In this document: positions 1-64,000 of the stretch, piece by piece | Layout of the letters: every line of letters begins with the position of its first letter | Numbering within the stretch: the first letter of the stretch is position 1 | Origin: an uncultured Bryobacteraceae bacterium | Lineage (GTDB): Bacteria > Acidobacteriota > Terriglobia > Bryobacterales > Bryobacteraceae | Assembly: GCA_938027685.1 (NCBI GenBank) | Contig: CALJAM010000011.1 | Span: 248,001 to 312,000, forward strand | Direction: 5' to 3' | Length of the DNA stretch: 64,000 nt | Translations under genes and position numbers: made by a program | The notes under the pieces: generated by a model | Database searches by the model: none | What the model was told of the DNA's origin: nothing | What the model saw: the letters and a program-made list of their open reading frames with translations, nothing else

Positions 1-1892
1 AGGGTCAGGTTCAGCCGCCTGTGGATCTTCCAGCTGTCCTGGAAATACCAGGCATAGTTATCGAGGCTGAAGTGACGCAAGCGCGTGGCGCCGCCGACGA
101 AGCCCGAAGTGCGGTCCTTCACATTGAACGTCTGCGAGTAGGCCGTAACATAGCCCGCCAGTGAAGCTAGCAGGAGGTTGGCGCTGGCCAGGTCTGTCGA
201 ACTGATCCCCGGCAGTTGGGCCGTCGTCAGACCTGGGTTCCCGGTGCCCGTGCCGATCGTGTAAGTCGGCGTGATGCCGGCGTCGTTGAAGGGCGCCGTA
301 CGAATCTGCTGCGCCTGGAAGCCGAACTGGAAGTTATGACGGCCCACGACGTAACTGGCGTTGGATTGCTGGGTGTAGGTATTCGTGTCGCGCCCCTGCG
401 CACGGAAGGTATTCAGCGGGTTACTGTAGATCATCCCCGCCAGAATGTAGTTGCCGAACTTTTCGGTGGTGACGAACGTTCCCGGCGCCAGGTTGAAGCC
501 GAAGCGCGTCTCGTTGGTGAAGCTGGGTGCAGGATTCCAGCGCCAGGCCAGCGAGACCAGATTCTTGGCGTCGTCGTTTTTGACCTTCGGAATCGTGGAG
601 TAATCGTTAGCCAGGTCCGGCCGGTCGACGATGTCGCGATTCCACGCCCAGGTTCCCGTAACGGCGTGGCGGGTCGAGGGAATGTAGTCCAGCTTGAGCG
701 TGTAGTTGTCGCGCGTGCGGTTGTTGCGGAGGAGGAAAGAGTAGCCGGCCGTGTTGCGCAGCAGGTCTTCGCTGGAATCCCCGACACGGTAGTTATTGAT
801 CTTTTCGGGACCCGGCACCTGGTCCAACAGCCCGCGCATGACCGGGTCCGTAGAAACGCCCGCCAGCTGCAGCACGTTGGCCTTGCGGATAACCCCGGTC
901 GCATCGCGATAGGTGAAGATGCCCTGGCGGGCATCTGCCGTAAGTATGGTGCGGTTGGCGGAACTCTGCTGACGCAGTCGGAAGGCTTCGTAGTTGGTGT
1001 AAAAAAGGAGCTTGTCCTTGACGACATAGCCTCCCAGCGAGCCGCCGGCCTGGTTCTGGTTGAGGAAGGGCCGCGGGATGCCATCGCGGTTGTTGAACCA
1101 GGTGTTGGCAGCGAGCTTGTTGTTGCGGTTGTACCAATAGAGCGAGCCTCGGAAGTTATTGCTGCCCGAGGGCACCACGAAGCTCACCTGAGCCGTGCCG
1201 CCCGGAAACATGGCGCCGGCGTTCGAGGTGACGATAGTGACCTCGGCCACCTGATCGAGCAGCAGAAGGTTGGGTAGGAAGTCCAGGGCGTTGCTCCGGA
1301 TGAAGTTATCCTGAGCGTTCACACCCTCGAAGGTGACATTGGCGTAGGATGTGCGCTGCCCGTTGATGACCGTGTTGCCGCGGCCGAGGGTGACGCCCAC
1401 CTGGGTCTGGATCAGCGCCAGTGGGCTGCGGTTGAGCAGGGGCAAGCGGCGAACCTGCTCGTTGGTTACGGTGGTGGAGATTTCGGCGTTGGAAAGCTGC
1501 ACGCCGGGCGCCACCGCCGTCACTTCCACCACCTCGGTCACCGAACCCACCTCCAAGGTCACGGCGGGGAGGCTGGTTTCGCGGCCCGGGTTGATGTCTA
1601 CCGCGCGGAGCGTCTGCTTGCGGAAACCCGCCGCCTCGATCACTATGTCGTACGTGCCGGGGCGGATGCCGATCAGGCTGAAGCGACCCTCGGCGGTGGT
1701 GGTGGTCGACAGAACGGGCGATTGCCCACCCGGCAGGTACAGCTCGATTTTGGCGCCGGGCACGGCGCTGCCGGTAGGATCCAGTACGGAGCCGCTGAGC
1801 CGGCCCGTGTCTTGGGCAGGAAGCGTGAAAGTGGCCAGCGACCAGAGCAAGAATGCCAGAACCCCAACAGGGCTAGCGTGGTTGCGATCCAT
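1..1892 (-). CDS. Oar-like TonB-dependent outer-membrane receptor (C-terminus beyond window)
   Basis: Large outer-membrane receptor, presumably importing an oligomer or other bulky nutrient with TonB energy. The ATG at 1890-1892 follows a GGAGGG ribosome site and opens a signal peptide (LAFLLWSLATF, ending near LPAQ). A carboxypeptidase-regulatory-like beta-sandwich follows (about residues 24-105, with GRLSGSVLDPTG and RPGTYDIVIEAAGF), then a plug-like segment with RRLPLLNRSPLALIQTQVGV. The frame stays open to base 1, so only about 630 residues are visible and most of the barrel is missing. It is the first of three proteins of this build in the window; the others start at 31468 and 53113. Substrate unknown. 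The family is clear. Confidence 0.9.
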   Translation of the reverse strand, partial: MDRNHASPVGVLAFLLWSLATFTLPAQDTGRLSGSVLDPTGSAVPGAKIELYLPGGQSPVLSTTTTAEGRFSLIGIRPGTYDIVIEAAGFRKQTLRAVDINPGRETSLPAVTLEVGSVTEVVEVTAVAPGVQLSNAEISTTVTNEQVRRLPLLNRSPLALIQTQVGVTLGRGNTVINGQRTSYANVTFEGVNAQDNFIRSNALDFLPNLLLLDQVAEVTIVTSNAGAMFPGGTAQVSFVVPSGSNNFRGSLYWYNRNNKLAANTWFNNRDGIPRPFLNQNQAGGSLGGYVVKDKLLFYTNYEAFRLRQQSSANRTILTADARQGIFTYRDATGVIRKANVLQLAGVSTDPVMRGLLDQVPGPEKINNYRVGDSSEDLLRNTAGYSFLLRNNRTRDNYTLKLDYIPSTRHAVTGTWAWNRDIVDRPDLANDYSTIPKVKNDDAKNLVSLAWRWNPAPSFTNETRFGFNLAPGTFVTTEKFGNYILAGMIYSNPLNTFRAQGRDTNTYTQQSNASYVVGRHNFQFGFQAQQIRTAPFNDAGITPTYTIGTGTGNPGLTTAQLPGISSTDLASANLLLASLAGYVTAYSQTFNVKDRTSGFVGGATRLRHFSLDNYAWYFQDSWKIHRRLNLT

Positions 1893-2203
1893 TGCTACCC
1901 TCCACGGAACAGTCTTTCCTGGCACGTCCCTCCTCGCGAGCGACAATGACGCGCCCTGCGGCCGGTAGCCGGCGCCTTACCACCATGTCCCCCTCGCAAG
2001 GAGCTTTGATCGAATTCCTAGCACAATCGCCGGCGACCTGTCAAAAACGGTTTGTGAGCAATCCTCACGACATCCCCATCAGGCTTCGGGGTTCTGAGCG
2101 CACCCTGCCGGCAGGCGGTCGGCCTCGGGTGCTGTCGCGGGCTGTTCAGCGCATGCCGGGTCACTGCCCGGGAGCTATGTCCGGTGCGGGCCCGGACCAG
2201 GCA
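1893..2203. other. Intergenic stretch, 311 bases
   Basis: This gap lies upstream of the Oar-like receptor (starts 1892) and downstream of the hybrid kinase (ends 2204). Apart from the minus-strand promoter at 2015-2044 I see no gene or clear terminator. Short open frames here have no recognisable protein character. Confidence 0.5.
2015..2044 (-). promoter_or_regulatory. Sigma-70-type promoter for the receptor at 1892
   Basis: On the minus strand TTGACA (2044-2039) is followed after 18 bases by TAGGAA (2020-2015), preceded by TGC as in extended -10 elements. The predicted transcript would have a leader of about 115 bases before the receptor ATG. The spacing matches the promoter of the other Oar-like receptor at 31416-31445 (TTGACA, 18 bases, TAGACT). 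Inferred from sequence only. Confidence 0.55.
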
Positions 2204-4174
2204 TCAATGACGGCGCCTGAGCAACTCGCCCACGCGGGCGAGCAGCGCCGACTTGCTGAAAGGCTTTTCCAGAAAGGCCGCCCCCTCCTCGAGGAAGCCG
2301 TTATGCAGCACAGCCTTGTCCGCGTACCCTGACATGTAAAGCACGGGCAGCGATGGCCGCAGCTCCCGCATGCGTGCGGCCAATTCGCGGCCACTCATGC
2401 GAGGAAGGACCACATCGGTGAGGAGCAGATCCAAGCGCCCGGCGTATTCGCGCGCCACGCGGAGCGCCTGCTCGGGCGACTGAGCCCGTAGGACCCGGTA
2501 ACCGCCGCGTTCCAGCACGTCGCCGATGAGTTTGCACAGCTCCGCCTCGTCTTCGACGACGAGAACCACCTCGCCGGTCCCGCCCAGCTCAACGCCGAAA
2601 TCACCCTGCTCGACGAGAGAGGCCGCGCTCTCCCCGGCCGCAGGGAGATAGACCTTGAACGTGGCGCCCATGCCGGGTTCCGAATAGGCCCAGATCTGCC
2701 CGCCATGCTGCTGCACGATGCCGTAGACCGTGCTCAAGCCCAATCCCGTCCCGCCTTCCTTGGTCGTGAAAAAGGGATCGAAGGCTTGGCGGAGGACGTC
2801 GGGATCCATGCCGCAGCCGTTGTCGCTTACCGCCAACATCACGTGGGGGCCTGGTTGCGCCCCAAGATGGCGCCGAGCGTACTCTTCGTCGAGGTTCACG
2901 GCGGCGGTCTCGATCACGATGCGCCCGCCCTCGGGCATCGCCTCCCGGGCGTTGATGACAAGGTTCATGACGACTTGCTCGAGCTGGAGGGGGTCCGCGT
3001 GAATCTTCGGCAGCTTCGGGCCGAGCACCGTGAGAAGTTCGATATCCTCGCCGATGACCCGACGGAGCATCCGTTCCAGTCCGGACACGATCTCGTTCAG
3101 GTCGACCAGCCGGGGCTTACCGGTTTGCTTGCGGCTGAAGGACAGCAGGCGTCCGGCCAGTCCGGCCGCTCGTGCCGCCGCAGTCAGGATCTCACCCGCC
3201 GCTTCACGCAGCGGGTCGCCCGGCGGCAGCGCCTCGCAGAGCATCTGCCCGTAGCCGGATATGATCGTTAAAAGGTTGTTGAAGTCGTGCGCGACGCCGC
3301 TCGCCAGTCGGCCCACAGCTTCCATCTTCTGCGCCTGCCGGAGTTGTGCCTCCAACAGTCTCCGCTCGGTGACGTCGATGCCGGTCCCGATCACGTATTC
3401 GACCCGGCCGGCGGAATCCAGCAGGCAGGTGTCCGACCAGACGATCCGGCGCTTGTCTCCCGTGCGCGTAAGCCAATAGTTCTCGTGCTGGCTGGGAAAT
3501 TGCCCACTACGCAGGCGCTCGAAGATGCCGCGAACTTCCTCGACTTCTTCCGGCGCCAGCAGGAAGTCCCAGATGGGGCGACCGATGACCTCCTCGAAGC
3601 AGTACCCGGTTGCCTTCTCGCACGCCCGATTGAAGCTGACGATGCGTCCCTCGCGGTCCAGCACGACCACGAGACTGCCCACCGTGTCGAGGATCGTCGC
3701 AGCCCAGTCCCGCTCACGCCGCAGTGCTTCCTGGGCGCGTCGGGCTTCGGTCACATCGTGCAGCACCATGAGGGCCCCGTACTTGTTCCCGGCCTCGTCT
3801 TCAAGCGCCACGGCACGCGCGGAAACCCAAAGGCCGTCCGGCAGCAGCACGTTGCGGATGAATATTTCCTCCGTGCATTCGGCCTCGCCACGCAAGACGC
3901 GGCTGACGGGTAACCGGTCTTCAGGCAGCGGGATGGAGCCGTCCGCGGCGAAGAAACCGTAAACTCGGCCCCACGCTTCCGGCGGCGGCGCCGGCTCTTC
4001 GATCGGAAGCCAACGCCGCGCCGCTGCGTTCGCGAACAATAGGGAGCCTGAGGCGTCTACGACAAGGACCGCGTCGAGCATTGCATCGATGACGCGGCGG
4101 AAAGAAGGGGATCGGAGAGCGTTGTTAAAATCGCGGTGCGACTTGGTTCCTTGCGCGGGTTGACCGGTCGTCAA
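2204..4174 (-). CDS. Soluble PAS-PAS hybrid sensor histidine kinase with C-terminal receiver
   Basis: Cytoplasmic sensor kinase of 656 residues with no membrane segment. Order: PAS about 22-145, PAS/PAC about 152-275, dimerisation/phosphoacceptor domain with GVAHDFNN (His296), HATPase domain with the N box around 399-412, DNGCGMD near 451 and GGTGLGL near 474-480, then a receiver domain about 533-655 with the phospho-acceptor Asp587 ([13 protein letters not shown]) and Lys in LEKPFS. The initiator is TTG at 4174, weakly preceded by AGGGA; the next ATG would cut into PAS1. The VAHDFNN type with a C-terminal receiver usually signals through phosphorelay to a separate partner, which is not evident here. 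The signal is unknown; PAS domains suggest a small-molecule, redox or heme ligand. Confidence 0.9.
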
Positions 4175-4349
4175 CTTACACCGTCCCTTCCGCGGTCTGG
4201 CCCCGCCGCGGTATCCGCCTCGGCCGCCGACAGCAACGAGGCGCGCCCAGTCCGCCTATTAACAAGGGTACTACACATTGGGGGGCGCCGCCTGAAAAAT
4301 CGTTAATCTTTTCGATGCGACCCGAGGCTTGCCCATCCGATACCCGGCC

Positions 4350-5699
4350 TCAACCGTCCAGCCCCATTTGTGAAAGCCGGTAGCGGAGGGCGTTGCGGGT
4401 CAAGCCGAGCATGCGCGCGGCCTGACTCTTGTTGCCTCCTGCGCGACGGAGCGCCTCGCGGATGAGGGCCTGCTCGAATTCCTCCAGGGTCATGCCCTCA
4501 GGCAGAAAGAAACCCTCCGTGGGCGGGCGGGCTCGCGGCGCCGTGTCGAGCTTGATGTCGTCGGCGTCCAAGACGGTGCCGGCGGCCAGAACAATGCTGC
4601 GTTCGATAACGTTTTCCAGTTCCCGCACGTTGCCGGGCCAGTGGTACGCCATGAGTTTCTGGATGGCGGCTTCGGTAATGCCTTCGACGCGGCTGCCGAG
4701 CATGGGCGCCAGTTTGCGGACGAAGTGCTCAGCCAGAAACGGGATGTCCTCACGGCGCTCGCGCAGCGGCGGAAGGTTGAGCGGAACCACGTTCAGGCGA
4801 TAGTAAAGGTCCTCGCGGAAAGTGCCCTGCTCGAGCGCGGCCCGCAGGTCCTGGTTGGTGGCGGCGATCACGCGCACGTCAATCTGCCGCGTCTTGTTGC
4901 TGCCCAGCCGTTCGAATTCACGTTCCTGCAGCACGCGCAGCAGCTTGACCTGCACGGAAGGCGGCACGTCGCCGATCTCGTCCAGAAACACCGTGCCCGT
5001 GTCGGCCAGTTCGAACTTGCCCGGCTTGGAAGCCACGGCGCCGGTGAAGGCGCCCTTTTCGAAGCCGAACAGTTCGGCCTCCATGAGGTTTTCCGGCAGG
5101 GCCGAGCAGTTGATCTTCACGAAGGGACGGTCTCGCCGGGGCGAGTGGTAATGAATGGCGCGGGCAATCAGGTCCTTGCCGGTGCCGCTTTCCCCGCACA
5201 GCAGCACGGTGGCGCGGGTTGGCGCGACGCGCTGGATGGTGGCGAAGATCTCCTGCATGGCGGGGCTGCGCCCGATGATGTTGCGGAAATCATAGCGACG
5301 TCCCAGTTCCTCACGCAGACGCAGGTTTTCGTCTTCCAGCGCGCGACGGCGCAAGGCCTTTTGGAGCACGGCGGTGAGGTGGTCGAGCGAGAAGGGTTTC
5401 AGTACGAAGTCGTCGGCGCCTTGCCGCATCGCTTCCACGGCCGTTTCCACCGTGCCGTAGGCCGTGATCACGATCACGGGCGTGCGCGTGTTCTGCCGGC
5501 GGAGCCGGCTGAGCAGTTCCAGGCCGTCGAAGTCCGGCAGGCGGAGGTCTGTGATGACCAGGTCTGCGCGGTCGGCCAGCTTCCAGCCCTGCTCGGCCGT
5601 GCCCGCCGTCTCGACCTCGTAACCCAGGGAGCGCAGGTGGAGCTCGAGCACACGGCGGAGTTTTTCTTCGTCCTCGATGACAAGAACGCGCGTCTTCAT
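4350..5699 (-). CDS. NtrC-family sigma-54-dependent response regulator
   Basis: Transcription activator of 449 residues with all three NtrC modules. The receiver (1-120) has acidic residues EDEE, phospho-acceptor Asp51 (VITDLRLPD) and Lys101 (KPFS). The AAA+ domain (about 142-375) has Walker A GESGTGKD (169-176), the sigma-54 contact GAFTGA (216-221) and Walker B VFLDEIG (237-243). The Fis-type helix-turn-helix (about 418-446) includes [21 protein letters not shown]. It should open RNA polymerase-sigma54 complexes when phosphorylated by the kinase at 5696-6928, whose gene it overlaps by 4 bases. Targets cannot be read from the window. Confidence 0.95.
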
Positions 5700-6928
5700 G
5701 GCGCGGCGCGCCGGCTCATGGGCAGGTAGACGCGGAAAACACTCCCTTTACCGGGCTCGCTTTCCACGGTTATTTTACCGCCGTGCAGGTCGACGATCTT
5801 GGAAACGATGGCCAGCCCCAGCCCCACCCCGTCCGGCTTGGTCGTAACAAACGGGTTGAAAATTGTTTCCTGACGTTCGGGAGGGATTCCCTCGCCCCGG
5901 TCGATCACGGCGATCTCGGCGTTGCCCGCGACCGGTCGCGTTTTCACCGTGACGGCGCCGCCGGGCGGGCTGGCCTGTGCGGCGTTGAGCAGCAGGTTAT
6001 AGACCACCCGCTCCATCAGCTCCGGGTCGAACTCGAAAGGGGGCAAATCGGGGGCGTAGTTCCGGTAAACGGCCACGTCGTAACGGGGCGAGTGGCGCTC
6101 CAGTTGAGCGATGGCGCGCTCGATGACCGGCGCCAGCTCCGCGCGTACGGGCTTGAGCTCGAGAGGGCGGGCGAACTCCAGGAAACGTGTGACCAGCTGA
6201 TTGGTGCGGTCGACTTCGGCGGCAATGAAGCCGGCCAATTCCGAGGCGACCGGATTGTCCGGCGGGATCTGGCGCGTCAGCATCTCGGCCGAGGCGCGAA
6301 TCGTGCCCAGGGGGTTGCGCAGCTCGTGGGCCAGACCCGCCGAGAGCTGGCCCAGCGCCGCCAGCCGCTCGGAACGCCGCACGGCCGCTTCGGCTTCCTG
6401 CAAGTTGCGGTTGGCTTCGGCCAGCTCGGCAGCCACCGCCTGGGCCCTGCGCGCGGCCGGGTTCACCTCGGCCAGGCGTTCGGCCAGAAAGCCAATGATG
6501 GCGAGGAAGGTCACGCGGAGCAGGATCTCGGGGATTTGATGCGGCGGCAGCTCGTAGCGCTCCCAGTCGATCCACAGCAGCGTAGAAAGGTAGACGCCAC
6601 AGGCGAGCACGGTGAAGACGGCGGTGCCGCGCACGCCTAACACCATCCCCGCGGAGATGACCGGGGCCAGCAGGATCCAGTAGTAGCTGCTGTTGATGCC
6701 TCCGGTCAGGCCCAGCAGGACATATCCGAGGCCAAGCTTTAGCAGGTTGGCCACGACGCTGCCGCCGGGCCGCGCGAAGAAGGGGACCGAGGGCTCCAGC
6801 ACCTGCAGCAGAGCCAGCGCGCCGAGAACGGCGATCACCGATGGCCGACGCACCGGTCCGGCGATGGCCAGAAGGGCGAACAACGCGAACAGGATGATTT
6901 CGTGTTTGCCAAAATGCCGCCCGCCCAC
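5696..6928 (-). CDS. Membrane sensor histidine kinase, partner of the NtrC-type regulator
   Basis: Sensor kinase of 410 residues. About five hydrophobic segments occupy residues 10-150, ending in a long helix (about 150-190) that links to the kinase core. The phosphoacceptor is His201 in GLAHELRNPLG. The ATPase domain carries NLLLNAAQA, DRGEGIP and GVGLGLAIVSKIV. No separate periplasmic sensor domain is visible, so the signal is probably sensed in the membrane or at its surface. The TGA overlaps the ATG of the regulator gene, a translationally coupled two-component pair. It is transcribed divergently from the DUF507 gene at 7007. Confidence 0.93.
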   Translation of the reverse strand: MGGRHFGKHEIILFALFALLAIAGPVRRPSVIAVLGALALLQVLEPSVPFFARPGGSVVANLLKLGLGYVLLGLTGGINSSYYWILLAPVISAGMVLGVRGTAVFTVLACGVYLSTLLWIDWERYELPPHQIPEILLRVTFLAIIGFLAERLAEVNPAARRAQAVAAELAEANRNLQEAEAAVRRSERLAALGQLSAGLAHELRNPLGTIRASAEMLTRQIPPDNPVASELAGFIAAEVDRTNQLVTRFLEFARPLELKPVRAELAPVIERAIAQLERHSPRYDVAVYRNYAPDLPPFEFDPELMERVVYNLLLNAAQASPPGGAVTVKTRPVAGNAEIAVIDRGEGIPPERQETIFNPFVTTKPDGVGLGLAIVSKIVDLHGGKITVESEPGKGSVFRVYLPMSRRAAP

Positions 6929-7006
6929 GCTCCCATCATAGCCGCCGGGGGAATCAAGGCAGCGTTCGCCTGTTGTACACTATCAAAATGCCGGTGCGCC
7001 CGTAGG

Positions 7007-7594
7007 ATGCTGCTAGCCCGCGAATTCATCCACTACCTCGCCCGCCAGATGGTGCGGCGGCTGACGCCGCGCATGATAGAAACCACCGAACCGCAGGCCT
7101 TAGCCGAGCTCATCGCCGGCGTAATCATTGAGGAGTTGGAGGTCGAGGATCGCCTCAACGAGGAGGTGCGCGAAATCCTCAGCCAATATACCGATTACAT
7201 GCGCCGCGAGGGCGTCAGCTACCAGGAAATGTTCCGCCGCATCAAGAATCAGTTGATTGCCGAGCGCAAGGTTGTCCGGGCCTCCGGGCGCGATACGGGC
7301 GACCAGATGAAGCTCTCGCGCGACAAAGTCATCGACATTTCGCACAAGCTGATGACCGCGCTTCGCAAAGCCCGTAACGCACGGATGAAGATGGACCAGA
7401 ACGAAATCCGCCTGGAGATGGTTCGTGCCATGATGGATCTGCTCGCGCTGGAAGAGAAGGTGGACCGGGCCGCGCGCCAGAAAATTCGTTCGCAAAAGCG
7501 CGAAATCCCGGAGGGCAGCGAGGAGTGGGAGCTGCTGCACCGTCGCTATTACGCCGAGGAGCTCAAGAAATTCGGCATTGATCTTTCCAGATGA
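7007..7594 (+). CDS. DUF507 family protein
   Basis: Protein of 195 residues, highly charged and predicted helical, with no signal peptide. It matches the DUF507 family, which is widespread in Acidobacteriota and some other phyla and has no established function. I chose the ATG at 7007 because the family begins with this type of sequence (MLLAREFIHYLARQ); an in-frame GTG at 6902 would add 35 uncharacteristic residues and overlap the divergent kinase gene. A TACACT -10-like element lies at 6976-6981. The stop overlaps the ATG of the ribokinase-like gene by 4 bases, so the two are translationally coupled. Confidence 0.8.
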   Translation: MLLAREFIHYLARQMVRRLTPRMIETTEPQALAELIAGVIIEELEVEDRLNEEVREILSQYTDYMRREGVSYQEMFRRIKNQLIAERKVVRASGRDTGDQMKLSRDKVIDISHKLMTALRKARNARMKMDQNEIRLEMVRAMMDLLALEEKVDRAARQKIRSQKREIPEGSEEWELLHRRYYAEELKKFGIDLSR

Positions 7595-8532
7595 CTCCCG
7601 CAGTGGTGGTCGTCGGCAGCCTGAACATGGATTTCGTGGTGACCGTCGAACGGCTGCCGGCGCCGGGTGAGACGGTCTTCGGGCGGGATTTCCAGATGGT
7701 CCCGGGAGGGAAGGGCGCCAACCAGGCCTGCGCGGCGGCGCGGCTGGCCGGCGCTTCCATGACGGTGCGCATGGTGGGGCGTGTGGGTTACGACTGGTTC
7801 GGCGACCATCTCAAGGCCACCCTCGCTGCTTCCGGGGTCGACGTTTCCTCGGTCCATGCAACCAAAGCCCAGCCCACGGGCGTCGCCCTCATCTGGGTGG
7901 ACTCCGCCGGCCAGAACTCGATCGTGGTGGCTCCGGGAGCCAACCACATTCTGACCGCTGCCGAAATGGAGGGATACCGCCGGAGTTTCCAGGGAGCGCG
8001 GTTCGCCCTGTTCCAACTGGAGACTCCGCTGGCTGCGGTCCGGGCAGGCCTGCGCATCGCCCGCGAGGAGGGCGCTCGCACCATGCTGGACCCCGCGCCG
8101 GCCCGTCCGCTGGATCGTGAAACGCTGGGCCTGGCCGACATTCTGACGCCCAACGAAAGCGAGGCATTGCTGCTGTTGGGACGGCCGCCGGGTCGGGTGG
8201 TACCGACGGACGCGCCGGCGTTGGCGCGCGCTCTTCGTGAGGCGGGCGCCGGGACTGTGGTCCTCAAGCTGGGCGATCAGGGTTGCTTCTACGACGATGG
8301 CGAACGGCAGTTCCACCAGCCTGCCTTTACGGTCCCCGTGCGTGATTCCACCGCAGCGGGCGATACCTTCAACGCGGCGCTGGCGGTGGCGCTGAGCGAA
8401 GGCAGGGCGATCGCGGACGCTCTGCGCTTCGCAAACGCGGCTGCGGCGATTTCGGTGACGCGGCTGGGGGCGCAAGCCTCGCTGCCGCTGCGGCAGGAAG
8501 TCGACCACTTCCTCCGCCAAGCGGCCTGCTGA
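7591..8532 (+). CDS. rbsK: PfkB-family carbohydrate kinase, ribokinase-like
   Basis: ATP-dependent sugar kinase of 313 residues, most like ribokinase (ribose to ribose 5-phosphate). The N-terminal substrate region has GSLNMDFV and the PfkB signature GGKGANQACAAARLG-type segment near residues 39-54. The C-terminal signature DSTAAGDTFNAAL places the catalytic base at Asp258 and the anion hole in AAGD. Length is normal for the family. No ribose transporter or pentose operon lies nearby, so the natural sugar could be another one (the family also includes adenosine, fructose and deoxyribose kinases). Coupled to DUF507 by an ATGA overlap. Confidence 0.85.
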   Translation: MTPAVVVVGSLNMDFVVTVERLPAPGETVFGRDFQMVPGGKGANQACAAARLAGASMTVRMVGRVGYDWFGDHLKATLAASGVDVSSVHATKAQPTGVALIWVDSAGQNSIVVAPGANHILTAAEMEGYRRSFQGARFALFQLETPLAAVRAGLRIAREEGARTMLDPAPARPLDRETLGLADILTPNESEALLLLGRPPGRVVPTDAPALARALREAGAGTVVLKLGDQGCFYDDGERQFHQPAFTVPVRDSTAAGDTFNAALAVALSEGRAIADALRFANAAAAISVTRLGAQASLPLRQEVDHFLRQAAC

Positions 8533-8551
8533 ATCGGGCGGGGCGATTGTC

Positions 8552-10252
8552 TTAGTTCAGCCGGTACACCAGGTAGCGCCCGTTCTGGTAAACGGGAGTC
8601 CTTCCCGGCAGCTTCCGTGGGCGCCGCAGCACGATGTAATCGGCGCCGGTGGCCGCATACTCAGGCCATCGGTTGGGGCGAAAACCGCCCTCCATGGTTT
8701 GCTGCCAACGTCTCCACCACTCGGCGGCGAAGCCGCGCAGGAAGTTGACCTGGCCGCCGCCTTTCCAGTCGACGTACACCGTGCGCAGCGCTTTAGCGCG
8801 GAAAATCCCTGGGAAGAGCTCGCGGCCTGCGTCAGGAAAAAGAAACACGGCGGAAGGCGGTGTCTGCGATCGCGCCCAGGCTGCCAGCTCATCCAACTCG
8901 GCGTGATGCAAATGGGGATAATTACGCACCTGGCCAAGGCTTGGGATCGCGAGGAACGGGCCCCCAACGGCCAGCGCCGTGAGCACCGTCTTCAGCAGGC
9001 GCGGCCGCGGCGTCGCGCGCAGGGCGAAGGCCGCGCACAGCGCCATCCCCAGCACCAGCAGCGTGCGGCGACGGCCCAGGGGCGTGGCTAGCGCCGCGCT
9101 ATCCAGTTGGAGCAATCTTGTGTGGGTGGGAATCGCGTAAACGGCCAGCAGCCAAAGCACGCTCTCCCACCAGCGTCGCGCCTGGCCGGCCTTCGCGGCT
9201 GCCGCCGTCGCCAATAGGGAGGAGAGCGTCATCACGTACAGCAGGTTGCGGGCCGGTTGCAATTGCGCGATGACCGCCCACTTCATCCCGTCCAGCAGCC
9301 AATAACTGAGCGGCACGCACAGGATCCCCGCCAGCGGGAGCCCGACCAGGAAGAATTCCAGATCGACGACGGGCCACGCCAGCAGCGTGCGAGTGCGGAA
9401 GACGCCGGCGCGGCGCAGCCGCCAGAAGGCGGCCAATCCGAGCAGAAACAACAGACCGTAGAGCCGGAACCAGGCTGGGTCCCACTGGGTGATCCAATTG
9501 TAGGAGGCCCTCCAGCGCTGGAGCTTCTCGAGGTCCGGGTCCAGGCGGGTGAAGAGCATCTGCGGCTCGCTGATGCCCGGCTGCAGGCGGGAGAGGACGA
9601 GCAACAGGATGGTCCCGAGGGCCAGAGGGATCAGCCCCGCGATCCGGCGCGCCATTACCGGCGGGGGCGAGGGCCAGAGCGCCAGCACAAAGTACACTGC
9701 CCAAAAGGCGGCTGCCGTAGGGGGATGGTACAAGAAGGCCAACGTGGCGGCCACGCCGGCGCCCAGATCCCGGCCGCGGCCGGCCAGCCCCAGAGCCAGC
9801 AGGACCAGCGGCGCCGCGAAGCCCCTGGGCACGGGCTCGTACTCGAGGGTGAGCACCGAGGGCCCGACCACCGTGGCCCCGAGCGAGAACGCAGCTGCCG
9901 CCAACAAGGCGGGACTTGCGCCCAGACCGAGCGCGGTGGCAATCAGGAAGACGCCTAGAATTCCTAAGCTGCGAAAGACGAGCTGTTGGGCCGTGAGAAT
10001 CGTCCGAAAGTCGAGGCCCGTCAGCCGCCTCAGCCCCAGTGCCACTTCGTCGTAGATGGTGAAGGCGACGTGAGGCCTCTGCGCCACGGGATCGGCGGCC
10101 AACACCGAGGGATCCCATAGGCGTTCGAGAATGGGCACGTAGATCTGTGTATCGGCCTGTAACCAAGTGTGACCGGGGAAGAGCCAGAAGCTCGCAGCCG
10201 TGAGCCCGACGATCGCCGGCGCAACCAGGATCCACTGCCGCCGGGAGGTCAT
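8552..10252 (-). CDS. Polytopic membrane protein with extracytoplasmic C-terminal domain, unknown function
   Basis: Protein of 566 residues with roughly ten membrane segments and a C-terminal soluble part of about 120 residues. Short conserved-looking stretches there include PPSAVFLFPDAGREL and RTVYVDWKGGGQVNF. The topology resembles lipid-linked-sugar glycosyltransferases of the PMT/ArnT type (many helices then a periplasmic domain), but I see no defining catalytic motif, so no activity is assigned. The true start is the ATG at 10250-10252, which overlaps the TGA of the TPR gene; the longer open frame upstream is an out-of-frame shadow of that gene. It converges on the ribokinase gene. Confidence 0.7.
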   Translation of the reverse strand: MTSRRQWILVAPAIVGLTAASFWLFPGHTWLQADTQIYVPILERLWDPSVLAADPVAQRPHVAFTIYDEVALGLRRLTGLDFRTILTAQQLVFRSLGILGVFLIATALGLGASPALLAAAAFSLGATVVGPSVLTLEYEPVPRGFAAPLVLLALGLAGRGRDLGAGVAATLAFLYHPPTAAAFWAVYFVLALWPSPPPVMARRIAGLIPLALGTILLLVLSRLQPGISEPQMLFTRLDPDLEKLQRWRASYNWITQWDPAWFRLYGLLFLLGLAAFWRLRRAGVFRTRTLLAWPVVDLEFFLVGLPLAGILCVPLSYWLLDGMKWAVIAQLQPARNLLYVMTLSSLLATAAAAKAGQARRWWESVLWLLAVYAIPTHTRLLQLDSAALATPLGRRRTLLVLGMALCAAFALRATPRPRLLKTVLTALAVGGPFLAIPSLGQVRNYPHLHHAELDELAAWARSQTPPSAVFLFPDAGRELFPGIFRAKALRTVYVDWKGGGQVNFLRGFAAEWWRRWQQTMEGGFRPNRWPEYAATGADYIVLRRPRKLPGRTPVYQNGRYLVYRLN

Positions 10253-10959
10253 GGGGCGGGAGTCTTCTCCAGTTGCTGGCGCGCCCAGACGCGCTCGGGG
10301 TTGAGTTCCAGCGAGCGTGCAATGGCCTGCCGGGCCTCGTCCAGGCGCCCTGCCTTGCGGAGCGCGAGGCCGAGCCACAGCCAGGCATCGGCGGCGCCGG
10401 GGTTGAGATCGATCGCCTTGCGGAGATCCGCGATGGCCCGATCCACTCCGCCGCCAAAAGCGGGCGGCAAGTAGTAATGCCCGACGCCCCGGCTCAGCCA
10501 TGCACGCCAGGAGTTGGGGTCGAGCTCGAGAGCGCGCTCGATCGACTCGGCCGCGCACTTTCCGTAGCGCATCGCGAGCAGCAGGCCGGCCGGAATAGCC
10601 TGGCCGCACAAGGCGCCCAGAAGGCGATGATGTTCGGCCACCTTGGGCTGGAGGGCGACGGCGCGTTCCGCCGCACGGATGCCCTTCTCGGCGGCCGCCC
10701 GGGCCCCCTCACGGTCGCGCAACTCTAGCGCCACTTCCGCCAGGTACATTGCTGCTTCGGCCAGCCGCGCCTGGGCTGCGGCGTCGTTGGGATGCTTGTC
10801 GGCCTGGGCCGCGCGCACGGCCATGATTCGCTCGAGCGCCGCGCGGTCCTGTCGGTTACGCGCCTGCTCCAGCTCGCTGCCGGCCGGTGCGAGGCCCACC
10901 AGCAACGTCGCGATGCCCAACCAGGTCATGGCACTCACAATTCTAAAAGCTCGGCGCAC
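10249..10959 (-). CDS. Exported TPR-repeat protein
   Basis: Protein of 236 residues with a probable signal sequence (RRAFRIV then a hydrophobic run to about residue 27) and then tetratricopeptide-like helices to the end. Diagnostic pieces are AIADLRKAIDLNPGAADAWLWLG and ARQAIARSLELNPERVWA. TPR units bind partner proteins; no enzyme domain is present. The start used is GTG at 10959, because its n-region is positively charged; an ATG at 10929 is possible. It is translationally coupled (ATGA) to the polytopic membrane protein, so the two probably act together. Confidence 0.75.
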   Translation of the reverse strand: MRRAFRIVSAMTWLGIATLLVGLAPAGSELEQARNRQDRAALERIMAVRAAQADKHPNDAAAQARLAEAAMYLAEVALELRDREGARAAAEKGIRAAERAVALQPKVAEHHRLLGALCGQAIPAGLLLAMRYGKCAAESIERALELDPNSWRAWLSRGVGHYYLPPAFGGGVDRAIADLRKAIDLNPGAADAWLWLGLALRKAGRLDEARQAIARSLELNPERVWARQQLEKTPAP

Positions 10960-11005
10960 CGAGAGCCCGCCGGCGCTTCGGATGCAATCCTCCTCCCGCT
11001 TTCGC

Positions 11006-11380
11006 TTACGGCAACGGCTGGGCGCGTTGGATGATGTGCAAGTAATTGCCGTCGGCGTCAGCGAAGAACAGCAGCCGATTGCCTTGGATCTCCATCGGCT
11101 CGCCGAGCAGCTCGACCCCTAATTCCTTCAGGCGCCGATGGGCGGCGTCGAAATCCGCGACGCGGACGGCCAAGTGACGCAATCCCGGCGTATTGAAGGT
11201 TTGCGCGGGGCGCTCGCCTTCGGCGGGGATGATTTCCAGCATCGCGCCGTCCGGAGCCTTCACGAAGACATTGCCGGCGTAGCGGTGGTTGATCACGAAG
11301 CCCAGCTTCTCGACGTACCAGGCCGCGAGGCGCTCCGGATCCGGTGATGCGATAGCGGTATGTTCCAGCCCGAGAAACAT
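11006..11380 (-). CDS. VOC (glyoxalase/bleomycin-resistance) family protein
   Basis: Small single-domain VOC protein of 124 residues with the two paired beta-alpha-beta-beta-beta modules of this fold. Likely metal ligands are His7 (LEHTAIA), Glu49 (MLEIIP) and His69 (LRHLAVR). The fourth position, usually Glu, appears to be His115 (NYLHIIQ), so a different metal or reaction from classical glyoxalase I is possible. Members include glyoxalases, dioxygenases and methylmalonyl-CoA epimerase, and the exact reaction cannot be read from sequence. No functional link with neighbours is apparent. Confidence 0.8.
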   Translation of the reverse strand: MFLGLEHTAIASPDPERLAAWYVEKLGFVINHRYAGNVFVKAPDGAMLEIIPAEGERPAQTFNTPGLRHLAVRVADFDAAHRRLKELGVELLGEPMEIQGNRLLFFADADGNYLHIIQRAQPLP

Positions 11381-11423
11381 AAGACCCGCATTCTAACAGA
11401 CCGCGACAGCGCCGCCGTCGACC

Positions 11424-11924
11424 TTAGTAGACGTCGAAGCAGAAGACCTGGTTTGACCCCTTCGGCGTCAGGGCGTAGGGTCCGTTCTCCAGGCCGAAGC
11501 GCTCGCTTACCTCCAGCTTGAAGAGCTTTTCATCGAGGCGCTGAATGATCAGGCGCAGTGGGCGCGGCTGGTCTTTCACCCGCTCGGGAAAAACGATCTG
11601 GCGGTTGCCGCCTCTGACCTCCAATCGATAGAGCTCGAGAGCCTCCGGCGGGATCTTTTCCGACACAAAGAGGAAGATGGGTTCGGGCACGGGCGTGCGG
11701 GCCGGCGAGGCGGCGCCGGGAACCGTGTAAATCGTCTGTTTCCCCCGCGTTTCTTGGCGCGCTTCGTTCACCTCGGTGGGGATGAGGTTGTCGGCATGGA
11801 CCAGGTAAGGGAGGTCGGGTTTCGGCGGCCTCGGTCCCGAGTACTGCTGAGAGAATCCCGGTAGCGTCAGCAACGGGAGCAGCCAAAACGCGATTCGCGC
11901 CATGCAGCCTTGCGTCACTTTCAT
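11424..11924 (-). CDS. Exported protein of unknown function
   Basis: Predicted secreted protein of about 166 residues. A hydrophobic segment (FWLLPLLTLPGFS) followed by SQQ looks like a signal peptide with cleavage. The mature part is proline- and charge-rich and has no domain I recognise. Three in-frame starts are possible: 11951, 11924 (used here) and 11903; the last has AAGG four bases upstream and would give the shortest signal peptide. It is divergent from cmk, whose promoter overlaps this start region. Confidence 0.6.
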   Translation of the reverse strand: MKVTQGCMARIAFWLLPLLTLPGFSQQYSGPRPPKPDLPYLVHADNLIPTEVNEARQETRGKQTIYTVPGAASPARTPVPEPIFLFVSEKIPPEALELYRLEVRGGNRQIVFPERVKDQPRPLRLIIQRLDEKLFKLEVSERFGLENGPYALTPKGSNQVFCFDVY

Positions 11925-11951
11925 TGTAGCCCGCGACCCTCTTTGTATCAT
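11924..11951 (+). promoter_or_regulatory. Putative promoter of cmk
   Basis: TTGTAG (11924-11929) and TATCAT (11946-11951) are separated by 16 bases. Transcription would start about 11957-11959, only a few bases before the cmk ATG at 11963, and no Shine-Dalgarno sequence precedes that ATG. Together this suggests a nearly leaderless message. Confidence 0.4.
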
Positions 11952-11962
11952 GAACCTTTACG

Positions 11963-12670
11963 ATGCCCAGGCGAATAGTCATCGCCATCGACGGACCGGC
12001 CGGCGCCGGCAAAAGCACCGTTGCCCGGCGCGTGGCAGCCCGACTCGGTTTCGTTTACGTCGACACGGGAGCGATGTATCGGGCCGTAGGGCTATGGGCC
12101 ATGCGTGCGGGCGTGAAGCTGGACGATGTGCACAAGCTCGAGCAACTGGCGGCGGCGGCCAGGATCGAATTCGAAGCCGGCAGCACACGAGTCTTCCTCA
12201 ACGGGGAAGATGTTACCGAGGCGATCCGCACCCCGGAGGTAGCTTCGGCAGCCTCGAAGATTTCGGTTTACGGCGGCGTTCGTCGCGCTCTGGTGGCCGA
12301 ACAGCGGCGCCTGGCCCGCGACGCCAGCGTCGTCATGGAGGGTCGCGACATCGGAACGGTTGTGTTTCCCGAGGCCGACGTGAAAATCTTTCTGGACGCC
12401 GCGCCGCAGACGCGGGCCGAAAGGCGCCTGCGTGAACTGCGCGAACGAGGCCGGCAGCCGGTGGCCGAACAAGTGATCGCAGAAATGGAGGAGCGGGATC
12501 AGAGGGATCGCAGCCGTGCGGAGGCCCCACTGCTGCAGGCACCCGATGCGGTCTACTTGGACACCACCGCGCTCAGCATCGAGGAAGTGGTGGAAGCCGT
12601 TCTGCGGATCGTACGCCAGCGTATCGGCAACGGACAGGAGCCCGGCCAAGCGATCACGCCGCAGCCTTGA
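11963..12670 (+). CDS. cmk: Cytidylate kinase
   Basis: Phosphorylates CMP and dCMP with ATP for pyrimidine nucleotide synthesis, in the cytoplasm. It is 235 residues long, the usual size. The P-loop GPAGAGKSTVARRVA is at the N-terminus (about residues 11-25), followed by the CMP-binding segment YVDTGAMYRA. The later GRDIGTVVFPEADVKIFLDA is typical of bacterial Cmk. The lid region is rich in arginine and glutamate. No ribosome site is visible before the ATG. The aspartokinase gene follows after about 104 bases. Confidence 0.95.
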   Translation: MPRRIVIAIDGPAGAGKSTVARRVAARLGFVYVDTGAMYRAVGLWAMRAGVKLDDVHKLEQLAAAARIEFEAGSTRVFLNGEDVTEAIRTPEVASAASKISVYGGVRRALVAEQRRLARDASVVMEGRDIGTVVFPEADVKIFLDAAPQTRAERRLRELRERGRQPVAEQVIAEMEERDQRDRSRAEAPLLQAPDAVYLDTTALSIEEVVEAVLRIVRQRIGNGQEPGQAITPQP

Positions 12671-12774
12671 TGCCAGCTCGCGGTCGTTTTGACGTCTCGC
12701 CGGCCGGGTGAATGTTAACATGGGTAGAATCAAGGGCGGCGTGCCGCGCCGCATCGCAGTACAGGAGTGTCCCC

Positions 12775-14208
12775 GTGAAAGACCTCTTGGTGATGAAATT
12801 CGGCGGGACCAGTGTCGGCTCGGCCGAACGGATCGCTTCAGTCTGCCGCATTCTGAGCGAAGAGGCCCGGCGACGGCCGGTAGTGGCTGTGATCTCGGCC
12901 ATGTCGAAAGTGACGGACTTGCTGCTCGAGACGCTCAGGCGGGCCGAAGCCGGGGACGAAGACGACGTGCGCGCCAACATTGGCCGGCTCGAGGAACGCC
13001 ACGTCACCACCTGCCGCCAGTTGTTGCCGGCAGACGCGCAGGACGCGGTGCAAGAAAACATCCGGCAGATCATCGCCGAGTTCCAGCGCATCGCCACGGG
13101 CATTCTCATGCTAGGCGAGCGACCGCCGCGTTCGGTGGATGAAGCCGTGGCGGTAGGCGAGCGCCTCTCCGTGCTGTTGGTGACTGCCCACTTGAGATCC
13201 CAGGGCGTACGCGCAGAAGCCGTCAACGGCGCCGATGTCATCGTGACGGATGCGGTCTTCGGCAATGCTACGCCGCTGATGGAGCCGACGCGCGCCAAAG
13301 CGCAGGCACGGCTGCGGCCCCTGCTGGAAGCGGGCGTTTTGCCGGTCGTCACAGGCTTCAACGGAGCCACCGTGGACGGCAAGCCGACCACCCTGGGCCG
13401 CGGCGGTTCGGATTTCTCGGCTTCCATCCTGGCCGCCGCGCTGGAGGCCGAAGAACTGTGGATCTGGACCGACGTGGACGGCATCATGACCGCGGACCCG
13501 CGCATCGTGCCGGACGCCGCGGTGCTGGCGGAAGTGACGTACAACGAAGCGGCCGAGCTGGCCTACAACGGCGCCAAGGTCCTGCACCCGCGGACCCTGG
13601 CCCCGCTTATCGAGCGGCAGATCCCGGTATGGAGCAAGAACAGCTTCGCGCCGGAGAAACCGGGGACGCGCATCGTGCCGCGCATCCAGGTCTCCAACGG
13701 AGCCCGCGCGGTGACCTCGCTGCCGCACGTGGCCATGATCTCGATCGAGCCCACGAGCGGAGTGCTCAGCGGGGCGCAGATCATGGGCAAGGCGCTGGAA
13801 GCGCTGGGCCGCGCCAACGTGGAGGTGCTGGCCTTGACCAGTTCCTCCTACCGGCAGGCCTTCTGCTTTCTGGTGCGCCAGAGCGAGCTGGGGGCGGCCA
13901 TGGAGGCCCTCGAGGACGCCTTGCTGCTCGAGCTCGAGCACGGCTACGTGAAGCCCATCGAGGTGGACGAGGAAGTGGGTTTGCTGGCCGTCGTCGGCGA
14001 GGGCATGCGCGGTACGCCCGGCCTGGCGGGCCGGATCTTCACCGCCATTTCCCGCGAGCGGATCAATATCATTGCCATCGCCCAGGGATCTAGTGAGCTG
14101 ACCATCGCCATCGTGGTGCGTCGCGACGAACTCGAAAAAGCTGTGCGCGCCGTTCACGCCGAGTGCCGCATGGCGGAGCAGGCGCGATCACTCGCGGGGA
14201 GCGTATGA
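12775..14208 (+). CDS. lysC: Aspartokinase (monofunctional, ThrA-type N-terminal domain)
   Basis: Phosphorylates aspartate, the first step to lysine, methionine and threonine. The protein has 477 residues when begun at GTG 12775, which has AGGAG eight bases upstream; an ATG at 12712 would add 21 residues without character. The kinase domain starts KFGGTSVGSAERI and contains FNGATVDGKPTTLGRGGSDFSA and WTDVDGIMTADPR. Two ACT domains follow (about 315-385 and 400-470), the second with GEGMRGTPGLAGRIFTAISR, which normally bind lysine or threonine for feedback control. Its TGA overlaps the ATG of the TonB receptor, an unusual coupling between biosynthesis and uptake genes. Confidence 0.93.
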   Translation: MKDLLVMKFGGTSVGSAERIASVCRILSEEARRRPVVAVISAMSKVTDLLLETLRRAEAGDEDDVRANIGRLEERHVTTCRQLLPADAQDAVQENIRQIIAEFQRIATGILMLGERPPRSVDEAVAVGERLSVLLVTAHLRSQGVRAEAVNGADVIVTDAVFGNATPLMEPTRAKAQARLRPLLEAGVLPVVTGFNGATVDGKPTTLGRGGSDFSASILAAALEAEELWIWTDVDGIMTADPRIVPDAAVLAEVTYNEAAELAYNGAKVLHPRTLAPLIERQIPVWSKNSFAPEKPGTRIVPRIQVSNGARAVTSLPHVAMISIEPTSGVLSGAQIMGKALEALGRANVEVLALTSSSYRQAFCFLVRQSELGAAMEALEDALLLELEHGYVKPIEVDEEVGLLAVVGEGMRGTPGLAGRIFTAISRERINIIAIAQGSSELTIAIVVRRDELEKAVRAVHAECRMAEQARSLAGSV

Positions 14209-16409
14209 GGCTGGCGAAGTTCGCGGGCGCCTGCTACCTGATCGCAGCGACGCTGCTGGAAGCGCAGGCGGGCAGGGACACCCTTCAGTGGCTGGCCACG
14301 CTGCAATGGCTCAAGCAGGAGCTCCGGCAGGCGAGGGTAGAGCCGCGCCGCAACCAAGAGCTGGCAAGCGAAATCCGCTCGTTGGCGCGCGAGATCCGAG
14401 CCGCAGGAGTGCAAATCGAACTGCCCAGTGCAAGCGATGCGGATGCGCTCATCGAGTACGTAGACCGGCTGCGCGCCACCCTCGAAGAATACGAGCGGAC
14501 GCGGCCTGGCGGGGCCTTCCAGATGGGGCGCATCGAAGTACACGTAGCGGCGAAAGCGCCCCAGACGGCGGTGGCGGCTACCGTGGACGAGAACACTTAC
14601 CGCTTGCGCAACGCGCAGACGCTGGCCACGGCTCTGGCCTCTGCACCCGGGGTTCACCTGGACCGCATCGGCCAACGTAACGAGCTGGGGGTCCTGATCC
14701 GCGGATTCGACGTGCGCCAGGTCCCGATCTACGTAGACGGCATCCCGATTTACGTGCCTTACGACGGCTACGTGGACCTGGACCGGCTGCTCGTGGCGGG
14801 CATCAGCGAGATCGAGGTGGCCAAAGGTTTCACCTCGCCGCTTTACGGACCGAATGCCCTCGGCGGCGCCATCAACCTGATTTCCCGGGAACCGGCGAAA
14901 CCTTTTCACGCCGAAACGGGCGCCGGCTACGGATCCGGCGAGCAGGTGCAAACATTTTTCAACGCCGGCGTGCGACGCAGCCGCTTCTGGACCGAGACCG
15001 GTTTTTCTTGGCTCTCCGCCGATTCATTCCCGCTATCGACCAAGTTCGCCGGCAGCCCTACGCAGCCGCGGGGGCGACGCGTGAATGCCTGGCGCGAGGA
15101 CTCGGTGTTCAGGGCGCGCTTCGCCTGGACTCCGGGCACAGGCCGGCAGTACTCATTCACTTTTGCAAGGCAAGAGGGTGAGAAGGGTCAGCCGCCTTAC
15201 GCGGGCCTCGATCCCGCGGTGCGCGTACGCTACTGGCAGTGGCCGCAGTGGGACAAGCAGAGCTACTACCTGATCGGCTCCCACGAGATCGGCCCGCGCT
15301 CATATTTGCGCGCCCGGCTGTTTCGCGACGAGTTCCGCAACGTGGTCAAGTCCTTCGACGACGCGCGGTATGCGACCCAGTTGCGGCCTTCCTCCTTTAC
15401 CAGCCGCTACGACGACGCCACGCACGGCGGCATCGCGGAATTCGGATCCGGTCTCGCCGCGCGTCACACGCTGAAGAGCGCCATTTACGTCAAGCAGGAT
15501 CGGCACCGGGAAGGCAACTTAGGCGAGCCGCAGCGGGCTTTTCGTGATCTGTCCCTTTCGCTCGGGCTCGAGGATACCTTTCGCTGGGACGGTCGGACCA
15601 CATTGGTGCTGGGACTTAGTGGCGATTGGTTGAGCAGCCGCCGCGCCGATGACTTACGCCAGGGTCAGATCCATCCGTTTCCCACGGGCTCCACAGGCAT
15701 CTTGAACCTGCAGGCGGGACTGTGGCGAGCGGTTTCCGAGAGCGGCCGCATGCGCGTGACGTTTGCCCGCAAGAGCCGCCTGCCCACAATGAAGGACCGT
15801 TACTCGTATCGACTGGGCACGAGCGTGCCCAACCCGTGGCTGCGCGCGGAGCGATCGAACAACTGGGAAGCCGGTTACTCGCAACTGCTCGGCCGCACCA
15901 CGCTGGTGGAAGCGGCGCTCTTTGGGAGCTGGCTCAACGACACGGTGGACCGCTTTTACCTTCAGCCCAACGTCTACCAGCTGCGCAACCTGGGTCGTAC
16001 GCGTCAGCTGGGCGCTGAACTGGCGGCGCGCAGCAGTCCCCATCCGAGGCTGGAACTTACCGCAACTTACACCTACCTGACGCGCACCAACCTATCCGAC
16101 CCCAGCCTCCCGCCGGTGGGCTCGCCTCGCCACCGCGCCTACGCGGCGATGGTGGGCCGGGTCCACGCCCGGCTGTTACTGTATGCCGATGGGACTTACG
16201 AATCGGCACGCCCCATCCGCAACGACGCGGGCCGGCTTATGCGAACTCCGCCCTATTGCGTAGCCGCCGCGGGTGCAACCGTGAAGCTCGGATCGAACCT
16301 GGAGCTGCAGGCGGGGGCCGGCAACGTTTTCGATCGCAACTATTGGCTGATGGACGGGTATCCTGAGGCGGGCCGTCATGGCTACCTCAATCTCCGCTAT
16401 CGGTTCTGA
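14205..16409 (+). CDS. TonB-dependent receptor of compact (BtuB/FecA-size) type with helical N-terminal extension
   Basis: Outer-membrane receptor of 734 residues. Start ATG 14205 has GGGGAG just upstream and overlaps the aspartokinase stop. A signal peptide (KFAGACYLIAATLLEAQA) is followed by an unusual helical stretch of about 80 residues (about 25-105, rich in Leu/Arg/Glu). The plug is about 120-230, with NTYRLRNAQTLATALASAPG, GVLIRGFDVRQVPIYVDGIP and GPNALGGAINLISREP. The barrel ends in the canonical aromatic YLNLRYRF. Unlike the Oar-like receptors here it lacks the carboxypeptidase-regulatory-like domain and resembles receptors for small complexes such as siderophores or cobalamin. It overlaps the next gene by 32 bases, so the two form a unit. 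Confidence 0.88.
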   Translation: MRLAKFAGACYLIAATLLEAQAGRDTLQWLATLQWLKQELRQARVEPRRNQELASEIRSLAREIRAAGVQIELPSASDADALIEYVDRLRATLEEYERTRPGGAFQMGRIEVHVAAKAPQTAVAATVDENTYRLRNAQTLATALASAPGVHLDRIGQRNELGVLIRGFDVRQVPIYVDGIPIYVPYDGYVDLDRLLVAGISEIEVAKGFTSPLYGPNALGGAINLISREPAKPFHAETGAGYGSGEQVQTFFNAGVRRSRFWTETGFSWLSADSFPLSTKFAGSPTQPRGRRVNAWREDSVFRARFAWTPGTGRQYSFTFARQEGEKGQPPYAGLDPAVRVRYWQWPQWDKQSYYLIGSHEIGPRSYLRARLFRDEFRNVVKSFDDARYATQLRPSSFTSRYDDATHGGIAEFGSGLAARHTLKSAIYVKQDRHREGNLGEPQRAFRDLSLSLGLEDTFRWDGRTTLVLGLSGDWLSSRRADDLRQGQIHPFPTGSTGILNLQAGLWRAVSESGRMRVTFARKSRLPTMKDRYSYRLGTSVPNPWLRAERSNNWEAGYSQLLGRTTLVEAALFGSWLNDTVDRFYLQPNVYQLRNLGRTRQLGAELAARSSPHPRLELTATYTYLTRTNLSDPSLPPVGSPRHRAYAAMVGRVHARLLLYADGTYESARPIRNDAGRLMRTPPYCVAAAGATVKLGSNLELQAGAGNVFDRNYWLMDGYPEAGRHGYLNLRYRF

Positions 16410-18126
16410 GCAGCGCAGGGCCGCGAGCGGCCTCGTCTGGCGCCGAGCCGCGGCGCTGGGGAGTTTATGGGCTGCGTTTGAGATCGTCGTCGGCAGTTTC
16501 CTGCACAATCTCCGCATGCCCTTCACCGGCGCGCTGCTCGCCTCGCTGGGCGTATTGTTGATGTGCGCGGGCGTGCGTGTGTGGCGTGACCGCGGGCTGG
16601 TGTGGCGGGCCGCGCTGATCTGCGCCCTGATGAAATCCGTCTCACCCAGCGCGGTCATCCTCAATCCGATGATCGGCATCTTCGCCGAAGGGCTGCTGCT
16701 CCAGTTGGCCTTAGTCGCGTTCGGGCGGAACTGGCCGGCTTGCGCAATCGGCGGGGCGCTGGCTGTCAGCCTGACGCTGGTGCAGAAGATTGTCTCCCTG
16801 CTCCTGGTTTACGGCACGGACGTGGTGCGGCTGTACGAGGGCCTGGTGCGCTACGCAGCGCGTGCGAGCGGCTGGCATGGTTTGTCGCCGGAAGCGCCGA
16901 TTCTCACGCTGCTTGTCGCGCAAGCCGCGCTCGGCGCGGCAGCCGGCCTCGGCGGTTGGAGGTGGGCAGGTAGGTACAGACCCGGCGTCCTTTCAGGCCG
17001 CCCGCAGGAGCCGAGCGGTAGGCTTGCAGAAGCCTCGCAGCGCAGGTCGGCGCCGGTGAAGCCCTCGCTGCCTTGGCTGACGGCCGCTGCGGCGGCCTTG
17101 CCGGCCGGGATGTTCGCGGTCTCCAGCTATCCGCTCGCGTGGAGCGCGCCGGCCATAGCGGGGGTCGTGGCATTGGCTCTTTGGCGGTACGGCAGGGCCA
17201 TGCGCAGGTTGCGACGGCCTCGGCTGTGGATCGAGCTGGCAGCGGTGCTGCTTTTGGCGAGCCTCGTGTTCGGCGCCATCGAGAACGACGTCGGACGAGG
17301 ATTGCGTTCCGGCGCCCAGATGATCCTGCGCGCCGTGTACGTAGTCGTGATGTTCTCGGCCATCAGCGTCGAGCTGACGCACCCGCGCATCATCGGCAGG
17401 TTGCGGCGCGGCCGTTTTGCCGCTGCGGGAGCGGCGCTTGAGGCTGCGTTCCGCGCGTTGCCGGACTTCCTCGGCATGATGCCGGCCGTTCGAACGGGGC
17501 TCCGCAACCCTTCCGAGACTCTGGCCGCCCTGTTCGACCGCGTGGAGTACTGGCAAGGTCGGACGCCGGCGGTGGTGCTGCTGACCGGTGAAAAGGGGGA
17601 AGGTAAGACCGCGCTCTGTGAGGAGCTGGCGAAGCTGGCGCGGACGCGCGGCTACCTCGTGGGCGGCGTTCTTTCGCCAGGCTCGTGGAGCGATGGCACG
17701 CGAGCCGCGTACCGGGTCCTGAATCTGCTGACCGGAGAGAGCCGTCCGCTGGCTCGACGCAGCGGCGAGCCCGGACCGGTCCGCCAGGGTCCCTTTGTTT
17801 TCGACCTGGCGGGACTCGAGTTCGGCCTGGCCGCATTGGCGGATGCCGCCGCTCGCCGCGCGGACCTGGTTATCGTGGACGAGGTGGGACCGCTCGAGTT
17901 GCGGAGCGAAGGATGGGCGCCGGAGCTCGACCGGTTCCACGCGGAGGCCACTTGCCCGATGCTTTGGGTGGTGCGACCGGGTCTGCTGGAGCAGGTACGG
18001 CAGCGCTGGCCCGGGCTCGATGGGGCGCCCGTGCTGCGAGTCCGTGAGACCAGCGCGCGCGAGCTCGCAGCCCTGCTCCTGGGAGGGGAGTTTTATCGGG
18101 GCTCGTTGCAGCATACCGGGCGGTGA
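16378..18126 (+). CDS. Fusion of polytopic membrane module to THEP1-like NTPase
   Basis: Protein of 582 residues in three parts. Residues about 22-195 form five or six membrane segments and carry GSFLHNLRMPF (39-49), of the size and style of ECF-transporter substrate-binding subunits. After a polar linker (about 197-230), residues about 232-345 add three or four further helices followed by a basic amphipathic region (about 338-390). Residues about 396-578 are an NTPase_1/THEP1-like domain with P-loop GEKGEGKT (404-411) and Walker B-like VIVDEVGPLEL (498-507). The overlap of 32 bases with the receptor gene implies joint expression. I infer an uptake system: receptor in the outer membrane, this protein in the inner. 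The NTPase assignment is firm; the transport role is inference. Confidence 0.75.
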   Translation: MATSISAIGSEQRRAASGLVWRRAAALGSLWAAFEIVVGSFLHNLRMPFTGALLASLGVLLMCAGVRVWRDRGLVWRAALICALMKSVSPSAVILNPMIGIFAEGLLLQLALVAFGRNWPACAIGGALAVSLTLVQKIVSLLLVYGTDVVRLYEGLVRYAARASGWHGLSPEAPILTLLVAQAALGAAAGLGGWRWAGRYRPGVLSGRPQEPSGRLAEASQRRSAPVKPSLPWLTAAAAALPAGMFAVSSYPLAWSAPAIAGVVALALWRYGRAMRRLRRPRLWIELAAVLLLASLVFGAIENDVGRGLRSGAQMILRAVYVVVMFSAISVELTHPRIIGRLRRGRFAAAGAALEAAFRALPDFLGMMPAVRTGLRNPSETLAALFDRVEYWQGRTPAVVLLTGEKGEGKTALCEELAKLARTRGYLVGGVLSPGSWSDGTRAAYRVLNLLTGESRPLARRSGEPGPVRQGPFVFDLAGLEFGLAALADAAARRADLVIVDEVGPLELRSEGWAPELDRFHAEATCPMLWVVRPGLLEQVRQRWPGLDGAPVLRVRETSARELAALLLGGEFYRGSLQHTGR

Positions 18127-18203
18127 CAGGCAGGCCTTTCCCAGTTACGCGCGTGCCACGGAGATATCTCGTTACCGGATGCAGAGTTGCAAATTCAGTG
18201 CGG

Positions 18204-18233
18204 TTGCACGGGAACCCGCCATCGCGCTAAGAT
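18204..18233 (+). promoter_or_regulatory. Putative promoter for the receiver-like/MttB gene pair
   Basis: TTGCAC (18204-18209) and TAAGAT (18228-18233) are separated by 18 bases, in the 194-base gap between the THEP1 fusion and the receiver-like gene. It would give a leader of about 80 bases that includes the short inverted repeat CCGGTTTCGGG-like segment near 18270. Moderate match only. Confidence 0.35.
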
Positions 18234-18320
18234 CGAATTTCCCCCCAATCTTTCAAGCACTCGCTCGGAAACCAACCCGGTTTCGGGGATTGCGGAATAT
18301 CAACCGAGAGACGGGATCCA

Positions 18321-18698
18321 ATGCAGAAGCAGGCCAAGAAGGTGTTGGCGGCGGTCGGCGATCTCTTCTTCACGATTAAGATCACCGATGCGGCCAAGAA
18401 AGCAGGACTGCCGGTAGAGTTCGTGAAAACGGACAAACAACTCTTTGAGAAAGCCCGGGAGATGCCCTCGCTGATCGTGGTGGATCTGAACTTCCAGGAT
18501 GTTCATCCGCTCAAGACGATCGCACGGCTCAAGAGCGATCCCGAACTGAAGCAGATCACCGTGATCGGTTACGTGCTTCCCGTCCAGGGCGAGCTGAAGC
18601 AAAAAGCGCAGGAGACCGGCTGCGACATGGTGCTGGCGCGGGCGGCCTTCTCGCAGAACCTGCCCCAGATTTTCAAGCGCCACGCCAGCGCGGCTTGA
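18321..18698 (+). CDS. Degenerate CheY-like receiver protein
   Basis: Protein of 125 residues with the alternating beta-alpha pattern of a response-regulator receiver. Asp55 sits in the phospho-acceptor position (LIVVDLNFQD). The acidic pair normally found near the N-terminus is absent (only Asp14), and the conserved Lys of the KP motif is replaced (MVLARAAF). Normal phosphorylation switching is therefore doubtful; it may be a pseudo-receiver acting by protein contact. No output domain. It lies 13 bases upstream of the MttB-family gene and is probably cotranscribed with it. Confidence 0.65.
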   Translation: MQKQAKKVLAAVGDLFFTIKITDAAKKAGLPVEFVKTDKQLFEKAREMPSLIVVDLNFQDVHPLKTIARLKSDPELKQITVIGYVLPVQGELKQKAQETGCDMVLARAAFSQNLPQIFKRHASAA

Positions 18699-18711
18699 GC
18701 TCGGAATCGCC

Positions 18712-20169
18712 ATGAGGCCCGCGCTGCGTCTGTTGGAGGGTGCGCTCGTCGAAAGCATCATCGGCGAGGCCTTCGCTCTCCTTGCGCAGCTAGGTGTCGA
18801 AGTCCACAACCCGCCTTTGGTCTCCCTGCTTGCGGATCACGGAGCGCGACTCGGCGCCGACGGGCGCATTCGTCTTCCGGAGAATCTCGTCGAGCGCTGC
18901 CTGGCTAGCGTTCCCCGCGCCTTCCGTCTTTACGACGTCCTCGGAAATCTCACACACGAGTTCACCGGTGAGAACGTGTACTTCACGCCCGGCTCGGCCG
19001 CCATCCACATACTCGATGCTCGCACGGGCCAGATGCGCAAGCCGGTCACGGCGGATTACGTTCGTTACGCAAAGCTGGTCAGCCGACTCGAGCATTTGGC
19101 TTCGCAAAGCACCGCTCTGATCCCCGCCGACGTACCCGCCGCCATTTCGGACAGCTACCGGCTGTACCTGAGCCTGCTTTATTCGGAAAAGCCGGTGGTC
19201 ACGGGCGCTTTCACCATCGAGAGCTTTCGGGTGATGCACGAGATGCAGGTCATCGTGCGGGGCGATGAAGGCGAACTCCGGCGCAAGCCGCTGACCGTCT
19301 TTTCCTGCTGTCCCACGGCGCCGCTCAAGTGGAGCGACGTCACCAGCCAGAACCTGGTGGATTGCGCGCGGGCCGGCATACCCGTCGAGCTGGTCTCCAT
19401 GCCTTTGTCGGGCTTCGTGGCGCCGGTGACGCTGGTGGGCAGTCTCATCCAGCAGACCGCTGAAAATTTGAGCGGCGTGGTGATCAGCCAGACGGTAGCT
19501 CCGGGCCACCCGCTGCTGTTCGGGGGATCGCCCGCCGTTTTCGACGTGCGCTACGAGACCACGCCCATGGGCGCGATCGAGACGGCGATGCTGAACTGCG
19601 CCGCCAGCCAGATCGGCAAGCGCCTGGGCATGCCTACTCAGGGGTACGTGGGCCTCAGCGACGCCAAGCAACTGGACCCCCAGGCGGGCCTGGAGAGCGG
19701 CATGGGAGCGCTGCTGGCTACGCTGGCGGGCATCAACAGCGTCTCCGGCCCCGGTATGCTCAATTTCGAAAGCTGCCAGAGCCTGGAGAAGCTGGTTTTG
19801 GACAACGAAATCTGCGGCATGTGTTACAGGCTGACGCGGGGCGTCGAACCGCGCGAGGATTTCCCCTCCCTGCGCCTGTTCGAAGAGCTGTTGCGCGAAA
19901 AGCACCTGCTCATCGCCGATCACACCAGGCGTTACCTCCGCGACGAAATCACCTTTCCCGGGCGCGTGATCGACCGGGCCAACCGCGAGCGCTGGGCGAA
20001 GGCCGGCTCGCCCTCTTTGCTGGACCGCGCGGTGCGCGAGGTCGAACGCCTGATCGGGGAATGCCCGCCATCGCGGCTAGCGCAGGAACGCAAGACGGAG
20101 CTGCGGATGCGCATGCAGGCGGAGGCGCGACGGCACGGGATGCCGGAGCTACCGCCGCTGGAAGACTGA
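18712..20169 (+). CDS. MttB superfamily corrinoid-dependent methyltransferase homologue (non-pyrrolysine)
   Basis: Protein of 485 residues of the trimethylamine methyltransferase (MttB) superfamily, TIM-barrel enzymes that move a methyl group from a methylated amine or betaine to a corrinoid protein. Family-like segments are YFTPGSAAIHILDARTGQMR, GTFTIES-type GAFTIESFR and GINSVSGPGMLNFES. The frame runs without an in-frame TAG, so it is a non-pyrrolysine member like glycine-betaine methyltransferase MtgB; the substrate is unknown. No corrinoid protein or reactivase gene is nearby. It converges on the HlyD gene with 7 bases between stops. Confidence 0.85.
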   Translation: MRPALRLLEGALVESIIGEAFALLAQLGVEVHNPPLVSLLADHGARLGADGRIRLPENLVERCLASVPRAFRLYDVLGNLTHEFTGENVYFTPGSAAIHILDARTGQMRKPVTADYVRYAKLVSRLEHLASQSTALIPADVPAAISDSYRLYLSLLYSEKPVVTGAFTIESFRVMHEMQVIVRGDEGELRRKPLTVFSCCPTAPLKWSDVTSQNLVDCARAGIPVELVSMPLSGFVAPVTLVGSLIQQTAENLSGVVISQTVAPGHPLLFGGSPAVFDVRYETTPMGAIETAMLNCAASQIGKRLGMPTQGYVGLSDAKQLDPQAGLESGMGALLATLAGINSVSGPGMLNFESCQSLEKLVLDNEICGMCYRLTRGVEPREDFPSLRLFEELLREKHLLIADHTRRYLRDEITFPGRVIDRANRERWAKAGSPSLLDRAVREVERLIGECPPSRLAQERKTELRMRMQAEARRHGMPELPPLED

Positions 20170-20176
20170 TCACTCT

Positions 20177-21250
20177 TCACAAGCCAGGCGCAGGCCGGCG
20201 GAGCGAGATGCGTACCTGAGCGTTCATGCCCGGTTTCACGGCAGGACTCGGATTGGCGAACTCCACCACCACGCGCCCGTCCTTTTCGAGGGCAATTACG
20301 CGTCCGGTGAGCGCACCAGGCGGTCCCTCAGCCACCTCCACCATGACCGGCTGGCCCACGCTCAGACGCTCTAAGACCGGGGGTTCGGGCTCGACAACCA
20401 CTTCCAGCACCGAGAGGTCCACGGCGATCTGAAGCAGGTCCGGCACGTGCGGCCCCACGGGGTCGCCAGGCTGCCGGTTACGCGCCAGCAGGACTCCGTC
20501 CACGGGCGAATGCACTTCCGTGGCTTCGAGCTTCCGCTGCGCCGCCTCCAGCGCCTCACGCGCCGCTTCGAGGTGCTTGCGCGCTGCATCGAGCTCCTTG
20601 GTGAGCGAGTCCACTCGGTCCTCGGCCAGGCGCGCCATATCCTCGCTGCTCTGGAACTGCCGGCTCGCGGCTTCGAACTCTTTTTTCGCCCGCTCGAAGG
20701 CGAGCTTGCCGACGGCTCCCTCCTGAAATAGGAACTGCTGGCGCTCGAAGATGCGCTGAGCCTTCTCGTAATCGTCACGCACGCGCTCAGCCTCGGCGCG
20801 GGCCCGAGAAGCCTCCAGACGCGCAGCAATCAGGGCGCTTTCCAGAGCTCGCACGCGGCCCTCTGCGCGTTCAAGATCGGCTTTTGCCGTTTGGTGCTCG
20901 GCTTGCAGGCCCTCATTGTGGATGCGGGCCAGCAACTGACCTTCGAAGACTTCCTGGCCCGGCTCGGCCATGTACCGCTCGAGGATGCCTTCGACGGGCG
21001 CGGAGACCTGCACGATGTGACGGGCGCGGATCGTGCCGGGCAGGACGACTTCGGGCGGGAGCGACTCTTGTACGGGCCCGGCTTTTCCAGATGCGGCGGG
21101 CGCGGACTCTCGCCGAAGCAAAACCCACGTAGCACCCGCCGCGCTCAACACGGCGAGCGCTGTACCGATTTGCACCAGCCGCTTGGTCCTCGCCACGGTG
21201 CGCGCTGCTTTGAATGTATCATTGTCGCTATGCCTGCGGTTGCGTTGCAC
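20177..21250 (-). CDS. HlyD/RND-type periplasmic adaptor protein
   Basis: Membrane-fusion (adaptor) protein of up to 357 residues. One N-terminal membrane anchor (about 26-46) is followed by the first half of a lipoyl-like domain (VLPGTIRARHIVQVSAPVEG), a long alpha-helical hairpin (about 113-245), the second lipoyl half (VHSPVDGVLLARN), and a beta-barrel portion. Adaptors of this kind link an inner-membrane pump to an outer-membrane channel. No ABC, RND or TolC gene is adjacent, so it is an orphan here. The ATG at 21250 would overlap the divergent chrA start by 21 bases; GTG at 21196 or 21172 are plausible alternatives. Confidence 0.8.
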   Translation of the reverse strand: MQRNRRHSDNDTFKAARTVARTKRLVQIGTALAVLSAAGATWVLLRRESAPAASGKAGPVQESLPPEVVLPGTIRARHIVQVSAPVEGILERYMAEPGQEVFEGQLLARIHNEGLQAEHQTAKADLERAEGRVRALESALIAARLEASRARAEAERVRDDYEKAQRIFERQQFLFQEGAVGKLAFERAKKEFEAASRQFQSSEDMARLAEDRVDSLTKELDAARKHLEAAREALEAAQRKLEATEVHSPVDGVLLARNRQPGDPVGPHVPDLLQIAVDLSVLEVVVEPEPPVLERLSVGQPVMVEVAEGPPGALTGRVIALEKDGRVVVEFANPSPAVKPGMNAQVRISLRRPAPGL

Positions 21251-21802
21251 CGCCTAGGCGCGCTTTTCCTGCGCGTGGGCAACTTCACTTTCGGGGGCGG
21301 CGAGCCTATCATGGCTGCCTTTCAGCGCGAGCTCGTGGAGCGCCGGCGCTGGCTCACCGCAGAGCAGTACGCGCTGGCTTTCGCGCTGGCGCGGATCACG
21401 CCGGGGACCAACGTGCTGGCCTTCTGCGCGGCCGCAGCCTGGTTCGTGCGCGGCTGGTTGGGAGCGCTCGTGGCCGTGCCCGCAGCCACCCTGCCCTCGG
21501 CTGCGATCGTGGTGGCGCTGACGGCAGTCTACGAGCAGGTTCGGAACATGCCTCTTGCGGCGGGCGCCATCTCCGGACTGTTGGCGGCGGCGGTGGGTAT
21601 GATGCTGGCCGCCGCCTGGAACCTCCTCCAGTCCCGCCTCGTCCCAGGCAATCGGCTGCGTATGACATCGCTGGCGCTGGGCGCTCTCGTGCTACTCGTC
21701 GTCTTGCGCCTTTCGCCCATTCCTGTGCTCGCGCTGGGAGCCGCGGCGGGAGCGCTGTGGAAGGGGCCGCTAGGCGAGCGAGAGCTGCGAGAACCTTCAT
21801 GA
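21230..21802 (+). CDS. chrA: Chromate transporter, N-terminal-type half (split ChrA)
   Basis: Inner-membrane protein of 190 residues with five or six hydrophobic segments, corresponding to one CHR domain. Hallmarks are LFLRVGNFTFGGGEPIMAAF and ALARITPGTNVLAFC. Family members export chromate, usually as a two-domain protein; here the two halves are separate genes joined by an ATGA overlap at 21799-21802, the short-chain pair arrangement. The ATG at 21230 was chosen because the upstream in-frame extension is unrelated sequence. Chromate itself is not proven as the substrate. Confidence 0.82.
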   Translation: MPAVALHRLGALFLRVGNFTFGGGEPIMAAFQRELVERRRWLTAEQYALAFALARITPGTNVLAFCAAAAWFVRGWLGALVAVPAATLPSAAIVVALTAVYEQVRNMPLAAGAISGLLAAAVGMMLAAAWNLLQSRLVPGNRLRMTSLALGALVLLVVLRLSPIPVLALGAAAGALWKGPLGERELREPS

Positions 21803-22314
21803 ACGTAATCGTGCTCTATCTGCTGCTGCTCAAGGCGACGGTCACCTCGTTCAGCGGCCTGACGTCGCTGCCCGTAATCCATCACGATCTGGTCGTCGAG
21901 CGACGGATGTTGAGCGAGCGGGAACTGAACGCCGCCGTGGCGGCCGGTCGTGCGGGCCCGGGCCCCTACGGCCTGTATGTGGTGAGCGTAGGTTATTTGG
22001 TTGCGGGCATCCCGGGGGCGGCTGCGGGCGCGCTGGCCCTGATGACGCCGGCCTTCCTCATCGTTCCCATGGCGCGTTACCTGGGTCGCCGGGCGGAGCG
22101 GCCGCGCGTGCGAGGCGCCATCGAAGGCGTGCTCGCGGCCGCGGCGGGGCTTCTGGTGGCCTCCACGCTGCCCATGGCGCGCGAGGCGGTAATCGGCCCC
22201 TTCTTCGGCCTGCTCACCCTGGTTTCCCTGCTGCTTCTCAGCACGACGAGAGTGGATGTCGGCTGGGTATTGGTGGCCGCAGCTTCCGCAGGATTGTTGC
22301 GCGCCGCTCTCTGA
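21799..22314 (+). CDS. chrA: Chromate transporter, C-terminal-type half (split ChrA)
   Basis: Second CHR-domain protein of 171 residues, mostly membrane-embedded, with LLKATVTSFSGLTSLPVIHHD and GRAGPGPYGLYVVSVGYLVAG. It begins at the ATG within the ATGA that ends the first half, so the two products are made together and probably form a heterodimer with opposite membrane orientation, as proposed for paired short ChrA proteins. Stop at 22314. Confidence 0.82.
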   Translation: MNVIVLYLLLLKATVTSFSGLTSLPVIHHDLVVERRMLSERELNAAVAAGRAGPGPYGLYVVSVGYLVAGIPGAAAGALALMTPAFLIVPMARYLGRRAERPRVRGAIEGVLAAAAGLLVASTLPMAREAVIGPFFGLLTLVSLLLLSTTRVDVGWVLVAAASAGLLRAAL

Positions 22315-22325
22315 GGGGCGGGGCA

Positions 22326-22334
22326 TGCTACAAT
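22326..22334 (+). promoter_or_regulatory. Extended -10 promoter element
   Basis: TGCTACAAT combines the extended TGn with a strong -10 hexamer (22329-22334), about 31 bases before the start of the small zinc-ribbon protein at 22366. No -35 match is evident, as expected for extended -10 promoters. Confidence 0.4.
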
Positions 22335-22365
22335 CACGAGGGCTGCTGCGGGAGCGGAGGGCGCC

Positions 22366-22650
22366 ATGCGAGAACTTCAGCTGGGTGACATCATTGACGA
22401 TTACTGCGTCAAGTGCAAGCGGCTAACCAATCATTCCGTAGTTTCCATCGTGAACGCAGAACCGGCCAAGGTGCGCTGCCGCACCTGTTACCACGAGCAC
22501 GACTATCGTCACGAGCAGCCGCCTCCTTCGCGTCGGGATCTGAAGAAAGAAGCTCTCTTTCGCGAGGTGCTCTCATCGATCGCGCCCGAGGCTGCGTCTG
22601 AGGAAGGCAAGAAAGGGCGTGCCCGCGGCAGGAAATCAGCCGGACCGTAG
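22366..22650 (+). CDS. Small zinc-ribbon-like protein
   Basis: Protein of 94 residues. Two cysteine pairs, CVKC (about 14-17) and CRTC (about 38-41), are spaced as in a zinc ribbon; the C-terminal half is basic and disordered-looking (KKGRARGRKS). A GGAGG site lies upstream of the ATG. Such small treble-clef or ribbon proteins often bind nucleic acid or ribosomes, but no specific family is recognised. The last 15 bases overlap the convergent permease gene. Confidence 0.65.
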   Translation: MRELQLGDIIDDYCVKCKRLTNHSVVSIVNAEPAKVRCRTCYHEHDYRHEQPPPSRRDLKKEALFREVLSSIAPEAASEEGKKGRARGRKSAGP

Positions 22651-24858
22651 CTCCTTGCGCAGGTCCTCGAGGACCTCCTGGCGCTTCTCGCTCGCCAGAT
22701 CGCGCTCCAGCCGCCGCAGGGCGACGCCCACCACATCACGATGATGCAGCCGGGAGCCGAATTCCTCGATGTCGGAGAGGCGCAGCCAGAGCTCGTGCAG
22801 GCGCTCGATGTCCTCGGGCCAGAGCCGCGGCGGGTGGGGGCCGAGGTTGACGAAGGTGGAGGGGCGGTCGGGAGCGATGATCTCCAGCGAGAAGGCGTGC
22901 CGTGGCTCAGGCAAGCGCTCCCAGGCCAAGCCGATGCGGCGGGCCAGTTCCTCGGAGGTCATGCGGGCTGAGACACCGGTGACCAGACGGGAAGCCTTCA
23001 GCCGTGCGGCCGTCTGCACCATGGCGTCGAAGGGGTCGAGCGCGGGCACGGTCAAAAGCTCCACGGGCTTGCCCTGCTTTTCCGCCAGCGCCACCACGCG
23101 CGTGAAGAGCTCCTTTTCGTAGTCGGTGAACAGTTGCTCTTCGGATAGCTCGTATTCGCCGGCGCCGGGCGGAATGGTGCGCACGGTCATGACCACGATG
23201 TCGTGCCGCCGAACGTTGGTTTTCTCCAGCACCTTCTGCAGGTGATGCATGTGCCGGTAATCGCGCACAGCCACCAGCACGCAACCTGGGCGGGCCCGTA
23301 CGGTCTCCGCGGAGACGTTCGGTTGAAGCTCCAGGTTGAACTCCTCCAGTCCCTGTTTCTGGGCTGCGCGCCGCGCCAGGTTGATGCGCTCGGAGACCGT
23401 GAAGACCACGAAGAGCAGAAGGGTAAAGGAAACGCCGTAAATGGTGGCGAACTGTTTGGTGAAAAGGTTGGTGATGGCCACAGCGAACAGGAACAGCGTG
23501 ACCAGTGTCAGGCCCAGGGGCAGCTCCCTCCGCCCCAGGCGCGGATTTACCGGCGTCTTGTACTCCTGATCATGCCGCTGGAAGCGCAGCACTAGCGTCC
23601 CCAGCGCTTTCAGAAAGAAACTCCACACCACGCCGAAAGCGTAGGCCTCCCCGAGCATGTAGACGTTACCGCGGCTGGCCAGGATGGTCGCCAGTTGCAG
23701 CAGCGTAATCAGATTGATGATGCGGTAGCTGGTGCCGAATCTGGGATGGGGACGGCGGAACCAGCCCACCAGCACGCCGTCCTCGGCCACTCGATTCAGG
23801 ACGCCGTTGGCGCCGATCATCGAGGTATTGACGGCTCCGGACAGGATCAGCACGCCTACCAGAACGACGAAGGCGTGAAAGGCCAGCCGCATCGCCTCGG
23901 GGCCCGCCAGGTTCATCGCCAGCCCGCCGATCAGGTTGTTGTAGTAGCGGGGCCGAACGTCGTCGGGAATGATCAGCATGGCGAGCAAGGTCACCACACC
24001 CGTGGAAAGAAACGCGTACGTGCAGACCAGCAGGGCCGTTCGGCGAAGGTTCTTGAGCTTGGGATAAGCGATCTCACGGTAGACCTGCGCCAGCGTCTCC
24101 AAGCCGCTCATCGAGAGGATGGAATGGCCGAAGGCGATCAGCAGGGCGATGGCGCCGATTTCCGGCAAGCGGGTCCCCTTCCACCATCCCAAGGCCTCGT
24201 CGCTGAACCGCAGATTCTCGGGCAGCGGAGCTGGGGGAAGGTTCGCGTGACCGCGCACCAGCAGGGTCAGCGGCGCCCACAGCAGGATCAACCCCACCAT
24301 GACGGCGTTGATCTGCATGATGCGCAGCGCCTTGGCGCTGGACTCCTGGATGCCCTTGACGTTGGCCCACCAGAAATAAATCGTCACGGCGATGCCGAAC
24401 AAAGTTGCGAAAAGGTTCGTGTCCAGCCGGAAGCTTGTTTGCAGCCACTCGCTGGTCTCGTTGATCAGGCCGGCGAGGTACTGGCCCGCGCTGACGGAGG
24501 AAATGGGCCCGGTCAAGATGTAGTCGAAGACCAGCGCGGAGACTGAGAGCTTGGCCAGGGTCGGCCCCATGCTGTCACGCACCACGACGTAAACGCCGCC
24601 CCGCACGAACATCGAGCAGCTTTCGGTGTGCACGGCGGCCATGGCGAAGGCGAAAAGCATGACGCAGAGTACGAACCACGGGGCCGGCTTTCCGATCGCC
24701 TGCTCGGCGATGCCGCCGGCGTAAAACGACGAGGAAGCAAGATCGCTGAGTACGATAGCCGCCGCCCGCCAGAAGGAGATGAAGGTCAGCGCAACGGTCG
24801 TCGCGACGACGACCTTTGCGACGGGCGCGGTCGGCGAACCTGAAGCAATGCCAGCGAT
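22636..24858 (-). CDS. APC-superfamily amino-acid permease with C-terminal Usp-like domain; start codon not canonical
   Basis: Inner-membrane permease of about 740 residues: roughly twelve membrane helices to about residue 515, then a cytoplasmic domain of about 220 residues with universal-stress-protein-like pieces (GCVLVAVRDYRHMHHL, SRLVTGVSARMTSEEL). The first ATG in frame (24660) lies inside the first helices. The coding pattern continues upstream in frame with family-typical text (FISFWRAAAIVLSDLASSSF, YAGGIAEQAIGKPAPW), up to a TAG at 24883-24885. No ATG, GTG or TTG exists in that extension. A strong GAGAGGAGG is followed nine bases later by ATC (24858), used here; CTG further in is the alternative. 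Substrate unknown. Confidence 0.8.
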   Translation of the reverse strand: MAGIASGSPTAPVAKVVVATTVALTFISFWRAAAIVLSDLASSSFYAGGIAEQAIGKPAPWFVLCVMLFAFAMAAVHTESCSMFVRGGVYVVVRDSMGPTLAKLSVSALVFDYILTGPISSVSAGQYLAGLINETSEWLQTSFRLDTNLFATLFGIAVTIYFWWANVKGIQESSAKALRIMQINAVMVGLILLWAPLTLLVRGHANLPPAPLPENLRFSDEALGWWKGTRLPEIGAIALLIAFGHSILSMSGLETLAQVYREIAYPKLKNLRRTALLVCTYAFLSTGVVTLLAMLIIPDDVRPRYYNNLIGGLAMNLAGPEAMRLAFHAFVVLVGVLILSGAVNTSMIGANGVLNRVAEDGVLVGWFRRPHPRFGTSYRIINLITLLQLATILASRGNVYMLGEAYAFGVVWSFFLKALGTLVLRFQRHDQEYKTPVNPRLGRRELPLGLTLVTLFLFAVAITNLFTKQFATIYGVSFTLLLFVVFTVSERINLARRAAQKQGLEEFNLELQPNVSAETVRARPGCVLVAVRDYRHMHHLQKVLEKTNVRRHDIVVMTVRTIPPGAGEYELSEEQLFTDYEKELFTRVVALAEKQGKPVELLTVPALDPFDAMVQTAARLKASRLVTGVSARMTSEELARRIGLAWERLPEPRHAFSLEIIAPDRPSTFVNLGPHPPRLWPEDIERLHELWLRLSDIEEFGSRLHHRDVVGVALRRLERDLASEKRQEVLEDLRKELRSG

Positions 24859-24889
24859 GGCTGAAAACCTCCTCTCTTCAACCTATACG

Positions 24890-26245
24890 ATGATAGAGGA
24901 CGTGGGAAGTGAAGCGCGCGAGCTCGCGCAACAGATCGTGAAAAGACTCCGCGGCGCAGGGTTCAGGGCCTGGCTGGTAGGCGGTTGTGTGCGCGATCAG
25001 TTGCTCGGGCGCGAACCCGAAGACTACGACGTCGCCACCGACGCGCCTTATAACAAGGTCGCTACGCTCTTCGACAACGCCGCGTTGATCGGGCCGGACC
25101 TCGGCGTGGTCGCGGTTCGCCATGGAGGTGCAGAAGTCCAGGTGGCCACGCTGCGCAGCGACCACCGCTATGTCGACGGGCGGCGGCCCGCCGCGGTGAC
25201 GTTCGTGGACGACCCACGACTCGACGTGGCGCGACGCGATTTCACCGTCAACGGCCTCATGCTGGATCCGGAGACGGGCGAGGTCCTGGATTTCGTAGGA
25301 GGGCGTGCGGACCTCCGAGCGAAGCTGATCCGGACGATCGGTGACCCCGATGAGCGGTTCAGGGAGGACTACCTAAGGATGCTCCGGGCCGTGCGCTTCG
25401 CCGCGACACTGGGGTTCGACATCGAAAGCCGGACCTTCGAGTCCATCCGCCGTAACCGTGAGCTGGTCAGCAAGGTCTCGCCGGATCGCATCCGCATCGA
25501 GCTTGTACGCCTCCTCACCGAGGGCGGAGCGCGCCGGGGCATGGAGCTCATGGACGAGAGCGGCCTGCTGGAGATCGTCCTCCCGGAAGTGGCTCGGATG
25601 AAGGGAGTGCCGCAACCGCCGGAATTTCATCCGGAGGGAGACGTCTGGACCCACACGCTGCTGATGCTCGGCCTCCTGGAGAAGCCCACGCCCACTCTGG
25701 CCCTGGGCGTACTGCTGCACGATGTCGGCAAGCCGGTGACTTATCGAGAGGCGGAACGCATCCGTTTCGACGAGCACGATATCGTGGGAGCGCAGATCGC
25801 CGGGGAGATTCTCAGGCGTTTGCGCTTTTCCAACGACGAGATTCGTCAGGTTGAAGCCCTGGTCCGCTATCACCTGCGCTGGCGCCACGTGCGTCAGATG
25901 CGGGAAAGCAAGCTGAAAAGGTTCATGGCGATGGAGCGCTTCGAGGAGCACCTGGAGCTGCATCGGCTAGACTGCTTGGCCAGTCACCGGAATCTGGACA
26001 ACTACCACTTTGTCCTCGAGAAACTGCGGCAGACGCCGCCGGAAGCGTTGAAGCCCAAGCGCCTGATCACCGGGCGCGATCTGATCCGGCTGGGCTTCCG
26101 ACCGGGGCCCGCTTTCTCGGAAATCCTGCGCGAGGTAGAAGACGCACAACTGGAGTCCCGCCTTTCGTCTTCGGAAGAAGCCTTACAGTTCGTCTTGGCG
26201 CATTTCGATCCGCCGGAAGGGCGACGCCGCCAGGAGGTCGCTTGA
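24890..26245 (+). CDS. cca: CCA-adding/poly(A) polymerase family nucleotidyltransferase with HD domain
   Basis: Class II tRNA nucleotidyltransferase of about 451 residues, which builds or repairs the 3' CCA end of tRNA. The catalytic head has WLVGGCVRDQLLGREPEDYDVATD (the DxD carboxylates are in DYDVATD) and RRDFTVNGL; the neck and body include ERFREDYLRMLRAVRFAA. The C-terminal half contains an HD phosphohydrolase motif (VLLHDVGKP) as in proteobacterial CCA enzymes. Start uncertain: ATG 24890 gives the family-like N-terminus; 24848, 24857 and GTG 24902 are alternatives. It diverges from the permease gene. Confidence 0.87.
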   Translation: MIEDVGSEARELAQQIVKRLRGAGFRAWLVGGCVRDQLLGREPEDYDVATDAPYNKVATLFDNAALIGPDLGVVAVRHGGAEVQVATLRSDHRYVDGRRPAAVTFVDDPRLDVARRDFTVNGLMLDPETGEVLDFVGGRADLRAKLIRTIGDPDERFREDYLRMLRAVRFAATLGFDIESRTFESIRRNRELVSKVSPDRIRIELVRLLTEGGARRGMELMDESGLLEIVLPEVARMKGVPQPPEFHPEGDVWTHTLLMLGLLEKPTPTLALGVLLHDVGKPVTYREAERIRFDEHDIVGAQIAGEILRRLRFSNDEIRQVEALVRYHLRWRHVRQMRESKLKRFMAMERFEEHLELHRLDCLASHRNLDNYHFVLEKLRQTPPEALKPKRLITGRDLIRLGFRPGPAFSEILREVEDAQLESRLSSSEEALQFVLAHFDPPEGRRRQEVA

Positions 26246-26781
26246 GGAGGCTTTTCGCACGGCGCCGGCCCGTTCTTCTGGCAGCCCTGCTGCTCGCTGC
26301 GCTGGCGGGGTGCCGTCGTGCGCTCCCGCCCCCGTCGCAAGTCTACCGCGTCGTCCGTGTGCTGGATGGGGACACGATCGAAGTGCTCAAAGAGGGACGT
26401 GCGGCGCGCGTGCGGCTCTATGGAATCGACGCGCCGGAGCGCGGACAGCCGTTCGGATCTGCGGCTCGGCGCTTCACGGCCGACCTCTGCTTCGGGCAGC
26501 ATGTACTCCTGCGCGAGCACGGCAGGGACCGTTACGGCCGCATTCTGGCCGACGTGGTCCTGCCCGACGGTCGCGTACTGAATGAGGAGCTGGTGCGGGC
26601 GGGCCTAGCCTGGTGGTACCGGGAATATGCTCCGGAGGCTCGGCTGCTCGAGGCGCTGGAGCGGGAAGCGCGGGCCGCCCGTCTGGGCTTGTGGGCCGAT
26701 CCTCGACCGGTCCCGCCCTGGGAATTTCGCCGGGCGCGCGGCGGTTCGATGTCGGCGCCCCTCAGGCGGGACGGTAGGTGA
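26242..26781 (+). CDS. Thermonuclease (SNase)-family lipoprotein
   Basis: Predicted lipoprotein nuclease of 179 residues. The start is TTG at 26242, overlapping the previous stop (TTGA) and preceded by AGGAGG, which decides it. A basic n-region and hydrophobic run lead to lipobox LAGC with Cys24. The SNase OB-fold holds VLDGDTIEVL, RLYGIDAPERGQPFG and RDRYGRILADV, which supply the metal-binding Asp and the catalytic Arg/Glu/Arg set of staphylococcal nuclease. It would act at the cell surface or in the periplasm on DNA or RNA. The last 20 bases overlap the small membrane-protein gene on the other strand. Confidence 0.88.
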   Translation: MRRLFARRRPVLLAALLLAALAGCRRALPPPSQVYRVVRVLDGDTIEVLKEGRAARVRLYGIDAPERGQPFGSAARRFTADLCFGQHVLLREHGRDRYGRILADVVLPDGRVLNEELVRAGLAWWYREYAPEARLLEALEREARAARLGLWADPRPVPPWEFRRARGGSMSAPLRRDGR

Positions 26782-26899
26782 AGACCATGTACAGCACGAG
26801 CACGATGATCGCGAAAATAGTGGACGCCGCCACGAACTCCAGGAAGATCACCTTCCTGTCGTCCAGGTCAGGTTTGTTCCGCTTGCTCAGCTCCAGCAT
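26762..26899 (-). CDS. Small single-pass membrane protein, 45 residues
   Basis: A short gene on the minus strand. The product starts MLELSKRNKPDLDDRKVIFL and continues into one hydrophobic helix (about 24-41), ending FTYRPA. Support: ATG at 26899 with AGGGGG upstream, a near-ideal promoter at 26920-26948, and a soluble charged N-terminus followed by a clean membrane span. Function unknown. It could be a subunit or regulator of a membrane complex encoded elsewhere; nothing adjacent tells which. Confidence 0.65.
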   Translation of the reverse strand: MLELSKRNKPDLDDRKVIFLEFVAASTIFAIIVLVLYMVFTYRPA

Positions 26900-26919
26900 G
26901 GGACAAACCCCCTGCCTTA

Positions 26920-26948
26920 GTTGTACGCTTCGGCGCACCCCCTGTCAA
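26920..26948 (-). promoter_or_regulatory. Promoter of the small membrane protein
   Basis: On the minus strand TTGACA (26948-26943) is separated by 17 bases from TACAAC (26925-26920). The predicted start of transcription is near 26913, about 14 bases before the ATG at 26899, leaving room for the AGGGGG ribosome site. Confidence 0.6.
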
Positions 26949-27023
26949 GCCTGATCCGCCCCGCGCGGTCTCCGCTGTGATACCTTGGGGACTCGCAAAT
27001 TAGACCAAGAAAAAGGGGCCATC

Positions 27024-28232
27024 ATGAATTCCAGCCGCAGGATTTTTCTCGGTTCGGCCGCGGCGGCCTCCGCGGCCCGTGTGCTGGGCGCCGCCGACCG
27101 CATACGCATCGGGGTCATAGGTACGGGCGGGCGCGGGCAGTGGTTGATGAAAGCCCTGCAAAGGATCGCGGGTGACCAGATCCAGATCGTCGCGGTTTGC
27201 GACGTCTACGACGTGCGGCGCAACGAGGCGGCGCGGATTGCGCCGGGCGCCGAACAATACCTCGACTACCGGCAGGTGCTCGAGCGCAAGGACGTCGACG
27301 CGGTCATCGTTGCCACGCCCGATCACTGGCACGCCACGATGACCGTGGATGCTTTGCGGGCGGGCAAGGACGTCTACGTCGAAAAGCCCATGGTGCACTA
27401 TCCCAAGGACGGCCAGGCGATCGTGCGGACTGCGCGCGCCACGGGGCGAATCGTGCAGGTGGGCACGCAAGGGCGCGGCCTACCCAACTTCGTGGAAGCC
27501 AAGCAACGTTACATCGACACCGGCGTCATCGGTAAAGTAGGCCTCGCTCGGACCTGGTACACCTCGAACACGGGCTACATCCGCAGGCCGCCGGCCGGTT
27601 TCGAGCGCAAACCCGAAGGCCTCGACTGGGAGCGCTGGCTGGGGCCGGGCCCCAAGGTCCCCTGGAATCCCGACATTTATTTCAGTCCCTATAAGTGGCG
27701 GCATTACATGGGCGGCATGATCATGGGGATCGCAATCCACGTAGTGGATTCCGCGCATCACTGGCTTTCGCTGCGCAAGCCGCTAGCCGCCGTGGCCGGG
27801 GGCGGCGTCTACTACTACAAGGACGGCCGGGATACGCCCGACGTCGTGAGTTTTGTGCTCGAGTATCCTGAGGAAGTCCTCGTCACATTCACGGCCGAGT
27901 GTCTCACCGCTCCGGGCGTCAAAACGTCTGCGGGCGTCGAACTGCGAGGCACGGGGGGAACGCTCTGGGCGGAACGCTACATCCAGGACTACGGTTACAT
28001 CTACACGCCCAACACACAATTCAGCAAGGAACCGCCGGCCGCGGTACGCTTCCAGCCTGCCAACGCCGAGAACATCCTGCGCGACTGGCTGGAACGTATC
28101 CGCGACCGCAAGCGTACGCTGTGCAACGAGGAAGTGGCTTATTACTCCACGGTCGCCTGCTTCATGGCCGCCGAAGCCCTGCGCACACGGTCACGAGTGG
28201 TTTGGGATCGGCGCTGGGATCTGCCGGTCTGA
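27024..28232 (+). CDS. Exported Gfo/Idh/MocA-family oxidoreductase
   Basis: NAD(P)-dependent sugar-type dehydrogenase of 402 residues. ATG 27024 has AGGGG upstream and begins a twin-arginine signal (SSRRIFLGSAAAASAARVLG). The Rossmann domain starts IRIGVIGTGGRGQW, and EKPMVHY supplies the lysine of the EKP motif typical of the family. The C-terminal domain has the GGMIMGIAIHVVDSAHHW segment with the catalytic histidines expected in this group. Members oxidise or hydrolyse sugar substrates with bound NAD. Export through Tat would carry the folded, cofactor-loaded enzyme. It is the first of a same-strand group running to 36567. Confidence 0.88.
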   Translation: MNSSRRIFLGSAAAASAARVLGAADRIRIGVIGTGGRGQWLMKALQRIAGDQIQIVAVCDVYDVRRNEAARIAPGAEQYLDYRQVLERKDVDAVIVATPDHWHATMTVDALRAGKDVYVEKPMVHYPKDGQAIVRTARATGRIVQVGTQGRGLPNFVEAKQRYIDTGVIGKVGLARTWYTSNTGYIRRPPAGFERKPEGLDWERWLGPGPKVPWNPDIYFSPYKWRHYMGGMIMGIAIHVVDSAHHWLSLRKPLAAVAGGGVYYYKDGRDTPDVVSFVLEYPEEVLVTFTAECLTAPGVKTSAGVELRGTGGTLWAERYIQDYGYIYTPNTQFSKEPPAAVRFQPANAENILRDWLERIRDRKRTLCNEEVAYYSTVACFMAAEALRTRSRVVWDRRWDLPV

Positions 28233-28282
28233 CGGTCCGCTTTCCCAAACCACGCCCGCCGTTGCCGGGGTAGACTGGGAGC

Positions 28283-29206
28283 ATGCAAAGACGAGATTTC
28301 ATCAGGACGGCAGTCGCCTTAGGGTTGGGCGCATCTGCTGCGGCAGCCGGACCTTTGCCTCGCCGGCGCTACCGCGACGACGTGGAGCTCTCCATCATCG
28401 GCTTCGGCGGCATCGTGGTAGTCGGGATGACGCAAGCCGAAGCCAACCGCCTGGTGGCCGAGTCGATCGAGCTGGGAGTGAACTATTTCGATGTGGCTCC
28501 TTCCTACGGGGACGGGGAAGCCGAGCTGAAGCTGGGACCTGCGCTGGAGCCCTATCGCCCGCGAGTCTTTTTAGCCTGCAAAACGCAGCAGCGCAACGCG
28601 GCAGGCGCGCGAGAAGAATTGGAGCGCTCCCTGCAACGCCTGCGGACCGACCATTTCGACCTCTATCAGCATCACGCGGTTACGACCATGGAGGACGTCG
28701 AGCGCATCTTCGCGCCGGGCGGCGCGCAGGAGGCGTTTCTGAAGGCGCGTCAAGAAGGGAAGGTGCGGTACCTGGGCTTCTCGGCGCACTCGGTGACCGC
28801 GGCCCTGGCCATGCTCGACCGCTTCGGTTTCGATTCCGTGCTCTTCCCCGTCAACTTCGTCTGTTACAGCCAGGGCAACTTCGGTCCTCAGGTCATCGAG
28901 CGGGCCCGCCAGCGCAAAGCAGCGCGTCTGGCCCTGAAAGCGCTGGCTTTCACGCGGTGGCCTAAAGGAGCGGACCGTTCCGCTTCACCCAAGACCTGGT
29001 ATCAGCCGGTTACCGACGCCGAACTTGCGCGGCAGGCTCTGCGCTTCACTTTGAGCGAAGACATCACGGCCGCCATACCGCCGGGGGACGAACAACTCTA
29101 CCGGCTCGCCTTGCGCCTCGCGGCCGCATTCACTCCGCTAAGCGCCGAAGAGAAGCAGACTCTCTTCGCCCGTGCACAGGGAATCGAACCGATTTTTCGC
29201 GCCTGA
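28283..29206 (+). CDS. Exported aldo/keto reductase
   Basis: Aldo/keto reductase family protein of 307 residues with a Tat-like leader (QRRDFIRTAVALGLGASAA). The tetrad can be placed as Asp70 and Tyr75 (FDVAPSYGDGE), Lys100 (ACKTQQR) and His130 (YQHHAV). The TIM-barrel pattern continues with VRYLGFSAHS. The family reduces carbonyls or oxidises alcohols with NADP(H). It follows the Gfo/Idh/MocA gene by 50 bases, so a shared exported carbohydrate pathway is likely, though the substrate is unknown. Confidence 0.87.
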   Translation: MQRRDFIRTAVALGLGASAAAAGPLPRRRYRDDVELSIIGFGGIVVVGMTQAEANRLVAESIELGVNYFDVAPSYGDGEAELKLGPALEPYRPRVFLACKTQQRNAAGAREELERSLQRLRTDHFDLYQHHAVTTMEDVERIFAPGGAQEAFLKARQEGKVRYLGFSAHSVTAALAMLDRFGFDSVLFPVNFVCYSQGNFGPQVIERARQRKAARLALKALAFTRWPKGADRSASPKTWYQPVTDAELARQALRFTLSEDITAAIPPGDEQLYRLALRLAAAFTPLSAEEKQTLFARAQGIEPIFRA

Positions 29207-29230
29207 GGAGCTCCCCGCGCGGAGCGCTGC

Positions 29231-29395
29231 TCAACTCTTCTTGGAGGTATTGGCGAAGAAGGGTTCAAGTTTCTGCTCGACCCGCGTGCTTCCGCACTCC
29301 GGGCACTTGATGCCGCCCTTCTCCAGGTCGGCGATGTGCAGGAACAGCGTAAATGATTTCTGGCAGTCCTGGCACACGAAAGAGTACTGGGGCAT
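29231..29395 (-). CDS. FmdB-type zinc-ribbon protein, 54 residues
   Basis: A short gene on the minus strand. The product begins MPQYSFVCQDCQKSF and carries a second pair in KCPECGSTRV, the CxxC-CxxC ribbon of the FmdB family of putative regulatory proteins. ATG 29395 is preceded by GGAGGTGAGCTCCT, a good ribosome site. An AT-rich island (29423-29434) could hold promoters for both this gene and the divergent YjbQ gene. Role unknown; FmdB proteins are thought to bind nucleic acid or act as regulators. Confidence 0.8.
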   Translation of the reverse strand: MPQYSFVCQDCQKSFTLFLHIADLEKGGIKCPECGSTRVEQKLEPFFANTSKKS

Positions 29396-29501
29396 AGGAG
29401 CTCACCTCCAGCTGTCTTTCCGCATAATATTCTAAGCCGGGCGGGCTCGGGTCGGCGAGAGCGGCCTGCTCGGGCCCGCACAGCTCGGCAGGAGAGCAAG
29501 C

Positions 29502-29921
29502 ATGGCGGTCTATCAAAAGAGCTTCCGCATCTCAACCCGCGGACACGCCGATGTACTCGATATCACGTCTCAGGTGGAACGAATCGTGGCAGAAAGCAGG
29601 ATCCGCTGGGGCATCGTCAATGTCTCAGGGAAGGGCTCGACGCTCGGGATCACGACCATCGAATACGAACCGGGGGCGGTGGCGGATCTCAAGCGCGCCC
29701 TGGAAAGGATTGCGCCCACCGATGCCGATTACGCCCACAACGCCCGCTGGGGTGACGGCAACGGTTTCGCGCATCTGCGCAGCGCGTTGATGGGGACGGC
29801 CCGGAGCTTCCCCTTGCGTGACGGCCGCCTGGAGCTGGGGACCTGGCAACAGGTTGTGCTTTGCGATTTCGACAATCGGTCGCGTGAACGCGAGGTCACC
29901 GTGACCGTGGTGGGGGAATGA
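29502..29921 (+). CDS. yjbQ: YjbQ (UPF0047) family protein
   Basis: Small cytoplasmic protein of 139 residues of the YjbQ family, whose members have weak thiamine-phosphate-synthase-like activity; the physiological role is unsettled. Family features are GIVNVSGKGSTLGITTIEYEP, DYAHNARWGDGNGFAHLRSAL and GTWQQVVLCDFDNRSRER. The histidine normally found in the HTTA motif is replaced here by GKGSTLGI, a possible loss of a metal ligand. AGGAGAG precedes the ATG. The sulfatase gene follows after three bases. Confidence 0.85.
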   Translation: MAVYQKSFRISTRGHADVLDITSQVERIVAESRIRWGIVNVSGKGSTLGITTIEYEPGAVADLKRALERIAPTDADYAHNARWGDGNGFAHLRSALMGTARSFPLRDGRLELGTWQQVVLCDFDNRSREREVTVTVVGE

Positions 29922-29924
29922 AGC

Positions 29925-31406
29925 GTGCGGCGCAGAACCTTCCTGAAAGTGACAGCAGGCGTGCCCGCCATCCTGCGGTCGGCTCCCGCCCGCCGGCCCA
30001 ACATTCTGCTGTGCATCTCCGACGATCAGTCGTATCCCCATGCTTCCGCCTACGGGGCGAAGTTCCCGCGAACGCCCGGCTTCGACCGCGTCGCGGCGGA
30101 GGGCGTTCTGTTCACCCAGGCCTTCGTGGCGAGTCCTTCGTGCTGCCCTTCGCGCAGCAGCATCCTCTCGGGCCAGGACTTCTACCGTTTGCGCGAAGCA
30201 TCCATGAATCACACGGTCTGGCCGGGCGCCGTCCCCATTTACACGGATCTGCTGGCGGCTGCCGGCTATCATGTGGGCTTTACGGGCAAAGGCTGGGGGC
30301 CGGGGAATTGGAAAGCGGGCGGCCGCAAGTTCAATCCCGCCGGGCCGGACTATAACAAGGTCCGGCTCCAGCCGCCCGGGCGGTATCTAAGCGCGGTCGA
30401 TTACGCGGCGAACTTCGAGGCTTTTCTGGAGGCGCGGCCGCGCGGCGCGCCCTTCTGCTTCTGGGCCGGCTTCAGCGAGCCGCACCGGCAGTTCGACGAA
30501 GGCATCGGCGAGCGGCATGGCATCCGTTTGGAGGGAATCAGTGTGCCTGCTTTCCTGCCCGAAACGACCGAAGTGCGCCGGGACCTAGCCGATTACGCCT
30601 TCGAGATCGAGTGGTTCGACCGTCATTTGGAGCGCATGCTACGCACGCTTGAAAAGCGGGGCGAGCTCGAAAACACACTCATCATCGTGACCTCGGACAA
30701 CGGCATGGCGTTCCCCCGCGCCAAGGCGACCCTCTACGATGCTGGATCGCGCGTCCCGCTGGCCCTTCGGTGGGGAGCGCGAATCCGGGGCGGACGCAAA
30801 GCGGAGGGACTGGTAAGCCTGATCGACCTGGCGCCGGCCATTCTGGAGGCAGCCGGCGTGCGCGTCCCCGAAACGATGACCGGCCGCAGCTTGCTGGCCA
30901 TGCTGGAGGGCAGGCAGCGGTTCCGCAACGAGGCGGTTTTCGGTCTTGAGAGGCATCTGCCCGGAAGCCGCCCGAACGGCGCGGGCTACCCATGCCGCGC
31001 ACTGCGGACCGCCCAGTACCTCTACATCCGCAACCTGACGCCGGAAGCGAGTCCATGCGGGGATCATCCCGGACCAGTCTGGCCTGAGGACGATCCGGTT
31101 GGCGGCTACGGCGACACCGACGGCAGTCCCTCGAAAACCTTCCTGTGGCGCAACCGGGAGCGCTTCGCCCGGCTGTTCCAGCTCGCATTCGAAAGACGGC
31201 CTGCTGAAGAGCTCTACGCCGTGCAACGCGATCCGTTCCAGCTCGAAAACCTCGCCGGTAAGGCGGAATACGAGCCGATTCGGCGGGAGCTGGCCGCGCG
31301 GCTCGATTCGTACCTGAGAGCAACCCGAGATCCACGGGCGGTGGGGCGGGCCGACGAACTGGATGCCGTCATGCGCCGGTTTCCGCGACTGCCGGGCGCC
31401 GAGTGA
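29925..31406 (+). CDS. Exported sulfatase with CCPSR formylglycine site
   Basis: Sulfatase-family hydrolase of 493 residues that removes sulfate from a carbohydrate or other ester. It starts at GTG 29925, leading RRRTFLKVTAGVPAIL, a Tat-like signal. The first metal-binding stretch is ISDDQSYPHASAYG. The modification site is SCCPSRSS: Cys73 in C-x-P-S-R would become formylglycine. Later segments VTSDNGMAFPRAKATLYDAG and VSLIDLAPAILEAAG fit the family. It lies three bases after yjbQ and 61 bases before the promoter-served Oar-like receptor gene. Substrate unknown. Confidence 0.9.
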   Translation: MRRRTFLKVTAGVPAILRSAPARRPNILLCISDDQSYPHASAYGAKFPRTPGFDRVAAEGVLFTQAFVASPSCCPSRSSILSGQDFYRLREASMNHTVWPGAVPIYTDLLAAAGYHVGFTGKGWGPGNWKAGGRKFNPAGPDYNKVRLQPPGRYLSAVDYAANFEAFLEARPRGAPFCFWAGFSEPHRQFDEGIGERHGIRLEGISVPAFLPETTEVRRDLADYAFEIEWFDRHLERMLRTLEKRGELENTLIIVTSDNGMAFPRAKATLYDAGSRVPLALRWGARIRGGRKAEGLVSLIDLAPAILEAAGVRVPETMTGRSLLAMLEGRQRFRNEAVFGLERHLPGSRPNGAGYPCRALRTAQYLYIRNLTPEASPCGDHPGPVWPEDDPVGGYGDTDGSPSKTFLWRNRERFARLFQLAFERRPAEELYAVQRDPFQLENLAGKAEYEPIRRELAARLDSYLRATRDPRAVGRADELDAVMRRFPRLPGAE

Positions 31407-31415
31407 ATCACCCGG

Positions 31416-31445
31416 TTGACACTCTGAGGGCGCAACAGATAGACT
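31416..31445 (+). promoter_or_regulatory. Sigma-70 promoter of the Oar-like receptor at 31468
   Basis: TTGACA (31416-31421), 18 bases, then TAGACT (31440-31445). The start would be near 31452, leaving a very short leader with AAAGGGGG before the ATG. So the receptor and probably the downstream sulfatase can be transcribed apart from the upstream sulfatase. Confidence 0.65.
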
Positions 31446-31467
31446 TGCAGCCGAAAGGGGGCAGCTC

Positions 31468-34400
31468 ATGCGAAAGCGGGCCGTCTACGTTGGGATCCTT
31501 ATTCTCACGGTCGGTTCTGTAAACCTGCGGGCGCAGACCTCGCAGGCGCGCATCACGGGACGCGTGCTGGATCCGGAGGGCGCCGCCATACCCGGCGTCG
31601 AAGTGATCGCCACCAACGAGGAGACGGGTGTCGCTGCGCGGAGCCAGAGCAACGAGGCGGGCATCTACGTACTGCCGTTCCTGTCGCCCGGACGTTACAC
31701 GGTAACGGCCACCGCCAGCGGCTTCAAGAAGTACGAGCGGAAGGGTCTCCTACTCGAAACGGCTCAGGAGCTCGGTCTGGACATCCGCATGGAGCTGGGC
31801 AGTGTGACCGAGGTGGTCGAGGTGCGCGCGGAAGCGCCGTTGCTGGAGAGCACGTCGGCCACGGTGAGCCAGTTCCTGGACAGCCGTGTAGTCACGGAGA
31901 TGCCGCTGGGCAACCGCCGCGCGCTGGAGTTGGTCCGGCTGGCGGCCAACACGGTCTGGGTGGACTACAGCGGACTCGCCAAGCCTCTGTTCAGCCTGGC
32001 AGGCGGGCGCACCGAGAATCAGATGTTCTGGCTGGACGGCGGCAACATTCAGAACATGCGCCTGGGTGTCGGGCAGGTGGAAGTCGACCCGCCGGTCGAG
32101 GTCATTCGCGAGTTTCGCGTCGTGCACAACAATTATTCGGCTGAGTTCGGCGGCTCGGCGGGCGGCCTGGTGGTGAGCACGACCAAGTCGGGGACCAATC
32201 AGTTCCGCGGCAGTGCTTTCGAGTATCTGCGGAACGATCGCCTGGACGCGGCAGGCTTTTTCGCTCCCACCGAAGGCACGAGAAAGATCAAGGCGCCGCT
32301 GCGTTATAACCTCTTCGGCGCCACGTTAGGGGGGCCCATCGTGCGCGATCGCACCCACTTTTTCGCGGGCTACGAGGGTACGCGTCGCACGGACGGATTC
32401 ACCCAGATCCTGACGGTGCCTACGGAATTGCAGCGACGAGGCGACTTCTCGCAAACCTTCAATACGCGTGGGCAGCTTATTCCCATCTACGATCCGGCCA
32501 GCACGCGCACGGTGGGAACGCAGACGGTTCGCGACCGCTTCCCCGGCAACATCATTCCTGCCAACCGTATCGACCCGGTGGCACGCCAGCTCACAGCCTT
32601 CTGGCCCTTGCCGAACCGACCGCCCGTCAACATCGCCGGCGCGCAGAACTTTGTCGGCAACCGAGCGCGCAAGTTCATCCGTGACAACGTCACCGGGCGC
32701 GTGGACCATGTCTTCAGCAACGCCAATCGGTTTTACTTCCGGTTTGTGTACAACAACGATCCCTATCGATGGACTTCCGTGTACCCGCGGAAGGAAGCGG
32801 ATCCCCAGAGTCCGTTCGACGCGGGTCGCTACGAGACCAGTTTCCTCTTCGCCGACACGCACACCTGGACGACTTCGCTGGTCATGGACGCCCGCTACAG
32901 CTTCTCCCACCGGACCTGGCATGCCAAGTCAGCGGGACTGGGCAGCAACGTGGTCCAGGAGATCGGTTTGAAGGGTGTGCCCTCGGGGGCCTTCCCGGCC
33001 ACCTCAGTGGCGGGCATGGCAACCCTGGGCTCCAGCAGTGAACGCCGCCAATTCCCCATTCGCCAGCACCAGGTCGTCAACAACTTCACGTGGGTACGCG
33101 GCCGGCACGTAGTAAAGTTCGGCGGCGAGCTGCGCAAAAGCATCAATCTGGACGTCAATCGCCCCAGCATCTCGGGAGACTTCGGTTTCGCCACTACGGG
33201 CACCGGCCTGCCGGGAGACGCTGCGACCGGCTTCGGCATGGCCTCCTTCCTGGTGGGCTTCGTGAACTCGTTCTCGCTGCGCGACACCGATCCGCTGGAT
33301 CGCTACAGTTGGTACCTGGCTGGCTTTTTCCAGGACGACTGGAAGGTCACGCCTGACCTGACTTTGAACCTTGGCGTACGCTGGGAGACCGACACGCCGA
33401 TCATGGACAAGAACAATCGGCTGAACAGCTTCGACATGACGGCGATCAACCCGGTGTCGGGCACGCCGGGGGTGGTGCGCTTTGCCGGCGTAGGCGGGTG
33501 GCCGCGGCGTCCGCATGATCCGGACTGGAACAACTTCGGGCCTCGTTTTGGCTTTGCCTGGCGCCCGTTCGGCGCTCCCAAGCTCGTTGTGCGCGGCGGC
33601 TTCGGCGTCTTCTACGAGCACCCCTATGCGCACGGCGTGCCTAACGCGGCCTCGCTGGGCTTCGAGCGGTCCGCGGGTCTGTCCTCGCCGGACAACGGCA
33701 TAACGCCGGCCTTCTATTTGAGCCGGGGCGTCAATGTGAGCTTACAGCCTCCTGTCCGGGACGAGCGTTTCGGCGCCGTGCCGGTGGGGCGCGCGCCCAC
33801 GACCAACGTGACTTTCTATGAATTCAAGCGCCCCACGGGTTACTCACAGCAGTTCAACCTGGGCGTCCAACGCGAGCTCCCGGCCAGCATGGTCCTCGAG
33901 CTCTCCTACCTGGGTAACCTCGGCCGTAAGATGCCGATCACCACTCTCTCCATCAATCAGGTTCCTCCGGACAAGATGGGGCCCGGCAACGCGCAGATCC
34001 GGCGGCCCTTCCCGCAGTTCAACAACGTCCAGATCCTCCTGCCGCCCATGGGCGCGCACAACTACCACGCCGGATCCGTCCGTTTGGAGAAGCGCCTCTC
34101 GCACGGTCTGAGCCTGCTGGCCAGCCACACTTGGTCGCGGAATATCGGCGTCATTGACCAATCGGGCAGCGGCACTCTGGGCGACGACCAGCTCTACCAG
34201 GACTATTACAACCGCCGCCTCGACAAGGGCCCGCTGTCGATCGACATCGTCCACCGCTTCGTCGGGAGTGCTGTCTACGACCTGCCCTGGGGCAGAGGCC
34301 GTCGGTGGCTCACGAACGGATGGGCCGCGGCAGTCCTGGGCGGGTGGACGATTGGATCCATCGTCAACGTGCAGAGCGGCGGACCCTTCACGGTGACCAC

Positions 34401-34782
34401 ACAGACCAACACGACTAACGCCTTTTCGGCCGGGCCTCAGCGCGCCAACGTGCTGCGCAATCCCAACCTGCCCGTCGGTCAGCGCCGCCTGGATCGATGG
34501 TTCGACACGGAGGCGTTCGTGGCGCCGCCTCCCTACACTTTCGGCAACGCCGGGCGCGGCATTGTGCGCGCTGACGGTCGCGCCAGTTTCGATTTCTCAC
34601 TCAACAAGAACTTCGCTTGGGGCGAGCAGCGCGTCGTGCAGTTCCGAGTGGATTTGTTCAACGCTTTCAACCACCCCGACTTCGGCCTGCCTGCACGCTC
34701 GCTCGGCGGCCCAGGCTTCGGATCGATCAGTAGTGCAACCCAGCCCCGGACGATCCAGCTCGGTTTGCGTGTTGCCTTCTGA
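31468..34782 (+). CDS. Oar-like TonB-dependent receptor, intact
   Basis: Complete outer-membrane receptor of 1104 residues. Signal peptide 1-23 (VYVGILILTVGSVNLRAQ); carboxypeptidase-regulatory-like domain about 27-115 (ITGRVLDPEGAAIPGVEVIA, SPGRYTVTATASGFKKYER); plug about 130-245 (PLGNRRALELVRLAAN, GGSAGGLVVSTTKSGTNQFR); long barrel ending in GLRVAF with terminal Phe. Compared with classic receptors it has a much larger barrel and loops, like the Oar and SusC-like groups, suggesting a large or polymeric substrate. No SusD-like lipoprotein accompanies it. The placement between two sulfatases suggests sulfated glycan fragments. Confidence 0.93.
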   Translation: MRKRAVYVGILILTVGSVNLRAQTSQARITGRVLDPEGAAIPGVEVIATNEETGVAARSQSNEAGIYVLPFLSPGRYTVTATASGFKKYERKGLLLETAQELGLDIRMELGSVTEVVEVRAEAPLLESTSATVSQFLDSRVVTEMPLGNRRALELVRLAANTVWVDYSGLAKPLFSLAGGRTENQMFWLDGGNIQNMRLGVGQVEVDPPVEVIREFRVVHNNYSAEFGGSAGGLVVSTTKSGTNQFRGSAFEYLRNDRLDAAGFFAPTEGTRKIKAPLRYNLFGATLGGPIVRDRTHFFAGYEGTRRTDGFTQILTVPTELQRRGDFSQTFNTRGQLIPIYDPASTRTVGTQTVRDRFPGNIIPANRIDPVARQLTAFWPLPNRPPVNIAGAQNFVGNRARKFIRDNVTGRVDHVFSNANRFYFRFVYNNDPYRWTSVYPRKEADPQSPFDAGRYETSFLFADTHTWTTSLVMDARYSFSHRTWHAKSAGLGSNVVQEIGLKGVPSGAFPATSVAGMATLGSSSERRQFPIRQHQVVNNFTWVRGRHVVKFGGELRKSINLDVNRPSISGDFGFATTGTGLPGDAATGFGMASFLVGFVNSFSLRDTDPLDRYSWYLAGFFQDDWKVTPDLTLNLGVRWETDTPIMDKNNRLNSFDMTAINPVSGTPGVVRFAGVGGWPRRPHDPDWNNFGPRFGFAWRPFGAPKLVVRGGFGVFYEHPYAHGVPNAASLGFERSAGLSSPDNGITPAFYLSRGVNVSLQPPVRDERFGAVPVGRAPTTNVTFYEFKRPTGYSQQFNLGVQRELPASMVLELSYLGNLGRKMPITTLSINQVPPDKMGPGNAQIRRPFPQFNNVQILLPPMGAHNYHAGSVRLEKRLSHGLSLLASHTWSRNIGVIDQSGSGTLGDDQLYQDYYNRRLDKGPLSIDIVHRFVGSAVYDLPWGRGRRWLTNGWAAAVLGGWTIGSIVNVQSGGPFTVTTQTNTTNAFSAGPQRANVLRNPNLPVGQRRLDRWFDTEAFVAPPPYTFGNAGRGIVRADGRASFDFSLNKNFAWGEQRVVQFRVDLFNAFNHPDFGLPARSLGGPGFGSISSATQPRTIQLGLRVAF

Positions 34783-34806
34783 AATGTGCGAAAGGATGGA
34801 AGACCC

Positions 34807-36567
34807 ATGTATCTGAGCCGCCGTGACGTGCTGACGGCTCCGCTAGTGCTTGCCTCCCATGCCGGCGCCGGCGAAGCGCGCCCGAACATCCTCTGGGTGA
34901 TCGCCGAGGACTTCAGCCCCGATCTTGCCTGTTACGGCGCCCGCCTGGTGCAGACGCCCAACCTGGACCGTCTCGCCGCGGAGGGCGTGCGTTTCACTCA
35001 CGCCTTTGTAACGGGGCCCGTCTGTTCGGCTTCGCGCTCCGCCATCGCTACGGGCATGTACCAGACCACGATCGGAGCTCACAACCACCGCAGCCATCGC
35101 GACGACGGTTACCGGCTGCCGGAGGGCGTCGAGGTGTTCACGCGGTATTTACAGCGTGCAGGCTACTATACCGCCAACGTAGTCCCCGTAGCACCGGGCG
35201 TGCGGGGTACGGGGAAGACCGATTTCAACTTCGAGGCTGAGAACGTCTTTGACGGCGACGACTGGCGGGCGCGCCGCAAAGGGCAGCCCTTCTACGCGCA
35301 GGTGAATTTTTCCGAGACGCATCGCGCGTTCCGCCGCTCGCCCGGACGGCCCATCGATCCGAGCCGCGTGGAGCTGCCCCCTTACTACCCGGACCACCCC
35401 TCCATCCGGAAGGACTTCGCGATGTACCTCGAGACCACCCAGAACCTCGATGAGAAGGTGGGCAAGGTGCTGGCGCGTCTCGAGGAGGAAGGGCTTTCGG
35501 AAGACACCATCGTGTTCTTCTTCGGCGATCACGGCCGTCCCATGCCGCGCGGCAAGCAGTTCGTCTACGAAGAGGGCATCCGCATCCCGCTGATCGTGCG
35601 CATTCCGGCGAAGTTCCGCCCGGCCGGCTTCAAGCCCGGCACGGTCTGCGACGATCTGGTGAGCGCCATCGACATCACAGCCAGCACGCTGAAGCTCGCG
35701 GGCATCGAGCCGCCCGCACACATGGAAGGCCGTCCGTTTCCGTGGCTGGGGGGCGAACCTCGCGATCACATCATCGCCGCGCGAGATCGCTGCGACGAAA
35801 CGGTAGACCGTATCCGCTGCGTTCGCACGCGGCGTTACAAGTACATCCGCAACTTCTTCCCCGAACGTCCCTACACGCAACAGAACGTCTATAAGGATGT
35901 CAACTACCCCACTCTGGCGGTGATGCGCAGATTGAAGGAAGAGGGCAAGCTCACAGGCCCGCCGGCGGCGTTCCTCGCCGATCGCCGCCCGCCCGAGGAG
36001 CTCTACGATCTCGAAAGCGACCCCAACGAGGTTCGCAACCTGGCGGGCGATGCGGCTCACCGCAAAACGCTGGAAAGCATGCGGGCGATTCTGGACGACT
36101 GGATCCGCCGGACGGGCGATCGCGGCCAGTTCCCCGAGGATCGCGTTATGCCGTGGGACCGCGATCGCACCGAGGTCGATGGTTGGTGTACGGCCACCGG
36201 CTGTCGCGCCGAGAAGAGAGCGGGCGTGCTCGCCGTCTCCTGTACGGGCAAGAATGCACGTCTCGAACGCGCGTTCGTAGCGCCGGGCGGTCCCATGTCG
36301 CTGGAGTTCCGCGCGCGCGGCCGCGGCGCCTCGGTTACGAATTTCGCCTGGAGCCTGATCACCGACATTCGCAATCCGCGCAACCGGCGCCCCGTCTCCT
36401 TCACGGCCAATGGCGAGTGGCGGGAGTATGCCGTGCCTTTCCATGCTGATGACGATTTGGCCATCTTGACTGTGGAGTTCGGGCCCGAGCCAGGCGAGGT
36501 GGAGTTCGACTGGATCCGGCTGAGACGCGCAAGCGGAGGGCTCCTGCGGAACTGGGATTTCGCCTGA
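34807..36567 (+). CDS. Exported sulfatase with CSASR formylglycine site and C-terminal beta domain
   Basis: Sulfatase of 586 residues starting at ATG 34807 (GGAAG nearby; an in-frame start at 34786 would add seven odd residues). The leader YLSRRDVLTAPLVLASHAG resembles a Tat signal. Metal-binding segment VIAEDFSPDLACYGARL. The modification site is VCSASRSA: Cys73 in C-x-A-S-R, the Ala variant accepted by radical-SAM maturases. FFFGDHGRPMPRGK is the second metal site. After about residue 460 an extra beta-rich domain follows (MSLEFRARGRG to FDWIRLRR), perhaps for carbohydrate binding. It lies 24 bases after the Oar-like receptor. Confidence 0.92.
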   Translation: MYLSRRDVLTAPLVLASHAGAGEARPNILWVIAEDFSPDLACYGARLVQTPNLDRLAAEGVRFTHAFVTGPVCSASRSAIATGMYQTTIGAHNHRSHRDDGYRLPEGVEVFTRYLQRAGYYTANVVPVAPGVRGTGKTDFNFEAENVFDGDDWRARRKGQPFYAQVNFSETHRAFRRSPGRPIDPSRVELPPYYPDHPSIRKDFAMYLETTQNLDEKVGKVLARLEEEGLSEDTIVFFFGDHGRPMPRGKQFVYEEGIRIPLIVRIPAKFRPAGFKPGTVCDDLVSAIDITASTLKLAGIEPPAHMEGRPFPWLGGEPRDHIIAARDRCDETVDRIRCVRTRRYKYIRNFFPERPYTQQNVYKDVNYPTLAVMRRLKEEGKLTGPPAAFLADRRPPEELYDLESDPNEVRNLAGDAAHRKTLESMRAILDDWIRRTGDRGQFPEDRVMPWDRDRTEVDGWCTATGCRAEKRAGVLAVSCTGKNARLERAFVAPGGPMSLEFRARGRGASVTNFAWSLITDIRNPRNRRPVSFTANGEWREYAVPFHADDDLAILTVEFGPEPGEVEFDWIRLRRASGGLLRNWDFA

Positions 36568-36603
36568 CGCCTGATCGATGCAGGCTCGATCCGGGTCGGC
36601 GCG

Positions 36604-37911
36604 TCACTGTCGCTTGCCCAGCAAGCCGATCCTTTTAGCCTCTCGCTCGAGCTCGTCGCGGAAAGCGGGGTGAGCGATCTGAATCAGAGCCTGCGCCCGC
36701 TCGCGTAGCGTCTTGCCGTGCAGGTAGGCGACTCCGTATTCAGTGACCACGTAATGGACGTCGCCTCGGGAGGTGACCACGCCTGCACCGGATCTCAACA
36801 GAGGCACGATCCGCGAGATGGTTCCCTCGCGGGCCGTAGCCTGCAAGGCGATGATCGGCAGGCCGCCCTTCGATCGCGCCGCGCCGCGGATGAAATCGAC
36901 CTGCCCCCCGATGCCGCTGTAGGGTAGGGGACCGATGGAATCGGCGCAGACCTGTCCGGTGAGGTCCACCTCGATCGCCGAGTTGATCGCCACCATGCGG
37001 TCGTTCTGTGCGATCACGAAAGGGTCGTTGCAGTACGAGGTGGGGTGGAACTCGAAGATGGGATTGTCGTGGATGAACTCGAAGAGGCGTTTCGTGCCGA
37101 GCACGAAGCCGGCGATGACCTTGTTGGGGTGCAGTGTCTTCTTCTCGTTGTTGATCACGCCGGCCTGGATCAGGTCGATGACGCCGTCGGAAACCATTTC
37201 GCTATGAACGCCGAGATCCTTGTGATCCTTGAGGGCGGCGAGGACGGCGTCGGGAATCTCGCCGATGCCGGTTTGGAGCGTGGCGCCGTCGGGGATGAGG
37301 CTGGCGACGTGGCGAGCGATGCGGTGATGGATTTCGGTGGGTTCGGATTTGCGGTATTCGGGCAGCGGGCGCGAAGTCTCGACGATGGCTTCCACCTTGC
37401 TCACGTGGATGAAAGCGTCGCCGAGCGTGCGCGGGCACTGATCGTTCACCTGCACTATGACGTGCCGTGCGCACTGCGCGGCCGTGAGAGCGATGTCGAC
37501 GCCTACACCGAGGCTCAAGTAGCCGTAGTCGTCGGGCGGCGAGCACTGGATGAGCGCCACATCCAGGGGCATGGCGCCGGTGCGGAACAGATTCTCGATT
37601 TCGTGCAGGAAGATGGGAATGTAGTCGGCCCGTCCTTCATGCACCGCCTGGCGGACGTTGGCGCCGATGAAGAAAGCCACGTGGCGGAAGATGCCTTCGT
37701 ACTGGGGCAACGTGTAATCGGCGTTGCCCATCGTAGTCAGGTGGACGATTTCTACGTCGCGCAGCTCGGGCGCGCGACGGAGCAGGGCCTCCACGAGCTC
37801 TTCCGGTTCGGCGCAACCGCCGTGGATATGGATGCGATGCCCTGATTTGACGACCTCCAGGGCGCGGTCGGCCGTGGTGACCTTGGCCCGGTACTGTTCG
37901 ATCCATCTCAC
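36604..37911 (-). CDS. Acetyl-CoA hydrolase/4-hydroxybutyrate-type CoA-transferase
   Basis: Family I CoA-transferase of 435 residues. It moves CoA between an acyl-CoA and a carboxylate such as acetate, butyrate or 4-hydroxybutyrate. Family text includes IQCSPPDDYGYLSLGVGVDI, LQTGIGEIPDAVL, and VHSEMVSDG with the probable catalytic Glu. The end (HYVVTEYGVAYLHGKTLRERAQALI) is typical. Its ATG overlaps the stop of alanine dehydrogenase by 4 bases, so it is the last gene of a cydA-cydB-ald-CoA-transferase unit. Acyl specificity cannot be told from sequence. Confidence 0.88.
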   Translation of the reverse strand: MRWIEQYRAKVTTADRALEVVKSGHRIHIHGGCAEPEELVEALLRRAPELRDVEIVHLTTMGNADYTLPQYEGIFRHVAFFIGANVRQAVHEGRADYIPIFLHEIENLFRTGAMPLDVALIQCSPPDDYGYLSLGVGVDIALTAAQCARHVIVQVNDQCPRTLGDAFIHVSKVEAIVETSRPLPEYRKSEPTEIHHRIARHVASLIPDGATLQTGIGEIPDAVLAALKDHKDLGVHSEMVSDGVIDLIQAGVINNEKKTLHPNKVIAGFVLGTKRLFEFIHDNPIFEFHPTSYCNDPFVIAQNDRMVAINSAIEVDLTGQVCADSIGPLPYSGIGGQVDFIRGAARSKGGLPIIALQATAREGTISRIVPLLRSGAGVVTSRGDVHYVVTEYGVAYLHGKTLRERAQALIQIAHPAFRDELEREAKRIGLLGKRQ

Positions 37912-39056
37912 GGCCGGTCCCCCATACCCTCCGCCTGCTCTGCCCCGAGCAAGGTCCTCAGTTCATGGCAGGGCACATTCCAGGCCGCGGCGAGCCTAGG
38001 CTGCACGCAGGCGCCCCGGTAGAGATAAACGCCGCGCGCCAGGGCGCTGGAGGTGCGCAGCGCCTCCTCGATGCCGCGATCGGCCAGCAGCAGCACGTAG
38101 GGCATGAGAGCCTGTGCAATGGCGATGGAGGCGGAACGTCCCATGTCCGCGGTCATGTTGGGCACGCAGTAATGTACGATGCCGCGATAAACAAAGGTGG
38201 GCTCGGCGATCGTGGTTGGGCGGCTGGTTTCTACGCAACCGCCCTGGTCGATGGCAACGTCGATGATGACCGAACCGGGCTGCATCCGCTCGACCATCTC
38301 GCGCGTGACTACGTGGGGCGTACGCGCTCCGGCCACCAACACGGCGCCGATCAGCACATCGGCGCCGGCGACGGCGGCTGCCACCGTCTCAGGATCGGCC
38401 AGTGCCGTGGCCACGTGGGGGACATGCTCGACCAGCCGGCGCAGCTTTTCCGGATCAATATCCAGCGCGGTCACGCGCGCCCCGGCCGCCACCGCGGCGC
38501 GGGCCGCCCAGGTGCCTACCGTACCGGCTCCCAGGATCACCACGTGGGCCGGCGGCACGCCCGGACTGCCGCCCAAGAGGATGCCACGGCCTCCCGAGGA
38601 TGATCGCAGCAGATGCGTGGCCAATGGGATGGCCATCTGTCCCGCAATCTCGCTCGGCGCCGCGAGCACGGGCAGGCGGCCGTCGTCGGTCTCAATGATC
38701 TCGCAGCCAATGGCGGTGATGCTGCGTTCCACCAGGCGCTGGAAAAGCTGGGCGCCGGCCACCGCCATGTGATAAAAAGCCATGATCGCGCAGCCGGGGT
38801 GCGCTTCGTCTACTTCCTCCAGTCTCGGCGTGGATATCTTCACGACTAGGTCCGACCGGTGAATGACCTCCGCAGCCGAGTAGGCCAAGGAGGCGCCCGC
38901 GCGCGTGAACTCGTCGTCATTGAACATGGCGCCGTTGCCGGCCCCGCGCTCGACCCAAACCCTGTGGCCCCGGCCGCAGAGCTGGCGCACCACAGCGGGC
39001 GTGAGCGCCACCCTGCGGTCGCCAGGATTGCGTTCCTGCAAGACCCCGATGTTCAC
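37908..39056 (-). CDS. ald: Alanine dehydrogenase
   Basis: NAD-dependent L-alanine dehydrogenase of 382 residues, interconverting alanine with pyruvate, ammonia and NADH. The N-terminal domain has ERNPGDRRVALTPA and AFYHMAV; the NAD domain has VVILGAGTVGTWAARAA. The later IIDVAIDQGGCVETSRPTTI and VPNMTADMGRSASIAIAQAL are characteristic. It begins 7 bases after cydB and overlaps the CoA-transferase start. In this setting the reductive direction (NADH reoxidation under low oxygen) is plausible, as reported for Ald in mycobacteria; inference only. Confidence 0.92.
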   Translation of the reverse strand: MNIGVLQERNPGDRRVALTPAVVRQLCGRGHRVWVERGAGNGAMFNDDEFTRAGASLAYSAAEVIHRSDLVVKISTPRLEEVDEAHPGCAIMAFYHMAVAGAQLFQRLVERSITAIGCEIIETDDGRLPVLAAPSEIAGQMAIPLATHLLRSSSGGRGILLGGSPGVPPAHVVILGAGTVGTWAARAAVAAGARVTALDIDPEKLRRLVEHVPHVATALADPETVAAAVAGADVLIGAVLVAGARTPHVVTREMVERMQPGSVIIDVAIDQGGCVETSRPTTIAEPTFVYRGIVHYCVPNMTADMGRSASIAIAQALMPYVLLLADRGIEEALRTSSALARGVYLYRGACVQPRLAAAWNVPCHELRTLLGAEQAEGMGDRP

Positions 39057-39062
39057 GGCTTC

Positions 39063-40103
<1,041 letters not shown>

Positions 40104-40114
40104 CGCTACCCTCC

Positions 40115-41464
40115 TCAGTCTGCATTCGGCCGTGCGGCCGGCTCCGGGCCGTGGTCGATTTCGCGGTAGCTCAGATACAGGAACAGGATACTGAGCAGGG
40201 CGTACATGCCCATGAAACCGATCAGGGTAAACAGCGTGTTGCCTGAAGAAACGTTAAAGGAAGCGCCCTCGCTGGTCCGCATCACGCCGTAGATCAACCA
40301 CGGCTGACGTCCCATCTCTGCCGTCATCCAGCCAGCCGTATTCGCAATGAAGGGGAACGGCGCCATCAGCAGCAGGACCCAGAGCCAACGTCGGCTTTCG
40401 AACAGGCGGCCACGGCGCAACTTATAGAACGAGACGAGCGAGACCGCGATAAAGATGGTGCCCAGTCCCACCATGATGTGGTAGGCGTAATACAGCAGCG
40501 GAATCTGGTCAGGCCACTGATCGCGCGGGAAAGCATCCAGACCCTTGACCTCGGCCGTCCAGCGCCGGTAGGTCAGGAAGCTGAGCATTCGCGGCACGAG
40601 CAAGGGATTGTCCAGACGCATCTTCTCCATGTCGGGCTGGCCCAAGATGGCGATGGGCGCGCCCTCCATGGTCTCGAACAATCCTTCCATGGCGGCCAGC
40701 GTCACGGGCTGGTGTCGCGCGACGTTGCGGACCTGCATGTCGCCCGTGGGGAACAGCATGAGGATGCTGGCGATTCCCGCGGCGATGACACCCGACCGCA
40801 CGAACGTCCGGCCGTACTCGACGTGCTTGCCGGTAAGTAGGTAAAAGGCTCCGATCGAAGCCATCACGAAGCCTGCCGTAACCACGGTGCCGAATTGGTT
40901 GTGCAGAAACATCCAACCCAGCCAGGGATTCAGCAGCAGCGACCACAGGCTGTCCAGATGCAGATCGCCACCGGGCTGAATGGTGTAACCCACCGGATGT
41001 TGCATCCAGGCATTCGTGGCGAGGATGAAGTAGGCTGAAAGCCAGGTGCCCAACCACAGTAGCAGCGAAACGGCCCAGTGCGCTTTGCGCGAGAGCCGCT
41101 TCTCTCCGAAGAGCAGCAAGCCGACAAAGGTGGATTCGAGGAAGAACGCGAACACGCCTTCCATGGCCAGCGTCTGGCCGATCACGCCCCCGGCTGCCTT
41201 GGCAAAGCGAGACCAGTTGGTGCCGAACTGGAACTCCATGGGGATGCCGGTGACGACGCCCATGGCAAAGGTGATCGCAAAGATGCGGATCCAGAAGCGG
41301 GCCGCGCGGTCGTAATGCTCACGGCCCGTGCGCAGCCCCAGGGTTTTCAGGATGAAGATCAGCAGCGCCAAGCCCATGGAGAACTGCGCGAAAACGTAAT
41401 GGAACGTGATCGTGAAGGCGAAATGAAAACGGTGCAGCCCCAGCGCGCTTTCCATGCCGTACAT
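40115..41464 (-). CDS. cydA: Cytochrome bd quinol oxidase subunit I
   Basis: Heme-bearing subunit of 449 residues with about nine helices. His22 (FTITFHYVFAQFS) corresponds to the high-spin heme ligand His19 of E. coli, His188 (WMFLHNQFGTVVTAG) to His186, Glu102 and Glu110 (MEGVFAFFLEST) to Glu99/Glu107, and the Met in AEMGRQPW to Met393. The length is shorter than E. coli CydA (522), consistent with a short Q-loop as in cyanide-insensitive-type oxidases. First gene of the cydAB-ald-CoA-transferase unit; 45 bases separate it from the upstream isomerase-like gene. Confidence 0.95.
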   Translation of the reverse strand: MYGMESALGLHRFHFAFTITFHYVFAQFSMGLALLIFILKTLGLRTGREHYDRAARFWIRIFAITFAMGVVTGIPMEFQFGTNWSRFAKAAGGVIGQTLAMEGVFAFFLESTFVGLLLFGEKRLSRKAHWAVSLLLWLGTWLSAYFILATNAWMQHPVGYTIQPGGDLHLDSLWSLLLNPWLGWMFLHNQFGTVVTAGFVMASIGAFYLLTGKHVEYGRTFVRSGVIAAGIASILMLFPTGDMQVRNVARHQPVTLAAMEGLFETMEGAPIAILGQPDMEKMRLDNPLLVPRMLSFLTYRRWTAEVKGLDAFPRDQWPDQIPLLYYAYHIMVGLGTIFIAVSLVSFYKLRRGRLFESRRWLWVLLLMAPFPFIANTAGWMTAEMGRQPWLIYGVMRTSEGASFNVSSGNTLFTLIGFMGMYALLSILFLYLSYREIDHGPEPAARPNAD

Positions 41465-41509
41465 TCTTAGCCATTCGCCTGGGCGGATGCAACCGCGGAC
41501 CGCAGTTCG

Positions 41510-43009
41510 TTAAAGACGCTCGCAGGTTTCCCAACGGACGCCGATCCTGGGAGCCGCGTAGCCCGCCTCTTGTAACCAGTCGCCGTATGCCATCACCCAG
41601 TGCGAGTCCCGCACTTCATCCAGCAACCGCCGCCAGTCGCCCTCGATGCGCACGTCCTGCTGAGAGCGGCAGATCTCATAGAAAGGATTGGCCTCGACTG
41701 TGCCACGCATGCCTACCCAACGGCCAGTCGCGTACTCAGGGTTGAGGAACGTGACGCGCCGACCGAGCGGCATCTCGACTTTGGGCGCAGCGCCGTAATC
41801 GCTTTCGTAATGCGTGAGAATCCGCGCGGGCTCGTACCGCACGCCGTTCATGCGCCGCGGCGCCGTGCAATGCGCGCAGGTGACCAGGCCGCCGTGCGGG
41901 AAGGTCGAGTTGTGCAGGAAGACGGGCGCTCGCGCGATACGCCACAGCAGGATGCAGGCGGGGATGATCACGAAGTCGGATTCGCAAAGCGCCAGGCGGC
42001 CCTCGTCGTTGAGCAGGCTCAACGTCAGACAGGCGGTGGTCTCGGCGATGGGCAGGATCGTTCCCATGCAGCCGGCGATGGTCAGGATGGAGGCATCGTG
42101 CTCGCGCAGCAACTCGCGGAACAGACCGTAAAGAATGAACGCGTTGATCACGAACCGACGCTCGGTTTCCAGCTTGGTCTCCGGCAGACGCAGGTAGCGG
42201 TCGGTCCAGGCGGTCGCCTGGGCGATTTTTCGGGCGTCGCTGAGGGCTGCCCGAACGCGAGGGGCGAATTCCTCGTAACCGACTTCGACGATGTCGAGCC
42301 GGAAGCGTTCGCGGGCCACCTGGGGCGCCTCCGGCGCGTATTTGCCGCGCGCTCCGCCGAGCGCGACCACGCGGGCGCCAAGAAAGTTTCGCACTGCCGT
42401 CAGGGCCCTCAGCCTCCATTCGAGCTCGCCCAGCTCGTCGACCACCACGTCTTCGACGGACAAGGGTGGCGCGCCCGACCTGCGCGGGTCGGTGCGCTTG
42501 CGCAGGTAGCGCGTGCTCAGAGCCTCGTACCAATAGTAGAGCGGCCCGGAACGCCGGCGAACGAAAATGACTCCGTCGCCCTGCGTGGGCATCAGAGCGC
42601 GAAGCATCTCACCTGAGCCGGTGGCTGGGTAGATGAGCCGTACGGCTTCGGGGGTTTGCGGCAAGGCTGCGGCTGCCTCCACGGTGGAGACCCGTACGAC
42701 CGGTGCGATCTCCAGCGGGAAGGAGGCCCGTGCGGCCAGGGTCTTCAGCTCCTGCTCGATCCGGCTCGCTTCGGCTGCCGCGCTCTCTTCGCTTTGCACG
42801 CCGCCCCAGGACTTCCATGAGGCCGCCTCCCGTCGCACCGGCACGCGGTACATCAGCACCGGCTCGATGCGGAGCGGCTTGCCTCCAGGCTCGTACGGAC
42901 GCTCGGGATTCCACAGGTCATCCCGCCACGCAACCTGCGCCGTCGGCGGGAGCGCGGCGGCCGCCGCGCTGAGAAGAAATTGCCTTCGACTGGGTGCTCC
43001 GCAGCACAT
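41510..43009 (-). CDS. Exported sugar-isomerase-like protein (fucose/arabinose isomerase fold)
   Basis: Protein of 499 residues resembling the L-fucose/L-arabinose isomerase superfamily. ATG 43009 follows AGGAG; the leader CCGAPSRRQFLLSAAAAALPP is Tat-like. The middle holds ILTIAGCMGTILPIAETTACLTLSLLNDEG and the metal-site-like ESDFVIIP and HCTAPRRMNG segments that occur in this superfamily. A true cytoplasmic isomerase would not carry a signal, so an exported, perhaps altered activity is inferred. The long in-frame extension to 43078 is rejected as start because it has no ribosome site. Confidence 0.65.
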   Translation of the reverse strand: MCCGAPSRRQFLLSAAAAALPPTAQVAWRDDLWNPERPYEPGGKPLRIEPVLMYRVPVRREAASWKSWGGVQSEESAAAEASRIEQELKTLAARASFPLEIAPVVRVSTVEAAAALPQTPEAVRLIYPATGSGEMLRALMPTQGDGVIFVRRRSGPLYYWYEALSTRYLRKRTDPRRSGAPPLSVEDVVVDELGELEWRLRALTAVRNFLGARVVALGGARGKYAPEAPQVARERFRLDIVEVGYEEFAPRVRAALSDARKIAQATAWTDRYLRLPETKLETERRFVINAFILYGLFRELLREHDASILTIAGCMGTILPIAETTACLTLSLLNDEGRLALCESDFVIIPACILLWRIARAPVFLHNSTFPHGGLVTCAHCTAPRRMNGVRYEPARILTHYESDYGAAPKVEMPLGRRVTFLNPEYATGRWVGMRGTVEANPFYEICRSQQDVRIEGDWRRLLDEVRDSHWVMAYGDWLQEAGYAAPRIGVRWETCERL

Positions 43010-43074
43010 GGCGTCTCCTGCGCCCGCTTGCGGCGGGCCGCAGGCCATCATAGCGCCCTTCACACGGAGCCGGT

Positions 43075-43479
43075 TCACCAGTCGGCGTAAGGCGTGCCGT
43101 CGAGAGCGATCTTGTCCGAGCCGCTGCGCACGTCGAAGATGCCCGGTTCGGACTGGTTCACACTGGTGAGGGCGTCCTCCATGATGATCTTCCAGGTCCG
43201 GTTAGACCCGGTCATGGGATCCACCGGGATCTGCCGCAGATAACCGGCAGTGACAAGGTCCTCGAGGGTCTGAGGCGCCTTTCCCTTGTCGTAGGTGTAC
43301 TCGTCGATCACGGTGCGCAGCGTGAACAGATTCTGGCGCAACACGCTTTCCTTGGCGGCGATGATGGATTTCTGGTAGAGGGGCACGGCGATCGAGACCA
43401 GCAGCGAGATGATCGCCATCACGATCATCAGCTCGATGAGCGTGAAGCCGGCGTCACCACTCCGAGTACGGCGTGCCAT
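43075..43479 (-). CDS. Type II secretion/type IV pilus pseudopilin (GspG-like)
   Basis: Pseudopilin of 134 residues. ATG 43479 with GGAGAG upstream starts a short basic leader ending in G, cleaved before FTLIELMIVMAIISLLVSIA by prepilin peptidase. The hydrophobic helix is followed by YQKSIIAAKESVLRQNLFTLR and the compact C-terminal domain ending GIFDVRSGSDKIALDGTPYADW, as in GspG major pseudopilins. Its start overlaps the end of the upstream pseudopilin by 26 bases. Part of the secretin/pseudopilin unit. Confidence 0.88.
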   Translation of the reverse strand: MARRTRSGDAGFTLIELMIVMAIISLLVSIAVPLYQKSIIAAKESVLRQNLFTLRTVIDEYTYDKGKAPQTLEDLVTAGYLRQIPVDPMTGSNRTWKIIMEDALTSVNQSEPGIFDVRSGSDKIALDGTPYADW

Positions 43480-43915
43480 CGGCAGCTCTCTCCGTGCTCT
43501 TGGTGTAGACGTCGAAGACGTTCTGACCTCCCCAGCTGGTCGAATTGGGGTCGTCCTGGATGCTGCGCAGACCCCAATCATAGGAATTCGTCATGGGATC
43601 CTTGGGGATGCGGCGCAGGAAGCGGATCTTTTTGTCCACCGTACCGGCCAGCCGGACGCCTTCGACCAGGACCTCGAGCCTCTCGGGATAACACTCGGTC
43701 CCCAGCTTGGGTGGCCCGAGCAGCTGCTGGTCGCAGTAGTCCTTGTACTTGTCGATGGCCGCCCGGATCTCGCGCAACGCCCAGCGCAGTTCGCGCTCCT
43801 TCTCGCGCCGCACCTTCGCCCGCGCCAGGGGCACCGCCATGGCCGCCAACAGCGACATGATGGTGAACGCAACGATCAGCTCGACGAGGGTCAGCCCACG
43901 CTCGTTGCCTCGCAT
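43454..43915 (-). CDS. Second pseudopilin (GspG-like)
   Basis: Pseudopilin of 153 residues with a very short leader (MRGNERG) before LTLVELIVAFTIMSLLAAMA; here Leu replaces the usual Phe at +1 and Glu at +5 is kept. The soluble part shares the end DGTPYSEW with the neighbouring pseudopilin (DGTPYADW), so the two are tandem paralogues, and has a possible disulfide pair (Cys in KDYCDQQ and GTECYPE). It follows the secretin gene by 25 bases. No assembly ATPase or platform protein is in the window. Confidence 0.85.
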   Translation of the reverse strand: MRGNERGLTLVELIVAFTIMSLLAAMAVPLARAKVRREKERELRWALREIRAAIDKYKDYCDQQLLGPPKLGTECYPERLEVLVEGVRLAGTVDKKIRFLRRIPKDPMTNSYDWGLRSIQDDPNSTSWGGQNVFDVYTKSTERAADGTPYSEW

Positions 43916-43940
43916 GTCGGCTTTCTCCCCTCCCTGCTCC

Positions 43941-46463
43941 TCATTTGATCGTAACGTTCAGTTGCGGCGGCTCCACGGGCAGAGGCTGCAACTGGTAGTT
44001 CCGCAGCAGCAAGCCGGGGAACGTAACCGTCGTCTCCCCACGGCCGATAGCTTCGAAAGTGAGCACAGCTAGCGTGCCAGAGCCGCTGATGCCGCCCGAT
44101 CCGGGCATGCGGTTTAGGGTCACTACCGCATCGCCTGTGTCGTTCATGATGTTGCGGGCGAAGTTCACCTGCTTGCCGTCCCCGGAAAGAAGCCCGCCCG
44201 CCCGGATCTCGCTGAGCCGCAGCAGTTGCGGATCGAACTTCACGCGGAAGGGCGCGGAGAACAGCGCCTGCACGTTCTCGACCTCGAGCTGGACGATGAA
44301 AGTTGCGCCCTGCTGCACGGTGATCTGGGCCGGCTTGAGCGATACTTTCACCGCCGGCGCCGCCGGCTCCGGCTGCGGGGCCGCAGGTGCGGGCTGGGGC
44401 GCGGGCGCCGCCGGAGCGACGGGGGCGGCAGGCGGTTGCGCGGGAGCGGGCTCCGCGCTGGGCTTCGCCGCTTCTTCCGGCGCTTCGCGCGGCGCGTAGC
44501 TCAGCCGTACGGTCGTGTCAGTCCCCGCCGCGACCGCCTTCAGATTCAGGTCTCCGATGCCCGGCGTGCGCACTACGTGCGGCACGAGCGCGATGAGCAG
44601 CTCGCTCTGGCTACGCTCGATGCTTTCGCTGGAGAACAGCCGTCCCAGCCCCGGGATCTTGCTCAGACCGGGGATGCCGGAGACCGACTTGGTGTCTTGC
44701 TCCTGCATCAGACCGCCGATCAGACTCACCTCACCCTCGCGCAAGCGCAGATCCAGGATCGCCTTGCGCTGGCCGAACACCGGCTGGGCGATGCCGCCGA
44801 TATCGATCCGATCGCGCACCGTCGAGATCTCCAGCTCGACGTGCAAGGTCACCTCCTCCTGCCCATGGACCCGCGGAGTGATGTCCAAGTTGACGCCCAC
44901 ATCCTTGTACTGGAACTGCGTGTTGACCAGCGGACTAATGCCCACCGCGCCGATGCCGGGCTGAAAGCTGCCCGTGGCGATCGGTACCTGATCGCCGATG
45001 CGCAGCGAAGCCTTCATGCCATCAGCTACACGGATCTGCGGGGATTGGAGAACCTTCGTGCTGCGATCGGTCATCAGGGCCTGAAGCAGCGCGCCGGGCA
45101 ATGTGATGGAAAAATCATTGGTGGAAAGACGATTTACGCGGGCCAGCGAGATCAGCTGAGTGCCGAGGCTCGCACCTCCGGTCAACCCGTAACTGCCGTA
45201 GCCGCCGTAGCCTCCGTAGCCGTACCCGTAGGGGTAGTAACCGTAAGGCGAGTATGGACCATAGGGGGGCGGAGTGGTGGGCTGGGTGGTGCCGGTACCC
45301 CCGCTCGTGTCGGTACCTGTGTTGCCCGTCCCTCCCTGGCCGGTCTGACCGCCCAGCAGCACGGGATTACGCGGCGTGAAGTAAATGGGCGCGTTCAAGC
45401 CGGCGGCGCCTGCCGATGCGATGGCAGCCGCCAGATCCCTGGTGCGCACCTTGTTGGCCTCCATGACGAAGACGTCGATGACGACCTCGGCTTTGGGTCG
45501 ATCCAGATCGTGGACGATCTTCTCGGCCAAGGCCACTGCGTCGGCGCTGCCCCGCACGATGATGGCGTTCTGCGCCGTGGAGACGAAGACGCGGCGGATG
45601 TCGGTCAGCGCGCGGATATTGTTGGCCATCTCCTGCAGGTCCTGCGGCTGCGTGACGTTCTGTAGGTAAAAGACCTTGACTACGAAGTCCTCGTAGTCCC
45701 GCCGCTTGGTCTGATTGTCGCTGGTGACGAAGATGGTGTTGGGAGAAAGCGGCTTCCAGAAGGCTTTGGTGAGCACAGCCAGGTAGTCGAGGGCCTTCTC
45801 CAGGGTGGCGTTGACCAGTTCCACGCTATGGTTGCGGCTGGCCGCGGGATCCTGCCGGAAGTCCGGGTCAAAGATGACGTTGATTCCGGCCAGCTTGCAG
45901 ACGGTCTCGAAGAGGACCCGGGCGGGCTGGTTGCTCATGCGCAGGTTGATGGGTTGGCGCGAGAGGGGCCGCAGCTCGGGTGGCGGTTCGATACGCTGGA
46001 GTCTGGCGGCAGCCTCACGACGCGCCCTCTCGATCGGAGTCAACCCGCGCTCTTCCGGTTTGATCGGTTGGGGCCGCCGCTTGTCAAGTTCGATCAGATC
46101 CAACGTGAGTTGCAACTCCTGCTGCGCGATGGCGGAGGATGGATCGGTCATGAAAGCACGCTGGAAGCGTGCCAGCGCCTCCTCGAGATTGCCTTCGCTG
46201 CGGAGCTTCTGGCCCTCGTTCACCCAGGCCTGAGCCGCTTGAAAACGCACGCGGCGCACGGCGAGCTGGTAGCCCGCGTCGCCCGGATCCTCGGCGAGGG
46301 CGCCCTCGTAATATTCCAGCGCCTTCTCCCAGTCCTTACGAATCTCTGCCTTGCGGCCCTCGGCTAGCAGCTTGTCTCCCTTGCGCGTGCGCGCTTCGAG
46401 CGAGGGCGACAACGCCGCCAGGGTGAGAACAGCGATCGCCGGGAGGCTACGGATGTTCGCCAT
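43941..46463 (-). CDS. Secretin (GspD/PilQ-type) with TPR front end and cohesin-like C-terminus
   Basis: Outer-membrane channel protein of 840 residues. Signal peptide; TPR-like helices about 30-125; a short secretin/TonB N-domain about 170-215 (NLRMSNQPARVLFETV); an N1-type domain about 250-320; a Gly/Tyr-rich insert about 385-430; the secretin barrel about 438-640 with TKVLQSPQIRVADGMKASLR and GEVSLIGGLMQEQDTKSVSG; a Pro/Ala-rich linker about 655-705; and a cohesin-like beta domain about 706-840 (VSLKPAQITVQQGATFIVQL, SGSGTLAVLTFEAIGRGETT). ATG 46463 is preferred; a TTG at 46478 is possible. It should form the exit pore used with the pseudopilins downstream. Confidence 0.9.
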   Translation of the reverse strand: MANIRSLPAIAVLTLAALSPSLEARTRKGDKLLAEGRKAEIRKDWEKALEYYEGALAEDPGDAGYQLAVRRVRFQAAQAWVNEGQKLRSEGNLEEALARFQRAFMTDPSSAIAQQELQLTLDLIELDKRRPQPIKPEERGLTPIERARREAAARLQRIEPPPELRPLSRQPINLRMSNQPARVLFETVCKLAGINVIFDPDFRQDPAASRNHSVELVNATLEKALDYLAVLTKAFWKPLSPNTIFVTSDNQTKRRDYEDFVVKVFYLQNVTQPQDLQEMANNIRALTDIRRVFVSTAQNAIIVRGSADAVALAEKIVHDLDRPKAEVVIDVFVMEANKVRTRDLAAAIASAGAAGLNAPIYFTPRNPVLLGGQTGQGGTGNTGTDTSGGTGTTQPTTPPPYGPYSPYGYYPYGYGYGGYGGYGSYGLTGGASLGTQLISLARVNRLSTNDFSITLPGALLQALMTDRSTKVLQSPQIRVADGMKASLRIGDQVPIATGSFQPGIGAVGISPLVNTQFQYKDVGVNLDITPRVHGQEEVTLHVELEISTVRDRIDIGGIAQPVFGQRKAILDLRLREGEVSLIGGLMQEQDTKSVSGIPGLSKIPGLGRLFSSESIERSQSELLIALVPHVVRTPGIGDLNLKAVAAGTDTTVRLSYAPREAPEEAAKPSAEPAPAQPPAAPVAPAAPAPQPAPAAPQPEPAAPAVKVSLKPAQITVQQGATFIVQLEVENVQALFSAPFRVKFDPQLLRLSEIRAGGLLSGDGKQVNFARNIMNDTGDAVVTLNRMPGSGGISGSGTLAVLTFEAIGRGETTVTFPGLLLRNYQLQPLPVEPPQLNVTIK
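45171..45270 (-). repeat. Gly/Tyr-rich low-complexity coding repeat in the secretin gene
   Basis: About 30 codons reading as repeats of GYG, YGGYGGYG and PYGYYPYG units, preceded by a Gly/Thr-rich stretch. The DNA repeats the hexamer-like unit ccgtag/cctccgtag. It lies between the N-domains and the secretin barrel, at an exposed loop or linker. Confidence 0.7.
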
Positions 46464-46562
46464 ATGTTTCGTTTCCAAGGGGTTGTGTTACACTGAGCAT
46501 TCCCGGGACGGGTCCTTCACAAAGTTTTGACGCCGGGCGTTGCGCCCGCGTGCAGGGGGAAT

Positions 46563-47042
46563 GTGGGCGAGGCCGAACCCATCAAGGTGCTGACCGAGAA
46601 CCGCCAGGCGCGGCATAACTACATCGTTTTGGAGCGATACGAAGCCGGCCTGGTGCTGACGGGCACCGAGGTCAAGGCGGCGCGAGCGGGCATGGTGCAG
46701 CTCAAGGACGCCTACGCACAGATCCGTGACAATGAAGCGTGGCTGATCAACGCCCACATCAGTCCTTACTCGCACGGGAACCGTCAGAACCATGACCCTC
46801 TGCGCGATCGCAAGCTGCTGCTGCACCGCCGCGAAATCGACAAGCTTCTGGGCCGTACGCGTGACGGGGGGTTGACGCTTATTCCTCTGCGGCTTTATCT
46901 GAAAAAGGGTCGGATCAAGTGCGAGCTGGCGCTGGCCCGCGCCCGCCGCGTTCACGACAAGCGAGCCCTGCAGCGGGAGCGCGAGAAGGAAGCGGAGGCG
47001 CGGCAGGCCCTGCGGGAAGCGCAGCGCCGGGCGCGAGCTTGA
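46563..47042 (+). CDS. smpB: SsrA-binding protein SmpB
   Basis: RNA-binding protein of 159 residues that delivers tmRNA to stalled ribosomes. GTG 46563 with AGGGGG just upstream is preferred. The core has [47 protein letters not shown] and LHRREIDKL; the basic C-terminal tail ([16 protein letters not shown]) is the ribosome-inserting helix. The tmRNA gene ssrA is not in the window. Divergent from the secretin gene. Confidence 0.95.
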
Positions 47043-47064
47043 CCCAAGCGAATCGGGGGATCTC

Positions 47065-48552
47065 ATGCAACTCAGGCTGGACACTATCGCTCTCGAACAG
47101 ATGGAGACCGACGCCCTCGCCGTGATCGCTTTCCAGGCCGACAGTCCTGAAGAAGGATTGGGCTCGGAGGCCGCACGGCGGCTGGACCAGGTCACCGGAG
47201 GCTGGTTGGCCGAAGCCTACCGCAGCGGAGAGTTCACGGGCAAGGCCTGCGAGACGCTCTTCCTGCACCGGCCGCCCAACATGAGGGCGAAACGCCTGGT
47301 ACTGGTGGGCGGCGGCAAGCGCGAGCGATTCGGCGGGCTCGAGCTGCGGCGCGCCGCCGGGGCCTTGGCGCGAGCGCTGCGCGCACGCTCGATCACCGCC
47401 CCGGCGCTGGCGCTGGAGGGCGAGGCTGCCCAGGTGCGAGCGGCTGCGGAGGGCCTGATCCTGGGCGACTATGAACCGGACCGGTACAAAACCGAGAAGA
47501 AGAACGGCAAGCCGCTCGAGAAGGCAACGCTGCTGGTGCCGTCGCTGGAAGCTGCGCTCGAAGCAGCGCTCGAGCGCGCAAGAATAGTGGCCGAGACGCA
47601 GAACTGGGTGCGGGATCTGGTGGCCGAACCGGCCAATCGCATGACGCCCACCCTGCTGGCCGAGCGCGCCCGCGAAATGGCCTCCGAGTTCGGCCTGGAA
47701 TGCGACGTGCTCGATTCCGGACGCATGAGCCAGCTTGGAATGGGAGCGTTGCTGGGCGTCGCGCAGGGATCGTCCGAACCGCCGGCGTTGATCCTGCTGC
47801 GCTATCGGCCGCCGGCGGCGGGCGATTCCGTGGTCCATCTCGGCCTGCTCGGCAAGGCTGTCACCTTCGATTCCGGCGGCATCTCGATCAAGCCGTCCGA
47901 GAACATGGACAAGATGAAGTACGACATGGCGGGAGGAGCTGCCGTTCTCGGCGCCATGCGCGTCTTCGCACAGCTCAAGCCGGCGATCCCGGTGACGGCC
48001 GTGATACCTGCCGTGGAGAACATGCCGGGAGGGCGGGCCCAGCGGCCTGGCGACGTGGTCCGGACGCTTTCGGGCAAGACGATCGAGGTCCTCAACACGG
48101 ATGCAGAAGGCCGCCTGATCCTGGCCGACGCCCTGACGTACGCAAAGCGGGTGGGCTGCACCCATCTGGTGGATGCCGCCACGCTCACCGGCGCCATCGT
48201 AGTGGCTCTAGGTCACGTCAATGCGGGCGCCTTCGGCAGCGACCAGGTGTTGCTGGATCGCGTACTGGCCGCCGCTCGCGTCGCGGGTGAGAAGCTTTGG
48301 CCCATGCCGCTCGATGAGGAATACAAGGAAACGCTCCAAAGCGTCGTAGCCGACTTGCCCAACATCGGCAACCGTTGGGGCGGCGCCATCACAGCGGCCA
48401 TGTTTCTCAAGGAGTTCGCCGATCCCCTCCCTTGGGTGCATTTAGACATTGCAGGCACAGCCTGGCTGGAGGAAGCCAAGCCTTACATGGCCAAGGGGCC
48501 CACTGGCACCCCCATGCGGACGCTGGTCCAGCTCGTGCTGGACTGGCGTTGA
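47065..48552 (+). CDS. pepA: Leucyl aminopeptidase (M17)
   Basis: Two-metal cytosolic aminopeptidase of 495 residues that releases N-terminal residues from peptides. The M17 signature NTDAEGRL is at residues 344-351. The metal and catalytic lysine region is GKAVTFDSGGISIKPSENMD, and MKYDMAGGAAVLGAM follows. Normal length for the family, with the N-terminal macro-like domain present. It starts 22 bases after smpB and probably shares its transcript. Confidence 0.94.
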   Translation: MQLRLDTIALEQMETDALAVIAFQADSPEEGLGSEAARRLDQVTGGWLAEAYRSGEFTGKACETLFLHRPPNMRAKRLVLVGGGKRERFGGLELRRAAGALARALRARSITAPALALEGEAAQVRAAAEGLILGDYEPDRYKTEKKNGKPLEKATLLVPSLEAALEAALERARIVAETQNWVRDLVAEPANRMTPTLLAERAREMASEFGLECDVLDSGRMSQLGMGALLGVAQGSSEPPALILLRYRPPAAGDSVVHLGLLGKAVTFDSGGISIKPSENMDKMKYDMAGGAAVLGAMRVFAQLKPAIPVTAVIPAVENMPGGRAQRPGDVVRTLSGKTIEVLNTDAEGRLILADALTYAKRVGCTHLVDAATLTGAIVVALGHVNAGAFGSDQVLLDRVLAAARVAGEKLWPMPLDEEYKETLQSVVADLPNIGNRWGGAITAAMFLKEFADPLPWVHLDIAGTAWLEEAKPYMAKGPTGTPMRTLVQLVLDWR

Positions 48553-48659
48553 GCCCGGGGCGCTTCGTCGACGGGCGAAGATCGGGCGAAGCTGCGGCAG
48601 GGCTTCGCGCAAGCAGGGATCGCAGGGAGGCTCTCCGTCTGTGATTGAATCAGATTGGA

Positions 48660-49508
48660 ATGCGGACGCGACAGTTCACGTTGGCAGTTCTGGCATGTGC
48701 GTTCTTGTCAGTTTCAAGGGTTTGCGCAAATCGCGAAACGACGCTGCTTCCAATCGTCGACGATGCCGTAGCTCATCACCTCGGCGAGCAGCAGGCAACC
48801 AAGGTCTCTGCGCAGCCTGGGAACGACGGCGACGGCGAGGCCTTCATCCGCCCCGTCATTCGCCCGCAACCTCAGCCTTCGGCCGAGCAAGGCTTCCAGT
48901 GGGAGCCCGCGCTGCGGCAGGCCGGCTTCTTCCTCGGGATCATGCACGCTTGGCGCCTTGCGACCGAGCCGGGCACCCGGGCCGAGCTGCGCGGGCCGTT
49001 CCTCCGCGATTACTTCTCGTCCGTGAAGGGCCTTCACGGTTGGGGTGACGGTGATCCATTCATCGTCAACTACGTGGGTCATCCGTTCCAGGGGGCCGTC
49101 CACGGTTATATCCAGATCCACAACGATCCCCGCTCTTACAGGCTGGAATTTGGCAACAACCGCTCTTACTGGGGTAGTCGCTTGCGTGCCATGGCCTTTG
49201 CAGCGGTGGCGAGTCTCCAGTTCGAACTGGGGCCGGTCAGCGAGGCTTCCATCGGCAACGTAGGCAAGGAGCGAATCGGGGCCGGGGCGGTCGACCTGGT
49301 TGTGACGCCGCTGGGCGGCTTCGGCGTGATGTTGGCTGAGGACGCGCTCGACCGCTACGTTGTCCGGCGGATCGAGCGGTGGACGAGCCACCCGGTCCTG
49401 CGCGCAGTGGTCCGCGGCGCGCTGAATCCGAACCGCGCGTTCGCCAACCTCATGCGACGACGCGTGCTCTGGCACCGCGACACGCGTCCCGGGGTGCTGC
49501 ATCCCTGA
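48660..49508 (+). CDS. Exported or outer-membrane-associated protein of unknown function
   Basis: Protein of 282 residues. A signal peptide (RTRQFTLAVLACAFLSVSRVCA) precedes a disordered Pro/Gln-rich stretch to about residue 80. The rest has several weakly hydrophobic segments and striking conserved-looking text: VNYVGHPFQGAVHGYIQI, GSRLRAMAFAAVASLQFELG and VVTPLGGFGVMLAEDALDRY. This is reminiscent of DUF3943-type proteins (a HP-GxxY segment before membrane-like repeats), but I cannot confirm that. TTG at 48645 is an alternative start. It lies about 100 bases downstream of pepA. Confidence 0.6.
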   Translation: MRTRQFTLAVLACAFLSVSRVCANRETTLLPIVDDAVAHHLGEQQATKVSAQPGNDGDGEAFIRPVIRPQPQPSAEQGFQWEPALRQAGFFLGIMHAWRLATEPGTRAELRGPFLRDYFSSVKGLHGWGDGDPFIVNYVGHPFQGAVHGYIQIHNDPRSYRLEFGNNRSYWGSRLRAMAFAAVASLQFELGPVSEASIGNVGKERIGAGAVDLVVTPLGGFGVMLAEDALDRYVVRRIERWTSHPVLRAVVRGALNPNRAFANLMRRRVLWHRDTRPGVLHP

Positions 49509-49654
49509 CGACCCCCGAGCCGCCGGCGATCGCGGCCGCAGCTCGCGCGCTCTCCTCTAAACCGGCGCTCGGCTCGCGGGAAACCTAGAGCCGCGTCTCG
49601 GAAAGAAGAGCGGCCCAACTCACGCTCGCGATCCAACGGCACGCAACCCGACGC

Positions 49655-52600
49655 TTAGAAGTGCAAGCGCAGGCTGTACTGTATCTGTCGTCCGAACGTG
49701 TAATCCCGCGGGCGCGTGGTCTTCCCGAACAGCGAGTCGGTCACCGACGTGCTGGGGTTGGCCATGGTCAGATTGTTGATCACGTTGTAAGCTTCGACCC
49801 GCAATTCCAGCCGCAGCCGTTCGGTGACGCTGAAGGACTTCGAGACGGTGCCGTCCCAGGAAAAGTAACCCGGACCGGTGAGGCCCTCGAAGGTGCGGGG
49901 ATTGGTTCGCGGCGTGTACGGCTGGGCGCGTGCGAAAACCTCGGTCTTGAACCAGCGACCGGGCGTGGGCTTGTCCACGCGGGGATCTTCGCCGTTCCAT
50001 TCCATCTGCCCGAAGGCCAGCAGATCCCCGGACTGCCGGCTCACGATGGAGCTCACCTGCCATCCGCCCAGAATGGCTTCCAGCGCGGGATGCAACTGAT
50101 TCAACCAGGGCCGGCCCTTGCCAATAGGTAACTCGAACACGCCCGCTCCCGCGAAACGGTGACGCGGCCGGGTACCCGTGAGGAAGGTGAAGCGGCCCGC
50201 ATACTCGTCGTCGCTGTTGAAAAAGCCTTCGTTTTTTTCGCGATTGTAGTTGTACGCGAGCAACAGATTGTAGCCGCGCGCAAAGGGCCGCTGGGCCCGG
50301 ATTTGCAAAGCGTGGTAGCGATTCCTCGGGCCTGGCGTGTTCTGTTGCGTCAGTGTGCCGTAATGGGGATACGGCTTCAGAAGGTCGGCTTTGGTGACCT
50401 CAGCGCGGTTGCGCAACTGGCCTGGGAACTTGTCGGGCGTCAGGTACATGTAGAACGGGTTCGGGATGCGCCGGCTCAGCTCCGCCTTATAGGTATAACT
50501 GAGAGTTGGATCCATCAGGTTCGGTCTTTTGTCGTAAGCGAGGTTGTGTCCCAGATTGACGAAGTAAGTGGCATCCACGACAATCTGATCAGCCACGTCC
50601 CTCTGGATCGAGAAATTCATCCTGTCGTTCGTGGCTGCCTTCACATCCTGATAGCTCCAACGCGTATCGCCTCCAATGCCGGTGTAACGCCCGAGACTCT
50701 TGCCGACGGGCATGATCAAAGGATTGGTAGGCGGAAAGGGATCGACGAAGCGGGCAGTGGGGATGCCTTCCAGCGCGGGCGTCGTGTAAGTGTCGGCATT
50801 GAAGCCCGGCATATAGAGACTGCCGAGCAAGGAGTCGCCTACCCCGCCCAGAGGCATGAAGATCGCGGGAATGACGAAGCGGGCCCAACCGGCGCGCAGT
50901 GCAGTCTTGTCGTTGGCTCGCACGGCGATCCCGAGCCGCGGCAGGAAGACGGCTTTCGGGCTGTTCCACATCTGTCGGTCGTGCTTTTCGGCGAAGTGCT
51001 AAGCGCCGGTGAACCGGTACGGCACCTTCATCAGAGCGGCCACGTCAGCAGGTATTCTGGGAGGATTGGCGACCATTTCAGGGATAGGGTCGTCGAGGTC
51101 GAGTTAGCGGGACACGCGATCCTCGGGATCCCACGGCGCCGTCTCGTATTCCCAACGCAGGCCGAGGTTCAAGGTTACGCGGCGCGTCCACTTGAAATCG
51201 TCCTGAATGAAGGCGCCCCAATAGCGGAAGCGGGCCTTCTGCATGGGGATGTACCGTGCGTAGGAGCTGCCGTCCAGAGCGCCGAGCAGGAAGGTGGCCC
51301 AGCCGTCTCCGACGTTGGCGGTGTTGGGCGCGATAAAGGTGTCCGCGGTCAGCGAACAGTAGAAACAGAAGCGCATGGGGTCGGGCCGCGCCGAACGGCC
51401 GCCGTGCCCGCGCATTTCGAGACCTTCCTTGATGTAATGCGAGCCCAGGTAGTGCGACAGCCGGCTGTGGACGCTGTAGCTCCTGGGTCTCTGAAACCAG
51501 TAATTCCCGCGAGCGAACTGACCGCCCTGGTCGATGTCGAAGCGCGGCGGCAGGATCTGCGGCACCTCCTTCATGTAAGGTTCGAACCACTTGTTCGGCC
51601 ACAGCTTCGCCAGCCCTTCGACGTTAGTAACGAAGGGTCCGCCGTCGTATTGATCGATGATTGAGTTATAGGCTCCGCGCAGGTTAAGCACCGTGGTGGC
51701 CGAACGCGTATACACCGCGTCGCCCGCCACATTCAGCCCGTGACGGATGCTGCCGGCATCATAAGGCCACCACTGAGAGTTGTTTCCGGAGAGATTATCC
51801 TCGGAAACCACGGTGTGGAACTGACTGTAACGGCCGAAGACCTTCGAGCGGTCGTTGACATGCCAATCCGCGCGGTCTGAAAGGTTCCAGTAGTCGTAAA
51901 AGCGGTTCGATTCGACCTGGAAGTTGTTCCGGCCGCTCGGGTCGGCGCCGGGATTGTTGGGGCGCCAGACCTGCTCCATGACCTTGACCGACAGCGGATC
52001 CATGCGGGCCTTGGGGATGATGTTGCCGGGGAAGGGCTGCCGGGTGGCCACGTTACGGGCAGGGTCGAATTTCGTAGTCCACGGGTCGTAAATCGGGCGC
52101 AGAGTCCCGCGAGCGGTAAGCGTGCGCGAGAAATCACCGTTGCGCTCGAGGTCGGTAGGCATCGTGCGGGTGGAGTTCCAGGGCTGGACGGTCTTCCAGT
52201 CCTCGAACGAAAAGAAATTGAACAGGCGGTTCTTGACGATGGGGTGACCCAAAGTGCCGCCGAATACGTTGTGCCGGATGCGGTTGCGGCTACGCGGGAT
52301 GACGGTGCGGTCGGCGACGGCATTCAGGCGAGGCGTGCGGCCCAAATACATCAGGGTGCCGCGGTACTCGTTTGTGCCGGACTTCATCGCCATCGTGATA
52401 ATGCCTCCGGCACTGTGGCCGAATTCGGCATCCACGCTGTTCTGCTGGATGGTGAACTCGGCCACCGCGTCCATGTTCGGCGTGTAAGCGGTTTTGGGAC
52501 CGGTCTCCACGGGCGTGCCGTCGATCAGGATGTCGTTGCGGCGGTTGGTGCCGCCCCCGGTCTCCAAGTCTTGGGCGGCCCAATGATGGTAGGGCGCCTG

Positions 52601-53113
52601 TTCTCCCCCGGAGGTATTCACGACCGCCGGGTCCAGCGCCGCCAATTTGAAGGGATTGCGCGTGATCAACGGGAGTTCACGCACCATCTTGTTGTCTATG
52701 GTGAGTTCGCGGTTGGCCGTGTTGAACTGGAGCGCGGCCGGGGCTTCGGTAAGCTCCACCGTCTGGCTTGCCATGCCGACCTGCAATTCCACATCGAGCG
52801 TGATGTCGCCGCGGGTTTGCACCAGGATGTTCTTTTGGATGAACTTGCGAAAACCGGGCGCCTCGACGGTCAGGGTGTAAGTTCCCGGATCGACAAAGTC
52901 GAAAACGTAGGTACCCGTAGGGCCGGTCGTGCGAACGGTTTCGACGCCCTGACTTACATTGAGAAGCGTCACCTTGGCGCCGACCACGACGGCCTGCGTG
53001 GCGTCGCTCACCCGACCCTGCACCCGCGCGCGGTAATCCTGCGCGCTCGCGGTAAAGACCAAGGTAAGCAAAGCGCACAGCACGAATGCCTTGCGGCGCA
53101 TTTCCCTCGCCAT
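49655..53113 (-). pseudogene. Oar-like TonB-dependent receptor interrupted by two in-frame stop codons
   Basis: Full-length receptor reading of 1152 codons from ATG 53113 (GGGGGG ribosome site) to the stop at 49655. The domains are all present: signal peptide, carboxypeptidase-regulatory-like domain, plug and large barrel ending in YSLRLHF. Two nonsense codons lie in the same frame: TAA at 51106-51104 (codon 670, after DPEDRVSR) and TAG at 51001-50999 (codon 705, between YRFTGA and HFAEKHDRQ). The text between and after them stays in frame and receptor-like. From related receptors the lost residues look like Tyr/Phe and Trp. A recent pseudogene is most likely; readthrough or consensus error are alternatives. 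Confidence 0.85.
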
Positions 53114-53298
53114 ATTGCCCCCCTTGACTTGGATCAGGCGATACCAGCAAAATACCACCACCGACTCGGCGACAACGCAACGGTGTTTGCGAGTCCCAGT
53201 CCCGACGCCCGGAGGAAGCAGGACGTTAAGGGGGAAGCGCGCCGCGTCTTCCAAGGGGATGCCGGGCGCCCCCGTGGGCGGAGCGGTAGCGCTGCCTG

Positions 53299-53931
53299 TT
53301 ATTCCTTCAGCGCGGCGAGAACCTTTTGGGTGAGCTCCTCGATCATCTCGGGCAGGGCAGCGTCGAGCGCGGGAGCAATCGCCGAGGAGATCTCACGGGT
53401 GATCTGCTCGACCAAGCCCGGCAAGGCTGCGTCCAGAGCCAGCGTGACCGCTGCGCGCACCCGCTCGGGATCGGGCGCCGGCGGTCGCGCGGCGATAGGC
53501 TCAACCGCGGGGTGCACAGCGGGCGGCTCCGCTTCGGCGGGAGGTCGCTCTGCCCGCTCGCCGCGAGCCGCCTCGATCAGCGGGCGTACGGTTTCCAGAA
53601 CTACCGAGGCTTCCAGCGGCTTACGCAACAGACCGTCGGCGCCGACGCGTCGCAGTTCGTCTTCATCCACCGGGTCCAGCGGACCGGCCAATAGGACGAC
53701 GCGGGCGTGGCGATGCCGCGGATGTTTCTTCACATGCTCGCAGAGCTCGTAGCCGGACCTGACGGGAAGGAAGACGTCCGCAAGCACCAGGTCAGGATCC
53801 GCGTCCGCCAGCCGGATCACCGCCGTTTCGCCATCGGTCACCGTGACGACCTCGTAACCCTCCTCGATCAGGATGCGCTCGCCCATACGCTGGGCGTGGG
53901 GGCTGTCATCGGCCAGCAGGACACGACTCAT
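53299..53931 (-). CDS. Receiver protein with proline-rich linker and duplicated helical tail
   Basis: Response-regulator-like protein of 210 residues. Receiver domain 1-120 with acidic pair in LLADDSP, phospho-acceptor Asp52 (LVLADVFLPVRSG) and Lys in LLRKPL. A Pro/Ala/Glu linker (about 125-155) leads to two related amphipathic helices, LALDAALPGLVEQITREI and PALDAALPEMIEELTQKV. No DNA-binding domain. Its ATG overlaps the stop of the BamD-like gene by 4 bases, so it is the last gene of an rsmB-rpe-BamD-like unit. Confidence 0.82.
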   Translation of the reverse strand: MSRVLLADDSPHAQRMGERILIEEGYEVVTVTDGETAVIRLADADPDLVLADVFLPVRSGYELCEHVKKHPRHRHARVVLLAGPLDPVDEDELRRVGADGLLRKPLEASVVLETVRPLIEAARGERAERPPAEAEPPAVHPAVEPIAARPPAPDPERVRAAVTLALDAALPGLVEQITREISSAIAPALDAALPEMIEELTQKVLAALKE

Positions 53932-55043
53932 GGTTTCGGCTGCGGCGCGGGCTTGCTTTCGGCCGGCGGCTGTCGGCGCGCATCAGGCTTGGTGTCCAGC
54001 GCGGTCGTGTCGGTCACCGGCGCCACTGTCACCTCCGCGGTTACGCCCGTTGAAGCGGCCGCGCTCGCAGGCACGGTAGCCGGCAGCGGAGGACGATAGG
54101 GCTCCATGGTCGGCGCGCCCGACTTCGCCGCCATCCGCACGTCGGGGCTCTTGCGGAAGATCCCCCAGAAGTGGCTGAGCAAGCCGGGTTTTTCCATATG
54201 CTCGAGTTCGTATTTCATGCGAGCCAGCGCGACCGGGTCGGGCTCAGGTATTTCCTGCTCGAGCGCGGTCAAGCGCTTTTTGGCTGCCTCGACCAGCGGG
54301 CTGAGCGGATAATCACGGACGAGGCGGATGTAAGCCTCGATGTATTTGGAGCGGAAGCGCGGCCCCATCTTTTCGTAAGAATCCGCGAGCTGCCAGAGGG
54401 CTTGGTCCGCCTTGCTGTAGAGCGGGTAGTGGTCCACCAATCCTTGCAGCCGGTTGGCTGCCGCAGCGTGGCTCCCCTTGGTGTGATAGAAGCTGCCCAC
54501 GCGAAATTCCCGTTCGGCGAGGACCTCCTGGATGTTGCGCAAGAGCTGCTCGGCCTGAGGCGCGAAGCGGCTGTTGGGGAATTGCACCAGCACCTGACGA
54601 CATTCCTCTTCGGCGCGCAGCGCGTGGGTCTGATCGCGGTCGGGCTTCTCCATCTGCTTGTAATGGATCATGCAGATCTTCATCTGCGCCTCGGGAGCCT
54701 CTTCCAGCGTGGGGTAAAAGAGTATGAAATCTTTGTACTCGGCCTCGGCCTGGGCCAGCCCGTTCGACCCACCTTCGCGATACCAACTGTCGGCGATGGC
54801 CAGCTTGGCCTTGGCCAAGAACTCGCTGGTCTCGTAGGTGTTGATGAGGGTCTGCAAGGTTAGGCGCGCGATCTCGTAACGACCGCGTTCGATATCGGCG
54901 ATGGCCTTGTCGAAGAGCACCTTGTCGGGCTGCTGGGTGTCCTTGGTGATGGGGTTTTCGTAACGCCGCCGGCGGCAGCCGGAAACCAGCAGCCCGCCGA
55001 TCACCGCAAGCACCGTCAACCAAGCAACGCAGGTTCGTCTCAT
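53928..55043 (-). CDS. BamD-like TPR lipoprotein
   Basis: Lipoprotein of 371 residues: signal ending LVSGC (Cys23), then TPR-like helices in the style of BamD, the outer-membrane protein assembly factor (FDKAIADIERGRYEIARLTL, CRQVLVQFPNSRFAPQAEQLL). BamD of E. coli is about 245 residues; this one has a Pro/Ala/Thr-rich tail from about 310. Its position next to a receiver protein and Rpe gives no independent clue. Role in beta-barrel assembly is inferred from family likeness. Confidence 0.8.
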   Translation of the reverse strand: MRRTCVAWLTVLAVIGGLLVSGCRRRRYENPITKDTQQPDKVLFDKAIADIERGRYEIARLTLQTLINTYETSEFLAKAKLAIADSWYREGGSNGLAQAEAEYKDFILFYPTLEEAPEAQMKICMIHYKQMEKPDRDQTHALRAEEECRQVLVQFPNSRFAPQAEQLLRNIQEVLAEREFRVGSFYHTKGSHAAAANRLQGLVDHYPLYSKADQALWQLADSYEKMGPRFRSKYIEAYIRLVRDYPLSPLVEAAKKRLTALEQEIPEPDPVALARMKYELEHMEKPGLLSHFWGIFRKSPDVRMAAKSGAPTMEPYRPPLPATVPASAAASTGVTAEVTVAPVTDTTALDTKPDARRQPPAESKPAPQPKP

Positions 55044-55063
55044 GACCTCCCTCGCAACACCCG

Positions 55064-55738
55064 TCAGACCCGCACGGAAGCGGCGTCGCGTGCGATTTCG
55101 CGCATGCGCGCCACCGTGCGGGCCGGATCCGGGGAGCCGAAGATGCTGGCGCCCATGACAATCCAGTCGCAGCCGGCGCGGACGATGTCGGCCAGGTTGT
55201 CCTCGTTGACGCCTCCGTCGATCTGGATCCTGAAAGCTAGGCCTAGACGACGTCGCCGCTCGTCCAAAGCCCGGATCTTGCGCAGCGCGTTCGGGATAAA
55301 CTGCTGTCCCCCGAAGCCGGGGTTGACGCTCATCACGAGCACGTAGTCCGCCAACTCCAGTACGTCGTCCAGCATGGCCACCGGGGTTGCGGGGTTCAAA
55401 ACCACCCCGGCCGGCAGTCCGCGGTTGCGGATAAAGCGCAGCGTGCGGTCAAGGTGCAGGCAGGCTTCTTGATGGACCGAGATCTGGTCGGCGCCCGCGT
55501 CGATGAAGACCGAAATGTAACGGTCCGGATCGCTGATCATCAGGTGGACGTCCAGCGTCATCCGCGTTACCTTGCGGATGCACTCGACCACGGGCGGACC
55601 GATGGTCATGTTGGGGACGAAATGGCCATCCATGATGTCGAGGTGCAGCATCGTCGCGCCCGCCTGCTCGACGCGCTGGATTTCCTCGGCCAGACGAGCG
55701 AAATCCGCCGAAAGAATCGAGGGGACGATCTGAACCAT
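55064..55738 (-). CDS. rpe: Ribulose-phosphate 3-epimerase
   Basis: Interconverts ribulose 5-phosphate and xylulose 5-phosphate in the pentose phosphate pathway. It is 224 residues long, a TIM barrel with VPSILSADFARLAEEI, HLDIMDGHFVPNMTIGPP, DVHLMI, LVMSVNPGFGGQQFIP and QIDGGVNEDN, which contain the metal His/Asp set and both catalytic aspartates. It starts 6 bases after rsmB and is followed after 20 bases by the BamD-like gene. Confidence 0.96.
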   Translation of the reverse strand: MVQIVPSILSADFARLAEEIQRVEQAGATMLHLDIMDGHFVPNMTIGPPVVECIRKVTRMTLDVHLMISDPDRYISVFIDAGADQISVHQEACLHLDRTLRFIRNRGLPAGVVLNPATPVAMLDDVLELADYVLVMSVNPGFGGQQFIPNALRKIRALDERRRRLGLAFRIQIDGGVNEDNLADIVRAGCDWIVMGASIFGSPDPARTVARMREIARDAASVRV

Positions 55739-55744
55739 CTCGAG

Positions 55745-56932
55745 CTAACTTGATCGTATCACAGCGGCGAAGAAGCCGTCCCCCGGATCGCGCCCCGGCA
55801 GGCGTTGTACGATTCGTTCCGGCAGGTTGCCCAGGACCTCTTCGAGCACCTGTTGATTTTCCTCCGGTTCCAGCGAGCAGGTGACGTAAAGCAACAGTCC
55901 GCCCGGCGCCAGGCGCTGGAGCGCATTCCTGAGAAGTTTGACCTGAAGCTCATGCAACTCATGCAGCTTTTGCGGAGTGAGACGCCACTTGATCTCGGGG
56001 TTACGCGCCAGGGTTCCCGTCCCCGAGCAGGGGGCATCCAGCAGAATGCGATCGAAGCGTCGGCGGAACGGCAGCGGCTGGGAAGCGTCCGCAACGACGA
56101 GATCGCACGGCAGGTCCTTCATGCGCCGCAAGCGGCTGAGCCGGAAATCGCAGGCGATCACTCGGCAGCCGGATTCGAGCGCCTGAGCGGTCTTGTTACC
56201 GGGGGCGGCGCATAGGTCCAACAGCGTCCGACCGGGCTCCAACTCCAACAAACCCACGATCGCCTGCGACCCGATGTCTTGAATACGGAGATTCTTGGCG
56301 CGTCCCTCGAGCAGGCGGTAGCAGCCGGGCACGTCCGTTGGTTCCACGAGCACACCCTCGGGGATGGCCGTGCCTGGGGGGATCCGCACGTACGTCTCGG
56401 GCCGGCGCAGATTGGCGCGGGCGATCGCGAGCGCCGTTTCGCGGCCGTAATTGCTCTGCCACCGCTCCAGCAGCCACGCCGGATGCGATAAAGCGACGGC
56501 TTCGTCGGGATACTCCGCCGGTTCCCGCCCGACCCTGCGCAGCAGCGCGTTCACGAAGCCGGCAGCGAAGCGGTGACCCGAGCGCTTCACCAGCTCCACG
56601 CTCTCGTGCACGGCGGCGTGGGCCGGGATGCGATCGAGATGGCGGAGTTGGTAGATACCCAGGCGGAGCGCGACGCGTACCTCCGGATCGAGCCGCGCGG
56701 GGTCCCTTCCGCTCAGCCGGGCGATCCACCAATCCAATTGGCTCTGCCAGCGAAGACAGCCCAGCACCAACTCTTCGGCGAGGGCCGCATCGCGCGCCTC
56801 CAGCGACGCGGTGCGCGAAGCCAGCAGATCCACCGCGTAGCCGCCGCGCTCCACCAGAAGAAGGATGCGGAAGGCCGTCAGGCGGGCGGGCGAGACTCCA
56901 GCCTGGACTGCTCCGGCCATGCTCCTCGCCAT
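55745..56932 (-). CDS. rsmB: 16S rRNA (cytosine-967-C5)-methyltransferase
   Basis: RNA m5C methyltransferase of 395 residues. An N-terminal NusB-like RNA-binding domain (about 12-145; FRILLLVERGGYAVDLL) precedes the SAM-binding domain with LLDLCAAPGNKTAQAL, DAPCSGTG with one catalytic Cys, and LLYVTCSLEPEENQQVL with the second Cys and motif IV. It diverges from ttcA. First gene of the rsmB-rpe-BamD-like-receiver operon. ATG 56932 is used; ATG 56920 is possible. Confidence 0.93.
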   Translation of the reverse strand: MARSMAGAVQAGVSPARLTAFRILLLVERGGYAVDLLASRTASLEARDAALAEELVLGCLRWQSQLDWWIARLSGRDPARLDPEVRVALRLGIYQLRHLDRIPAHAAVHESVELVKRSGHRFAAGFVNALLRRVGREPAEYPDEAVALSHPAWLLERWQSNYGRETALAIARANLRRPETYVRIPPGTAIPEGVLVEPTDVPGCYRLLEGRAKNLRIQDIGSQAIVGLLELEPGRTLLDLCAAPGNKTAQALESGCRVIACDFRLSRLRRMKDLPCDLVVADASQPLPFRRRFDRILLDAPCSGTGTLARNPEIKWRLTPQKLHELHELQVKLLRNALQRLAPGGLLLYVTCSLEPEENQQVLEEVLGNLPERIVQRLPGRDPGDGFFAAVIRSS

Positions 56933-56939
56933 CCTAACT

Positions 56940-56945
56940 TATAAT
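56940..56945 (+). promoter_or_regulatory. -10 element directly before ttcA
   Basis: Perfect TATAAT with a TSS expected near 56951-56953, at or within the GTG start of ttcA, and no ribosome site between. This suggests a leaderless message. No good -35 hexamer is seen. Confidence 0.4.
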
Positions 56946-56950
56946 GGGAT

Positions 56951-57751
56951 GTGAATCTTGAGCGCGCGTTACTGCGTAGGGTAGGCGAGGCCATCGGCCG
57001 CTACCGGATGATCCGGGAGGGCGACCGCGTGGCCGTGGCTCTCTCAGGAGGAAAAGATTCCCTCACGCTGCTCGAGGCGCTATTGCGCCTGCAAAGGCGG
57101 GCGCCGGTGCAGTTTTCCGTTTCCGCTTTCACGATCGAACAGGGCAAGTTCCTGCGATCGCTCGACGCGCTTTCGCACTGGCTCCAGGAGCGGGGTGTCC
57201 GCTGGCTCTGTCTAGAAGACCGGCCCTCTCTGAAACTGATGGAGCTCCAGCCCGGCCACGGCTGCGACCTCTGCAGCCGGTACCGCCGCCGCGCGGTGTA
57301 TGAAGCTGCCCGTAGTTTGCAGGCCAACGTGATCGCCCTCGGTCACACGGCGGACGATCTCTGCGAGGCCTTGTTGCGCAATGCGCTTTTCAACGGGCGG
57401 ATCGCCGCGCTGCCCCCGGTCACCTGGTCGAGCCGCCGCGAATTCCGCCTGATCCGGCCGCTGATCTTCGTGAGCGAACACATGACACAACTGTTCGTCG
57501 AACGCATCGGCGCGCCGGTGACGCCCTGCGCGTGCTCATTGCGTACGGGGGGAGTCCGACAGCAGATCCGCCAGTTACTGGCGGAGCTCGAGAGGCGGTA
57601 CCCTCACCTGAAGCGCAAACTGGTCTCGGCGATGGGACACCTGGATACGGCGCGCTTGCTCGATCCGCGATTCCTCGAGGGCGAACCTAAGGAGACCGAA
57701 GCACCGCATACGGCGGAGTTGCCCGTCCTGGCTTCGCGGGCGGGAAACTGA
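56951..57751 (+). CDS. ttcA: tRNA 2-thiocytidine synthetase TtcA-like
   Basis: PP-loop ATPase of 266 residues, expected to place sulfur on cytidine 32 of tRNA. The PP-loop is ALSGGKDS (residues 30-37). Cys105 and Cys108 (GCDLC) plus a third Cys in TPCACS (193 or 195) match the ligands of the [4Fe-4S] cluster of TtcA. The GHTADDLCEALLRNALFNG segment is family-typical. The GTG start is the first possible codon after TATAAT. DUF47 follows about 95 bases later. Confidence 0.85.
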   Translation: MNLERALLRRVGEAIGRYRMIREGDRVAVALSGGKDSLTLLEALLRLQRRAPVQFSVSAFTIEQGKFLRSLDALSHWLQERGVRWLCLEDRPSLKLMELQPGHGCDLCSRYRRRAVYEAARSLQANVIALGHTADDLCEALLRNALFNGRIAALPPVTWSSRREFRLIRPLIFVSEHMTQLFVERIGAPVTPCACSLRTGGVRQQIRQLLAELERRYPHLKRKLVSAMGHLDTARLLDPRFLEGEPKETEAPHTAELPVLASRAGN

Positions 57752-57845
57752 ATATGGGCTGTTGCGACTCACCTTCCGGCCGAGTGGTGGCGACCGCTTC
57801 ACCTGCCGGCCGGGACCATTCCCGTTGGAGGCTTGTCGAGGTCCT

Positions 57846-58460
57846 ATGAGACTGCTGCCGCGCCATGAGAAGTTTTTTGAGCTCTTCCTCAACCAGGTAC
57901 GCGTGATCCAGGAAGCCTCCCAACTATTGTTGGAAGGCGCGCGCAACGGTAATTCCCAGCTTGCCCGCAACGCCGTGCGCATCAAGCAGCTCGAGCGCGA
58001 GGGCGACGAGATCGCCCACGACATTTTCACCCGCCTCAATCAGACCTTCATCACACCTTTGGACCCGGAAGACATCCATGCTCTCTCATCCCGGCTGGAC
58101 GACGTGCTGGACGATATCGAGGACTCCGCCTACCGTATGTGTGCCTATCGGCTGGAGCCGATCCCGGAGACCGTCGTCGAGTTGTGCGAAATCGTGCACC
58201 ACTGTGCGCAGGCGCTGGTGAAGGCCTTCGAAGCCTTGAACAGGAACGCGGCCTTTTTGGAGCACTGCATCGAAGTCAACCGGCTGGAGGATTACGCCGA
58301 CGAGGTCTTGCGACGGGCGATCGGGGAGTTGTTCGACCAGGAGAAGAATCCCATCGCGCTGATCAAGCTCAAAGAAGTCTACGAGTTCCTCGAAGACACC
58401 ACCGACCGCTGCGAAGACGTGGCCGACGTGCTGCAGAACGTGGTGGTCAAAAACTCCTGA
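57846..58460 (+). CDS. DUF47/PhoU-like accessory protein of Pit transporter
   Basis: Helical protein of 204 residues of the DUF47 family, relatives of PhoU that usually sit beside PiT phosphate permeases and modulate them. ATG 57846 has GAGG upstream; the longer open frame to 57762 has no matching N-terminus. Characteristic acidic metal-binding-like stretches are IKQLEREGDEIAHDI and LDDVLDDIEDSAYR, and DTTDRCEDVADVL near the end. The PiT gene follows after 27 bases. Confidence 0.92.
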   Translation: MRLLPRHEKFFELFLNQVRVIQEASQLLLEGARNGNSQLARNAVRIKQLEREGDEIAHDIFTRLNQTFITPLDPEDIHALSSRLDDVLDDIEDSAYRMCAYRLEPIPETVVELCEIVHHCAQALVKAFEALNRNAAFLEHCIEVNRLEDYADEVLRRAIGELFDQEKNPIALIKLKEVYEFLEDTTDRCEDVADVLQNVVVKNS

Positions 58461-58487
58461 GCACGGCAGGCGAGGCTTCGTCGTCCC

Positions 58488-59516
58488 ATGTCGTTGCTAG
58501 CCCTCGTCATAATAATCATCGCCGTCGCACTGATTTTTGACTTTATCAACGGCTTCCACGATGCGGCCAACTCCATCGCCACCATCGTGGCCACGCGCGT
58601 CCTCACCCCCTTGCAGGCGGTAGTGTGGGCCGCCTTTTTCAATTTTGTCTCCGCATTCAGTTTCGGCACGGGCGTGGCAAAGACGGTCGGCGCCGGCATG
58701 GTGGACCTCGGCGTGGTGACCCCTTACGTGATCCTGAGCGGCCTGATCGGGGCCATCGTCTGGAACATCATCACCTGGTGGTTCGGCTTGCCCACCAGTT
58801 CGTCTCACGCCCTGTTCGGCGGGTACGCAGGGGCCGCCATGGCCCGCGTTGCACTGCTCAAGGGGCTCTCAAACGCCACCGACGCGCTGATTTGGAGCGG
58901 TTGGGCCAAGACGCTGATCTTCATGGTGGCGGCGCCCCTCATCGGGGTGATGCTCGCGCACATTTACATGATCGCCATCTACTGGTTGTTCCGCCACAGC
59001 AGCCCGAAGAAAATGGACGTATACTTCCGTCGCCTTCAGTTGCTCTCCGCGGCAGCCTACAGTTATTCGCACGGCACCAACGACGCGCAGAAAACGATGG
59101 GCATCATCACCGGAGTCCTTGTTACCGCGGGCTATCTTCCCACTTTCCACGTGCCGGTGTGGGTGATTTTGGCGGCCCACGCCGCCATCGCGTTGGGCAC
59201 CCTGTTCGGCGGCTGGCGCATCGTTCACACCATGGGTACGCGCATCACCCGCCTGCGTCCGCGGGGCGGATTCGCTGCCGAGACGGCGGCTGCGAGCTCC
59301 ATTCTGCTTTCCACAGCCCTTCATGTGGGCGTCTCCACCACCCACGTGATCACAGGCGCCATTGCCGGCGTCGGGTCGATCCAGCGGTTGAAAGCCGTTC
59401 GCTGGGCCGTGGCCACCCGCATCGTCTGGGCCTGGATCCTGACGATCCCGGCCTCTGCTCTGATCGCCTGGCTGTCCTACCTCGCACTGTTTCACGGGGG
59501 TCTCGACCTGCGATGA
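58488..59516 (+). CDS. pit: Inorganic phosphate transporter, PiT family
   Basis: Low-affinity phosphate (metal-phosphate) symporter of 342 residues with about ten helices. The duplicated family signature is seen in DFINGFHDAANSIATIVATR near the N-terminus and SHGTNDAQKTMGIITGV in the second half. GLPTSSSHALFGGYAGAA is also typical. Cotranscribed with the DUF47 gene; its TGA overlaps an ATG (59513) of the next frame, although the better start there is 59534. Confidence 0.95.
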   Translation: MSLLALVIIIIAVALIFDFINGFHDAANSIATIVATRVLTPLQAVVWAAFFNFVSAFSFGTGVAKTVGAGMVDLGVVTPYVILSGLIGAIVWNIITWWFGLPTSSSHALFGGYAGAAMARVALLKGLSNATDALIWSGWAKTLIFMVAAPLIGVMLAHIYMIAIYWLFRHSSPKKMDVYFRRLQLLSAAAYSYSHGTNDAQKTMGIITGVLVTAGYLPTFHVPVWVILAAHAAIALGTLFGGWRIVHTMGTRITRLRPRGGFAAETAAASSILLSTALHVGVSTTHVITGAIAGVGSIQRLKAVRWAVATRIVWAWILTIPASALIAWLSYLALFHGGLDLR

Positions 59517-59533
59517 AGCCCGGAGGAGTAAAC

Positions 59534-60298
59534 GTGCCAAACGAATTCGAGGGGAAAGTCGCATTGGTCACAGGTGCTTCGCGCGGCATCGGCGCCGCCA
59601 CGGCTCTCGCACTCGCCCGCCGAGGCGTTCGGCGGGTCGTGCTGCACTACAACAGTTACCGCGAAGGTGCGGAGCAGACGCTGGCCGCTATTCGTGAGGC
59701 CGGCGCCGAGGGCGAGGCCGTCCAGGCCGACCTCGGCAGCCTGGAAGGCATCCGGAGCCTCATCCGTGCGCTACCCGAACTGGCTCCGGAAGTCGACATC
59801 CTGGTCAACAACGCAGGTTCGCTGGTGCGCCGGGCGCGACTGCTGGAGTTCGACGACGAACTTTTCGATCAGGTCATGACGCTGAATTTCCGCAGCGCAT
59901 GGATGATCACGCAAGCGGTCGTGCCTGGCATGATCCGCAAGGGCGCCGGGGTCATCGTCAACGTCAGTTCGATCGCCGGGCGCACGGGAGGCGGACTGGG
60001 AGCGACCGTTTATGCGGCAGCGAAGGCCGCGGTGACGGCCATGACCAAAGGCTTGGCGCGCGAACTCGCTCCCCACGGGATTCGCGTCAACGCCATCAGT
60101 CCGGGCACCGTGGATAATTACTTCCACCAGCGGTTTTCTACCCGCCAGATGCTGGACGCCGTGATTGCTCAAACGCCGGCGGGGCGGCTCGGCACCAACG
60201 AGGAGATGGCCGACGTGATCGTCTTTCTCTGCTCGGACGCCGCCCGTTACATCCACGGCCAGACCATCGAGATCAACGGCGGCTTCTACGCGCCCTGA
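59534..60298 (+). CDS. Short-chain dehydrogenase/reductase (FabG-like)
   Basis: NAD(P)-dependent SDR of 254 residues. GTG 59534 has GGAGGAG five bases upstream, which decides the start over ATG 59513. Cofactor motif TGASRGIG (13-20), NNAG, catalytic Ser in NVSSIAG, and YAAAK with the Tyr/Lys pair. The end NGGFYAP is typical. Related to 3-oxoacyl-ACP reductase and glucose-dehydrogenase groups; the substrate is not clear. Confidence 0.9.
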   Translation: MPNEFEGKVALVTGASRGIGAATALALARRGVRRVVLHYNSYREGAEQTLAAIREAGAEGEAVQADLGSLEGIRSLIRALPELAPEVDILVNNAGSLVRRARLLEFDDELFDQVMTLNFRSAWMITQAVVPGMIRKGAGVIVNVSSIAGRTGGGLGATVYAAAKAAVTAMTKGLARELAPHGIRVNAISPGTVDNYFHQRFSTRQMLDAVIAQTPAGRLGTNEEMADVIVFLCSDAARYIHGQTIEINGGFYAP

Positions 60299-60725
60299 GT
60301 CCCGTTGCCTCGCCCCGCCGGTCCCAAAATCCTGTCAACACAACGATCGTCGGTTCGAAAGCGTTCCGGTATCGGCGGCCTGGCTCGAAGGCAAACGCCC
60401 CGGTGGAGCGCGGGGGATTCGGGCCGAGCGGCCCGTGGGCCGGTTGACGTCCGCAAATGGCTTCCAGGCCACGCAGCCAAGCTTCGCAGCTCAGGCTTAC
60501 CGAACAGGCTCGAGGCAGGCACCTGACGCCTCCAGCCAGCGATGCTCGATCCGCGAAGCCGACGCCCGATGATTCGAAGGGCCGTCGAGGGACCTCCGTC
60601 CGGAGCGGTGGTACGATCTAACGTACGGGGAAATTCCGGCGTGACCGGGGAGCCGCAGCGATGCCCATCGGCGGGTTCATCTCATCTTGCGACGTGGAAA
60701 ATTCGGTTCTGACGGAGGGCCTCTT
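60299..60725 (+). other. Intergenic stretch, 427 bases
   Basis: It lies between the short-chain dehydrogenase and the TIM-barrel protein gene. Short overlapping open frames on both strands have no protein-like character. A GGAGG-type ribosome site for the next gene is at its end. No clear terminator or RNA gene seen. Confidence 0.5.
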
Positions 60726-61811
60726 ATGTTCGTGACCAGCCGACGCGAATTCCTTGTGAGCGCGATGGGACTGGCAACGCGCTTAGCGGGTGACGGTACT
60801 TTGCGGCTGGGTCTTGACAGTTACTCGATTCGCGATCTGCGCTGGAAGGCGCCGCGGCTGCTGGAATACACAGCTTCCCTGAAGCTGGACGCGTTGCAGA
60901 TCGCAATTCCCGGGGAGCTGGAGAGCCAAGACCCCGCTTATCTGCGGAGCTTAAGAGACGAGGCCCAGCGGCTCGGCCTCTACCTGGATGCAGCGGCCGG
61001 CTGCATTTGCCCCGAGTCCAAGTCGTTCAACCCCGCTACCGGGGATCCGGCCGAGTACCTCCAGCGATGCCTGCGCCTGGCCCGGGAACTGGGCGCGCCG
61101 GTAATGCGATGCTTCGTGGGCAGCCCCGACGATCGGCGCAGCGGTCGTCCGATCGGAGTGCTGATCGAGTCGGCGTTGAAGGTCCTACGTGCGGTTCGAT
61201 CACGGGCCCTCGATCTCGGCGTCAAGGTCGCGGTGGAGAATCATGGCGAAATGCTGGCCCGCGAGTTGAGGCAGCTCGTCGAAGAAGCCGGCCGGGACTG
61301 GGTCGGCGTCTGCCTGGATACCGGCAATCCCCTTCACGTGATGGAAGACCCGGCCCAGACTTACGAGGTGCTGGGGCCCCTCGCGTTGACCAGCCACGTA
61401 CGCGATTCGGTCGTCTGGGAACACCCGCGCGGCGCAGCCTTCCAGTGGGTTGCGCTGGGGGACGGATGCCTCGATCTGCCTGCTTTGATGGACCTGCACC
61501 GGCGCTTCTGCCCCCAAGCGCCCGTGCATCTGGAGATCATCACGGGCCGCCCGCCGCAAATCCTGCCCTATTGGGAGGAGGGGTTCTGGAAGTTTTTCCC
61601 GGACATGAGGGCGGCGGACTTTACGCGTTTTCTTCGGTTGGTGCGCAAGGGCCATCCCTTCCAGGGAAGCATGATGATCGCCGGTACGGGGCCGCAGCCG
61701 GAGGAGTTCCGTGCAGCGCTGCGTCGGCAACAACAATACGATCTGGAACGCAGCATCGAGTTCGCCAAGACGCGACTTGATCTGGGGCTCAGGTGGCGCA
61801 GCCAGGGGTGA
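60726..61811 (+). CDS. Exported sugar-phosphate isomerase/epimerase-like TIM-barrel protein
   Basis: Protein of 361 residues of the xylose-isomerase-like (AP endonuclease 2) TIM-barrel fold. ATG 60726 follows GGAGGG. The leader TSRREFLVSAMGLATRLAG is Tat-like. Metal-binding-type residues are in VENHGEM, CLDTGNPLHV, SHVRDS and HLEIITGRPP. Members isomerise or epimerise sugars and inositol derivatives. The export signal groups it with the other Tat-type carbohydrate enzymes of the window. Substrate unknown. Confidence 0.82.
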   Translation: MFVTSRREFLVSAMGLATRLAGDGTLRLGLDSYSIRDLRWKAPRLLEYTASLKLDALQIAIPGELESQDPAYLRSLRDEAQRLGLYLDAAAGCICPESKSFNPATGDPAEYLQRCLRLARELGAPVMRCFVGSPDDRRSGRPIGVLIESALKVLRAVRSRALDLGVKVAVENHGEMLARELRQLVEEAGRDWVGVCLDTGNPLHVMEDPAQTYEVLGPLALTSHVRDSVVWEHPRGAAFQWVALGDGCLDLPALMDLHRRFCPQAPVHLEIITGRPPQILPYWEEGFWKFFPDMRAADFTRFLRLVRKGHPFQGSMMIAGTGPQPEEFRAALRRQQQYDLERSIEFAKTRLDLGLRWRSQG

Positions 61812-62304
61812 GGAGGGGAGCGGCCCGTGGAGTGCGCGCGGCCCCCGCGCTGCCCGGACGCAGGGGTCGCGCTTGGCGGGGAATCGACGAGAGCACAGCG
61901 CGCGGCCTTGTTTAGGCAGGGAAGCTGCTCACCCTAAGTCTCGAACCGTGAGGCGCCGCCCAAGGCTTGGCGCCGAGCCCTTGCGGCAGTCCTGTGATGC
62001 TCCGCCGCGGAGGAGTCCCTTGACGAGGACAACGCCGGCCAGGCCGCACGTAGGTGTCACACCCTATCCACCGCGTCGTGGGAGCAAGCCCCGCGGGCGT
62101 GCACTCTAGGCGGCGTTCGACGTTCGCGCACGGGCGTCCGGCGTCTTTGCGCCGCCTGCTTGTCGGCGAGCCCTCGGAGGCAATCTTCGGCGCTGGCGCC
62201 CATCGCGCCTGCCGGCCTCGGCCCGCAGGAGTGGGGCGTGCGTGTTCACTGCTGCCTGGTGCGCTGTCGACCGTCGCGCCCGAGCTGGCACCAACGCCCG
62301 CCGG
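61812..62304 (+). other. Intergenic stretch, 493 bases
   Basis: Very GC-rich. Open frames on both strands are Arg/Pro/Ala-rich and look like chance. It separates the convergent TIM-barrel and actin-like genes. No terminator with a clear T run, no RNA gene and no repeat family recognised. Confidence 0.5.
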
Positions 62305-63321
62305 CTACATATCAGCCAGTGCGGCCACCAACGCCCCCTTGGCCGTCGCATGCAGCGGATCCGCGGCCAGGCGTACTTCGGAGACCCGAAGCGGAAAGTC
62401 GCTTTCGCGCAAGGCGCGCTCGAAGTGCTCGCGGAAGCCAGGGGCCAGCGCGGTTCCGCCTGCGAGCACCAAGGGCAGCGGACGGTTCAGCCGGGGCAGC
62501 GCCCGTTGTTGCTCGAAGGCCTCGCCCATGGCCTGGATGACGCTGCGGATCAAATCGTCGTAGTAGACGCGCAATGCTTGGCGCAGCTTGGCGGGCAAGC
62601 TCTCCGCCGCATGCCCGTTCAGCGAGAAGTATTGCTCCTTGAGGACGCGCACGCGCGTCGCCACCTCTCCTGCCGCCGCGGCCGCTCTCGAGTCGATGTG
62701 ATCGCCGCCCTTCGGCAGGCTGAAGCTGACCACGGGAACCGAGAGATAGGCCAGACACGCGTTGGTGAGTCCCGCGCCAAGGCTGACCCCGATGCCCGTG
62801 TAATTGGAATCCGCCAGCTCGGCGAAGATCACTGCAAGGCCTTCCTCGAGGCTGCGTACCTCGTAACCAAGTTCGGTCAGCATCTGCGCCAAGGCTGCCT
62901 GATGGAACTTGAATGTTTCGGGGGCGCCCGGGGGAGGCGCTGGGACGCTGTAGCAGAGCTTGGAGCCCGCCTTGGCGTTCGGGCCTCCCAGCAGCTCCAC
63001 GATCGCCCGCACAACGTTGAGGCCGTCGGGTTCCTCCGGGTTCAGCGCGCCCTCCAACATCGGCCGCCGCGTCTCCGCGTGGAGCAGGTCAGCGAAGCGC
63101 TCACTGGCATCGCCGAAAACCAGAATCTGGCCGTCGCTACGGGCATGGGGAATGCGTTCCTTCTCGAGGACGAGGGAGGTCAACTTCGACCAGGGAAGGC
63201 TGAGGAATGCATTCAGTTGCGAATCGAACTGGTAATCATCGCCGCTCCGGCGCGCCAGCACGATGCGGCTGGTGCCCACGTCGAGGCCCAATCTCGTACG
63301 CCCGTCTTCAGTCATCGACAT
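62305..63321 (-). CDS. Actin-like ATPase (MreB/PilM/ParM superfamily), unassigned subfamily
   Basis: Protein of 338 residues of the actin/Hsp70 fold. Phosphate-1 motif GLDVGTSR (12-19), phosphate-2-like GIGVSLGAGLTN (about 175-186), and adenosine motif VLAGGTALAPGF (about 287-298). No membrane segment. MreB would be more strongly conserved; this is a distant member such as those acting in plasmid segregation, pilus assembly or organelle positioning. ATG 63321 directly abuts the stop of the upstream amidase gene, with AGGAG within that gene's end, so the two are translationally coupled. Confidence 0.8.
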   Translation of the reverse strand: MSMTEDGRTRLGLDVGTSRIVLARRSGDDYQFDSQLNAFLSLPWSKLTSLVLEKERIPHARSDGQILVFGDASERFADLLHAETRRPMLEGALNPEEPDGLNVVRAIVELLGGPNAKAGSKLCYSVPAPPPGAPETFKFHQAALAQMLTELGYEVRSLEEGLAVIFAELADSNYTGIGVSLGAGLTNACLAYLSVPVVSFSLPKGGDHIDSRAAAAAGEVATRVRVLKEQYFSLNGHAAESLPAKLRQALRVYYDDLIRSVIQAMGEAFEQQRALPRLNRPLPLVLAGGTALAPGFREHFERALRESDFPLRVSEVRLAADPLHATAKGALVAALADM

Positions 63322-64000
63322 TTACTCCTGAAGGTCATCGAAGGCGCGCGCCGCCGCGCGATAGCGGTCCTGAAGCCCGCGGCGCAGTTGCTCGAGCGGC
63401 AGCCCGCCGCCGCGGGCCTGCTCCGCCAGCTCCTGGAGTGTCGCCTCCACAGCCGCCCGCAACGGCTCTCCTGCGCGCGCCAGAAATCCTGAATCGGCCT
63501 CGAAGCCGAAAAACCGTAGGGCCGGCAGCAACTGAGCGTAGTTGTCCGGCAATCCGAGATCAGCGAAGGGGAACCCCGCGGCCCAATCTGTGTGATACCC
63601 GATCCGCCCGTTCCGCGGATTCACGGAGACTTGGGCGTGTGTGACGCAGTTGCCTGCAGGCAGCCGGTGAACCGCCCGCAACATCTCTACCAGCAATCGT
63701 CCAGAGCGAAGCTGGGCGGCGCTGAGGCCGCTGCGTGCGGGATCCGTCGTGCTGGCCTCGAAGCACACGCCCAAGAAGCTCTCGTTCAGCTCCAGGTAGA
63801 TCCAGTTTGCGTCCGCCCAAAGGGAATGGCCGGCGTGATTGGCCCGCTGGTCGTCCTCGAGGATACGGTGCACCCGGCCAAAGCGGTCCACCACGTAGTG
63901 ATACAGTGCATGCTCGCGGACCCATTGCAGTAGCGAGGCGCCCTGCCGCCTGAGGACATGGTTCCATTCCGGTTCCAGGGGCGCCGGGTCGCTCTCGGAA
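63322..64000 (-). CDS. N-acetylmuramoyl-L-alanine amidase (PGRP/Amidase_2 type), N-terminus beyond window
   Basis: Peptidoglycan amidase that cuts between muramic acid and L-alanine. The minus-strand frame is open to base 64000; about 225 residues are visible. HYVVDRFGRVHRILEDDQ and NHAGHSLWADANWIYLELN carry zinc-ligand histidines and the substrate groove, and GYHTDW near the end supplies another His. An internal GTG at 63894 gives a shorter open frame but cuts through the fold, so the gene surely begins outside. It is immediately followed by the actin-like ATPase gene. Confidence 0.85.
   Translation of the reverse strand, partial: SESDPAPLEPEWNHVLRRQGASLLQWVREHALYHYVVDRFGRVHRILEDDQRANHAGHSLWADANWIYLELNESFLGVCFEASTTDPARSGLSAAQLRSGRLLVEMLRAVHRLPAGNCVTHAQVSVNPRNGRIGYHTDWAAGFPFADLGLPDNYAQLLPALRFFGFEADSGFLARAGEPLRAAVEATLQELAEQARGGGLPLEQLRRGLQDRYRAAARAFDDLQE

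Follow-up and report, generated by a model that had tools for sequence, protein, structure and literature searches.

The window analysed here, a stretch of 64,000 nucleotides (G000:C11:248001-312000) from a 3.9 Mb Bryobacteraceae genome with an estimated completeness of 97%, carries a gene for a TonB-dependent receptor that runs into a gene for a one-piece membrane protein ending in a THEP1-type NTPase (hereafter the fusion; Table 1). The original prediction of a receptor gene overlapping a gene for fused membrane helices and THEP1 by 32 bases is borne out by the coordinates of both genes, and the positions it gave for the two nucleotide-binding motifs were exact. Comparable overlaps of 26-32 nt occur in G081, G010, G143 and G044, and the stop of the upstream aspartokinase gene is itself overlapped by 4 nt by the receptor gene. 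Downstream of the pair lie genes for a receiver-like 125-aa protein (18321-18698) and an MTTB-family methyltransferase without an in-frame amber codon (18712-20169), both kept beside the pair within the genus, and a chromate transporter encoded as two half-length genes (20891-22311), with PF02417 in both.

Table 1. Positions of the receptor gene, the fusion gene and their features in the window
Feature	Position	Strand	Description
TonB-dependent receptor	14205..16409	+	734 aa, ATG 14205, stop 16409; Plug PF07715
One-piece S-T-THEP1 membrane protein (fusion)	16378..18126	+	582 aa
Receptor/fusion gene overlap	16378..16409	+	32 nt
S-like module	16429..16977	+	residues about 18-200, six helices
T-like module	17068..17559	+	residues about 231-394; without Ala-Arg-Gly coupling segment
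THEP1/NTPase_1 domain	17575..17976	+	residues 400-533; PF03266
Walker A GEKGEGKT	17587..17610	+	residues 404-411
Walker B and catalytic Glu, DEVGPLEL	17878..17901	+	residues 501-508

The receptor and the modules of the fusion

The plug domain of the receptor, at about 14574-14870, was recognised at E 1.7e-18 (67.5 bits against a cut-off of 23.9), and this region matched Cir, BtuB and ShuA in the PDB. Matches to beta-barrel models were partial and all below cut-off, as were those to the models of TonB siderophore, B12 and haem receptors and to the TonB-receptor model TIGR01783 (E 1.3e-29). The receptor is like BtuB, Cir and siderophore-type receptors in its plug domain and size, but falls under every curated cut-off of the ligand-specific models, and therefore no ligand can be assigned to it. 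It had been described as compact, which does not especially suit a protein of this length with an extra N-terminal segment of ~110 residues ahead of the plug.

The fusion comprises about 10-11 membrane helices and the C-terminal NTPase. AlphaFold2, using an alignment of family members, modelled the full-length protein with a pLDDT of 89.3 and a pTM of 0.82 and residues 1-395 with a pLDDT of 87.8 and a pTM of 0.83, placing six helices in residues 18-199, four to six in residues 231-394, and the NTPase after them. When the Foldseek shortlist of 999 chains for the membrane part was re-ranked with VIA-align, the first and second places went to two S-components of energy-coupling factor (ECF) transporters, 5EDL (which we take to be YkoE; Z 11.8 over 168 aa, model residues 12-207) and ThiT (4MUU, Z 7.3), with the proviso that helical bundles may reach comparable Z by chance. 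VIA re-ranks only this shortlist, and Foldseek by itself did not rank 5EDL or ThiT significantly for the membrane model. The 5EDL match spans the whole S-like domain, in line with the suggestion that residues about 22-195 are S-like, and these S-component matches were obtained in place of any to an unrelated membrane family. Residues 12-207 of the model thus adopt an ECF S-component fold. Within this domain none of the 21 aligned S rows, fused or split, departs from E35, K86 and P97, which are candidate binding-site residues, and helix 1 carries A24-x3-G28 in place of AXXXA, a feature retained in 20 of the 21 rows.

The THEP1 domain matches NTPase_1 (PF03266) at E 4e-19 (69.5 bits against a cut-off of 23.9) and is the only such match in the window genome; in Foldseek it retrieves 2I3B (E 1.1e-5) and 1YE8 (E 5.5e-5). 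It shares its fold, Walker A and B motifs and catalytic Glu with the COG1618 proteins represented by Aquifex aq_1292 (1YE8) and the human NTPase (2I3B), and Walker A and B are intact in every fused and split copy in which the region is present. The characterised THEP1 proteins are free soluble proteins of unknown function, whereas the domain in the window is covalently attached to a predicted membrane importer. A THEP1 crystal structure has been available since 2005, and the role of these proteins is, to our knowledge, unsettled in bacteria, archaea and humans alike. Hydrolysis of NTPs by purified Aquifex THEP1 is very slow, at 5-9e-3 per second (PMC1079890).

Conservation of the pair and its split relatives

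The fusion recurs, open and full length, in both remaining genomes of the genus (64-74% identity), in two other Bryobacteraceae genera (42-53%), in genomes from several more families of the phylum (34-44%), and in a MAG labelled Armatimonadetes and one further MAG; in a third other Bryobacteraceae genus (G048) the gene is cut by contig ends. Because the same open fusion recurs in about a dozen genomes, down to 34% identity, it is not a product of chance. Carriers make up 7 of the 237 Bryobacteraceae genomes, and the receptor lies directly upstream of the fusion in all seven, across four genera (in G048 it was recognised by its C-terminal part, at 42% identity), so that the pairing is not unique to the window genome. 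The flanking lysC, receiver-like and MTTB-type genes are likewise conserved within the genus, whereas the pair persists between different neighbours in the other genera. A remnant of THEP1 with a broken frame, with no S, T or receptor left, is found in G099 (L054:8364-8860), while other members of its genus retain the intact pair. Outside the Bryobacteraceae the fused gene has no TonB-dependent receptor as neighbour, and in two g227 genomes a divergent DUF3373 gene, presumably for an outer-membrane barrel, lies directly beside it. The expectation of a conserved receptor pairing consequently holds for the Bryobacteraceae carriers and one distant split operon (G696), but not for the fused relatives elsewhere.

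Twenty split loci (in G393, G521, G293, G441, G527 and 15 more genomes) have the gene order double-domain ABC ATPase, S, T, with short stop/start overlaps, a few bases long, wherever a start could be placed clearly. In 19 of the 20, T and THEP1 form one chain; in G393 THEP1 has a gene of its own. The double-domain ABC ATPase directly adjoins S and T in every split locus, as against none of 13 fused loci. In the fused locus of G713 (L152) an ABC gene lies 1.1 kb off, between HlyD-type-like and outer-membrane-efflux-type-like genes, and we read it as part of an efflux set. Two low-GC relatives (L065:7753-9281 in G278 and L066:4259-5772 in G516) have an S-plus-membrane gene and then a separate THEP1 gene, with no ABC ATPase nearby. 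In the tree of S modules fused and split forms are separated by one change, and the NTPase tree is compatible with one or two changes. Since the split form with ABC occurs in some genomes of the genus g227 and the fused form in others, replacement by transfer is likely within that genus. In G696 a receptor gene with Plug and barrel Pfam matches over cut-off runs straight into an operon of ABC, S and T::THEP1, which links a TonB receptor to this ECF-like system independently.

These relatives also connect the second half of the membrane part with T-components. The split T of G393 passes the Pfam CbiQ cut-off (28.2 against 25 bits), that of G527 matches CbiQ weakly, and the split T set aligns with the genuine CbiQ proteins of the same genomes at an hhalign E of 9e-5 over 172 columns. 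The fused T set in turn matches the split T set at E 4.7e-8, and the corresponding comparison for S gives E 7.5e-31. A direct hhalign comparison of fused T with CbiQ gave no match, and the structure search did not recognise this part, EcfT being absent from the Foldseek shortlist for the membrane model, to which the re-ranking by VIA is confined. By sequence comparison, residues about 231-394 share homology with the T-component of the split relatives, and it is through this chain of split T proteins that homology to the EcfT scaffold is drawn. The proposal that residues about 232-390 could be T-like is upheld in this form, as homology to the CbiQ/EcfT-like T proteins of ABC-S-T operons. Invariant residues of the module are M315, R318, A319, E332, L361 and P362. 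An Ala-Arg-Gly-type EcfT coupling motif is present in 12 of 12 split T proteins and in 0 of 14 fused ones. In the split proteins it lies near the C-terminus (AALRG or ASLRG in 11, AQARA in G393) and aligns with AMLARG in CbiQ; all 14 fused modules have this segment deleted, seen as an alignment gap, and retain no such motif there. Because fused T is homologous to the T of ABC-S-T operons, and because T::THEP1 occurs in nearly all of these, THEP1 can be counted as a component of an ECF-type system.

Set against group I ECF transporters, with their dedicated S, T and EcfA, the fusion has in common the S-component fold and a T-like scaffold, and the split relatives resemble them further in the double ABC ATPase and the EcfT coupling motif. 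The fusion differs in having S and T in one chain, a C-terminal THEP1 and a TonB-dependent receptor as partner, and in lacking both ABC ATPases at the locus and the coupling motif. The last two are defining features, and the window protein, though ECF-derived, therefore falls outside the strict definition of an ECF transporter. BtuM and solitary BioY are S-fold importers without an ECF module, and the fusion likewise has an S fold and no ABC gene at its locus. BtuM is also linked to an adenosyltransferase gene. Both BtuM and BioY are without a T module or a fused NTPase; in the window protein the S fold does not stand alone, the chain continuing into a T-like module.

Clues to the substrate

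Neither the window nor any of 31 related loci contained an Rfam riboswitch match. A metal chelate or a cofactor is the likeliest class of substrate. DUF364 genes, for which a link to heavy-metal uptake has been described (PMC2954201), adjoin the loci of G017 (immediately ahead of the receptor), G443, G393, G162 and G424. As a universal partner DUF364 was discarded, since it adjoins only these five loci and has no match over cut-off in the window genome.

Some relatives lie next to molybdenum enzymes, of the xanthine-dehydrogenase type in L160, L161, L068 and L069, and L162 neighbours a molybdopterin oxidoreductase that is probably NapA. ModA is absent from all 7 fused Bryobacteraceae carriers and present in 198 of 230 others (Fisher p 2e-6; by genus p 0.001). 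MoaA is absent from 5 of the 7, the window genome included, and the missing ModA is to be expected in those five because MoaA is missing there as well. Molybdenum as the substrate in the window genome, which has neither ModA nor MoaA, is unsupported; it may hold for the relatives that bear molybdenum enzymes. In the genus of the window (G000, G081 and G010) MoeA is present, beside ctaA/ctaB-like genes, and the MoaA C-terminal domain had no match in any of the three genomes.

Molybdopterin hydroxylase genes were observed beside or near the S/THEP1 loci (L160:8452-11109, L161:8953-11658, L179:1876-4245, L068 and L069). No MoeA_N match was found in four relatives bearing such hydroxylases (G716, G710, G162 and G424), a gap that may reflect incomplete bins, a divergent MoeA or import of ready-made cofactor. 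In L068:7377-10017 and L069:7069-9700 an S-like gene, DUF364, XdhC and THEP1 follow one another within a molybdenum hydroxylase/MobA-like cluster, with no T or ABC gene among them.

A proposed two-membrane uptake system and its alternatives

We propose, with a rough probability of 0.5, that the pair forms a two-membrane uptake system in which the receptor serves an ECF-derived S-T importer whose transport cycle is probably driven or gated by THEP1, the sole NTPase attached to it. The data behind this proposal are the S fold, the T homology, a THEP1 domain with intact motifs, the gene pairing, and the lack of both an ABC gene at the locus and a coupling motif; from them we infer import, energising or gating by THEP1, and a ligand shared by receptor and importer. 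The receptor would bring a scarce ligand across the outer membrane into the periplasm, where the S module would bind it, with S and T working against each other as in ECF transporters. The nucleotide cycle of THEP1 would then drive or gate the movement of S against T, resetting S after release. Relatives resembling the ancestor have the layout double ABC ATPase, S, T::THEP1, and the form in the window has since lost both the ABC ATPases and T's coupling motif. Since THEP1 is already present alongside ABC ATPases in that layout, its original role was not that of an ECF motor. The original prediction that THEP1 replaces the ABC ATPase is accordingly consistent with the loss of the ABC genes and coupling motif, and sits less well with the coexistence of both in ancestral-type operons, because of which THEP1 may be accessory to the system and not its motor. 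The very slow NTP hydrolysis of Aquifex THEP1, the lack of a direct CbiQ match for fused T and of EcfT in the structure shortlist, and the receptor-free neighbourhoods of fused genes outside the Bryobacteraceae also weigh against the proposal. It is tempting, if tentative, to regard THEP1-type NTPases as a second kind of engine for ECF-type modules, a RecA-like NTPase joined to T that drives import by S once the ABC ATPases are lost, yielding a one-protein, ABC-free, NTP-driven importer with its own TonB receptor.

In the main rival explanation, which we consider rather unlikely, S-T is a facilitator like a solitary S-component, a mode of uptake proposed for BtuM and some BioY, and THEP1, without powering transport, acts on the ligand in the cytoplasm by trapping, modifying or releasing it. 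There is a precedent in BtuM, which is ECF-free and co-localises with the adenosyltransferase BtuR, metabolic trapping having been proposed (PMC6072759), and the closest fold to THEP1 by DALI is cob(I)alamin adenosyltransferase (PMC1079890). The loss of the coupling motif and the presence of THEP1 beside ABC ATPases in split operons also fit accessory ligand handling. However, a solitary S-component does not need a T module, yet here T is retained and conserved, and both adenosyl transfer and kinase activity of THEP1 have been argued against (PMC1079890).

Alternatively, the fusion might work as a conventional ECF transporter with an ABC ATPase recruited from another locus, THEP1 having a regulatory part. 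In group II ECF systems a single ATPase module is shared, and in the window genome an ABC ATPase gene adjoins that of the one canonical CbiQ (G000:C18), so that in principle a single-domain CbiO-like ATPase could serve the fusion. This reading is improbable: the Ala-Arg-Gly segment, EcfT's grip on the ATPases, is missing from all the fused T modules, and with the split-operon ATPase as query no orphan two-domain EcfAA'-like ATPase was found in the window genome, where the matches were single-domain and the best of them stood beside the canonical CbiQ. It is very improbable, finally, that the fusion uses the S-component fold for sensing or signalling rather than for transport. Although that fold also occurs in 5TMR sensor kinases and in MreD, large side chains are described for sensors at the place where helix 1 of the fusion keeps its small-xxx-small motif (PMC11109136); a T module is present, the relatives stand in ABC-S-T operons, and there is no signalling output domain.

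No paper treating THEP1 and energy-coupling factor together was found in the open-access literature. Should THEP1 prove to energise or gate the ABC-free form, this would amount to a motor swap in a primary transporter family, of which we found no description in the literature searched. THEP1 stands beside or fused to ECF S and T modules in 20 operons that include an ABC gene and in some 13 fusions that lack one, and these loci therefore tie THEP1 to membrane uptake and make its function testable.

Follow-up and report, generated by a model that had tools for sequence, protein, structure and literature searches.

Two in-frame stop codons in an Oar-like receptor gene of a Bryobacteraceae-related bacterium: a probable pseudogene of very recent origin

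The window, by which is meant the whole 64,000-nucleotide stretch of DNA that was analysed, forms part of a 3.93 Mb genome of 45 contigs and 96.69% completeness, probably a metagenome-assembled genome. On its minus strand a frame of 1,152 codons and a terminator runs from 53113 to 49655, and, apart from a TAA at codon 670 and a TAG at codon 705, the translation (1,153 codons) is open as far as the normal terminator at codon 1153. With both stops replaced by X, the protein matches the barrel domain PF25183 (OMP_b-brl_4) over residues 243-1145 and positions 2-838 of the 838 in the profile (476 bits, cut-off 30; E 3.7e-142), and carries PF13620 CarboxypepD_reg at residues 31-111 (63.9 bits, cut-off 32.3); an N-terminal carboxypeptidase-regulatory-like domain is typical of Oar-like receptors. 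A sequence-only reading of this DNA had described a complete Oar-like receptor but for the two stops, with coding character kept on both sides of them and in between. Translation and Pfam bear out the first claim, adding the minus strand, which that reading had left out, and the second is upheld by a PF25183 match that spans the read-through protein and by the gap-free alignment to an orthologue at 91% identity. The 5' end is likewise intact, with an ATG at 53113, a G-rich Shine-Dalgarno-like run before it and a signal-peptide-like sequence after it (judged by eye). The long plus-strand frames across the region would be antisense frames of a GC-rich gene. The features of the locus are as follows:

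49655..53113, minus strand: probable receptor pseudogene, PF25183 (OMP_b-brl_4) with N-terminal CarboxypepD_reg and a normal terminator (translation, Pfam, orthologue)
51107..53113, minus strand: N-terminal open part of 669 codons, which takes in a signal-peptide-like start, the CarboxypepD_reg domain and the beginning of the barrel (translation, Pfam; signal peptide by eye)
51104..51106, minus strand: premature TAA, codon 670 (translation, receptor alignment)
50999..51001, minus strand: premature TAG, codon 705 (translation, receptor alignment)
49655..50998, minus strand: C-terminal barrel part of 447 sense codons and the terminator, with an imprint of purifying selection (translation, dN/dS)
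48645..49508, plus strand: convergent neighbour, PF13084/DUF3943 just below cut-off, which also adjoins the receptor in genome G002 and the response regulator in genome G001 (Pfam, genome matches)
53299..53931, minus strand: upstream neighbour, response-regulator receiver protein (Pfam, genome matches)

Elsewhere in the window, at 62308-63321 on the minus strand, a match to PF25216 Volactin (283.6 bits), which we take to be an actin-like family, lies behind a frame with an Amidase_2 match.

Of 61 genomes (the own genome and 60 relatives, with at most 11 candidates scored per genome), at least 40, the own one among them, have a match to the receptor at E 1e-250 or better. Proteins related to its N-terminal part are encoded on seven named contigs, which come from metagenome assemblies of Bryobacteraceae and other Acidobacteriota. 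The closest outside match scored is a PF25183 receptor in G002, a genome of the same genus (contig C259, L013), with 91% protein identity over residues 12-1152; the first 11 codons lie beyond the start of that contig and hence outside the comparison. The sequence-only reading had pointed to the same locus in close relatives as a check, and in the closest of them the disruption is absent: the G002 gene has no premature stop, the alignment gap list holds no indel over the 1,141 shared codons, and the DUF3943-like gene is again its neighbour. The two loci differ in that G002 has its response regulator on a separate contig, next to a gene resembling, by eye, 2-oxoglutarate dehydrogenase E1. In the third genome of the genus, G001, the DUF3943-like and response-regulator matches lie about 160 bases apart on a single contig (L196, G001:C18, about 524-683), with no receptor between them. 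As the receptor stands beside the DUF3943 gene in G002 and is absent from there in G001, its site is variable within the genus, and it is an accessory gene, present in one of two congeneric genomes and missing from the site in the other. Relatives at 73-74% (G020 and G018) sit among other genes.

Both stops were placed in an alignment of 19 receptors, made up of the window gene, 17 of 29 fetched relative loci and one paralogue from the own genome. Codon 670 is a sense codon in all 18 of the others, aromatic in the sister species G002, and codon 705 specifies an aromatic residue in 18 of 18, the identical one in 17. The G002 orthologue is aromatic at both positions, each of its codons being one base from the stop concerned, and neither stop was found in any of the 18. 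The stops are not conserved and, if real, are recent.

The history of selection on the gene can be read from the same orthologue. Between the window and G002 receptors dS is 1.15 and dN 0.060, giving a dN/dS of 0.052 overall, 0.047 before the stops and 0.062 after them. Strong purifying selection acted on the window receptor through nearly all its history since the split from G002, and the stops are therefore recent if real; a dS of 1.15 is near saturation, so that it sets only an upper bound on their age and gives no date. The likeness of the two parts also bears on the idea of a functional split, in which the N-terminal part would be used alone. Its start, its signal-peptide-like sequence and its 669 codons are all intact, as a split would have them, but the selective imprint is alike in both parts, and stops at these places are found in 0 of the 18 other aligned receptors, which leaves a split exceedingly improbable.

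It had also been argued from the sequence that neutral decay should have added indels, an expectation that did not hold up. With the G002 gene as template, nonsense makes up 3.1-3.9% of random substitutions, and at some 3 to 4% a second stop can come early. If the first stop is taken as inactivating, one further stop without an indel implies, at the median, 7 to 20 neutral substitutions, 4 to 12 of them missense, under assumed indel:substitution ratios of 0.2 to 0.05; in so young a case the lack of indels is unsurprising. Changes polarised with the G020 and G018 receptors as outgroups number 59 nonsynonymous to 158 synonymous on the window branch and 49 to 124 on the G002 branch (Fisher p 0.82). 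No overall missense excess was detected on the window branch (estimate -4, 95% range -33 to +22), a range too wide to reveal the 4 to 12 or so extra missense changes expected. Among positions conserved to 90% or more in the other 17 receptors, three (codons 121, 251 and 296) carry a missense change private to the window gene, in addition to the TAG, and none carries one private to the sister gene, which hints weakly at relaxed selection or at errors; with the threshold raised to 95%, each of the two genes shows a single change. Such little detectable relaxation of selection fits a young pseudogene, and also a functional gene or an artefact.

The receptor belongs to a large paralogous family within its own genome. 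Among 624,332 bases in 66 sequences, comprising the stretches around most receptor matches and the window, 73 receptors were judged, of which 66 are intact and seven broken: three by nonsense (the window gene, L050 and L051, the latter two with one in-frame TAG each), three by a change of frame (L124, L148, L167) and one as a remnant that lacks the N-terminal part (L052). The intact genes are the 68 single-frame rows minus two second parts of frame-changed genes (L124, L167). The count omits L006 (a duplicate), the plus strand of L137, L169 10327-13135 and 13 rows at the ends of stretches or contigs, namely 10 genes (L170 and L171 counting as one) together with L130 and L143, which are weak relatives; a few own-genome matches lie outside the sample (e.g. 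C37:36488, C38:43533, C22:194404). Neither G001 nor G002 yields a match to L050 at E 1e-200. Stops occur in four of the 83 receptor matches listed (the window gene, G017, G011 and G024). Receptors with a single in-frame TAG or TAA were also seen in other genera of the family (L055, L056, L057 and G005:C193:10434-12956).

A codon-usage scan for same-frame breaks returned 26 pairs of neighbouring frames, among them the broken receptors L050 and L051; it misses the window gene, whose middle piece is too short, and so is not exhaustive. In Pfam searches of 16 of the 26 pairs, one domain of a non-receptor gene clearly spans a stop: it belongs to a CobN/Mg-chelatase-like gene (L135 5217-7001, minus strand; G000:C5:77216-79000) whose single in-frame TAG falls within it. 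This stop is found neither in the G002 match, which has the same length, nor in the shorter G001 match.

Low-coverage base miscalls can produce internal stops in public assemblies, as one published account indicates (PMC11017572). Under an artefact of base calling, assembly or strain mixing, the stops would be absent from the living population or present in some strains only. In-frame stops in L050, in L051 and in the CobN-like gene of the same genome, the last having matches in G001 and G002 that are open over their length, are consistent with such an origin. Errors would account no less well than decay for the three missense changes that the window gene alone shows at conserved positions. 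Against this, to call all five in-frame stops in 624 kb miscalls implies an error rate of about 2e-4 per base, at which two nonsense errors would fall in one gene of such length about once in 3,000 genes (both hand estimates), whereas real decay clusters hits after the first. Because the assembly holds other in-frame stops, one of them in the CobN-like gene, an artefact is still allowed a small but appreciable probability, and we consider it unlikely.

Alternatively, TAA and TAG might be decoded as amino acids by read-through or recoding, with the receptor still being made. In favour of this, nothing but the stops disrupts the frame, dN/dS is low before and after them, and each is followed by C, a leaky context. 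Distinct in-frame stops among the matches listed number eight TAG, two TAA and no TGA (the TAG at G000:C6 being doubtful), but with an expected TGA share of 13-24% none in ten is unremarkable. Release factor RF1 (TIGR00019) is present above cut-off, and the codons in question serve as ordinary terminators, with 43 TAG and 37 TAA beside 177 TGA at the ends of 257 closed coding segments, counts that take in a few premature stops. No cta or tta anticodon occurs in the 35 tRNA loci of an assembly in which some tRNAs, tRNA-Tyr among them, were not found, and the best match to PylS reaches 27.1 bits against a cut-off of 178.15. The stops are common to none of the 18 other aligned receptors, and two serial read-through events would be very inefficient. 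Suppression, and pyrrolysine for the TAG, had both been raised from the sequence and gain no support here; decoding of the two stops is highly improbable.

A variant of this idea starts from the residues that the stops replace. Of the stops that were assigned to a residue, six lie at aromatic positions, the two of the window gene by alignment and those of L050, L055, L056 and L057 by eye, and UAG and UAA might be tolerated in aromatic-rich barrel receptors if aromatic tRNAs read through them usefully, so that the receptors would be conditionally made. The coincidence arises in part because the barrel is rich in aromatic residues, the stop of the CobN-like gene is presumably not at an aromatic place in the CobN family, and we give the variant very little credence. 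A tRNA-Trp lies near a contig start (G000:C40:369-440, L084) and tRNA-Tyr was not found among the 35 tRNA loci, so a break in the assembly may have cost a tRNA cluster.

Phase-like silencing by point mutation was another option of the sequence-only reading; it was considered here as a reversible state, with gene conversion as a second route to it, and it is true that two codons alone part the receptor from an open frame. Two independent stops do not make a switch, however. No direct or inverted repeats were found in 50800-51300 and no tandem repeats in 49500-53300, and the own genome holds no close second copy, its longest other DNA matches being 64-65% identical over about 1.1 and 0.55 kb and the rest shorter than 130 bases; without a close second copy there is no donor for gene conversion. 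With repeats near the stops and a donor copy both absent, phase variation and gene conversion were rejected, and silencing of this kind is very improbable.

The most probable explanation, which we hold with good confidence, is that the window receptor is a very recent pseudogene of an Oar-like PF25183 receptor in a Bryobacteraceae-related bacterium (Acidobacteriota). A very young pseudogene was the first option of the sequence-only reading, and the intact G002 orthologue, the low dN/dS and the broken paralogues speak for it. One point mutation would have cut the frame short in mid-barrel and abolished function; with selection gone, a second nonsense substitution would have arisen ahead of any indel. 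Translation would yield a fragment of 669 residues with part of the barrel, presumably degraded, and a C-terminal piece, having no signal peptide, would not get to the membrane. Loss of the receptor would be tolerated because the gene is accessory and the genome holds dozens of paralogues, several of them also broken.

Taken alone, the window receptor is an ordinary case of little importance. It illustrates how receptors in a large set of paralogues arise and die, with 7 of 73 genes judged being broken, by stops and frame changes alike, and it carries a caution: in probable metagenome assemblies, recoding should not be called from internal stops that lack read support. Set beside recent bacterial pseudogenes, the window gene shows the same pattern, in which nonsense mutations strike an accessory member of a family with many paralogues and leave the frame otherwise intact; it differs in having two stops and no indel, which is within expectation for a very young case.
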